The position numbers and the translations under genes are program-made. Shown in pieces: positions 1 to 35,708 of a DNA stretch of 35,708 nucleotides. The DNA comes from an uncultured Pseudomonadota bacterium (GTDB lineage Bacteria; Pseudomonadota; Alphaproteobacteria; Rs-D84): NCBI GenBank assembly GCA_900313105.1, contig OMPY01000002.1:1-35708 (forward strand), read 5' to 3'. The notes under the pieces were generated by a model that was given only the letters and a program-made list of their open reading frames with translations, did not search any database and was not told the DNA's origin. Positions within the stretch are counted from its first letter, which is position 1, and every line of letters begins with the position of its first letter.

Positions 1-101
1 TTAAACAGCCCGCGCAAAATCGCCCACATCACGAACACATAAATCCCCGTCCACGCAACCGCGCGCCAAAAATTCACAAAAGATTTCTTTTTATCACTCA
101 T
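1..101 (-). CDS. Partial small membrane protein, N-terminus only
   Basis: An open frame starts with ATG at 101 and runs leftward off the window without a stop, giving 33 residues. It begins MSDKKKSF: a short Lys-rich start followed by a hydrophobic, Trp/aromatic-rich stretch (about residues 11-33) that would form a membrane helix with the Lys-rich end in the cytoplasm. The Shine-Dalgarno is weak (AGAGG about 11 nt upstream). Nothing beyond an inner-membrane location can be inferred, and the family is not recognisable from this fragment. Confidence 0.5.
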   Translation of the reverse strand, partial: MSDKKKSFVNFWRAVAWTGIYVFVMWAILRGLF

Positions 102-105
102 TTAC

Positions 106-179
106 ACTAACCTCTTACACCAAGCCAGGGCAAAGCCATGGCGCAGTCTCGGCACCGCACAAGCGGTGACGGCTAACCA
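106..179. repeat. Intergenic repeat with CTAACC...TAACCA ends
   Basis: This spacer begins ACTAACCTCTTACACC and ends GGCTAACCA. A second spacer at 27840-27890 has nearly the same ends (ACTAACCTTTTACACC ... GGATAACCA) around a different GC-rich, hairpin-prone core. The shared boundaries suggest a dispersed non-coding element family. Its function is unknown. Confidence 0.35.
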
Positions 180-245
180 CTATTATAGACATAATTTTCT
201 TTCTGTCAATAAAGTATTTATTTTTATATTTTTTTCAAAAAACAC

Positions 246-274
246 TTTTTTATTACCTTTTTCTGTGGTATAAT
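246..274 (+). promoter_or_regulatory. Sigma70-type extended -10 promoter
   Basis: A perfect TATAAT at 269-274 is preceded by TG at 266-267 (extended -10). The -35 position is only T-rich (246-251, 17-bp spacer). A GTG...CAC dyad brackets the -10. Transcription would begin near 281, giving a ~20-nt leader with a strong ribosome site (AAAGGAGGG, 286-294) for the gene starting at 301. Confidence 0.7.
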
Positions 275-300
275 GTCACAGATAGAAAGGAGGGTTTTTC

Positions 301-2784
301 ATGCGAAATATGCTGAAAACTGTATGTAAAAGTGTAACATGCTTATCAATTATCGCAATCGCGACCGCGGCTTTTGCGGCGACAGACGTATCACGCGGAA
401 CGGCGACCGCGAATCGTGGACGTGGCACCGCGGCGTCACGTATGCCGTCTATTCCTATTTTGCCGGTAAGTGCCGTTGGAAATATGACCGTTAGCAGTAA
501 TGACATCGACCCAAAGCCGACGCCACAACCGAAACCAACACCAAATCCTAACCCCAATCCGAATCCGAACCCAAATCCGGACCCAGATCCAACCCCGGAT
601 CCCGACACACCGGTTCCGCCGGCACCAAATCCGCCAGCCCCGGAATGCCCCGATGGCGGTGTGGAAAATTCATCCTATTCTGTCGAAAACTGTATGAACG
701 ATGTTTTGGGCTGTGTCAACGGCGGTGCGTTGCCAAACGGCATAAATTCGCTGTTTAACGAAGACTTGCGCAATTCCATCGTAAATGGCATGGGGCTTTG
801 TTTGACCCAAGTGGAAAAGTGTGTTTCCACCGTTCGTCGCAATTGTCAATATGTTTATGCATCGACATCGGATGTATGGCTTGATTTTAACGCGCGCAAG
901 GTTCAACCGGAATACTATGCGTTCGTTTTGCGTCAAACGGGCCTTACCCCGACCCAGGCGGAAAATACATGTTTGTTGCTTGACCGCAACACATACGGCG
1001 CGGCGTTTAACGCGGTTTCTGTCAGTGACAACGTGACATCTGAATACGACCAACGCGTCGGCGCATACAACAGTGCGCGTAATGATTCACTTAGCAAACT
1101 AAACCCACTTGGTGCGCGCGTAAATGATACCGGCATCGATGGCAAGCGCGGATACTATGCGCGTTGGGACGCGGAAAACGCACAATGCTTGCTGCGCGTG
1201 GCGGCGTATAACAAAGACACACCAATTACCAACAGTTGGCTCTTTGGTGCGGTTGGCGATGATGCAATGGCCGAAGTATGGCGTGCAACCGGATCTTCGT
1301 TCACATGCAACAAAGATTTGTTCGGATTCTCGCTTATGCCAACAACGAAAACGGTTGCGGCGACCGCAATTCCCGGTGGAACATTACTGGGCGCGGGAAT
1401 CGGTGCATTGGCGGGCCACGGCGACCGCAACTTTGATTGCACAATTGAATCTATGCGCAACACGTTGCTAAAAGAATTACAAGACAACCAAAAAATTGGC
1501 GCAATAAATCAATATATTTCGTCGGATTTGTCCAGCACATCAAAATCGATGACACTGGGCCAATGCCGCGAAATTGTTGACCTTTACGACATGTGGGAAA
1601 TGGGCAAAGAAGCCGTCAACACATGTCGCGAAACAGAAAAAGAAGTAAAAGAACAAGAAATGTGCACTGTGACGACAAAATTAAAATTAAGTTGTGAAGT
1701 TCCCGCAGGTCAAGAAAAACAAGCACAGCAAATAATCCTTGAACAAGTAAACGCTGCATGTAATGAAGCACCTTGCGCATGTCAAGCAGTAGCCACAAAT
1801 TCGTACGAACAATTTAAAATAACCGGCGACTGCCAAAAGTATCAAGATCTTGTTTATTCTAAAATAGTAGAATGGTACAAACAATACCCGAACGCATGTT
1901 CAAAGAATTGTTCTGGTAATGCGACTTCAACCCAAACAGAAGTAAAAGAATGCAGATTTGTTAACCTGAATCAATCATGGCGTGATGGCACAGATGTGTA
2001 TTGCAGCCGTAGCACCGAATGCCTTGGCAAAGACGAATTCAAACGGCAACTTAACGCACTTGACAAGATATTCAATTCAATTGAAATCATAACACAGGGC
2101 GAAAAAGGCAACCGTCTAAAAACAACATTGGTTGGCGCGGGTATTGGTGCGGCAACCGGTGGAACCGCAACGGCAATCACGGCGTTTGTTGAAAAGAATA
2201 ACATCAATTGCCGCGTGGCGGACGGCCTTGCCAAGGTTGGATTCGGCAAATCGTATTCAATCGACCGTCTGCGCGACTTCTATGTCAAATGGGCATTGAA
2301 TTTACCGTCAACAATTGCGCCGACCGCGGTTGTCACGAACTGTGATAACTGGTCATTGACATGCGCACTGTTCACGGATGCCAATGAATGCAGAAACGCA
2401 AAGTTCAACTATCGTCCGGGCAATTTGTCCAGCACGACATTGGTGACGAATCCGTGCACCCCATCGGGCAGTGCCTGTATCGCGAACGTCGGCGTGGCAC
2501 AATCGTATGGCGCATGCCTTGTGAACCCGACACCGAATCCGGGGGATGAACCTGATCCAAATGCGGGATTGTCACGTGTATCGGATTGCAACGAGTGGAT
2601 TGATGCATGTAAAGTATTCACCAACGAATCCAGTTGTAATTCGGCCAAGGTAATATATGTCCCGCGTTCCATGCGTGTTTCGAATGCATGCAAGTACAAT
2701 ACAACGGCACGCGAATGTCGCCCACGTAAGGCAAAAGCCGAACAATACTTGGACGTGACAAAATGTCCAATACGACTTGAATAA
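301..2784 (+). CDS. Large secreted Cys-rich protein with Asn-Pro linker
   Basis: 827 residues, not a family I can name. Residues 1-27 are a signal peptide ending AFA, so the protein is exported. Residues 70-115 are a proline linker of Asn-Pro and Asp-Pro pairs. The rest is rich in Cys, suggesting disulfides outside the cytoplasm. Two Gly-rich hydrophobic segments (about 355-375 and 606-630, both containing LxGAGIGA) are each followed by a Cys and a helical stretch. Two related C-terminal modules share the pattern C-x2-W-x4-C-x-(L/V)FT-x4-C-x2-AK (near 680 and 763), separated by a second Pro/Asp linker. The start is set by AAAGGAGGG seven bases before ATG. Base composition falls in the middle (about 1620-1960), as if that block had a different origin. 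It has its own promoter and terminator. A cell-surface or host-contact role is possible but is inference. Confidence 0.85.
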   Translation: MRNMLKTVCKSVTCLSIIAIATAAFAATDVSRGTATANRGRGTAASRMPSIPILPVSAVGNMTVSSNDIDPKPTPQPKPTPNPNPNPNPNPNPDPDPTPDPDTPVPPAPNPPAPECPDGGVENSSYSVENCMNDVLGCVNGGALPNGINSLFNEDLRNSIVNGMGLCLTQVEKCVSTVRRNCQYVYASTSDVWLDFNARKVQPEYYAFVLRQTGLTPTQAENTCLLLDRNTYGAAFNAVSVSDNVTSEYDQRVGAYNSARNDSLSKLNPLGARVNDTGIDGKRGYYARWDAENAQCLLRVAAYNKDTPITNSWLFGAVGDDAMAEVWRATGSSFTCNKDLFGFSLMPTTKTVAATAIPGGTLLGAGIGALAGHGDRNFDCTIESMRNTLLKELQDNQKIGAINQYISSDLSSTSKSMTLGQCREIVDLYDMWEMGKEAVNTCRETEKEVKEQEMCTVTTKLKLSCEVPAGQEKQAQQIILEQVNAACNEAPCACQAVATNSYEQFKITGDCQKYQDLVYSKIVEWYKQYPNACSKNCSGNATSTQTEVKECRFVNLNQSWRDGTDVYCSRSTECLGKDEFKRQLNALDKIFNSIEIITQGEKGNRLKTTLVGAGIGAATGGTATAITAFVEKNNINCRVADGLAKVGFGKSYSIDRLRDFYVKWALNLPSTIAPTAVVTNCDNWSLTCALFTDANECRNAKFNYRPGNLSSTTLVTNPCTPSGSACIANVGVAQSYGACLVNPTPNPGDEPDPNAGLSRVSDCNEWIDACKVFTNESSCNSAKVIYVPRSMRVSNACKYNTTARECRPRKAKAEQYLDVTKCPIRLE
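541..600 (+). repeat. Short-period coding repeat (Asn-Pro/Asp-Pro linker)
   Basis: A run of imperfect 6-base units of the type AAYCCN encodes alternating Asn-Pro then Asp-Pro pairs (residues 81-101). Such tracts can change length by replication slippage. Here the unit is a multiple of three, so changes would alter linker length without breaking the frame. Confidence 0.6.
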
Positions 2785-2803
2785 ATCATGTGGTGTCCCC
2801 GAT

Positions 2804-2832
2804 AAACGTCCGCCCCGCGCGGACGTTTTTTA
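2804..2832 (+). terminator. Rho-independent terminator
   Basis: A 10-bp GC-rich stem (AAACGTCCGC, 2804-2813, with GCGGACGTTT, 2819-2828) and a 5-base loop are followed by a T tract. It lies 20 bases past the stop of the 827-residue gene. Confidence 0.85.
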
Positions 2833-2857
2833 TCCCCCGCCCCACTAACATACCCAC

Positions 2858-2886
2858 TTGCACCAACCACTTTTTTATGATAAAAT
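2858..2886 (+). promoter_or_regulatory. Sigma70-type promoter
   Basis: TTGCAC (2858-2863), a 17-bp spacer and TAAAAT (2881-2886). It lies 26 bases upstream of the TTG start at 2913 and downstream of the terminator of the preceding gene, so the 1006-residue gene is its own transcription unit. Confidence 0.75.
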
Positions 2887-2912
2887 ACAGGGAACAGTAG
2901 AAGGGGTTTCTT

Positions 2913-5900
2913 TTGAAACGTTTATCTTTTGCATTAGTAATTTTTGCATGCGTATCCGCCGCATTCGGCGCAACACGCCAAGATACAGTTGCACGTTCAG
3001 CAACGGCGCCGGCACGTGTTTCACGTGCACCACAAACAGATAATGATAACATAACAACCACGGCAACAACACGCGCCGTCACATCACGCAGCGCAACACA
3101 AAACCCCACACAACGTGGGCGCGCCGCGGTACAAACCCCAACAACAAACGCACGCGCGGCAAAACAAAGCGTAATTAGCACCGGAACCAAGGTCGCGGCC
3201 GCCACGGAAAACACGGCGGTTGACCAGGTGTGCTGGGGCAAGTTCAGCGGTTGTATGGATTCATTCTGTATGTTGGACAACGCGAACGGCGGACGTTGTA
3301 TTTGCAGTGATAAAAACGCCGAATACGACGCAATACTCCAAGAAATTCAAAACTTGGACGACCAAAGTTATCAACTTGCGACCGTCGGTGTCGAACGCAT
3401 TGAAATGGGCGACGCGGTCGATGCGGTTATGTCGAAAACCGATTCGGTGACAAAGCGCGTGACGGCGGACGCGGCAAAATCAAAACGCCAATCATTGGAT
3501 TTAAGTTCATGGAATTCGCTGGACCTGGACTTTGATGCCGACGCCGAAGACATTTTTGACTTTTCATCGGACGGCGTTTCAATTGCCAACAAAACCGGCG
3601 ACGCACTTTATCGCGCGGCGGCAAAACTTTGCAACGCACAAATTCCCGAATGCAAATCGCAATCGACATTGATGAATTTAATGTATAAACAGCGCGTCCG
3701 TTCCGATTGCACCGCGTATGAAAACAGCCTGCGCGCCGCACGCACACAAAGCGCACAAAAACTTTACGCCGCGCAAAGTGCCATGCGCGAAGCCGCATTG
3801 GAACAATATCGCAATGCGAACAAATACGACCTTGGGCAATGCACAGTGCAATTTAAACAATGTATGCAAACAACCGGTGGTTGCGGCGAAGATTTTACGG
3901 GCTGTGTCGATTTGGCGGCGCGCGCAACCGTAAATGGCACGCAAACAAAACAAAAAACAATCAAAGGCACATCATCAAAAATAAAAATTTCCGCCGAAAC
4001 ATATGATACGTTAGAGGCGAAAAAAGCCCTGTGTATGACCGTGACCCAACAGTGCGTCAACGTTCGCGACCAGGTTTGGGATGCGTTCTTGCGAGAGGCC
4101 GCACCGCAAATCAAATCTGCGGAATTGATTGTGGAATCGAACCTGCGCACATCGTGCATTTCGAATATTTCGAACTGTTTCCAAAAGGCATGCCACGACA
4201 CAATGGATCCCAATGACCCAGAGGGTTCATATGACATGTGCCTTACGCGGCCTGACACATTGCGTTCGGTGTGCAAGGTTGAAATCGACCCGTGCGAAGC
4301 GACGGAACCGGCAATTATGGACTATGTCCGTGCGCGGTTGAAATCGATGCGTGTTGATTCTTGCACCAATGAGTTTAAAGCGTGCTTGCAATCCGAAGAC
4401 CGCTGTGGCGAAGATTACACCCAATGTATTGGATTGGACACCGACACAATCGTCAAAATGTGCCCGAAGGAAAAATTAACGGGTTGCACATATGAATATG
4501 GTGATGATAAAAAAACAGTAGACCAAACACTTAAAGATATTGCCACAGGCATATTCCTGAACATTGACAACAACATGTTAACTGCATGTCAAAAGGCCGC
4601 CAATGCCGCAATGATAAAGGTCTGTGGCAGCACGGAAAATTGCGATGAAATGATTGTAGACAATGGTTTGGGTTCACGTAGTTTAGAGTATAAAATATGT
4701 GAATATCAGGGTAACAAAAACAACATCAGCATCAACTACAATCAATGTCGTCCAAATATAGATATGATTACCGATGTAGAATTAGGACGAAATTCCAGTG
4801 ACCTTGTTACCGGATCTGATGGCAATATAAATTATACACCAAACACAGAAAAACCATTTGCAGGGGTCATTGATGGTATTATATATTGGGATAGTGTCAC
4901 AATGACCAATGATGGTTTAATTAGTACCAGTGAATACTTTGATAACTTGGAACAAAAAGACAAAGACGAAGAAAATGGCCACATTGCCGAAAACAATCCT
5001 CAGCGCGGTGGCAATCGCCAAGGTAATCAAACACCTAATAGAAACAATGGTTCATCAGGTAGTGGATCATATGGTAATGGTTCAGGTGGCATGTCCAATG
5101 GTATATTATCAGGCAATGGTAGAAGAACAGATATCACAGAAGATCAAATGCATCGCATCAATGACGAATTGGCGGCTTTACAAACAAACATTCAAAACAC
5201 AATCAATGCAATCGAATCCGATCCAAAGGTTCAGTTCTGTATGAGTGGTCGTGAATTTCAAGGTTATAAAGAAATGTTAGGTGCAAAGGGCGATCAAACC
5301 TATAACAAAGCACGTTTCCCACAACTGACCGCACAAATGCGAAGGATTATATCGGAATCGGCATTATCACAAACCAAAGCGAACTACTATGCAAAGTATG
5401 ATGAATTAAACGCAAAAATGCTAAAAGATTATTCGAAGATTGCCGAACGTAAAGCCGAAATTGCCGGACAAAACAGTAAAGATCAACGTCGTGAAATTGC
5501 ACGTCAATCCTGTTTGTACATGGCAGATATGTCAACACTTGCACGTTCAGCCGAACCACCACGCAGTGCTGGGGGGATTGTTATAGGGTCAGTAATGGTT
5601 GTTGGTGGGGCAGTAGGGGCATTCTTTACTGGTGGTGCAACAACGCCCATTGCAGTGGCTGGGATGGGGTTATTGAGCAATGAAGTTAATACACCATCAT
5701 CCGCTAACGGTGACGATAAAGAACCTGATTACATGCCTCTTGTTTCATCCAAAAAAATGAATCAATGGAATTATAGAGAAACGATTACTACAACATTTGA
5801 TTGGGAAAACTTGGTTTGCCACAAATGTGTTCGTTCTACACCTTGTGCAAAAACAAGAAATCCATTGGTTGGCGACAAATATTGCGAAACATGGGGCGAA

Positions 5901-5933
5901 GAAACCGAAACCTGCACCGACACACAATTCTAA
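2913..5933 (+). CDS. Large secreted Cys-rich repeat protein
   Basis: 1006 residues of unrecognised family. The start is TTG, supported by AAGGGG seven bases upstream and by the signal peptide it opens (MKRLSFALVIFACVSAAFGA). A Thr/Ala/Arg-rich low-complexity segment follows (about 20-100), then a Cys-rich body. A motif C-x3-F-x2-C(M/L)-Q-x4-CG-E-D(F/Y)T-x-C occurs twice (near 310 and 484), and a related CWGKFSGCMDSFC stretch lies near 106. Residues 693-738 are a Gly/Asn/Ser-rich flexible region. Residues 887-922 are a Gly/Ala/Val-rich hydrophobic hairpin, and a CxxC lies near the C-terminus. From about 4500 the bases become visibly poorer in GC than in the first half, hinting at a mosaic gene. 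It has its own promoter and terminator. The shared plan with the 301 and 8107 genes suggests one surface-protein system, which is inference. Confidence 0.85.
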   Translation: MKRLSFALVIFACVSAAFGATRQDTVARSATAPARVSRAPQTDNDNITTTATTRAVTSRSATQNPTQRGRAAVQTPTTNARAAKQSVISTGTKVAAATENTAVDQVCWGKFSGCMDSFCMLDNANGGRCICSDKNAEYDAILQEIQNLDDQSYQLATVGVERIEMGDAVDAVMSKTDSVTKRVTADAAKSKRQSLDLSSWNSLDLDFDADAEDIFDFSSDGVSIANKTGDALYRAAAKLCNAQIPECKSQSTLMNLMYKQRVRSDCTAYENSLRAARTQSAQKLYAAQSAMREAALEQYRNANKYDLGQCTVQFKQCMQTTGGCGEDFTGCVDLAARATVNGTQTKQKTIKGTSSKIKISAETYDTLEAKKALCMTVTQQCVNVRDQVWDAFLREAAPQIKSAELIVESNLRTSCISNISNCFQKACHDTMDPNDPEGSYDMCLTRPDTLRSVCKVEIDPCEATEPAIMDYVRARLKSMRVDSCTNEFKACLQSEDRCGEDYTQCIGLDTDTIVKMCPKEKLTGCTYEYGDDKKTVDQTLKDIATGIFLNIDNNMLTACQKAANAAMIKVCGSTENCDEMIVDNGLGSRSLEYKICEYQGNKNNISINYNQCRPNIDMITDVELGRNSSDLVTGSDGNINYTPNTEKPFAGVIDGIIYWDSVTMTNDGLISTSEYFDNLEQKDKDEENGHIAENNPQRGGNRQGNQTPNRNNGSSGSGSYGNGSGGMSNGILSGNGRRTDITEDQMHRINDELAALQTNIQNTINAIESDPKVQFCMSGREFQGYKEMLGAKGDQTYNKARFPQLTAQMRRIISESALSQTKANYYAKYDELNAKMLKDYSKIAERKAEIAGQNSKDQRREIARQSCLYMADMSTLARSAEPPRSAGGIVIGSVMVVGGAVGAFFTGGATTPIAVAGMGLLSNEVNTPSSANGDDKEPDYMPLVSSKKMNQWNYRETITTTFDWENLVCHKCVRSTPCAKTRNPLVGDKYCETWGEETETCTDTQF

Positions 5934-5938
5934 ACCCC

Positions 5939-5961
5939 GCCCGCAACTGCGGGCATTTTTA
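5939..5961 (+). terminator. Rho-independent terminator
   Basis: GCCCGC-AACT-GCGGGC followed by ATTTTT, directly after the stop of the 1006-residue gene. It separates that gene from rpoA. Confidence 0.85.
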
Positions 5962-5985
5962 TATGTAAAAATTCCACTAAAATCC

Positions 5986-6014
5986 TTGACTTTCTATAAA
6001 AAACGCTATACAAT
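5986..6014 (+). promoter_or_regulatory. Promoter of rpoA-rplQ
   Basis: TTGACT (5986-5991), a 17-bp spacer and TACAAT (6009-6014), about 70 bases before rpoA. In most bacteria rpoA is read from the upstream ribosomal operon. Here it is detached, and this promoter would replace that transcription. Confidence 0.8.
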
Positions 6015-6084
6015 GCGCGGGCATGCAAAGGTTTGTGTGCGGCCGATTGGCGAAAATGATAAACTAAGCTAAAAGGAAATATAA

Positions 6085-7113
6085 ATGATTGAAAAAAACT
6101 GGATGGCTTTGATAAAGCCGAAAAAACTGAATATCACCACCGATGAACATAATCCGAACATGGCCAAATTGGTCGCGGAACCGTTGGAAAAAGGTTTTGG
6201 TCTTACGCTTGGCACGGCGTTGCGTCGCGTTCTGTTGTCTTCACTCCAAGGTTGCGCGCCACTGTATGTTAAAATCGAAGGTGTTCAACACGAATTTTCA
6301 AGTATCCAAGGCGTGCACGAAGATGTCGCGGATATTTTACTGAACCTTAAGGGTGTTTATTTCAAGGCAAATTCCGAAGGTCAGCACAAGGTTGCGTTAC
6401 ATGTGACCGGGCCGGCGGTTGTCAAGGCGGGCATGATTGAATGCACCAGTGCAATAGAGGTTATGAACCCCGACGCGGAACTTTGCACATTGGATAAAGG
6501 CGCGCAGTTTGATATGGAAATCACACTTGGCACGGGTCGCGGATATGTTCCGGCGAACGCACATGCCGATGGGTTGCCACTGGGCGTGATTCCGGTTGAT
6601 TCAATCTTTTCACCAATTTTGAATGTCGCGACCGTGGTTTCGGAAACCCGTGTTGGGCAATCAACGGACTATGACAAATTGGAAATGACCGTCAAAACAA
6701 ACGGCAGTGTCACACCCGAAGATGCAATCGCGTTCGCGGCGCGTATTTTGACCGACCAATTGACTTTGTTCATCAATTTCGAAGACCCAACGCAAATCGC
6801 GGCACCGACCGAAGAAGAAGTCGCCAAAGACGCGTTGCAATTCGATCCGAAATTGCTGAAACGCGTGGACGAACTGGAATTGTCTGTGCGTGCGAACAAT
6901 TGTTTGAAAAACGACAAAATCAACTGGCTTGGCGAATTGGTCCAAAAGACCGAGGCGGATATGTTAAAGACCCCGAACTTTGGGCGCAAGTCATTGAACG
7001 AAATCAAAATCCAATTGGAAGCGATGGGCCTTGGCCTGGGCATGGAAGTCCCGGGTTGGCCGCCGGAAAACATCGCAGAATTGGCCAAGAAATACGAAGA
7101 CCCATATAAGTAA
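6085..7113 (+). CDS. rpoA: DNA-directed RNA polymerase subunit alpha
   Basis: 342 residues, full length. The alpha dimer is the assembly platform for beta and beta'. The N-terminal domain (about 1-240) begins [15 protein letters not shown], the usual alphaproteobacterial start, and contains the assembly region [15 protein letters not shown]. The C-terminal domain (about 265-330) has [10 protein letters not shown], which carries the arginine used for UP-element DNA binding, and the helix-hairpin-helix [16 protein letters not shown]-like segment. The ribosome site is AAAAGGAAAT. It is followed by rplQ, as usual, but the pair lies on the strand opposite rpsM-rpsK and is separated from them by another gene, which is unusual. 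Confidence 0.98.
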
Positions 7114-7211
7114 AACAATTTATATGGAACCTTGTCGCGATTGTCGGTTCTTATGTAGGTCAACTACACTGCGAACCGTCAATCGCTTCCAATATCCTCA
7201 TCTAAATTGTT
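7114..7211 (+). other. Long imperfect hairpin in the rpoA-rplQ spacer
   Basis: Immediately after the rpoA stop, nested inverted repeats span 98 bases: AACAATTTA (7114-7122) with TAAATTGTT (7203-7211); GCGATTGTCGGTTC (7137-7150) with GAACCGTCAATCGC (7173-7186, one mismatch); and GTAG (7155-7158) with CTAC (7164-7167). The mRNA would form one extended hairpin. No T tract suited to a standard terminator follows. It could be an RNA processing site, a translational control element for L17, or an inserted palindromic repeat. Confidence 0.65.
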
Positions 7212-7325
7212 TTCTGTGGCAGTTTTGATGGGAATAATGTGCGTGTTGCTGAATCACTGATTTGGGGCACGAAAAGTGGTGCAATCCCGGGAAACTGGGC
7301 GGAAACAAAAATAAAGGAGTAACCG

Positions 7326-7889
7326 ATGAGACACCAAAAAGCCGGTCGCACTTTTAATCGCGACACAAATGCACGCAAGGCCTTGTTTATTGGGCTTGCG
7401 AAAAACCTGATTGAAAAAGAACAAATCAAAACAACTTTGCCAAAGGCCAAAGATCTGCGCAGTGTCGTGGAAAAATTGGTTACCCGCGCCAAGGTTGACA
7501 CCGTTGCGAACCGCCGCCTGACCGCGTCGGAATTGGGCAACGCATGCGACGCAACCGTGAAAAAATTGTTCACGGTGCTTGGGCCACGCTATGCGAAACG
7601 CCCGGGCGGATACACCCGCGTGTTAAAGGCCGGTTTCCGCTATGGCGATGCCGCACCGATGGCGATTATCGAATTTGTTGACCGCGATGTGAACGCGAAA
7701 AAGCCACAAAAACCGGAAGTTGCCGCGGCCAAGGCCGAAGAAGCGACCGCAACCGATGCGCCAAAGGCACCCAAGGCACCAAAGGCCGAAAAAACAACCA
7801 AGGCACCGGCCAAAGAACCGACGGCGAAAAAAGCCAACACAACGGCGAATAAAACCGTTGCGGTAAAACGCCGCGCCACTGGCAAGTAA
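7326..7889 (+). CDS. rplQ: 50S ribosomal protein L17 with long basic tail
   Basis: 187 residues. The first ~115 are the L17 core ([20 protein letters not shown]...), which lies on the surface of the large subunit near the exit tunnel. Residues from about 125 onward are a low-complexity Ala/Lys/Pro/Thr tail with repeated PKAPKA units. Such tails are common in alphaproteobacterial L17, though this one is long. The start is set by AAAGGAGT before ATG. It is cotranscribed with rpoA across a 212-base spacer that holds a large hairpin, and followed by a strong terminator. Confidence 0.97.
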
Positions 7890-7912
7890 TGATTGTGGTA
7901 GTTTTTTATGAT

Positions 7913-7938
7913 ACGGGCGCAATTGCGCCCGTTTTTTG
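7913..7938 (+). terminator. Rho-independent terminator after rplQ
   Basis: ACGGGCGC-AATT-GCGCCCGT (7913-7932) followed by TTTTT. The perfect 8-bp stem ends the rpoA-rplQ unit. Confidence 0.88.
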
Positions 7939-7953
7939 TTATTCCAGAGCATG

Positions 7954-8107
7954 AAGTTCCCCTTTCCTATGGAAAGGGGTCCGGCTGAACAGCCGGGGGG
8001 TATGGGTGATAAAAAACATTATTACCACTACCCCGGCGGGGGGCCCCGCCATCCGCCTGCACCTGTGGCTACGGCGCGACTTCGCCCCTTCGCCAGCGAA
8101 GGGGAAT
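7954..8107. repeat. REP-like palindromic intergenic element
   Basis: Four GC-rich hairpins in a row: CCCCTTTCC/GGAAAGGGG (7959-7979), CCGGCT/AGCCGG (7981-7996), a GGCGGGG/CCCCGCC stem (about 8035-8050) and CCCCTTCG/CGAAGGGG (8085-8104). The ends are inverted relative to each other (GTTCCCCTTT... and ...AAGGGGAAT), as in REP or MITE-like repeats. It fills the gap between the rplQ terminator and the stop codon of the convergent gene. It has no coding capacity of its own. Copies elsewhere in the genome cannot be checked here. Confidence 0.55.
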
Positions 8108-10101
8108 TACCGTCCGACATTAAATTCATCACCATAGCCGGCTACGGATTGACCGCCGATATAGCAACCTATATCTTCAAAACCTTGTTTAACCTGGGCC
8201 TTTTTGACAAGGTTCGCCGTCACAATTCCGCCAACGGTCCCCAAAACAACACCCGCAATACTGTCCGACGCAAGGCGCGCGGTGTTAAATTCGCCGTTTT
8301 CATCACGCCAAACATTCTTTTCAAACCCACCAATCGTTGCCGTTAAACCGTTAAATTTGCTGTCCAGGTCGCTTTCCAAACCCGCAACATATTTTGCCGT
8401 CCATTCACATTTGCCATTTTTGATTTCTTGGTTATCGTCACGACACACGCATTTTCCACCGCGTTCCACCGTTCCCGCAACAATGCATTTACAATTCGAA
8501 TCCATATTATCCGGATCCGAACACCTAACAGGTGTCGGCAAAGACGGCGCAATTGTCGATGGTGTAATTTCACCCGCATCCATCTGATCTTGTTGTGGCG
8601 ACATAGTACCACTTTGGTTTTCGTTTGGTTCCGTTCCAGCACGACACCAGCCCATAGAGCGACCATTCTTTTTCACCAAATAAGTTCCAGGTTGACACGC
8701 GGTCGCGGCACAAACCCGTTCATTCTTGTTCTTTTGAATACAACGCCCAGCGGTTGCATATTGTGGCAATTTGTCACCAACACAATCCGCATCTGTTTTG
8801 CACCCTTTTGCATTATCCGGTGCATCGGCCGGTGGCGGAGTTATGTTTGTCTTTTGACCGGGTATTGTCACATCAGCGACACATTTTGCACCGTCGCGTG
8901 TCATGCCTTCGGGACACAACCAATACCAACACGCACCACCATCATCAGTATATTTCGCCGCAGGCGTTATAGAATACCCCCCATTGGGATCAATTGGTTC
9001 ACTATATCCCGGGCAATACTTTATACGACATTCTTTTGACCAATGGTCATTCATAAACAAACCACGAAAACCCTGATCTGTTTCATGTTCCTTGCGCCCT
9101 TGAACACATTTTGTAATATATGGGAAATCATTGCAAAACATTTCTCCACCTATATCAACATTACGCGCCTGAATGTTAGACATCGCTTTTGATGTATGAC
9201 AGCAACTATATACCCCAATAACTGGATCATATTCACAATCTGTTTCTGAAAATGCTTTACGTCCGGCGGCAATTGCGCCACCAACCGCCCCAACAGCAAT
9301 TGCGGCCCCATACCCAATTTGACCAAGCCCAGGGATTAAATTGATAACTGCCGCAGTCCCAGCCGCCATCGCCGCACCATCGCCCGCACTGCGCGCGACA
9401 TCGCCCCAGTTTGTTTTTCTATCTTTGGGTTTTTCCGCATCGGCAAAATCCACCGCACCCACGACACCACCAAGAATCGCGAGTCCACTTCCCACAACAT
9501 TTCCACCTGTTGTTTTAGGCGATGAAGTTGTCTTTGGGGGCGTTCCAGTACCACCACCCCCGGCACCCCCGCCAGTTCCACCTGTTCCCGGTCCAAGTTG
9601 TTTTGGTGCCGACGTTGTGGTATTTGTTGTAGATGTCGCAGGTGTCTGTGTTGTAGGGGTTTTCACAATACTTTTACTGGGACCAATTTGTTTTGTTGGT
9701 GTTGTTCCACCCGTGGTCGAAGTCCCGGTCTTTGCAACATTTGGTTCATATTTGGTAACGGCCGTAGTCGTGTTTGACTTTGGAACCAACGCACCATTAT
9801 TTGTTGCGCTTGCGGATGTGGTTCCCTTGCCACTCGAACCGCCACCACCAAATCCACCACCTGGGTTAGTATTTGGTATCGGCGTTCGATTTATTTGGTT
9901 GGTCCCGTTATCCAGCGCTTTTAATATTCTATCAACAGCGGATTTAGAAAGTTGACTTTCAACCGCGCCCCCGTATGGCTGACCATCTGATAAAATTCGA
10001 TAAAAACCATTTCCCAAATCAAGAACTTCAATGAGCGCAGCATACGAATTCACAACAAATGTAATCACAAAAAAACACCCAAATAAAAATTTTTTATACA
10101 C
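8107..10101 (-). CDS. Secreted Gly/Thr- and Cys-rich protein
   Basis: 664 residues, family not recognised. I choose the GTG start at 10101 because AAGGAGG lies just upstream and because it begins a clean signal peptide (MYKKFLFGCFFVITFVVNSYA). An upstream ATG at 10134 is in frame but lies inside a terminator-like hairpin. Residues 72-200 are a Thr/Gly/Pro linker with KQ(I/L)GP repeated. Residues 201-220 and 241-285 are Gly/Ala-rich hydrophobic segments. Residues 289 to about 590 are Cys-rich, with EGF-like spacing in places. The last 51 residues hold another Gly-rich hydrophobic hairpin, a charged stretch, then CYIGG...GYGDEF. The stop lies at the edge of the repeat at 7954-8107. It is transcribed from its own promoter through a structured leader, so its expression is probably regulated. 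Confidence 0.85.
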   Translation of the reverse strand: MYKKFLFGCFFVITFVVNSYAALIEVLDLGNGFYRILSDGQPYGGAVESQLSKSAVDRILKALDNGTNQINRTPIPNTNPGGGFGGGGSSGKGTTSASATNNGALVPKSNTTTAVTKYEPNVAKTGTSTTGGTTPTKQIGPSKSIVKTPTTQTPATSTTNTTTSAPKQLGPGTGGTGGGAGGGGTGTPPKTTSSPKTTGGNVVGSGLAILGGVVGAVDFADAEKPKDRKTNWGDVARSAGDGAAMAAGTAAVINLIPGLGQIGYGAAIAVGAVGGAIAAGRKAFSETDCEYDPVIGVYSCCHTSKAMSNIQARNVDIGGEMFCNDFPYITKCVQGRKEHETDQGFRGLFMNDHWSKECRIKYCPGYSEPIDPNGGYSITPAAKYTDDGGACWYWLCPEGMTRDGAKCVADVTIPGQKTNITPPPADAPDNAKGCKTDADCVGDKLPQYATAGRCIQKNKNERVCAATACQPGTYLVKKNGRSMGWCRAGTEPNENQSGTMSPQQDQMDAGEITPSTIAPSLPTPVRCSDPDNMDSNCKCIVAGTVERGGKCVCRDDNQEIKNGKCEWTAKYVAGLESDLDSKFNGLTATIGGFEKNVWRDENGEFNTARLASDSIAGVVLGTVGGIVTANLVKKAQVKQGFEDIGCYIGGQSVAGYGDEFNVGR

Positions 10102-10301
10102 TTCTCGCCTCCTTTTTGTGCAACAAAAAACCACCGAATTGCTTCAAGTGGTTGGAGGTTAACGACTACGTTCCGAGGAAATAGTGGGCTTATTCTATAT
10201 ATTCACCGCCCTCCAACCACACGTGGTTGGAGGTGTTTTATGTCCCCGCGGACACTCGGAATCATGGGTCGTTACACCCCACCGACGGAACACCCGCCAG
10301 C
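10102..10301 (-). promoter_or_regulatory. Attenuator-like structured leader (riboswitch candidate)
   Basis: From the predicted start near 10301 the minus-strand RNA can fold in two exclusive ways. Segment 1 (10233-10223, CCTCCAACCAC) pairs with segment 2 (10220-10210, GTGGTTGGAGG). Segment 3 (10158-10148) is an exact copy of segment 1 and can also pair with segment 2. The CCAC of segment 3 is also the left arm of a terminator hairpin (right arm GTGG at 10134-10131) that ends in a U tract. Pairing 1:2 therefore allows termination, and pairing 2:3 blocks it. A closing stem (7 bp TAACGAC/GTCGTTA plus 7 bp TTCCGAG/CTCGGAA) and a small hairpin (10254-10241) enclose segments 1 and 2 like an aptamer. 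I do not recognise a known riboswitch class. It could instead be a separate ~177-nt small RNA. Confidence 0.65.
10125..10153 (-). terminator. Terminator hairpin inside the leader
   Basis: On the minus strand AACCAC-TT-GAA-GCAA-TTC-G-GTGGTT forms a stem with a GNRA-type GCAA loop, followed by six U. It sits 24 bases upstream of the GTG start and its ribosome site, as expected of a conditional terminator or the end of a small RNA. Confidence 0.7.
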
Positions 10302-10307
10302 ACGTGA

Positions 10308-10336
10308 ATTATATCATAAAACACATATGGTTGCAA
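10308..10336 (-). promoter_or_regulatory. Strong sigma70-type promoter for the leader
   Basis: Minus strand: TTGCAA (10336-10331), a 17-bp spacer and a perfect TATAAT (10313-10308). The predicted start is near 10301. It lies just beyond two tandem terminators that close the ribosomal operon, so it starts an independent transcript toward the gene at 10101. Confidence 0.85.
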
Positions 10337-10342
10337 GGATTG

Positions 10343-10366
10343 AAAAACCGGCGCAACGCGCCGGTT
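10343..10366 (-). terminator. Second terminator downstream of rpsK
   Basis: AACCGGCGC...GCGCCGGTT with a 3-base loop, followed on the minus strand by UUUUU. It is in tandem with the terminator at 10384-10412. Confidence 0.8.
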
Positions 10367-10383
10367 CCACTTACACTAACACT

Positions 10384-10412
10384 AAAAAAATCCGCCAAGG
10401 CGGATTTTTTTC
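10384..10412 (-). terminator. Terminator of the ribosomal operon after rpsK
   Basis: ATCCGCC-TT-GGCGGAT on the minus strand followed by a run of T, immediately after the rpsK stop. The A/T flanks make it usable in both directions. Confidence 0.85.
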
Positions 10413-10790
10413 TTAAACTCTACGCACTTTCTTTGGACGGCAACCGTTGTGCGGAATACGCGTTGTATCGGTAATACTTTGCACAACCAAACCGGCATTC
10501 GCCAAACCACGAACCGCAGATTCACGACCCTGGCCAATTCCGCGCATAAGGACATCGACGGTCTTCATACCCATTTCGGCAACCTTTTTGCCAACCGCGT
10601 CCGCAACAACCGTCGCCGCATACGGGGTCGATTTCTTTGCGCCCTTGAAATTATTCGCGCCCGCCGTCGCCCAGGTCAAAACCGCACCCGATTGATCGGT
10701 GATTGTGATACGCGTATTATTATTTGTGGCAACGACATGTGCAATGCCGTGCGAAACTTTTTTTACAACTTTCTTTTTATTTAATGCCAT
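10413..10790 (-). CDS. rpsK: 30S ribosomal protein S11
   Basis: 125 residues, normal length. S11 lies on the platform of the small subunit near the mRNA exit path. The sequence shows the usual core (SGAVLTWATAGANNFKGAKKSTPYAA) and the conserved C-terminal GCRPKKVRRV. The ribosome site AAAGGA lies ahead of ATG. It is the last gene of the cluster; rpoA would normally follow but lies elsewhere on the other strand. Confidence 0.98.
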   Translation of the reverse strand: MALNKKKVVKKVSHGIAHVVATNNNTRITITDQSGAVLTWATAGANNFKGAKKSTPYAATVVADAVGKKVAEMGMKTVDVLMRGIGQGRESAVRGLANAGLVVQSITDTTRIPHNGCRPKKVRRV

Positions 10791-10854
10791 TTTTGTTTTT
10801 TCCTTTGATTAGATGTCTTCAATTAACTATCGTGTTAATCTCTACCCAATTTTA

Positions 10855-11232
10855 TTATTTACCCTTGACCGCAGAACCCGCGACAACGATACGCTTACCC
10901 TTGCGCGTACGGGCATTGGTCTGTGTCCGTTGACCGCGAACCGGCAACCGGTTACGATGACGGATACCGCGATAGGTTTTCAAATCTTGCAACCGTTTGA
11001 TATTCATTGCAACTTCGCGGCGAACGTCACCTTCGACCTTGAAATTCTGTTCAATATAGTTCGAAATTTTGATAACGTCTTCGTCGGTCAAATCCTTTGC
11101 GCGCAGACCGTCTTTCAACTTTAATGCCTTGCAAATCTGTGCGGCGCGGGTTGGCCCAATGCCGTGGATGTATTGCAACGCGGCCTCGATACGTTTTTCT
11201 GTGGGTATATTTACACCTGCTATACGTGCCAT
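10855..11232 (-). CDS. rpsM: 30S ribosomal protein S13
   Basis: 125 residues, full length. S13 sits at the head of the small subunit and touches the P-site tRNA and the large subunit. The start [16 protein letters not shown] and the basic tail [18 protein letters not shown] are typical. The ribosome site is AAGGA. It is preceded by a spacer that holds a promoter (11296-11323) but not the adenylate kinase gene often found between secY and rpsM. Confidence 0.98.
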
Positions 11233-11295
11233 TTTTATTTTTCCTTTTTATTTTTTTGTTCGGACGTTTCAGCCCCCATTTTTGCCATTACGACA

Positions 11296-11323
11296 ATTCT
11301 ATACGAATCGGCGCAAAAGTCAA
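11296..11323 (-). promoter_or_regulatory. Internal promoter ahead of rpsM-rpsK
   Basis: Minus strand: TTGACT (11323-11318), a 16-bp spacer and TAGAAT (11301-11296), in the secY-rpsM gap. It would allow rpsM-rpsK to be transcribed separately. An ATG at 11287, close to the predicted start site, opens a 17-codon frame (MAKMGAETS...) that may be chance. Confidence 0.6.
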
Positions 11324-11343
11324 ACCTTTGTTTCACGCAAGTT

Positions 11344-12660
11344 TTAATTACGGAAACGACCTTTCTTTGCGGCGCCCATAACGCCATGATACTGCTTTGC
11401 AACCAAATAAGATTGCACCTGGTTCATGGTGTCAAGCACGACACCCGCAACGATTAAAACACTGGTTCCGCCAATCATCAACGGCATTCCAAAGTGCGTA
11501 TTCAAAATAATCGGCAACACGCACACGACAATCAGGTACAAAACGCCAATCGCCGTCACCCGTGATACCATGGAATCCAAGAAACTCACCGTCTGTTCGC
11601 CCGGCCGCACGCCCGGAATATAACCACCGGCATTGCGCAGATTATTACTGGTTTCTTCGGAATTGAACACGACCGCCGTTTGGAAATACGCAAAGAACGC
11701 AATCAAAATCGTGTACAAAATGATATATGACCACGCCCCATATGTAAAAAATCCCATTATATTTTGCACAACAAGATTTTCACTTTGAACGAATCGTTGC
11801 ACAAACGCCGGCAACATCATAATGGACGACGCAAACACCGGCCCCATAACGCCCGACATATTGACCTTTATCGGCAAATACGACGCGTTCGTATTCACAA
11901 CACCGTTCGCCATAACCTGACGCGGGTACAAGATTTGCACGCGACGTTGCGCCAATTCAAAGAACGCAATCAACGCAACAATTCCGACCACAAACAATAT
12001 CACCAACGCAATCATCGCCGGCGACATTTGCCCAACGGACCCAAGGGACACAATTTTCGCGACACCTTCGGGAATTTGCGCGATAATGCCCGCGAAAATA
12101 AGCAGCGATGCGCCCTGGCCTATGCCACGCGCGGTAATTTGTTCCGCAAGCCACATGACAAAAACCGTTCCACCGACCAACGCAATAATAGCCGACAATT
12201 CAAACGAAAATCCCGGATTCACAACCGCACGAACACCATTGACCGGCGCCATCACTTCCAATCCACGCACCACGGCCCAACCTTGAACCACGGCAAGCAA
12301 TACCGCCAAATAGCGTGTATATTGGTTGATTTTGATACGGCCCGATTCGCCTTCTTTGCGTAAATCATTTAGCGATTTACTGGTCGCGGTCAACAACTGC
12401 AACACGATAGATGCCGAAATATACGGGAAAATGTTCAGTGCCAACACCGACATACGCGAAAGCGACCCACCGGTGAACATATCGAACATGCCCATCATAC
12501 CACTGCCTTCGCCGGTAAACAAGTGCAACACCGCCGACGCATTTACGCCCGGCAACGGAATAAACGACCCGATACGATAGATAACCAGCGCCCCGAGCGT
12601 AAACAAAATACGCTTTTGCAAATCTGAAAGTTTCCCAAAAAACCTTGATATGAATTTCAT
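11344..12660 (-). CDS. secY: Protein translocase subunit SecY
   Basis: 438 residues, usual length. It is the channel subunit of the SecYEG inner-membrane translocon, with ten transmembrane helices. The cytoplasmic start (MKFISRFFGKLSDLQKRI), the plug-region residues after helix 1 (IPLPGVN), and the conserved loop with RPGEQT before helices 9-10 are visible. It lies in its usual place after rplO. It would export the signal-peptide proteins encoded on both sides of this cluster. Confidence 0.98.
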   Translation of the reverse strand: MKFISRFFGKLSDLQKRILFTLGALVIYRIGSFIPLPGVNASAVLHLFTGEGSGMMGMFDMFTGGSLSRMSVLALNIFPYISASIVLQLLTATSKSLNDLRKEGESGRIKINQYTRYLAVLLAVVQGWAVVRGLEVMAPVNGVRAVVNPGFSFELSAIIALVGGTVFVMWLAEQITARGIGQGASLLIFAGIIAQIPEGVAKIVSLGSVGQMSPAMIALVILFVVGIVALIAFFELAQRRVQILYPRQVMANGVVNTNASYLPIKVNMSGVMGPVFASSIMMLPAFVQRFVQSENLVVQNIMGFFTYGAWSYIILYTILIAFFAYFQTAVVFNSEETSNNLRNAGGYIPGVRPGEQTVSFLDSMVSRVTAIGVLYLIVVCVLPIILNTHFGMPLMIGGTSVLIVAGVVLDTMNQVQSYLVAKQYHGVMGAAKKGRFRN

Positions 12661-12686
12661 GCGCCGTCTCTCTTGCTTTGTCCCGA

Positions 12687-13145
12687 TTATTTATTTTTGA
12701 TTGTTCCGCCCACTTTGGTAATCGCGCTTTCCGCCGCCGCCGACCATTTTTCCGCAACGATATTCACCACGGTTTTAATTTCGCCCTTGGCCAAAACTTT
12801 CAAACCCGACATACGGCGATTCAAAATTTTTGCCGCCATCAAAGAATCGATACTGATTTCCTTGGCCGCATCAATTTTGCCGGCCGCGATAAACTTTTCA
12901 ATATCGCCCAAATTGATTGTCGCATAGTGTTTCGCAAATGGATTTGTAAAACCATATTTCGGGAAACGACGCAAAATCGGCATCTGACCACCCTGGAAAG
13001 TTGCCTGTTTACGCGAACCCGCGCGCGCCTTTTGACCCTTGGTTCCACGACCCGCGGTTTTACCATAACCCGACGCCATACCACGACCAACGCGTTTAAT
13101 ATCGGACCGTGCACCCTTATTATCCATCAAAGCATTTAATTTCAT
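12687..13145 (-). CDS. rplO: 50S ribosomal protein L15
   Basis: 152 residues. I choose ATG at 13145 (MKLNALMDNKGARSDIKRVGRGM) because AGGAGT precedes it. A frame open up to 13199 adds 18 residues unlike L15. The glycine-rich N-terminal extension (GRGMASGYGKTAGRGTKGQK-type) that threads into 23S rRNA and the C-terminal L15e/L18e-like domain are present. In other bacteria rpmD lies directly upstream; here an unrelated gene separates them. Confidence 0.97.
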   Translation of the reverse strand: MKLNALMDNKGARSDIKRVGRGMASGYGKTAGRGTKGQKARAGSRKQATFQGGQMPILRRFPKYGFTNPFAKHYATINLGDIEKFIAAGKIDAAKEISIDSLMAAKILNRRMSGLKVLAKGEIKTVVNIVAEKWSAAAESAITKVGGTIKNK

Positions 13146-13159
13146 TTTTTTACTCCTAT

Positions 13160-13173
13160 GAACTATATAGTTC
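13160..13173. promoter_or_regulatory. 14-bp perfect palindrome before rplO
   Basis: GAACTATATAGTTC lies directly upstream of the rplO ribosome site. On the minus strand TTGTCC sits 16 bases before TATATA inside the palindrome, so this may be an internal promoter with an overlapping operator, restarting transcription after the inserted gene. This is a weak prediction. Confidence 0.35.
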
Positions 13174-13208
13174 GTTTGCGCATGCGGACAAGTATCCACA
13201 TACTCGGT

Positions 13209-13667
13209 TTACTTACGATACGCTTCAAAAAGCTGTGGATAAAACTTTTCGATCGCATCCTTATACTGTATATACCGAGATGACGTCCTTGTAACTCTAC
13301 AAATAGTCTTCTCATCAGCGTCAAAAACTTTGTATAAAACAGGTTCTGTTATCATTTTGAACGACAGTCTACTAACCACATGATCAGCCAAAGATCTCAT
13401 GGACTGATCTTCCGACGTACCTATAGACCGCCGTCCACAAAATTCTGCACACTTCAACAGCAGGAAATTTCTAATATCTGTCGGTACAGAATCGCAGGCA
13501 AACCCAGCAAGTAAAGGAACTATCTGGTCATGCTTGGTAATCTGAACATTATGTGTACATTTATCAGCGAAACTTGCAAGACCGCTAACATCCAAACCAC
13601 TAGTTTGAACAGTATACCAATCCTTCAATACCCTACTTACAGAAAAAAATCCTTGACTGTATTTCAT
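13209..13667 (-). CDS. Unknown 152-residue protein inserted in the spc operon
   Basis: It starts 5 bases after the rpmD stop and ends 63 bases before rplO, in the same direction, so it must be cotranscribed with ribosomal genes. I recognise no family. It has no signal peptide or membrane helix, is mixed alpha/beta in appearance, has four Cys (one pair spaced as C-AEF-C), and ends in a charged region (DAIEKFYPQLFEAYRK). The ribosome site is only GGAAG, about ten bases upstream within the end of rpmD, so translation may be coupled and weak. Codon choice differs from its neighbours: more AGT, GTA and AGA/AGG, fewer GCG/CGC. That suggests a later arrival. An intact frame of this length in an essential operon argues for selection. 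Confidence 0.75.
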   Translation of the reverse strand: MKYSQGFFSVSRVLKDWYTVQTSGLDVSGLASFADKCTHNVQITKHDQIVPLLAGFACDSVPTDIRNFLLLKCAEFCGRRSIGTSEDQSMRSLADHVVSRLSFKMITEPVLYKVFDADEKTICRVTRTSSRYIQYKDAIEKFYPQLFEAYRK

Positions 13668-13672
13668 GTTTA

Positions 13673-13855
13673 TTATTCTTCCGTTACACTAACCAAATGT
13701 GCGACCTTGGCAATCATGCCACGAATTGATGCGCAGTCCGCGAATTCGTGCGATTTGCCGATGCGACCCAATCCCAATGTAGCCAGAATTTTACGTTGCG
13801 ATTCCGGACGACCGATAACACTTTTGACTTGTTTCACAATTATTTTTTTTGCCAT
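13673..13855 (-). CDS. rpmD: 50S ribosomal protein L30
   Basis: 60 residues. ATG at 13855 is preferred (AAAGGTG upstream, protein MAKKIIVKQVKSVIG). A GTG three codons earlier overlaps the ribosome site. The L30 signature RKILATLGLGRIGKSHEF is visible. L30 is a small protein of the large subunit absent from some bacteria, so its retention is informative. It is followed by an inserted gene instead of rplO. Confidence 0.96.
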   Translation of the reverse strand: MAKKIIVKQVKSVIGRPESQRKILATLGLGRIGKSHEFADCASIRGMIAKVAHLVSVTEE

Positions 13856-13870
13856 AACAATCACCTTTTA

Positions 13871-14434
13871 TTATTTGTCTTCCGTTGCCGCGGCTTCTTC
13901 GGCCATCTTTTTACCGTCACGACCCGCGACAATTTCCGCAACCGTTTTACCACGACGCGCCGCCACGGTCTTTGGCGAATTCATCTTCGAGAAAGCGAGG
14001 AACACCGCACGAATCATATTGTTCGGGTTATTTGCACCCTGGGACTTTACAACGACGTCTTGGACCCCCAGGCAATCGAACACCGCACGCAACGCCCCAC
14101 CCGCGATGATACCGGTACCGGGAACCGCACTGCGCAAAACCAATTTACTTGCACCGTATTTAACCGAAATATCATGATGCAATGTGCGCCCTTCTTTCAG
14201 TGGAACGCGAATCATTTTTGCCTTGGCGGCCTTGGTTGCCTTTTGCACGGCGGATTGCACTTCCAATGCCTTGCCTTTACCAAAACCAACCTTGCCGGCC
14301 TTGTCCCCAACGACGACGAGTGCCGAAAAAGACATATTCTTACCGCCCTTCACCGTCTTGGAAACGCGGTTCACAGAAACCAATTTATCTACTAAATTAT
14401 CTGTCTGTAAATTTTTATTATCAAAACGTGCCAT
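13871..14434 (-). CDS. rpsE: 30S ribosomal protein S5
   Basis: 187 residues. S5 binds 16S rRNA near the decoding centre and mRNA entrance and influences accuracy. The N-terminal double-stranded-RNA-binding fold ([21 protein letters not shown]) and the C-terminal domain ([20 protein letters not shown]) are clear. The acidic Ala/Glu tail is common in this class. GGAG precedes the start. It lies between rplR and rpmD as usual. Confidence 0.98.
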
Positions 14435-14453
14435 TTATAAACTCCATTTATAT

Positions 14454-14810
14454 TTAGATTCTGACGCCACCGGCGCGGATTGCCTCGCACAATGCCTTTA
14501 CACGACCATGATAGCGATACGCCCCACGATCGAAATAGCAATTGTCCGCAATTTTTGCCGCGACAACACGTTCGGCGAACGCCTTGCCAACCAATTCGGC
14601 ACCCGCGATATTCCAACCGTGCCCCTTAAAGCCCTTTTCTTTGGACGATGCGGCACAAATTGTACGGCCCTTTACATCATCAATGGCCTGAATTTCAATA
14701 TGACGACCACTGCGGAAAACCGACAAACGGATTTTCCCAGGGTTTTTCTTTTTCAACGCAACGCGTGTCACCAATTTGCGTCTTTCTTCCGTAGATAAAT
14801 GTTTCAACAT
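14454..14810 (-). CDS. rplR: 50S ribosomal protein L18
   Basis: 118 residues, normal length. L18 binds 5S rRNA and, with L5, joins it to the large subunit. The C-terminal YRYHGRVKALCEAIRAGG(V/L) motif is diagnostic. The ribosome site AAAAGG lies ahead. The spacer to rplF carries a short palindrome (14830-14844) also found between rplE and rplX. Confidence 0.98.
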   Translation of the reverse strand: MLKHLSTEERRKLVTRVALKKKNPGKIRLSVFRSGRHIEIQAIDDVKGRTICAASSKEKGFKGHGWNIAGAELVGKAFAERVVAAKIADNCYFDRGAYRYHGRVKALCEAIRAGGVRI

Positions 14811-14829
14811 TTTTTTTCCTTTTTTCCAA

Positions 14830-14844
14830 TTCCCGTAACAGCGG
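14830..14844. repeat. 15-nt intergenic repeat, copy 1
   Basis: TTCCCGTAACAGCGG, identical to 16757-16771. On the minus strand it reads CCGCTGTTACGGGAA and can form a small CCG(C)/CGGG stem. It lies between rplF and rplR. Confidence 0.5.
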
Positions 14845-14857
14845 AAATTTTTATTTA

Positions 14858-15409
14858 TTATTTCTTTTTACCTTCTTTGTGGCGAACCTTTTCACCCTTA
14901 TAGAAGATACCCTTGGCCTTGTACGGGTCCATTTTGCGAATCTTGTGAATTTTATCCGCGAACAAACCGACCGCACATTTGTCGTTACCACTGATGGTAA
15001 ATTCCGTCGGCGTTTCACCCATTGTCACGGTCAAACCATCCGGAATTTCCATAACAACATCATGCGAAAAGCCAACCACCAAAGTGAATTTTTTGCCACT
15101 GACCGATGCCTTGTATCCGACACCCTTCATATACATCGCCTTGGAAAAGCCATGTGTCACGCCTTCGACCGCATTACGGATATTGCGGGTCATTGTTCCC
15201 CACATCGCACGCGACGCTTTGTCTTCGGCATCTTTAGGGGTAACTACAACCTGGCCGGCTTCAACCTTGACATCAACCAAACCGGAATTTTTCGTATTCA
15301 TTGGAACGGTCAATTCACCCTTTGGCCCTTTGATAACCAATTTGTCGCCATCCACAGATGCAACCACACCATCAATCAATTTAACTGGATATTTTCCTGC
15401 CCTTGACAT
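14858..15409 (-). CDS. rplF: 50S ribosomal protein L6
   Basis: 183 residues, full length. L6 has two similar domains and lies near the factor-binding site at the base of the L7/L12 stalk. The start MSRAGKYPVKL and the C-terminal motif RKMDPYKAKGIFYKGEKVRHKEGKK are typical. AAAGGA precedes ATG. Order rpsH-rplF-rplR is conserved. Confidence 0.98.
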   Translation of the reverse strand: MSRAGKYPVKLIDGVVASVDGDKLVIKGPKGELTVPMNTKNSGLVDVKVEAGQVVVTPKDAEDKASRAMWGTMTRNIRNAVEGVTHGFSKAMYMKGVGYKASVSGKKFTLVVGFSHDVVMEIPDGLTVTMGETPTEFTISGNDKCAVGLFADKIHKIRKMDPYKAKGIFYKGEKVRHKEGKKK

Positions 15410-15425
15410 AATTACATCCTTTTAA

Positions 15426-15824
15426 TTATATAACCTTGCACAAAACTTCACCGCCGACATTCATCAGGCGCGCCTTGTGATCCGTCATGACACCATGCGG
15501 TGTTGACACAATCGAAATCCCCAGGCCGTTCAACACGCGCGGCATCTTTGCGGCACCAGAATATACGCGGCGTCCCGGTTTTGAAACCACAGAAATATCT
15601 TGGATTGCACCATTTCCGCCGACATATTTCAACACGACGACCAAATTTGAACGATGTTCATCGATTTCTTCCCTGCGAAAATCTTCGATAAAACCTTCTT
15701 CTTTAAGAACCGCCAAAACCGCGGCACGTAATTTGCTGTTCGGAACAGTTATGGTTTCTTTGCCCGCGTTTTGACCATTACGTATACGCGCAACCATATC
15801 TCCGATTGGGTGTGATAATGACAT
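15426..15824 (-). CDS. rpsH: 30S ribosomal protein S8
   Basis: 132 residues. S8 is a primary 16S rRNA binder in the central domain and, in E. coli, represses the spc operon by binding its mRNA. The start DMVARIRNGQNAGKETI and the C-terminal RRVYSGAAKMPRVLNGLGISIVST-type region are present. The AGGAGT ribosome site matches that of rplO almost exactly over about 13 bases. Whether S8 regulates this operon here is unknown. Confidence 0.98.
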   Translation of the reverse strand: MSLSHPIGDMVARIRNGQNAGKETITVPNSKLRAAVLAVLKEEGFIEDFRREEIDEHRSNLVVVLKYVGGNGAIQDISVVSKPGRRVYSGAAKMPRVLNGLGISIVSTPHGVMTDHKARLMNVGGEVLCKVI

Positions 15825-15877
15825 CTTTTTACTCCTATGCTAACCGATTGCATTGTCCACAACCGGCACGTTTATTT

Positions 15878-16180
15878 TTACCAACTCGACTTACGAACGC
15901 CCGGCAATTTACCTTCGGATGCCTGGGTTCTAACCTGTTGACGACAAAGACCGAACATACGGAAAAATCCGCGTGCACGTCCCGTAATACTGCAACGATT
16001 GTGCAAACGCGTTGGGTTCGCATTGCGCGGCAATTTTGCCATTTTAAGCATTGCTTCCTTGCGTTCTTCGGGTGTTGCATTCACAGACATTTTTTCCTTG
16101 ATCGCGGCACGCTTTTTGGCATACTTGGCAACCAATTTTTCACGTCTTTTTTGTTTATTTATCAACGCTAATTTCGCCAT
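15878..16180 (-). CDS. rpsN: 30S ribosomal protein S14 (zinc-free form)
   Basis: 100 residues, the long form that lacks the CxxC zinc pairs. S14 lies in the head of the small subunit. RCSITGRARGFFRMFGLCR and the C-terminal GKLPGVRKSSW are diagnostic. The ribosome site is AAAGGG. It is in the conserved position after rplE. Confidence 0.98.
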   Translation of the reverse strand: MAKLALINKQKRREKLVAKYAKKRAAIKEKMSVNATPEERKEAMLKMAKLPRNANPTRLHNRCSITGRARGFFRMFGLCRQQVRTQASEGKLPGVRKSSW

Positions 16181-16195
16181 TTTTTGTCCCTTTTA

Positions 16196-16741
16196 TTATT
16201 TCAATACCAACGGCAGGCCGATTTTAGTCAGCAATGCGCGCGCTTCGTCATCCGTTTTCGCGGTTGTGGCGATCACAATATCCATACCACGAATAGAATC
16301 TATTTTATCAATGGAAATTTCCGGGAATATCAAATGTTCTTTGATACCAAAGGCGTAATTTCCACGACCATCAAATTTTGATTTCGAAAGTCCACGAAAA
16401 TCCTTAACACGCGGCAACGCAATCGTAATCAGTTTATCAAGGAAATCATACATACGTTTCCCACGCAACGTCACCTTGGTTCCAATCGCCTGGCCTTCAC
16501 GCAAACGGTATGTCGCAATGGACTTTTTCGCATGTGTGATAATTGGCTTTTGTGCGGCAATCGCGGTCAAATCAGTCACCGCCGCATCAAGTTTCTTTTT
16601 ATCAGCGACCGCTTCGCCAACGCCCATATTCAAAACAATCTTTGACAGTTTCGGAACCGCCAACATATTTTTGTATCCGAATTCTTTGACCAATTCAGGC
16701 ACAATTTCCTTTTCATAAATTTCACGCAATCTGCTTTGCAT
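16196..16741 (-). CDS. rplE: 50S ribosomal protein L5
   Basis: 181 residues, standard length. L5 binds 5S rRNA and contacts the P-site tRNA. Core motifs [11 protein letters not shown] and [14 protein letters not shown] are visible, and the C-terminus [20 protein letters not shown] is typical. AAAGGA precedes ATG. Confidence 0.98.
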
Positions 16742-16756
16742 TTTTTATCCTTTTAT

Positions 16757-16771
16757 TTCCCGTAACAGCGG
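16757..16771. repeat. 15-nt intergenic repeat, copy 2
   Basis: Identical to 14830-14844, here between rplX and rplE. On the minus strand the flanks extend the stem (TCCCGC...GCGGGA-like), and it lies next to a T run. It could be an RNA processing or binding site. Confidence 0.5.
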
Positions 16772-16780
16772 GATGTTTTT

Positions 16781-17083
16781 TTACAGTTCCGTCCCAGATT
16801 TCTTGGCAACACGAACTTTTTTACCCTTTTCCATTTTGTATCCAACACGCGTAGGTTTCTTGGTTTTCGGGTCAACCAACGCAACATTGGAAACATGGAT
16901 TGGTGCCTCGCGGTCAACAATGTGCCCTGCTTCGTTCTGTGTCGGTTTAATATGCCATTTGTGACGATTTACACCGGCAACAACGACACGTGATTCGGCC
17001 GGCCGTGCTTCTAAAACCGCACCTTTGACACCCTTGTATTTCCCAGAAATAACTACGACTTCATCGCCTTTTTTAATTTTCAT
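16781..17083 (-). CDS. rplX: 50S ribosomal protein L24
   Basis: 100 residues. L24 is an early assembly protein located near the tunnel exit. The KOW motif ([20 protein letters not shown], about residues 4-23) and [13 protein letters not shown]-like segment are present. AAGGG lies ahead of ATG. It is between rplN and rplE as expected. Confidence 0.98.
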
Positions 17084-17100
17084 CTTGCAACCCTTTTGTT

Positions 17101-17475
17101 TTATAACACTTCTGGTGCCAAAGACACAATCTTTTGAACGTCATATTTGCGACGAACTTCACGGGCAATTGGCCCAAAGATACGCGTTCCAATCGGTTCA
17201 AAGTTGTTCTTGTTTATCAAAACGACCGCATTATCGTCGAAACGAATTATCGAACCATCCGGACGTTTAATTGGGAACTTGGTCCGCACGATAATCGCAC
17301 GTTGCACCGTTCCTTTTTGCACTTTGCCACGCGGAATTGCTTCCTTGATGGCGACCACAATTTTATCACCGACGGTGGCATAGCGCCGATGCGAACCACC
17401 CAAAACCTTGATACACATCGCCTTGCGTGCCCCGGAATTATCCGCAACCGTCATAACTGTTTCATTTTGAATCAT
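17101..17475 (-). CDS. rplN: 50S ribosomal protein L14
   Basis: 124 residues, slightly longer than the usual 122. L14 forms part of the intersubunit bridge and the factor-binding face. [24 protein letters not shown] and [10 protein letters not shown] are diagnostic. An unusually long 109-base spacer separates it from rpsQ. Confidence 0.98.
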
Positions 17476-17498
17476 AACCTTATCCTCGTCCTGCGAAC

Positions 17499-17513
17499 GG
17501 GGCAGTTCCCCGC
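17499..17513 (-). other. Hairpin in the long rpsQ-rplN spacer
   Basis: CGGGG-AACTG-CCCCG on the minus strand, inside a 109-base spacer (17476-17584) in an operon where most gaps are 10-60 bases. The spacer contains no convincing coding frame. It may be a protein-binding or processing site. Confidence 0.4.
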
Positions 17514-17584
17514 CGCTTTGTTATGGAACCCGACTGATGCAACCGTCCAAAGACCATCGCACCCTCAAAGGCCCCTGGGTTGAT

Positions 17585-17854
17585 TTAGTCCACTACCTCT
17601 ACATCACCATCTTTGGATACGCCGACCAAGCCCTTGACAATCCAAGATTTGGTTTTCGATATCGGGCGATGCTCTTCAATCGCAACGATGTCGCCAACTT
17701 TATATTTGTTGTCTTCATCGTGTGCTTTATACTTTTTATTGTGCTTCACGAATTTTCCATACAGCGGGTGACGAAAACGACGTTCCACTTCTACGACAAC
17801 CGTTTTATCATTCGCCGCACTTCTAACCGTGCCTTGCAGTATACGTCTTGGCAT
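17585..17854 (-). CDS. rpsQ: 30S ribosomal protein S17
   Basis: 89 residues. S17 is a primary 16S rRNA binder with an OB fold. The sequence shows [22 protein letters not shown] and [22 protein letters not shown], both typical. AAGGGAT precedes ATG. A 94-base A/T-rich gap with repeated AACCTAA motifs separates it from rpmC. Confidence 0.98.
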
Positions 17855-17948
17855 AACACTATCCCTTATATACTTTTTGTTTTACTTTAACCTAACCTGG
17901 CATATGATAACCTAAATTTTGGAAATCTCAACCAAAATTAGTATTTTT

Positions 17949-18134
17949 TTATTGCGCCGCATTCAATTTTGTTTTAACACGTGCAATTTCACGACGGGTT
18001 TTACGCAAAACATGTGTTTTTGGTAAATTCCCAGCCGCATGTTGAAAGCGTTGATTCATTTGCGTTTTCTTCAAATTCATCAATTCGCCTTGCAATTCTT
18101 CTTTCTTCAAAGATTCCGTTTTCTTTTCTGCCAT
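17949..18134 (-). CDS. rpmC: 50S ribosomal protein L29
   Basis: 61 residues. ATG at 18134 (MAEKKTESLKKEEL) is preferred because AAAGGTGG lies just upstream; an in-frame GTG at 18143 is part of that ribosome site. L29 is a two-helix protein at the tunnel exit, near where trigger factor and SRP dock. The signature (Q/H)xAxGNL(P)KTHxLRKTRREIARxKT is clear. Confidence 0.97.
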   Translation of the reverse strand: MAEKKTESLKKEELQGELMNLKKTQMNQRFQHAAGNLPKTHVLRKTRREIARVKTKLNAAQ

Positions 18135-18146
18135 AATTGCCACCTT

Positions 18147-18560
18147 TTAGTTTACTTTGCGTTCAACAATTTTTGTTTTGATTGGCAATTTTGCCGCCGC
18201 AAGTGCAAACGCTTCCGCCGCAACATCCGGCTTTACACCGTCCAATTCAAAGATTATACGTCCCGGTTTCACACGGCAAATCCAGTATTCAACGGCACCT
18301 TTACCCTTACCCATACGAACCTGGGCCGGTTTCGCGGTAACCGGAACATCCGGGAAAACACGAATCCAAAGTTTTCCCATACGACGCATACGACGGGTGA
18401 TGGCACGACGCGCGGCCTCTATCTGGCGTGCGGTAATGCGTTCCGGCGACAACGCCTTTAATCCAAAAGAACCGAAAGCCAATTCACTGCCACCCTTGGC
18501 GACACCATGAATGCGTCCTTTGTGCTGTTTGCGAAATTTTGTTTTATTTGGCATTAACAT
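18147..18560 (-). CDS. rplP: 50S ribosomal protein L16
   Basis: 137 residues, normal length. L16 lies at the A site of the large subunit. [16 protein letters not shown] and the segment around [24 protein letters not shown]-type motif are diagnostic. GAGG lies seven bases before ATG at 18560. It is in the conserved rpsC-rplP-rpmC order. Confidence 0.98.
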
Positions 18561-18578
18561 GATAAAACCTCAACTTTC

Positions 18579-19280
18579 TTATTTTCTTTTGTTTTCACTT
18601 GTTCCGGCATATTCGGTTGGACGCGCCATTTCCGAAGCCCATTTTTCTTTGTTCACGACGTCCCCGGTATAAATCCAAACCTTAACCCCAACAACACCGT
18701 ATGTGGTTTTGGCCTGAACCGCGGCATAATCGATATCCGCACGCAAAGTATGCAACGGAATACGTCCTTCACGAATTTGTTCACTGCGCGCAATTTCCGC
18801 ACCGTTCAAACGCCCAGAGCACATAATTTTAACACCCTGTGCGCCGGCCTTTTGCGCGTTTTGAATACCCTTTTTCATCGCGCGTTTATACGAAACACGA
18901 CCTTCTATCTGTTGCGCAATACCTTGGGCAACCAATTGGGCATTCAAATCCGGTCTGCGAACTTCATAGATATTCACAACAACCTGATCATTTTTGACCA
19001 ATTTTTTGATATCGTTACGCAACGCTTCGATATCCGCGCCATTTTTACCAATAATCATACCCGGTCGCGAAGTATGCACGGTTATGACCACCTTTTTCGC
19101 GATACGATCTATAACAATTTTCGCAACTCCCGCCTTTTTTAACTTTTTTTCCAAGAATCTGCGAATCATATTATCTTCTGCCAAACAAGCAGCATAATGC
19201 CTCTTGTCCACAATCCAGCGTGAATCCGGAACTTTGTTTATGGATAAACGCTGTGCAATTGGCGATACTTTCTGTCCCAT
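18579..19280 (-). CDS. rpsC: 30S ribosomal protein S3
   Basis: 233 residues. S3 forms part of the mRNA entrance and has helicase-like activity there. The N-terminal KH domain has the GKNG loop (MIIGKNGADIEAL, near residues 75-87). The C-terminal domain has the conserved GRLNGAEIARSE motif. AAGGG precedes ATG. Full length for the family. Confidence 0.98.
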   Translation of the reverse strand: MGQKVSPIAQRLSINKVPDSRWIVDKRHYAACLAEDNMIRRFLEKKLKKAGVAKIVIDRIAKKVVITVHTSRPGMIIGKNGADIEALRNDIKKLVKNDQVVVNIYEVRRPDLNAQLVAQGIAQQIEGRVSYKRAMKKGIQNAQKAGAQGVKIMCSGRLNGAEIARSEQIREGRIPLHTLRADIDYAAVQAKTTYGVVGVKVWIYTGDVVNKEKWASEMARPTEYAGTSENKRK

Positions 19281-19366
19281 TTTTTTCCCTTATGTTTATG
19301 TTTAGTGTTCTTGAAACCTTTCAGTTTTATTCCGGGGTCGCCCCCATACCACCAAACATTGTTCTT

Positions 19367-19777
19367 TTATTTTGCTTCTTTTTTTGTTTCTTTCTTTTTT
19401 GCCGTTTCCTTTTTCGGTGCAACCCCAGATTCCAAAACAATCGTCAAATTTGAAAACGGCTTCAAAATCGGACGTGCACTGCCACGCGGTCCCGGCATAA
19501 TACGTTTCATGGTCAACGCCTTGCCACACCAAATTTCTTTGACAAACAAGGTATCAACCGCCAAGTTCTTGTTATGTTCCGCATTCGCAATCGCGGACAT
19601 CAAAGTTTTCAACACTTCGCCCGCAACACGCTTTTTGGAAAATTTCAACACATCGATGGCGCGTCCCACCGGCAACCCACGAACCATGGCACAGACCAAG
19701 TTCAATTTTTGGGTACTGATGCGTATCATTTTGTTAAATGCGCGAACCTGATTATCTTTTATTCCATATCTTGCCAT
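19367..19777 (-). CDS. rplV: 50S ribosomal protein L22 with Lys/Glu tail
   Basis: 136 residues. About the first 112 are the L22 core, whose long beta hairpin lines the exit tunnel (KRIMPGPRGSARPILK). The last ~20 residues are a Lys/Glu/Thr repeat (KKETAKKKETKKEAK) that extends the usual length. AAAGGTG lies before ATG. The 86-base gap before rpsC is longer than most here. Confidence 0.97.
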   Translation of the reverse strand: MARYGIKDNQVRAFNKMIRISTQKLNLVCAMVRGLPVGRAIDVLKFSKKRVAGEVLKTLMSAIANAEHNKNLAVDTLFVKEIWCGKALTMKRIMPGPRGSARPILKPFSNLTIVLESGVAPKKETAKKKETKKEAK

Positions 19778-19790
19778 AATCTAACACCTT

Positions 19791-20081
19791 TTATTTTTTT
19801 GCTGCTGCGGCCGCGGCTTTTTTATTTGCGGCATGCCCTTTAAACGTACGTGTCGGCGCAAATTCACCAAGTTTATGTCCAACCATATCTTCGACAATAG
19901 ACACCGGAATAAACTTGTTACCATTGTGAACTTCAAAGGTCAAACCAACCATCGGCGGAACAATCGTACTGCCACGAGACCAAGTTTTAATTGGTTTGTG
20001 ATCATTTTTTTCATTCGCCACCGCCACCTTTTTCAAGATAGACGGATGAACATATGGACCTTTCCAAACTGAACGAGACAT
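19791..20081 (-). CDS. rpsS: 30S ribosomal protein S19
   Basis: 96 residues. S19 lies in the small-subunit head and with S13 contacts the large subunit. [17 protein letters not shown] and the segment [16 protein letters not shown] are diagnostic. The C-terminus is an Ala/Lys run. GGAG lies ahead of ATG. Confidence 0.98.
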
Positions 20082-20105
20082 TTATCTAACTCCGTTTTTT
20101 ATAGT

Positions 20106-20939
20106 TTATTTCTTCTTTGCCAAATGTCTGCTACGAATAATCATTTTGGCCGTACGTTTATTTCTGCGTGTGCGATAGCCCTTGGCCGGGATACCGGTGC
20201 GCGATACTGGTTCATGTCCCTTGGAATGACCGTTACCACCACCCATCGGATGATCGACCGGGTTTTGTGCCATACCACGCGTTGACGGACGAATACCCAA
20301 CCAACGTGCACGCCCTGCCTTGCCCAAATTGACGTTACGTTGATCCTGGTTAGAAACCGTTCCAACCGTCGCACGACAATCAGAATGAACCTTGCGCAAC
20401 TCACCACTGTTCATTTTAATCTGGGCATAAACACCATCTTTACCCATCAATTGGGCATAGCAACCCGCGCTGCGCGCCAACTGGCCACCCGCGCCCGGTT
20501 TCAATTCGACATTATGCACAATCGTTCCAATCGGCATATTTTTAAGTGGCATCGCATTACCCGGTTTAATATCTTCACGCGTTCCGGAAATAACAACATC
20601 ACCCGCCTTTAAGTCACGCGGCGCCAAAATATACGAACGAATGCCATCTTTGTATTCAATCAACGCAATAAACGCAGTGCGATTCGGATCGTATTCCAAA
20701 CGAACGACCGTCGCCGGCATATCCAATTTTTTGCGTTTGAAATCAATCAAACGATATTTGCGTTTATGACCACCGCCTTGGTGCGGAACCGTCACATGTC
20801 CAAAATTATTACGCCCACCCTTGGATTTCAATCCAACGGTCAGGGATTTTTCCGGTGCGCCACGGTGCAATTCACTGTGGTCAATCAAAACCAAACCACG
20901 TGTTCCTGCGGTTATCGGTTTATAGTTTTTTAATGCCAT
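20106..20939 (-). CDS. rplB: 50S ribosomal protein L2
   Basis: 277 residues, full length. L2 binds 23S rRNA close to the peptidyl transferase centre and is needed for subunit joining. The C-terminal [15 protein letters not shown] segment includes the histidine implicated in function. The rRNA-binding middle (RYDPNR-like, KAGDVVISG) is present. AAAGGAT precedes ATG. Confidence 0.98.
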
Positions 20940-21006
20940 TTTACTATCCTTTTATCACCCCAACATTAACGTCCAATTTCCGGATTATCTGCCGGGGATA
21001 TTACCT

Positions 21007-21339
21007 TTATGCGTTTGTGGTTAAATCTAATTTCGCATCCGCCGGCAAAGACACATACGCCTTTTTAACCGTGCGCTGTGTTCCCGTGCCACGACCGCGG
21101 AAATGTTTAACCTTGCCCTTGGCAACGACAATGTTCACCTTGCTTGGTTTCACATTGTAAATCGCCTGAATCGCACGTGCTACATCTTCTTTGGTTGCAC
21201 GCACATCAACTTCAAAGGCAATTGCATTGCCTTCGGACAACTGAACCGCCTTTTCCGAAACAATCGGACGACGAAGTATATCATAAACACCGGCTGTCAC
21301 AACGGACTTTTTTTCTGCCTGAACTTTTTTTTCTGCCAT
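21007..21339 (-). CDS. rplW: 50S ribosomal protein L23
   Basis: 110 residues from ATG at 21339 (MAEKKVQAEKKSVV). AGAGG lies seven bases upstream. A start at 21372 overlapping the rplD stop (TAATG) is possible but adds 11 residues not found in L23. L23 is the docking site for trigger factor and SRP at the tunnel exit. The core DILRRPIVSEKAVQL and KVNIVVAKGKVKHFRGR is clear. Confidence 0.95.
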   Translation of the reverse strand: MAEKKVQAEKKSVVTAGVYDILRRPIVSEKAVQLSEGNAIAFEVDVRATKEDVARAIQAIYNVKPSKVNIVVAKGKVKHFRGRGTGTQRTVKKAYVSLPADAKLDLTTNA

Positions 21340-21371
21340 ATCTATAACCTCTTTTGTCAAACCGATTGCCA

Positions 21372-21995
21372 TTATGCCCCAAGGCGTTTTTCTATCGCTT
21401 TGACCGCATCCGCCGTCAAAACCAATTTATCATGTTTCAAAATATCCAACACATTCAACCCAACGGTCGGCAAAACATCAACATTGTTGATATTCGCCGC
21501 GGATTTTTTGAAATTTTCATCCAACGCATCCGCACCAACGAACAAAGCCGAAGAAATTTCCAACTTTTTCAATTGTTTCGCGAACGCCGCCGTTTTCACC
21601 GCCGACAATTTTTCAGAATCGACGATAACCAACGCATTATCTTTCGCCTTGGACGACAACGCCATTTTCAATCCCAAGCTACGAATTTTTTTCGGCAAAT
21701 CAATGCTGTGGTCACGAACAACCGGTCCATGAACCACACCACCGCCACGCATATGAACATTATAACGTTCACCTTGACGTGCGTTTCCAGTTTTCTTTTG
21801 CTTAAATGCCTTTTTACCACTGCCCGCGACATCAGAAACGGTTTTCACCGCATGCGTACCCGCGCGCGCCTTGGCCCGTTGCCATGTCACAACACGATGC
21901 AGCACATCCGCACGTGCATCCAAACCAAAAATAGAATCTTGCAATTCAATCTTGCCGACCGTTTTGCCATCAAAATTTATAACATTTGCTTGCAT
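21372..21995 (-). CDS. rplD: 50S ribosomal protein L4
   Basis: 207 residues, normal length. L4 has a globular domain and a long loop reaching into the exit tunnel; in E. coli it also represses the S10 operon. The loop region GSGKKAFKQKKTGNARQG is recognisable but has Asn where Arg is usual (TGRARQG), and YNVHMRGGGVVHGP also departs from the common form, suggesting fast evolution. AGAGGTG precedes ATG. Confidence 0.97.
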   Translation of the reverse strand: MQANVINFDGKTVGKIELQDSIFGLDARADVLHRVVTWQRAKARAGTHAVKTVSDVAGSGKKAFKQKKTGNARQGERYNVHMRGGGVVHGPVVRDHSIDLPKKIRSLGLKMALSSKAKDNALVIVDSEKLSAVKTAAFAKQLKKLEISSALFVGADALDENFKKSAANINNVDVLPTVGLNVLDILKHDKLVLTADAVKAIEKRLGA

Positions 21996-22010
21996 ATTTG
22001 TTCACCTCTA

Positions 22011-22742
22011 TTACTCTGCAACAGATTCTGATTTGGTTTCTTCCGCTTTGGATTCTTCCGCCGCGGCCGCCTTTACTTCACATGTAGGAATTGGCAAATC
22101 TTTCTGTTCTTTTTTAATTGCGTCTGTGACCAAAACAAACGTTCCATTTGCACCCGGCACCGCGCCTTCGACAAAGATTAAATTATCCGCGTCATCCGTG
22201 CCAAAAACTTTCAAATTCTGAACCGTAACGGTTTCATTACCCATCTGACCAGACATCTTTTTACCCGGCAAAACACGCCCCGGCCATTCACGCATACCCG
22301 TACCCCCCAGTGATCGATGCGCCTTTAACACACCATGGGTTGCTTCCTTACCACCAAAGTTATGACGTTTCATCGCGCCTTGGAAACCTTTACCCTTGCT
22401 TGTCGCCTGAACATCAACAAATTGCCCTGTCACAAAGTGAGATGCAATCATGTTTGTTCCAACCGGAATCACACAGTCATCACTGCAACGAAATTCCACA
22501 ATTTTGCGATACGGTTTCACACCGGCCTTTTCGGCGGCCACCACCTGAGGTTTCGCGACATGTTTCGCCTTGGCCTCACGCATACCTAAAACATTTGCGA
22601 CATAACCATTTTTTTCGACCGTCCGATTACCAATAACCGTGCAATCCCCAACGGACAAAACCGTCACCGCATGCGCAACGCCCGCATCATCATACAGACG
22701 CGTCATACCCATTTTTGTTGTAATCAACCCACTACGTTTCAT
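22011..22742 (-). CDS. rplC: 50S ribosomal protein L3 with acidic tail
   Basis: 243 residues. L3 starts large-subunit assembly and its loop approaches the peptidyl transferase centre. The N-terminus MKRSGLITTKMGMTRLYDDAG and loop GGTGMREWPGRVLPGKKMSGQMG are clear. In that loop the position usually held by the PrmB-methylated glutamine (before x-PGRV) is Glu. The final ~20 residues are a Glu/Ala/Ser tail beyond the usual end. Confidence 0.97.
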   Translation of the reverse strand: MKRSGLITTKMGMTRLYDDAGVAHAVTVLSVGDCTVIGNRTVEKNGYVANVLGMREAKAKHVAKPQVVAAEKAGVKPYRKIVEFRCSDDCVIPVGTNMIASHFVTGQFVDVQATSKGKGFQGAMKRHNFGGKEATHGVLKAHRSLGGTGMREWPGRVLPGKKMSGQMGNETVTVQNLKVFGTDDADNLIFVEGAVPGANGTFVLVTDAIKKEQKDLPIPTCEVKAAAAEESKAEETKSESVAE

Positions 22743-22817
22743 TTTTTTGCCTTTTTTTCTGCCAGAGGTTAGAACATTGTTTTAAAAAGTCAACAAATAT
22801 CTAACGCTAACAACCCT

Positions 22818-23129
22818 TTATAATTTAATTTTCACATCAACGCCCGATGCCAAATCCAACTTCATCAGTGCATCAACTGTCTGAGGGGTTGGATTAACAA
22901 TATCGACAACCGCCTTGTGATTGCGGATTTCGAATTGCTCACGCGATTTTTTATCAACGTGCGGCGAACGATTAACCGTGAATTTTTGAACCAATGTCGG
23001 CAAGCGAACAGGTCCAACGACATCTGCGCCCGTGCGCTTTGCAGTTTTGACAATCTCGTCCACTGATTCCACTAAAACTCTATGGTCAAAAGCCGTCAAT
23101 TTGATGCGAATCTTTGATGCTGGTACCAT
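22818..23129 (-). CDS. rpsJ: 30S ribosomal protein S10
   Basis: 103 residues from ATG at 23129 ([19 protein letters not shown]), the normal S10 length; an open frame to 23204 would add a non-S10 leader. AAGGG lies about ten bases upstream. S10 lies in the small-subunit head and also acts with NusB in antitermination. [30 protein letters not shown] is diagnostic. An 11-bp hairpin lies between tuf and this gene. Confidence 0.97.
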
Positions 23130-23164
23130 TTTGCTTGTTTCCCTTATTTTATCTATTTCTGTCG

Positions 23165-23197
23165 TTGGTCGCCCGGGCGATTTCCACGGGCGACCAA
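23165..23197 (-). other. Strong hairpin between tuf and rpsJ
   Basis: Perfect 11-bp stem TTGGTCGCCCG/CGGGCGACCAA around an 11-base loop. No U tract follows, so it is not a standard terminator. It lies 13 bases past the tuf stop and about 36 before rpsJ, where it could be an RNA processing or stability element, or the S10-leader control site. Confidence 0.6.
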
Positions 23198-23209
23198 ACA
23201 ACATCGTTA

Positions 23210-24397
23210 TTATTTAATAATCTTTGACACAACACCTGCGCCAACGGTACGACCACCTTCGCGGATAGCGAAACGGCGACCTTCGTCCATTGCAATAGGT
23301 GCAATCAAAGCAACCGTGATACGAACATTATCACCCGGCAAGACCATTTCTTTATCGGCCGGCAAAGTGATTGTTCCGGTTACGTCGGTTGTGCTAAAGA
23401 AGAACTGCGGGCGATAGTTGCTAAAGAACGCAGTATGACGTCCACCTTCTTCCTTGGTCAAGATATAAACTTCGGCTTCGAAATCTGTGTGCGGGGTAAT
23501 AGAACCCGGTTTGCAGATAATCTGACCACGTTCCACATCTTCCTTCTTGGTTCCACGCAACAACAAACCAATGTTATCGCCGGCTTCACCTTGATCCAAC
23601 AATTTGCGGAACATTTCAACACCAGTGACGGTTGTTTTCTGTGTCGGACGCAAACCAACGATTTCGCATTCGTCACCAACCTTGATAACACCGGCTTCGA
23701 CACGACCCGTAACCACGGTTCCACGACCAGTGATGCTGAACACGTCTTCGATTGGCATCAAGAACGGTTTATCAACCGGACGTTCCGGCATCGGGATGTA
23801 TTCATCGCACGCCTTTAACAAAGCGTCAATGGATTCCTTGCCAAAACCGTCGTTTTTGCCTTCCAATGCGGAAATCGCAGACCCACGGATGATTGGTGCA
23901 TTTTCACCATCGAAACCGTTTGCAGACAACAATTCGCGAATTTCCATTTCAACCAATTCCAACAATTCCGGATCATTGGCCAAATCGCACTTGTTCAAAT
24001 AAACGACAATTTTCGGAATACCAACCTGACGTGCCAACAAGATGTGTTCACGTGTTTGTGGCATCGGACCATCGGTTGCCGCAACGACCAAAATCGCACC
24101 GTCCATTTGCGCCGCACCGGTAATCATGTTTTTAACATAGTCCGCGTGTCCCGGGCAGTCAACGTGTGCATAGTGACGTGACGCGGTTTCGTATTCAACG
24201 TGCGCGGTGTTAATTGTTATACCACGTGCCTTTTCTTCCGGCGCGCTATCGATTTCATTGACACCTTTTTGTGCATCGGCACCAACACCATAATAGTGCA
24301 CAATTGCGGCGGTCAATGTCGTTTTACCGTGGTCAACGTGACCAATTGTCCCGATATTGACATGCGGCTTACTTCTTACATACTTTTCTTTTGCCAT
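23210..24397 (-). CDS. tuf: Elongation factor Tu
   Basis: 395 residues, full length. EF-Tu carries aminoacyl-tRNA to the ribosome using GTP. Visible motifs: P-loop [10 protein letters not shown] (near residue 18), switch-region [24 protein letters not shown], and the conserved domain 3 end [16 protein letters not shown] strong AAGGAG precedes ATG. The gene follows fusA and precedes rpsJ, as in other Alphaproteobacteria. Confidence 0.99.
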
Positions 24398-24492
24398 GGT
24401 TTTCTCCTTGGGCTTTGGTTAATTTAGTTTGTTTTTCTTTTGACATCCGAAATCTGATACTACATCAAAAAAATCAAATGTCTAAACTTTTT

Positions 24493-26574
24493 TTACTTTG
24501 TCAGCTTTTTTATAACCTCATCTGCGACATTTTGCGGAACTTCGTCATAGTGCGACAATTCCATATACGGATTTGCACGCCCTTGGGACAAAGAACGCAG
24601 TGTCTTGACATAGCCGAACAAATTCGCCAGTGGAACGTATGCCGAAATCACCTGATTTCCAAACTGGGTTTCGATACCATTGATTTGTCCACGACGGCTG
24701 TTCAAGTCACCAATGATGTCACCGACATATTCTTCCGGCGTATTGACCGAAAGTTTCATAATCGGTTCCAACAATTTCGGCGACGCCTTTTTCATTGCTT
24801 CGCGGAAGCAGGCGCGCGCCGCAATTTCAAAGCAAAGCACATTAGAATCGACCTCATGATATTTACCGTCAACTAATGTTGCCTTGAAATCCACAGTAGG
24901 ATAGCCAATCAGAACACCGGTCTGTTGCGCTATCTTTAATCCTTTTTCAACCCCAGGGATGTATTCTTTCGGAATTGCACCACCAACAATCTTGTTTTCA
25001 AATTCATATCCCTTGCCCGGTTCCAACGGTTCAAATTCAATTTTAACCTGGGCATACTGACCCGAACCACCGGATTGTTTTTTATGAGTGTATTCTTCGG
25101 TCACCGGTTTGCGGAATGTTTCACGATACGCAATACGTGGTTCACCAACATTTACATCAACCTTAAATTCACGCAACAAACGGTCAACCAAAATTTCAAG
25201 GTGCAATTCACCGACACCCGCCAAAATCGTTTGCCCAGATTCTTCGTCAACGGAAACGCGGAACGAAGGATCTTCCTTGGCCAACGCCTGAAGTCCCAAT
25301 GACATTTTTTCAATGTCCGCCTTGGTCTTTGGTTCAACCGCAATAGAAATAACCGGTTCCGGAACATGGATGTTTTCCAAAATAATCGGATTATTTTCAT
25401 CACACAGCGTATCACCGGTAATTGTTTCCTTCATACCGACCAAGGTGATAATGTCACCAGCACTCGCCTCTTTGATTTCTTCGCGTTGGTTGGAATGCAT
25501 AAGCAACATACGCCCCACACGTTCGCGTTTATCACGATTCGAATTATATATATAAGAACCCGATGTCAATTTACCCGAATAAATACGGATGAACATCAAA
25601 TTTCCAACAAACGGATCATTTGCAACCTTGAACGCCAACGCACTAAACGGTTCTTTTGGATCCGGATGGCGTTCCGTAACGGTTTCTTTATCCATCTTGG
25701 TTCCCTTAATCGCCGGAACATCGAGTGGTGACGGCAAGTAATCAACAATCGCATCCAACAAGGGTTGAACACCTTTATTCTTAAACGCCGTTCCACAAAG
25801 CACCGGAACAAAGTTTTGTGCAATAACGCCCTTACGCAACAATTTTTTCAAAGTATCGTGATCCGGAATTTTACCGTCCATATATTCTTCCATAACGGTA
25901 TCATCCAATGTCACAACTTCTTCAATCAATTTGTTGTGCAATTCTTCGGCCTTGGCCTTTAATTCTTCGGGAATTTCAATTGTGACCGGATGGGAACCTG
26001 TTTCATCTTCCCAAATCAAGCCCTTCATTTCAAGAACATCGACAACACCCTTGAAATCCGCCTCTGCCCCAATCGGGAAATTCAGAACCAATGGATTCGC
26101 ACCCAAACGTTCACGAATCATATCAACACAGCGGAAGAAATTTCCACCAACACGATCCATCTTATTGATAAAGCAAATACGCGGAACATTATAGCGGTCG
26201 GCCTGACGCCAAACGGTTTCTGTCTGTGGTTGCACACCGGACACCGATTCGAAAACCGCAACCGCGCCGTCCAAAACACGCAATGAACGTTCCACTTCCA
26301 TTGTAAAGTCCACGTGCCCCGGGGTATCAATCAAATTGATACGATGGTCGCGCCAGAAACATGTCGTTGCCGCCGAAGTAATTGTAATACCACGTTCTTG
26401 TTCTTGTTCCATCCAATCCATTGTCGCGGCACCGTCATGCACTTCGCCAATTTTATATGTTTTTCCGGTATAGAACAAAATACGTTCAGATGTAGTGGTT
26501 TTACCGGCATCAATGTGCGCCATAATGCCGATATTTCTGTACATATGTAATGGTGCGGTTTTACCAACAGACAT
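24493..26574 (-). CDS. fusA: Elongation factor G
   Basis: 693 residues, normal length. EF-G is the GTPase that drives translocation and, with RRF, recycles ribosomes. Visible: [20 protein letters not shown] (G1), [14 protein letters not shown] (switch I), DTPGHVDFT (G3), NKMDRVG (G4) and the domain IV/V region [20 protein letters not shown] lies before ATG. It is in the conserved str order rpsL-rpsG-fusA-tuf. Confidence 0.99.
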
Positions 26575-26595
26575 TTTCTTTCCTTTTCTTTTATA

Positions 26596-27072
<477 letters not shown>

Positions 27073-27137
27073 TTATTCCTTTTTTATTTCTTCACCCAGA
27101 GAACCCCGGATTACTCATACGGATTTCCCGCATGTTA

Positions 27138-27509
27138 TTATTTTGCTTTCTTTGCACCATACAAAGAACGACCTTGTTTTCTGCTCTCCACGCCCTTGGT
27201 ATCCAACACACCACGAATGATGTGATATTTCACACCGGGCAAGTCCTTTACACGGCCGCCACGAATCATGACGACACTGTGTTCCTGTAAATTATGACCT
27301 TCGCCAGGGATATACGCGGTAACTTCGCGTCCATTGGCAAGTTTAACACGTGCAACCTTACGTTGCGCAGAGTTAGGTTTTTTCGGTGTGGTTGTATAAA
27401 CACGTGTGCACACACCGCGTTTTTGTGGATTTTCCAACATATCAGGCGCCGTAGATTTCACAACGACCTTTTTACGTGGTTTCCGAATCAATTGATTTAC
27501 AGTTGGCAT
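27138..27509 (-). CDS. rpsL: 30S ribosomal protein S12
   Basis: 123 residues. S12 lies at the decoding centre and controls accuracy. The loop [16 protein letters not shown] and the second loop with [13 protein letters not shown] have the lysines found in streptomycin-sensitive S12, and the aspartate that RimO modifies in other bacteria. A Gln replaces the usual Leu after NSA. It is the first gene of the ribosomal cluster, about 150 bases downstream of a strong promoter. Confidence 0.98.
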
Positions 27510-27655
27510 TCAAAATCTCTTTGTTATTTTTTTTAACCTTTTTTCCACACAAAAACCCGCATCAGACTTATTTTGAACGGCGCGACCGCAATTATAAATC
27601 TGCCAAAATACGGCGTTTTTCTGTAATTTTCACTTTCCTTTATTACACAGAAAGC
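27510..27655 (-). promoter_or_regulatory. Leader of the str-S10-spc transcript
   Basis: About 145 untranslated bases between the promoter and rpsL. The first part can pair CTGTGTAAT with ATTACAG around an A-rich loop. No ribosome-protein binding structure can be identified by eye. No coding frame of note. Confidence 0.45.
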
Positions 27656-27661
27656 GTCAAT

Positions 27662-27690
27662 ACTATAACCCCGAACCCACCGGTTGTCAA
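27662..27690 (-). promoter_or_regulatory. Main promoter of the ribosomal cluster
   Basis: Minus strand: consensus TTGACA (27690-27685), a 17-bp spacer and TATAGT (27667-27662). It is the only near-consensus promoter upstream of rpsL, so it probably drives the 17-kb run to rpsK together with weaker internal starts. Confidence 0.88.
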
Positions 27691-27746
27691 GGAATTTTAG
27701 CAAAAAAAAGTTGAAAGTGTGGGTGGTTAGTAGCACATGGAACAAT

Positions 27747-27834
27747 CACGTCATACCGCCGCAAGGCGGTATCTTGTCGTTGTATTCCAATTTTCTGCGA
27801 CTCTAAAAAGATCCCGGCTTTCGCCGGGATGACG
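27747..27834. repeat. REP-like element with CGTCAT/ATGACG ends
   Basis: Begins CGTCATACCGCC, contains a CCGCC/GGCGG hairpin, and ends with a CCCGGC/GCCGGG hairpin then GGGATGACG, giving inverted ends. Similar elements (TCATACC...GGGATGACG) are dispersed in many proteobacterial genomes. It lies in the 27691-27942 gap, which has no gene. Confidence 0.55.
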
Positions 27835-27839
27835 ATTTT

Positions 27840-27890
27840 ACTAACCTTTTACACCTTGTCTCGCTGTAGCAAAGCGAAAGCGGATAACCA
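27840..27890. repeat. Intergenic repeat related to 106-179
   Basis: ACTAACCTTTTACACC ... GGATAACCA, with a core TCGCTGTAGCAAAGCGAAAG. The same core (TCGCTGTAGCGATAGCGAAAG, slightly longer) appears at 31200-31220 inside another repeat. Confidence 0.4.
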
Positions 27891-27894
27891 TTAA

Positions 27895-27930
27895 CAAAAA
27901 AAACACCGTCCAAACGGACGGCGTTTTTGT
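27895..27930 (-). terminator. Terminator of the first beta-barrel gene
   Basis: Minus strand GCCGTCC-GTTT-GGACGGT followed by a long T run. Seven to eight base pairs; A/T flanks on both sides allow use in either direction. Confidence 0.82.
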
Positions 27931-27942
27931 TTATTCGAACGA

Positions 27943-28863
27943 TTAGAAATCGATACCAAATTTGACACCGAAACCATAACCATTGACATCGTCGACATCC
28001 AATTCACCATCTGCTTCACGTGCCATGGTCTTGTTCAAATACACACCGACATACTTTGTTGTGTCAATGTTCATATTCAAACCCAAGGTCAAATTCCAAT
28101 AACCTTTGTTTTCAACTTCGTTATAATGATCCATGATTTTATAGTAATCGGCACCTGCATATGCACTCCATGTATCACTCATTGTCCAATGACCGGCAAC
28201 ACCAAGGTTCAATAAATGATTCGCCCCAAAAGGTTCTTCATCCCCCCAATTGAATGCTTCGGTATTCAAATACATAAAGTTCGCATGCGCAGACAATGTC
28301 CAATCATTATTCACATAACCACCACGAACGCCCGCAGTCCATGTATAAAAAGTATCGTCTTTGTCCAAGAACGGCCTATGATCACCCCAAACGGCGCCCA
28401 GAGACGCAACTTCACCATCAGATATAGCACGCATATTGAGTGGTACAGCCCCCATTTCAAATCCGCCCATCACATCCAATTTCCACGCATGGTCATTGAT
28501 AACGCGCCATGTGATATCGGCACCCAACTCATTCCAAGAATTTCCATTACCAGCATACGGTGTTCCAGCAGTTTGCCCAGGAACCGCGTCTTCGCTTTGA
28601 TATCCCTTTATACCTTTGAACCAATATGCTTCACTCATTGATGTATTTACGGAAACCGCCAAACGATCGGTAATACCATAACCAAACGTTTCACCCAATG
28701 TCCATTCATCAACATTTTGTGTGTGTGATGACAACGATGTTTCACTGTAAAAGTGCCCTTTCATCGGCATATACAGTGGGTTGCCATCAATAACATTAAT
28801 ACTCGCGTGTGCCGCGGACGCCGCGACAACCGCCAATAAAGAAGTCAAAGCAATTTTTTTCAT
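27943..28863 (-). CDS. Outer-membrane beta-barrel protein, paralogue 1
   Basis: 306 residues. A Sec signal peptide (MKKIALTSLLAVVAASAAHA) is followed by a protein of alternating aromatic and polar residues, rich in Trp, Tyr, Asp and Gly, ending GFGVKFGIDF. The terminal Phe is the usual mark of proteins folded by the Bam complex. I place it in the outer membrane as a barrel of perhaps 10-14 strands; the exact family is not clear, and porin or adhesion roles are both possible. It is clearly a duplicate of the next gene (shared DGNPLYMP, GHFYSET, VWGDHRPFLD, YTWTAG). It has its own promoter and terminator and a leader like that of its paralogue. Confidence 0.85.
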   Translation of the reverse strand: MKKIALTSLLAVVAASAAHASINVIDGNPLYMPMKGHFYSETSLSSHTQNVDEWTLGETFGYGITDRLAVSVNTSMSEAYWFKGIKGYQSEDAVPGQTAGTPYAGNGNSWNELGADITWRVINDHAWKLDVMGGFEMGAVPLNMRAISDGEVASLGAVWGDHRPFLDKDDTFYTWTAGVRGGYVNNDWTLSAHANFMYLNTEAFNWGDEEPFGANHLLNLGVAGHWTMSDTWSAYAGADYYKIMDHYNEVENKGYWNLTLGLNMNIDTTKYVGVYLNKTMAREADGELDVDDVNGYGFGVKFGIDF

Positions 28864-28926
28864 GTTTTTTCCTTTTGTTATTTGTTATTTGGAAACTAGA
28901 AATTCATTCCCATCCTAGTTGTATGT

Positions 28927-28956
28927 ATTTTATCCTAAAAACCATTATACTTTCAA
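28927..28956 (-). promoter_or_regulatory. Promoter of beta-barrel paralogue 1
   Basis: Minus strand TTGAAA (28956-28951), an 18-bp spacer and TAAAAT (28932-28927). The RNA would start near the AACTAG...CTAGTT hairpin at about 28889-28920. Confidence 0.6.
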
Positions 28957-28977
28957 GTAAAAAATGATTTTATTCAT

Positions 28978-29018
28978 AAAAAGCGAATATGCCCCATACA
29001 AAATCATACGGGGCACAT
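28978..29018 (-). terminator. Terminator of beta-barrel paralogue 2
   Basis: Minus strand ATGTGCCCC/GGGGCATAT (9 pairs, one G-U) followed after four bases by TTTTT. It lies 15 bases past the paralogue 2 stop. Confidence 0.65.
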
Positions 29019-29032
29019 CACCTATCAAACCC

Positions 29033-29806
29033 TTAGAAATCGACACCGAATTTAACACCATACCCAACACCATCGGCCCATTCCCAATCACCGGTCGTCT
29101 CATGTTCCAAACCACCGGAAATATATGCACCAACGTACTTTGTTGAATCAATGTTGTAATTTATACCGAACTTACCTTCCCATGTTCCGGCATTTTTAAC
29201 ACCATTATCCGTCACCCCAGTGTACACAACATCTGCAACCAAATTCCAATCACGGTCAATTAAGTATTGGCCGGCAACCCCAGCATGCAACACATGCCTT
29301 CCTTCATCATCCCAATTAAATGATTCTTCACCAATATAATTGAAATCAAAATATCCAGCAACCGTCCAACGCGCCGTCATATAACCCGCACGAAGACCCG
29401 CCGTCCATGTATATTTGGTATCATCTTCATCCAAGAACGGTCTGTGATCACCCCAAACCGGTGCAACACCATATCCACCGTATATATCGGCGACCCATCC
29501 ATTTTTCTTTAACAAACGCATTGTCAAACCAAACGATGTATCATTCCACGCATAACCATCAAACGAATCAATTTCCGATACACTTGTTTTTACCTTCAAC
29601 GCCAATTGATTGGTAACACCATATCCAAATTCTTCACCCAATGCCCAATCTTCACCATGTTCCGAATGAGACCCCAACGCGGTTTCACTGTAAAAATGTC
29701 CCGCACGTGGCATATACAGCGGATTTCCATCCATAACATTAACACTTGCATGCGCGGCGGACGCCATCGCAATAGTCAATAAAGAAGTCAAAGCAATTTT
29801 TTTCAT
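29033..29806 (-). CDS. Outer-membrane beta-barrel protein, paralogue 2
   Basis: 257 residues. The signal peptide (MKKIALTSLLTIAMASAAHA) is almost that of paralogue 1. The mature part has the same opening (VNVMDGNPLYMP), the same central VWGDHRPFLD and YTWTAG, and the same end (GYGVKFGVDF, terminal Phe). It is about 50 residues shorter, mainly through shorter segments before the VWGDHRPF motif. Probably exported and inserted by Bam. Both genes keep a nearly identical 5' leader, so the duplication included the regulatory region. The function is not known. Confidence 0.85.
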   Translation of the reverse strand: MKKIALTSLLTIAMASAAHASVNVMDGNPLYMPRAGHFYSETALGSHSEHGEDWALGEEFGYGVTNQLALKVKTSVSEIDSFDGYAWNDTSFGLTMRLLKKNGWVADIYGGYGVAPVWGDHRPFLDEDDTKYTWTAGLRAGYMTARWTVAGYFDFNYIGEESFNWDDEGRHVLHAGVAGQYLIDRDWNLVADVVYTGVTDNGVKNAGTWEGKFGINYNIDSTKYVGAYISGGLEHETTGDWEWADGVGYGVKFGVDF

Positions 29807-29814
29807 TTTTTTTC

Positions 29815-29862
29815 CTTTCCTTTATTTGTTAATTGGAAACTAGAAATTTCCCTTATCTAGCT
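29815..29862 (-). promoter_or_regulatory. Conserved 5' leader of beta-barrel paralogue 2
   Basis: AATTTCTAGTTTCCAA followed by TAACAAATAA precedes this gene and also paralogue 1 (about 28870-28905). In both, an upstream CTAG can pair with the CTAG of the motif, forming a hairpin at the RNA 5' end. Such hairpins stabilise ompA-type mRNAs in other bacteria; that role here is inference. Confidence 0.5.
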
Positions 29863-29908
29863 AAGCATATTTTCCCACGGATAAGATTTTTTTCAAGAAA
29901 AAAGATTT

Positions 29909-29937
29909 TTGATAAATGCACAAAAATATGATACAAT
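29909..29937 (+). promoter_or_regulatory. Plus-strand promoter with no gene behind it
   Basis: TTGATA (29909-29914), a 17-bp spacer and TACAAT (29932-29937). Downstream to 30047 there is no coding frame; the region has a GCGC-AAAC-GCGC hairpin and T-rich stretches, then mltG in the opposite direction. It may make a small RNA or be a remnant. Confidence 0.5.
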
Positions 29938-30047
29938 GCCCGCCGATTTAGATTTATATTTTTAATTCCACGCGCAAACGCGCACAAATTCAAAACTTTT
30001 TTTCACATACATGAATTTTTTTTAATGTGGCGATTCGCAAACACGAT

Positions 30048-31067
30048 TTAATCGTTGTCAAAATTCAATTCGGGATTCTTTGATTTTTTTATCTCGCGCC
30101 AGTCAGCATGATTTTTCAAATGCGTTTCATAATCGGTTGAAAATTTATGTCCACCACGACCGTCCGCCACGAAATACAGGTACTTGGTATCCGCCGGTTC
30201 CAACACCGCGCGAATCGCATGCGAACCAACATTTGCAATTGGTGACGGCGGCAAACCATTATTGCGATATGTGTTATACGGACTGTCCACCTTTAAATGC
30301 CCACGCAAAAGTGGCGCACCCCGCATATCACCATATCCATCGGTTATCGCATAAATCACCGTCGGGTCGGCTTGCAACCGCATACCGCGCCGCAGACGAT
30401 TCAAATAAACACTCGCCACAATTTTCATCTCACCCACTTTCGGTGTTTCGCGTTGCACAATCGACGCAAGTGTTATCACATCATTCCACCCCGTAAGTGG
30501 CGCCGGCGGATTCCGCCGCGTCCGCAACCATTTATTTTTTACTTCGTCCATTTTTTTGCGCGCCAAATCCAACACCGCCAAACGCGATGTTCCACGTGCA
30601 ACATAATATGTATCCGGAAAAACATCACCGTCCGCAACATCGCACACCGCGCGCCAATCACGACAATCAACATCACCCGAAAGATTCGGTGACGCACGCA
30701 ACAAATCCTTGATTTGCAAAATGGTAAGACCTTCGGGAATAACAATTTTCACGGTTGCGATTTTTCCGCGCGAAAACATTCCGGCAATTTTCCACGCGGA
30801 TGCCCCGGCGGGAATTTCATATTCGCCCTTTTGCACGCGGCCACCACGCATACGAATCGCAAATTTGAACGCCATATCAGAAAACACAATTTTATCTTTA
30901 TCCAACCGTCGCGCAACCGACGAAACCGTGTCCCCCGAATTGATATTAAAATTAACCGATTCGCGAATCGGCGACCGAATACAAATGCCATAGAAAATCA
31001 CGGCAAACAACAGCCCCGCGATTCCAAAAATATAACGTGTAAAGATTTTCTTTTTACGCCTGCGCAT
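30048..31067 (-). CDS. mltG: Endolytic murein transglycosylase MltG
   Basis: 339 residues, usual length. MltG is an inner-membrane lytic transglycosylase that cuts nascent glycan strands and is thought to end their elongation. The Arg/Lys-rich start is followed by one membrane helix (about 11-30), a LysM-like region (INSGDTVSSVARRL, about 41-55), and the YceG domain. The catalytic glutamate is E207 in TLASIVQRE, and LQADPTVIYA, SPYNTY and GLPPSPIAN are the other family motifs. No good ribosome site precedes ATG at 31067. No fabF or tmk neighbours, unlike many genomes. Confidence 0.96.
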   Translation of the reverse strand: MRRRKKKIFTRYIFGIAGLLFAVIFYGICIRSPIRESVNFNINSGDTVSSVARRLDKDKIVFSDMAFKFAIRMRGGRVQKGEYEIPAGASAWKIAGMFSRGKIATVKIVIPEGLTILQIKDLLRASPNLSGDVDCRDWRAVCDVADGDVFPDTYYVARGTSRLAVLDLARKKMDEVKNKWLRTRRNPPAPLTGWNDVITLASIVQRETPKVGEMKIVASVYLNRLRRGMRLQADPTVIYAITDGYGDMRGAPLLRGHLKVDSPYNTYRNNGLPPSPIANVGSHAIRAVLEPADTKYLYFVADGRGGHKFSTDYETHLKNHADWREIKKSKNPELNFDND

Positions 31068-31169
31068 AACGGTGGGAATTATTGCAGATAAAATTCATTT
31101 TGCAAATAGATAGTGTTAGTGGCCAGTGTAAGTGGTAAGTGACGCCGGCACGCCCAACACTAACACTAA

Positions 31170-31243
31170 TAAATTAAAAATCGCGCCGAGGGGCCTGCCT
31201 CGCTGTAGCGATAGCGAAAGCGGGACGACGCGATTTTAATTTA
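31170..31243. repeat. Inverted-repeat element A, bidirectional terminator-like
   Basis: TAAATTAAAAATCGCG (31170-31185) pairs with CGCGATTTTAATTTA (31229-31243). Compared with element B at 31407-31449 it has an extra 31 bases (31194-31224, CCTGCCTCGCTGTAGC...) after CCGAGGGG; the rest matches. The extra block resembles the core of the repeat at 27840-27890. Confidence 0.65.
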
Positions 31244-31406
31244 CCTGTCACGGCGAAGTGTCAACGAAGACGGATGGTCGCAGTCAACAGAATTCCCTCG
31301 GCAATAAATTGCCTGCGGGGCATTCCTAACGATTTCGGTGCGCTAAACGCTTCCGAAATCTACTCATTGTCGAACCACGGTTCTCATCCTGTAACCACGA
31401 CTACGA
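31244..31406. other. Structured spacer between elements A and B
   Basis: 163 non-coding bases with several hairpins: GATTTCGG/CCGAAATC (31331-31360), GGCAAT/ATTGCC (about 31300-31312), and others. No convincing start codon with ribosome site in either direction. It may be a dispersed repeat or, on the minus strand, a small RNA ended by element A. Confidence 0.4.
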
Positions 31407-31449
31407 TAAATTAAAAATCGCGCCGAGGGGACGACGCGATTTTAATTTA
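31407..31449 (-). terminator. Inverted-repeat element B, terminator of tRNA-Pro
   Basis: TAAATTAAAAATCGCG (31407-31422) pairs with CGCGATTTTAATTTA (31435-31449). On the minus strand the stem ends in CGCGATTTTTAATTT directly after the tRNA CCA end, so it should terminate the tRNA transcript. Confidence 0.7.
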
Positions 31450-31526
<77 letters not shown>

Positions 31527-31549
31527 AACACACACAACAACAAACAAAC

Positions 31550-31568
31550 GTTCTTATCTTTTAAGAAC
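31550..31568. other. Small palindrome at the tRNA-Pro transcript start
   Basis: GTTCTTA (31550-31556) and TAAGAAC (31562-31568) flank five bases. The predicted RNA start is near 31568, so this would be a hairpin in the tRNA 5' leader removed by RNase P. Confidence 0.45.
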
Positions 31569-31574
31569 AGGTCG

Positions 31575-31603
31575 ATTGTAGAACAGTAAATTTTCATTTG
31601 CAA
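31575..31603 (-). promoter_or_regulatory. Promoter of tRNA-Pro
   Basis: Minus strand TTGCAA (31603-31598), a 17-bp spacer and TACAAT (31580-31575), about 50 bases upstream of the tRNA. Confidence 0.78.
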
Positions 31604-31698
31604 CTTTTTTTTAACTTTTTTATTTTTATCCTACATTTATACTTGTATTTTCGTTGAAAAATGGCAATATTCACACATAAAAAACAAAAGAGGCACCT

Positions 31699-33360
31699 AT
31701 GTTCGCGACGCGTTTTTTAACCAAGGAAAAATTCGAAAGTTATGATGATTATCTGCAAAACGGAACACCAATTGTCCCGGAAAACTTTAATTTTGCATAC
31801 GATGTGATTGATGTTATCGCGCGCGAAACCCCGGACAAGGTGGCAATTATTTGGGTTGACGATTCGGGCGACAAAAAAATATTCACATTTGCGGATTTGT
31901 CACGTATGTCAAAATCTGTGGCAAATTATCTGACATCACGTGGGCTGACCCGGGGCGACACGGTGTTGCTTTTTCTGCGTCGCCGGTGGGAATACTGGAT
32001 TTTAATGATGGCAATGCACCGCGCCGGAATCATCCCTATTCCGTCAACGAATCAGTTAAAGGCCGAAGATATCAAATACCGAATCGATACGGCGGAAAGC
32101 AAGGCTATAATTGCCTTTGACGACGGACACATTATCCCGGAAATAAAATCTGCGATTGGCGATTCGGATGTAATGCTTATATCAAACGATGAAGTCGCCG
32201 ATTCGATAAACACTATGCCGGCGGAATTTGAACGCGTACCAAATGAAAACACCGACACAATGGTCATTTATTTTACCAGTGGCACAACCGACCTGCCGAA
32301 AATGGTGGCGCACAATTATGCATATCCGTTGGGACATATCAACACCGCGGTATTTTGGCAAAGACTTACCGACGGGGATATTCATTTCACGCTTTCCGAA
32401 TCGGGTTGGGCAAAATGTTCATGGGGAAAAATGTACGGCCAATGGCTTGCGGGTGCAACGGTCTTTATTTTCGACGTTAGTGGTATTTTCAACGCGCATG
32501 ACCTGTGGTCCGCGATGGCGGAAAACGGCGTGACATCTTTTTGTGCGCCACCAACGGTATATAAAATGCTAATCCACGCGGACGCATCAAAATACGACCT
32601 TTCGAAATTGGTAAAGGCCGACGTCGCGGGCGAAGCATTAAATCCAGAGGTTTATGAACGTTTCCTTGACATGACCGGAATTAAATTACACGAAGGTTTC
32701 GGTCAAACGGAAACAACCGTGCAACTTTTCACAAACCAATGGATAAAACCCAAACCGGGCAGCATGGGCATGCCCGCCGCCGGTTGGAATATAAAATTAT
32801 TGGACGAAGACGGTCGCCCCATCACCGAAGATGGCAAGGTTGGCGAAATATGCATATCACTTGCGAATGGTCGCCCGGTTGGCATGTTCCAAAAATATCA
32901 TAAAAACGAAAAACTAACAAACGCCGCTTTTCGTGATGGATATTACCACACGGGCGATGTCGCATATCGCGATTCAGACGGGTACTATTGGTTTGTTGGC
33001 CGCAATGATGATTTGATTAAATCATCCGGATACCGCATTAGCCCGTTTGAGGTTGAAAGTGTCCTGCTGGAACACCCCGCTGTCCGCGAAGTTGCCGTCA
33101 CCGGCATTCCCGACCCATCACGCGGCATGGCGGTCAAGGCAACAATTGTTTTGAACAAGTATTTCCAAGGCACGGACGTCCTTGTGCGTCAATTGCAAGA
33201 CCATGTCCGCAACCGCACCGCGGCGTATAAATACCCGCGCGTTATTGAATTTGTGGACAGTTTACCTATGACCATATCCGGCAAAATTCGCCGCGCCCTG
33301 ATTCGCACCCTGGACAGTGCAAAGAAAACCATCGGCCTAGGCAAGGAAGACGAGAAATAA
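31699..33360 (+). CDS. AMP-forming acyl-CoA synthetase (medium-chain/acetyl type)
   Basis: 553 residues. It belongs to the adenylate-forming family: a carboxylic acid is activated with ATP to acyl-AMP and then transferred to CoA. Visible motifs: the phosphate loop YFTSGTTDLPK (191-201), FGQTETT (about 334-340), the domain hinge GRNDDLIKSSGYRISPFEVE (434-453), and the catalytic lysine K529 in SGKIRR. The length, and the HINTAVFWQ and ESGWAKCSWGK segments resemble the medium-chain ACSM/acetyl-CoA group. The exact acid cannot be told. GAGG precedes ATG. It is alone, convergent with the next gene, so it probably salvages short or medium acids rather than serving a pathway encoded here. Confidence 0.93.
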   Translation: MFATRFLTKEKFESYDDYLQNGTPIVPENFNFAYDVIDVIARETPDKVAIIWVDDSGDKKIFTFADLSRMSKSVANYLTSRGLTRGDTVLLFLRRRWEYWILMMAMHRAGIIPIPSTNQLKAEDIKYRIDTAESKAIIAFDDGHIIPEIKSAIGDSDVMLISNDEVADSINTMPAEFERVPNENTDTMVIYFTSGTTDLPKMVAHNYAYPLGHINTAVFWQRLTDGDIHFTLSESGWAKCSWGKMYGQWLAGATVFIFDVSGIFNAHDLWSAMAENGVTSFCAPPTVYKMLIHADASKYDLSKLVKADVAGEALNPEVYERFLDMTGIKLHEGFGQTETTVQLFTNQWIKPKPGSMGMPAAGWNIKLLDEDGRPITEDGKVGEICISLANGRPVGMFQKYHKNEKLTNAAFRDGYYHTGDVAYRDSDGYYWFVGRNDDLIKSSGYRISPFEVESVLLEHPAVREVAVTGIPDPSRGMAVKATIVLNKYFQGTDVLVRQLQDHVRNRTAAYKYPRVIEFVDSLPMTISGKIRRALIRTLDSAKKTIGLGKEDEK

Positions 33361-33377
33361 AGTTATAACAACTGATT

Positions 33378-33833
33378 TTATCTTGTTTTAATAAATTGTT
33401 GAGCACGTTCCGCATTTAACAGTTTTGTCTTTACATTGGTAAACAAAACCATATTAGGTCCAATATTATAATTTTTTTCTTCTAAGATCTTCAAAGCTGA
33501 TTCAAAAGATATAGTTTTATCAAATTGATTTATCAAATGTGCACTTTTCTTCATATCTTTTTCATGAGCATTGGAAAAACATCTCAAATCTTTCAAATAC
33601 CGTTCTACCAATAAAGAATCTTTCTCGTATCCGCGCACAAACGCGTCTACACCCTCATCTGACACAGCTGCCAGTGCAGAACTATCAACTTTATTCATCA
33701 AAAATTTATAAAAATCATACGCACGTTTCTTTTCATATATATTTTTGGCTCCTACTGAACCAAAAAATATCACAAAAGACATTATCGCCACGAGCATAGA
33801 CGCATTTTTGATGTTCGCATCAATTTTTTTCAT
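33378..33833 (-). CDS. Unknown membrane-anchored protein
   Basis: 151 residues from ATG at 33833, where AAAGGA lies seven bases upstream; an ATG two codons earlier is too close to it. A short Lys-rich start, then a hydrophobic helix (about 12-32, MLVAIMSFVIFFGSVGA), then a charged, mostly helical region (EKKRAYDFYKFLMNK ... FVRGYEKDSLLVERYLKDLRCF). It is probably held in the inner membrane with the rest outside, or secreted if the helix is cleaved. No family recognised. A/T-rich compared with the ribosomal genes. It has its own promoter with an overlapping dyad. Confidence 0.75.
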   Translation of the reverse strand: MKKIDANIKNASMLVAIMSFVIFFGSVGAKNIYEKKRAYDFYKFLMNKVDSSALAAVSDEGVDAFVRGYEKDSLLVERYLKDLRCFSNAHEKDMKKSAHLINQFDKTISFESALKILEEKNYNIGPNMVLFTNVKTKLLNAERAQQFIKTR

Positions 33834-33864
33834 TTTCATATCCTTTTTGTCTTATTCTGAACAC

Positions 33865-33893
33865 AATATAGACAAAAAGATTTTATTTGTCAA
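33865..33893 (-). promoter_or_regulatory. Near-consensus promoter with overlapping dyad
   Basis: Minus strand TTGACA (33893-33888), a 17-bp spacer and TATATT (33870-33865). GACAAA and TTTGTC, 9 bases apart (33871-33891), form an inverted repeat between the -35 and -10, where a repressor could bind. Confidence 0.75.
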
Positions 33894-33902
33894 TATTTTA
33901 TT

Positions 33903-35366
33903 TCATCCCAGGCTGTTGTACTTAATATATTGCACGGAATAACATATATCTTTGAACTCATATTGATAATATTGATTAGTTCCTGCAACTTGGCACATAA
34001 CATAGGCAGGTTTTTTATCGCACCCACTGGTGGTACATTTGCGAATATTATATTTATTTTCAATAATTCCTTCTTTTACCATGTGTTGTTTAACAAGTTC
34101 TATGGCTTCATCTGGACTAGATGTTATTTTCTCTTTAAAAAACAACATAGGCTTGGCCGCTTCGCTACCAATGTTCTGTACATTCTTAAAAACACCATCA
34201 TCTGATGCTTGTGCATCATTACCTTTGTTTGTAAGCCCCTGAGCTGTTACCGCAACATTACTATAGCGATTCCAAATTCGTTCATTTTCACCACCACTAC
34301 TCGCCAGCCCCCTTTTGCAACCGTATAAAAAATGCCCCAACCATTGTAATGTCACCACTTTACCATTAAATAATACCCCATTGGTATGACACTCTGTAAC
34401 TGTTTGTCCCGGCATACGCAAATTAATGATTGGCCCCCCAAAGATATTTTCATCTATTGCCTCACCCACTCTGGTATTAGCAGGTTCACAAAACGTGCTT
34501 TTTACGTCAAGAGCATTTTGGGGATGAAAAAGAAACACATCTCGCCCAATTTCTAACCCACGAACCTTGTTTTCCATTCGACAAGCATTCATTATCTGTT
34601 CTGTCAAATCCACTTTTGGGAAAATATAACTTTTTTCATGTATTCCACGCGTCTTTCCCGTTGTCAAAATATTAACAAATGCCGGCACAGAATTACCATT
34701 TTCATCTGGAATTATATCCGTACTAAAACCATTTAATTTTTTAATATCAGATTTGCCATCATGATTTATTTCCCATATGGAACTGGCCTGTTCAATATCA
34801 TCAGAATTTATAAAATCAACAATCTGATAGATACCGCCATCTTGATCACTGACTTTTTCAACATAAAACCCGGGTCTACCATCAACAACACCACCAAACT
34901 TACCAACGTATTTATTTTGTTGATCGATCAATAACTCTAAAAAATATTGGCAACTTGTTTTTGCCACGGCACTACCACTTTTCTGGAAAAACCCAGAAAC
35001 ATTTACTCCATCGGTCGGACACGGACCATTTTTGGTTTCATAATAAAACAGAACTGGTGACAAAGATGGTTCTGGCATCTTCTTACAATACTCCGCAATA
35101 TCTTTCATTGTTGCCGTTGGATTTTCCCTGAATATATAATCAGATAATCCAACAAGTTCCGATTCTGATACATTACAATGATGACCATACAAAAACCTTA
35201 ATACACCACTTAATGCCGCCAAAGACCAATTAATTGGTCTGTCAACATCGGTAACCACTACACGATTATTTTCACCTATAGATAATTTATCTTTTTCATC
35301 ATAGATATATGCATTTGCAATCCCAGGTATCAAAAATAAAAAACAAAATATCTTGTGCCACATCAT
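33903..35366 (-). CDS. Unknown secreted protein
   Basis: 487 residues from ATG at 35366, which overlaps the upstream stop as ATGA and has GGAGG seven bases ahead; an ATG at 35384 is also in frame but lacks a site. The signal peptide is MMWHKIFCFLFLIPGIANA. The mature part has about 15 Cys, spread out. An early segment (SLAALSGVLRFLYGHHCNVSE) is followed by mixed beta-rich sequence with no motif I recognise. Late segments have IRKCTTSGCDKKPAYVMCQ and a C-terminal tyrosine-rich run. A/T-rich. Cotranscribed with the partial gene upstream. Like the 301, 2913 and 8107 proteins it appears exported and disulfide-bonded. Confidence 0.8.
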   Translation of the reverse strand: MMWHKIFCFLFLIPGIANAYIYDEKDKLSIGENNRVVVTDVDRPINWSLAALSGVLRFLYGHHCNVSESELVGLSDYIFRENPTATMKDIAEYCKKMPEPSLSPVLFYYETKNGPCPTDGVNVSGFFQKSGSAVAKTSCQYFLELLIDQQNKYVGKFGGVVDGRPGFYVEKVSDQDGGIYQIVDFINSDDIEQASSIWEINHDGKSDIKKLNGFSTDIIPDENGNSVPAFVNILTTGKTRGIHEKSYIFPKVDLTEQIMNACRMENKVRGLEIGRDVFLFHPQNALDVKSTFCEPANTRVGEAIDENIFGGPIINLRMPGQTVTECHTNGVLFNGKVVTLQWLGHFLYGCKRGLASSGGENERIWNRYSNVAVTAQGLTNKGNDAQASDDGVFKNVQNIGSEAAKPMLFFKEKITSSPDEAIELVKQHMVKEGIIENKYNIRKCTTSGCDKKPAYVMCQVAGTNQYYQYEFKDICYSVQYIKYNSLG

Positions 35367-35708
35367 CTTAATGCCTCCGTACATTTTGTGGCAACATCCG
35401 AAACCTTTTTAATCGCAGATATCTGGGTCGCATTAAATACCGTTGCCGTCGCAGACGCAACAGTTGATGCACCCGCCAATACATTTGAAGCAATGTTCAG
35501 ATTTTTTTCTTTATCGATCCGGGCTCCACCTTCACCTTTGTCGCGCACCGAATCGCTGTTTGCAATGCCACTCGTTATCGTGCCCGTAAGGCCAGTTGTT
35601 GCGCCAATCGCACTTGATATCATTGCACCTTTTGCACGTTCGTTTATTTTTGATATATCAACACTTTCGAATCCTTCACACGCAGATATAATCACATTTG
35701 CATCGGTC
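35363..35708 (-). CDS. Partial Gly/Ala-rich protein, C-terminal part
   Basis: The frame continues through the right edge (...TDANVIISACEGF), so the start is outside the window; a GTG at 35695 is in frame but has no evident ribosome site. The visible 114 residues show a Cys, a helical stretch, and two Gly/Ala/Thr-rich hydrophobic segments (GAMISSAIGATTGLTGTITSGIA and ASNVLAGASTVASATATVF). These resemble the Gly-rich hairpins of the secreted proteins at 301, 2913 and 8107. The TGA overlaps the next ATG. Confidence 0.75.
   Translation of the reverse strand, partial: TDANVIISACEGFESVDISKINERAKGAMISSAIGATTGLTGTITSGIANSDSVRDKGEGGARIDKEKNLNIASNVLAGASTVASATATVFNATQISAIKKVSDVATKCTEALR

Follow-up and report, generated by a model that had tools for sequence, protein, structure and literature searches.

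A riboswitch-like leader before an exported-protein gene of the order Rs-D84 and its relationship to sRNA-Xcc1

Why should the DNA in front of a gene for an exported, cysteine-rich protein carry the same 11-mer twice and its complement once? The locus lies in a 35,708-nucleotide stretch (the whole of the DNA analysed, hereafter the window) from an uncultured alphaproteobacterium of the order Rs-D84. According to the original prediction, the single complement can pair with only one 11-mer at a time, which would make a terminator and an antiterminator mutually exclusive. Without RNA or protein data, and judging from sequence comparison, we consider it very probable that this leader is a transcription attenuator, i.e. 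a riboswitch-like cis switch of the sRNA-Xcc1 superfamily, serving the exported-protein gene.

Architecture of the leader

On the minus strand the 11-mer CCTCCAACCAC occurs at 10233-10223 and again at 10158-10148, and the complement GTGGTTGGAGG once, at 10220-10210, exactly as claimed; none of 2000 shuffles of the stretch reproduced the 11-mer twice together with its complement. Three segments are distinguished below, namely s1 (10233-10225), s2 (10218-10210) and s3 (10158-10150). The features of the locus are as follows.

10331-10336, minus: -35 box TTGCAA
10308-10313, minus: -10 box TATAAT
~10300-10121, minus: whole leader, 5' of the exported-protein gene
10282-10300, minus: P0, 5' hairpin CTGGCGG..CCGTCGG at the transcript start; varies among copies
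10266-10279, minus: hairpin A, GGG TG[TAACGA]CCC, whose loop is strand P1a; 4/4 pairs covary
10268-10274, minus: P1a TAACGAC, partner of P1b (10166-10160); two-sided changes in 6/6 pairs of P1, 97.4% of cells paired
10255-10261, minus: P2a TTCCGAG, partner of P2b (10177-10171); supported by longest helix against exchanged partners
10241-10254, minus: P3 hairpin TGTCC GCGG GGACA; two-sided changes in 5/5 pairs
10225-10233, minus: s1 CCTCCAACC, anti-antiterminator strand, pairing with s2 as helix P4; 7/8 pairs two-sided, 95.2% paired
10210-10218, minus: s2 GGTTGGAGG, shared strand; covariation with s1 and s3
10184-10209, minus: P5 hairpin with conserved internal loop GAATA / GAATAA; covariation
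10166-10184, minus: hairpin F, CTAT:GTAG, whose loop contains P2b; 4/4 pairs two-sided, 98.6% paired
10171-10177, minus: P2b CTCGGAA; supported by the P2 helix comparison
10160-10166, minus: P1b GTCGTTA; supported by the P1 covariation
10150-10158, minus: s3 CCTCCAACC, pairing with s2 (antiterminator) or donating AACCAC to the terminator; s2:s3 8/9 pairs two-sided
10124-10153, minus: intrinsic terminator AACCACTTGAA GCAA TTCGGTGGTT TTTTG; a design common to 167/197 copies
10108-10114, minus: Shine-Dalgarno AAGGAGG
8107-10101, minus: putatively controlled gene, exported Cys-rich protein of ~664 aa, GTG start at 10101

Further elements of the original prediction were recovered in place: a TTGCAA-17-TATAAT promoter spanning 10336-10308, a 7+7 bp closing stem (P1, 10274-10268/10166-10160, and P2, 10261-10255/10177-10171, with comparative support), and a GCAA-loop terminator built from the second 11-mer (AACCAC..GTGGTTTTTTG, 10153-10124) and followed by the ribosome site AAGGAGG (10114-10108). 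The gene starts directly after this terminator, an arrangement that recurs across the family, and the interval from rpsK to the leader holds two hairpins with T runs, matching the two terminators expected toward the ribosomal operon. The product is exported and Cys-rich, as had been proposed, and gave no Pfam or PHROG match; its regulation by the leader is inferred. On its own, the leader RNA folds at -72.4 kcal/mol (z = -3.5 vs shuffles).

The ribosomal operon itself is split in this region (window 6085-12660): rpsM-rpsK lie on the minus strand, the exported-protein gene comes next, and rpoA and rplQ, encoded on the plus strand, follow on its far side. Window 2913-5933 (plus strand) encodes another long exported protein rich in Cys (1006 aa, TTG start, without Pfam match).

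In an Rfam search of the window, only terminator-like chance matches were obtained near the leader. Two candidates were rejected: 6S RNA, for which the suggested search gave no Rfam match, and a T-box (bulge AGGGUGGNACCGCG, stem I with a specifier), which likewise had no Rfam T-box match and whose AGGGTGG-like letters are lost in relatives.

A dispersed family with mutually exclusive helices

A DNA search of 59 relatives revealed similar leaders throughout the genus, and a pattern search of named genomes identified the hosts as gut and termite-gut Alphaproteobacteria, including Candidatus Enterousia, a member of the GTDB order Rs-D84 with reduced genomes (PMC12306168). With covariance model R1, four copies were detected in the genome from which the window derives, and 180 of 201 Rs-D84 genomes were positive, representing 19 of 23 genera and carrying from 1 to at least 16 copies each. 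Model R2 found scattered copies in 28 of 385 genomes of the class Alphaproteobacteria (four of them from the same genus) and in two genomes, both of this genus, from a phylum sample of 299. The leader is a member of a large dispersed RNA family, not a lone leader. Copies also occur on contigs classed as viral in IMG/VR (L192, L193, L194), with phage-like genes adjoining; a BLAST search of the window leader against phages gave no match, nor did a search of the L258 element against plasmids.

Covariation was assessed in alignments of 39 copies and then of 123 copies including other orders. Since these were fitted to P1, P3, P4, P5 and F, the counts for those helices are biased toward the structure; A, P2 and s2:s3 were unfitted. 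All helices of the set A (GGG:CCC), P1, P3, P4, P5 and F covary. P1 joins the A-loop strand to the strand immediately 5' of s3, and the stem of hairpin F reads CTAT:ATAG or CAAT:ATTG across copies. P2 pairs a 5' strand with the F loop, and its sequence differs in nearly every copy while complementarity is kept (mean longest helix 7.4 bp vs 4.0 bp after exchange of partners).

The compensatory changes sought in the three segments and the closing stem were found, and the claim of exclusive pairing was borne out by covariation of both s1:s2 and s2:s3, for which none of 500 shuffles scored as high as observed and the signal is lost when the partner is shifted by 1-3 columns. For s2:s3, 97.5% of cells are paired, and double changes occur in 52 cells vs 6.5 in shuffled data. 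The fourth copy of the same genome (L171) has s1, s2 and s3 altered in concert (TTCCTGACC / GGTCAGGAAGG / CCTCCTGGCC), as do L172, L177, L185, L190 and L141. Of 115 copies compared, 98 have s2:s3 as the stronger of the two duplexes.

In the window copy, s2 and the adjoining conserved loop read GGAGGGCGGTGAATATATAGAATAAG, i.e. a Shine-Dalgarno GGAGG followed by GTG AAT ATA TTG AAT AAG, so that attenuation could in principle depend on translation of a leader peptide. This is scarcely credible, and we rejected it, because GCG replaces GTG in many copies, the frame is not conserved and the loop is swapped for a hairpin in relatives.

An ORF start supported by a ribosome site lies 32-65 nt after s3 in 154 of 199 distinct copies, confirming that the leader precedes other genes too, and a terminator built from s3 with a T run is present in 167 of 197, about 15% of copies (e.g. 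L003, L004) having no clear terminator. A -10-like hexamer lies mostly 26-31 nt 5' of the core, with exact TATAAT in 106 of 197 copies (54%) vs 4% at random positions. Given this ORF position, terminator and promoter, the element is not a free repeat but a leader that carries a promoter of its own. What comparison establishes is that the helices exist and exclude each other, that promoter and terminator are present, and that the element stands before genes.

Own promoters and terminators are also what a stand-alone sRNA gene would possess, one that stands before genes by chance and exerts its effect in trans, in the way claimed for sRNA-Xcc1. Tandem arrays of complete units could be read in the same way: five units occur in L157 (3959-5046, minus), three in L132 (5588-6133, minus) and three in L101 (2360-3001, minus), each unit retaining promoter and terminator and the last one preceding a gene. 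However, such a gene would account neither for ORF starts confined to the narrow interval past the core nor for a terminator-destroying antiterminator helix with eight of nine pairs covarying, of which it has no need. A CRISPR-like or integron attC repeat was rejected for the arrays, because their units have promoter, fold and terminator.

The downstream products are diverse, forming 57 clusters among 154. The biggest clusters are those of exported Cys-rich proteins and of small HTH-like regulators, the latter in two groups. Among the remaining products are a UvrD helicase, a GmrSD restriction enzyme, an ABC transporter, a PLD-like protein and an inner membrane protein. A signal-peptide-like N terminus was seen in 81 of the 154 products vs 23% of background ORFs. 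In preceding many disparate genes the family resembles the GEMM (c-di-GMP-I) riboswitches, one RNA class found before a large disparate gene set that includes surface and regulatory proteins (PMC7266159); unlike these, the leader has a different structure and occurs in a genus where no GGDEF domain was found in the 35 genomes searched.

Relationship to sRNA-Xcc1

The part of the original prediction that recognised no known class was only partly right. It stands for the window copy, which has no Rfam class match and gave none to RF02221 (sRNA-Xcc1) at E<=10, hence lying under the gathering cut-off of 53 bits; it fails in that the leader is a distant relative of this family. The G020 locus of the genus and copies in other taxa reach the cut-off. 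Alphaproteobacterial copy L187 is matched by RF02221 with 66.2 bits exactly over its 3' half and by R1 with 39.6 bits, other alphaproteobacterial copies being matched more weakly by RF02221. At G142:C4 and G004:C11 overlapping matches of 96.4 and 114.2 bits (R1) and 39.7 and 35.2 bits (RF02221) were obtained, and in several copies of the genus both models match the same coordinates. On this sequence evidence, by way of intermediate copies, the 3' half of the leader is homologous to RF02221.

The Rfam structure of RF02221 consists of s2:s3, P5 and F only, i.e. the antiterminated conformation of the leader. Both families have the s2:s3 closing helix, P5 with an AAUA..GAAUAA internal loop, and hairpin F; the window copy adds strand s1 and the terminator platform. 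Hairpin A, P1, P2 and P3 are missing from the RF02221 model but nevertheless occur at canonical loci. The leader is the complete form of an RNA listed in databases only in part, as a free-standing sRNA, and the family, although related to a known RNA, is unlike its annotation in extent, structure and role.

The reports on sRNA-Xcc1 describe an RNA of ~88 nt in Xanthomonas (PMC2996969), where it precedes symE in integrons (PMC12444791). Expression is reported in E. coli EDL933, and Xylella has five clustered copies ~381 nt apart (PMC12189769). It is termed a trans-acting sRNA in the title of Chen et al. 2011, as cited in PMC12444791, and the accessible portions of this literature contained no description of a cis switch role. 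Size, expression and clustering speak for the stand-alone sRNA. The gene context, however, favours cis action.

We examined 30 canonical RF02221 loci, nearly all outside Alphaproteobacteria. A strand lying 5' of the Rfam model is complementary over at least 6 bp to P1b in 28 loci and to P2b in 27 (means 7.9 and 6.9 vs 5.1 and 4.8 with other loci). Moreover, the ribosome-site region repeats the 5' strands: in 17 of the 30 loci P2b can form 6 bp or more with the downstream region, with a mean of 6.1 vs 4.35 (top of 200 permutations, 4.80). The ribosome site of the adjacent gene therefore co-varies with the RNA, locus by locus, which further reduces the standing of an independent trans-acting sRNA, an explanation that we consider quite unlikely. 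The genes downstream of canonical loci include those for Bro-N, KilA-N, P22_AR_N (P22 antirepressor), Rha and SymE. In Vibrio phage VaK, where KilA-N and antirepressor genes follow the RNA, GAGGCGTCGAAACC..CATAAGC stands upstream, GCTTATG..TTTCGA in the RNA and TTTCGAAAAAAACATAAGGTAACCAGCATG at the KilA-N gene.

The c4 antisense RNA of phages P1 and P7 is located at the 5' end of an antirepressor operon and is complementary to a downstream ribosome site. The canonical branch, and only this branch, shares both properties, and a 3' fragment excised from s2 to s3 might likewise pair with ribosome sites in trans; the reported 88-nt sRNA-Xcc1 equals this 3' half, and both the downstream complementarity of P2b and the phage VaK genes fit. 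Yet in the Rs-D84 copies, that of the window included, pairing with the ribosome site did not exceed chance (4.52 vs 4.51), no C4 match was found at Rfam-scanned loci, and the covarying 5' strands that compete for the same bases would remain unexplained. We give this antisense mechanism little chance of being correct.

A canonical sRNA-Xcc1-type locus with complementarity to the ribosome site (L228, 1501-1586) occurs in the same genus as the terminator type. In the canonical copies L232-L258, AT often stands immediately 5' of s2, the expected site of the mapped 5' end of sRNA-Xcc1, and this junction may be a processing site.

A predicted ON switch

In the attenuator that we favour, pairing of s2 with s1 would leave s3 free to form the intrinsic terminator before the ribosome site, and the gene would be OFF; pairing of s2 with s3 would prevent the terminator, and the gene would be ON. 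This second state most likely corresponds to the complete fold, with P1a:P1b and P2a:P2b formed and s2:s3 closed over P5 and F; this identity is inferred, as is its stabilisation by a ligand, ion or protein. In the window branch the complete fold would remove the terminator, control being exerted by transcription termination. At canonical loci the 5' strands and the ribosome site are alternative partners of P1b and P2b, so that the complete fold would be the ON state there too, leaving the ribosome site free, and translation otherwise appears blocked. An ON switch is predicted because the complete fold leaves the gene expressible in both branches. Since s1:s2 would form first during transcription, the gene is probably OFF by default, except where stabilisation of the fold comes early enough. 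The nested fold with a forced antiterminator (-59.0 vs -72.4 kcal/mol for the terminated form) counts against this scheme; the calculation omits P1 and P2 of the ON state, because both cross s2:s3.

The three competing segments (anti-antiterminator, antiterminator and terminator) are those of PyrR- or tryptophan-type attenuators, from which the leader differs in its two additional loop-strand pairings (P1 and P2) and in having no leader peptide and no known binding site. A conserved RNA-binding protein could stabilise s1:s2 or the complete fold in the manner of PyrR or BglG. The high diversity of downstream genes is as expected of a global regulator and the GAATA/GAATAA internal loop could serve as a protein site, but the family extends to phages and distant classes, and such a protein would thus have to be nearly universal in Proteobacteria; we regard it as possible, though improbable. 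As to known signals, neither GGDEF nor RelA/SpoT was found in 35 genomes of the genus, and the DAC domain is missing from several nearly complete RNA-carrying genomes (e.g. G012, G025), which argues against c-di-GMP, ppGpp and c-di-AMP. The last was rejected as not required.

Two riboswitch criteria, a conserved structured aptamer in a 5' leader and an expression platform with exclusive conformations, are met by the putative cis switch, and the possibility of a new riboswitch class deserves to be taken seriously, albeit without ligand data. Whether sRNA-Xcc1 and the leader constitute one widespread proteobacterial class is a more evenly balanced matter, ligand binding being untested: an ON switch with a crossing multi-helix aptamer, controlling translation of antirepressors and SymE in phages and integron cassettes, and expanded in gut Rs-D84 to control many genes, for exported proteins and small HTH regulators, as one regulon at the level of transcription.

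For 15 years this RNA family has been annotated as a free sRNA, yet it appears to represent the 3' half of a switch acting in cis. In that case the many trans targets predicted for it, in Xanthomonas and Xylella for example (PMC12189769), would have to be reconsidered, and a control point open to testing would be added for phage antirepressors and SymE. The uncultured Rs-D84 bacteria have reduced genomes (PMC12306168), and the genus tested has no enzymes for c-di-GMP or ppGpp; their global regulon would then be based on an RNA. Because the three segments covary, the mechanism lends itself to a direct test in E. coli K-12.

Some copies without a T run differ in their platform. Before an ABC transporter gene (L003, 1375-1510; L004, 1473-1605; L193, ~8420-8600), GCCTGTGT 3' of s3 is able to pair with ACACAGGC in hairpin P0, which might make these copies a translational variant. 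In the alphaproteobacterial copies L173, L174 and L175, GGAGG lies directly 3' of s3 (CCTCC), which suggests that s3 itself may sequester the ribosome site.
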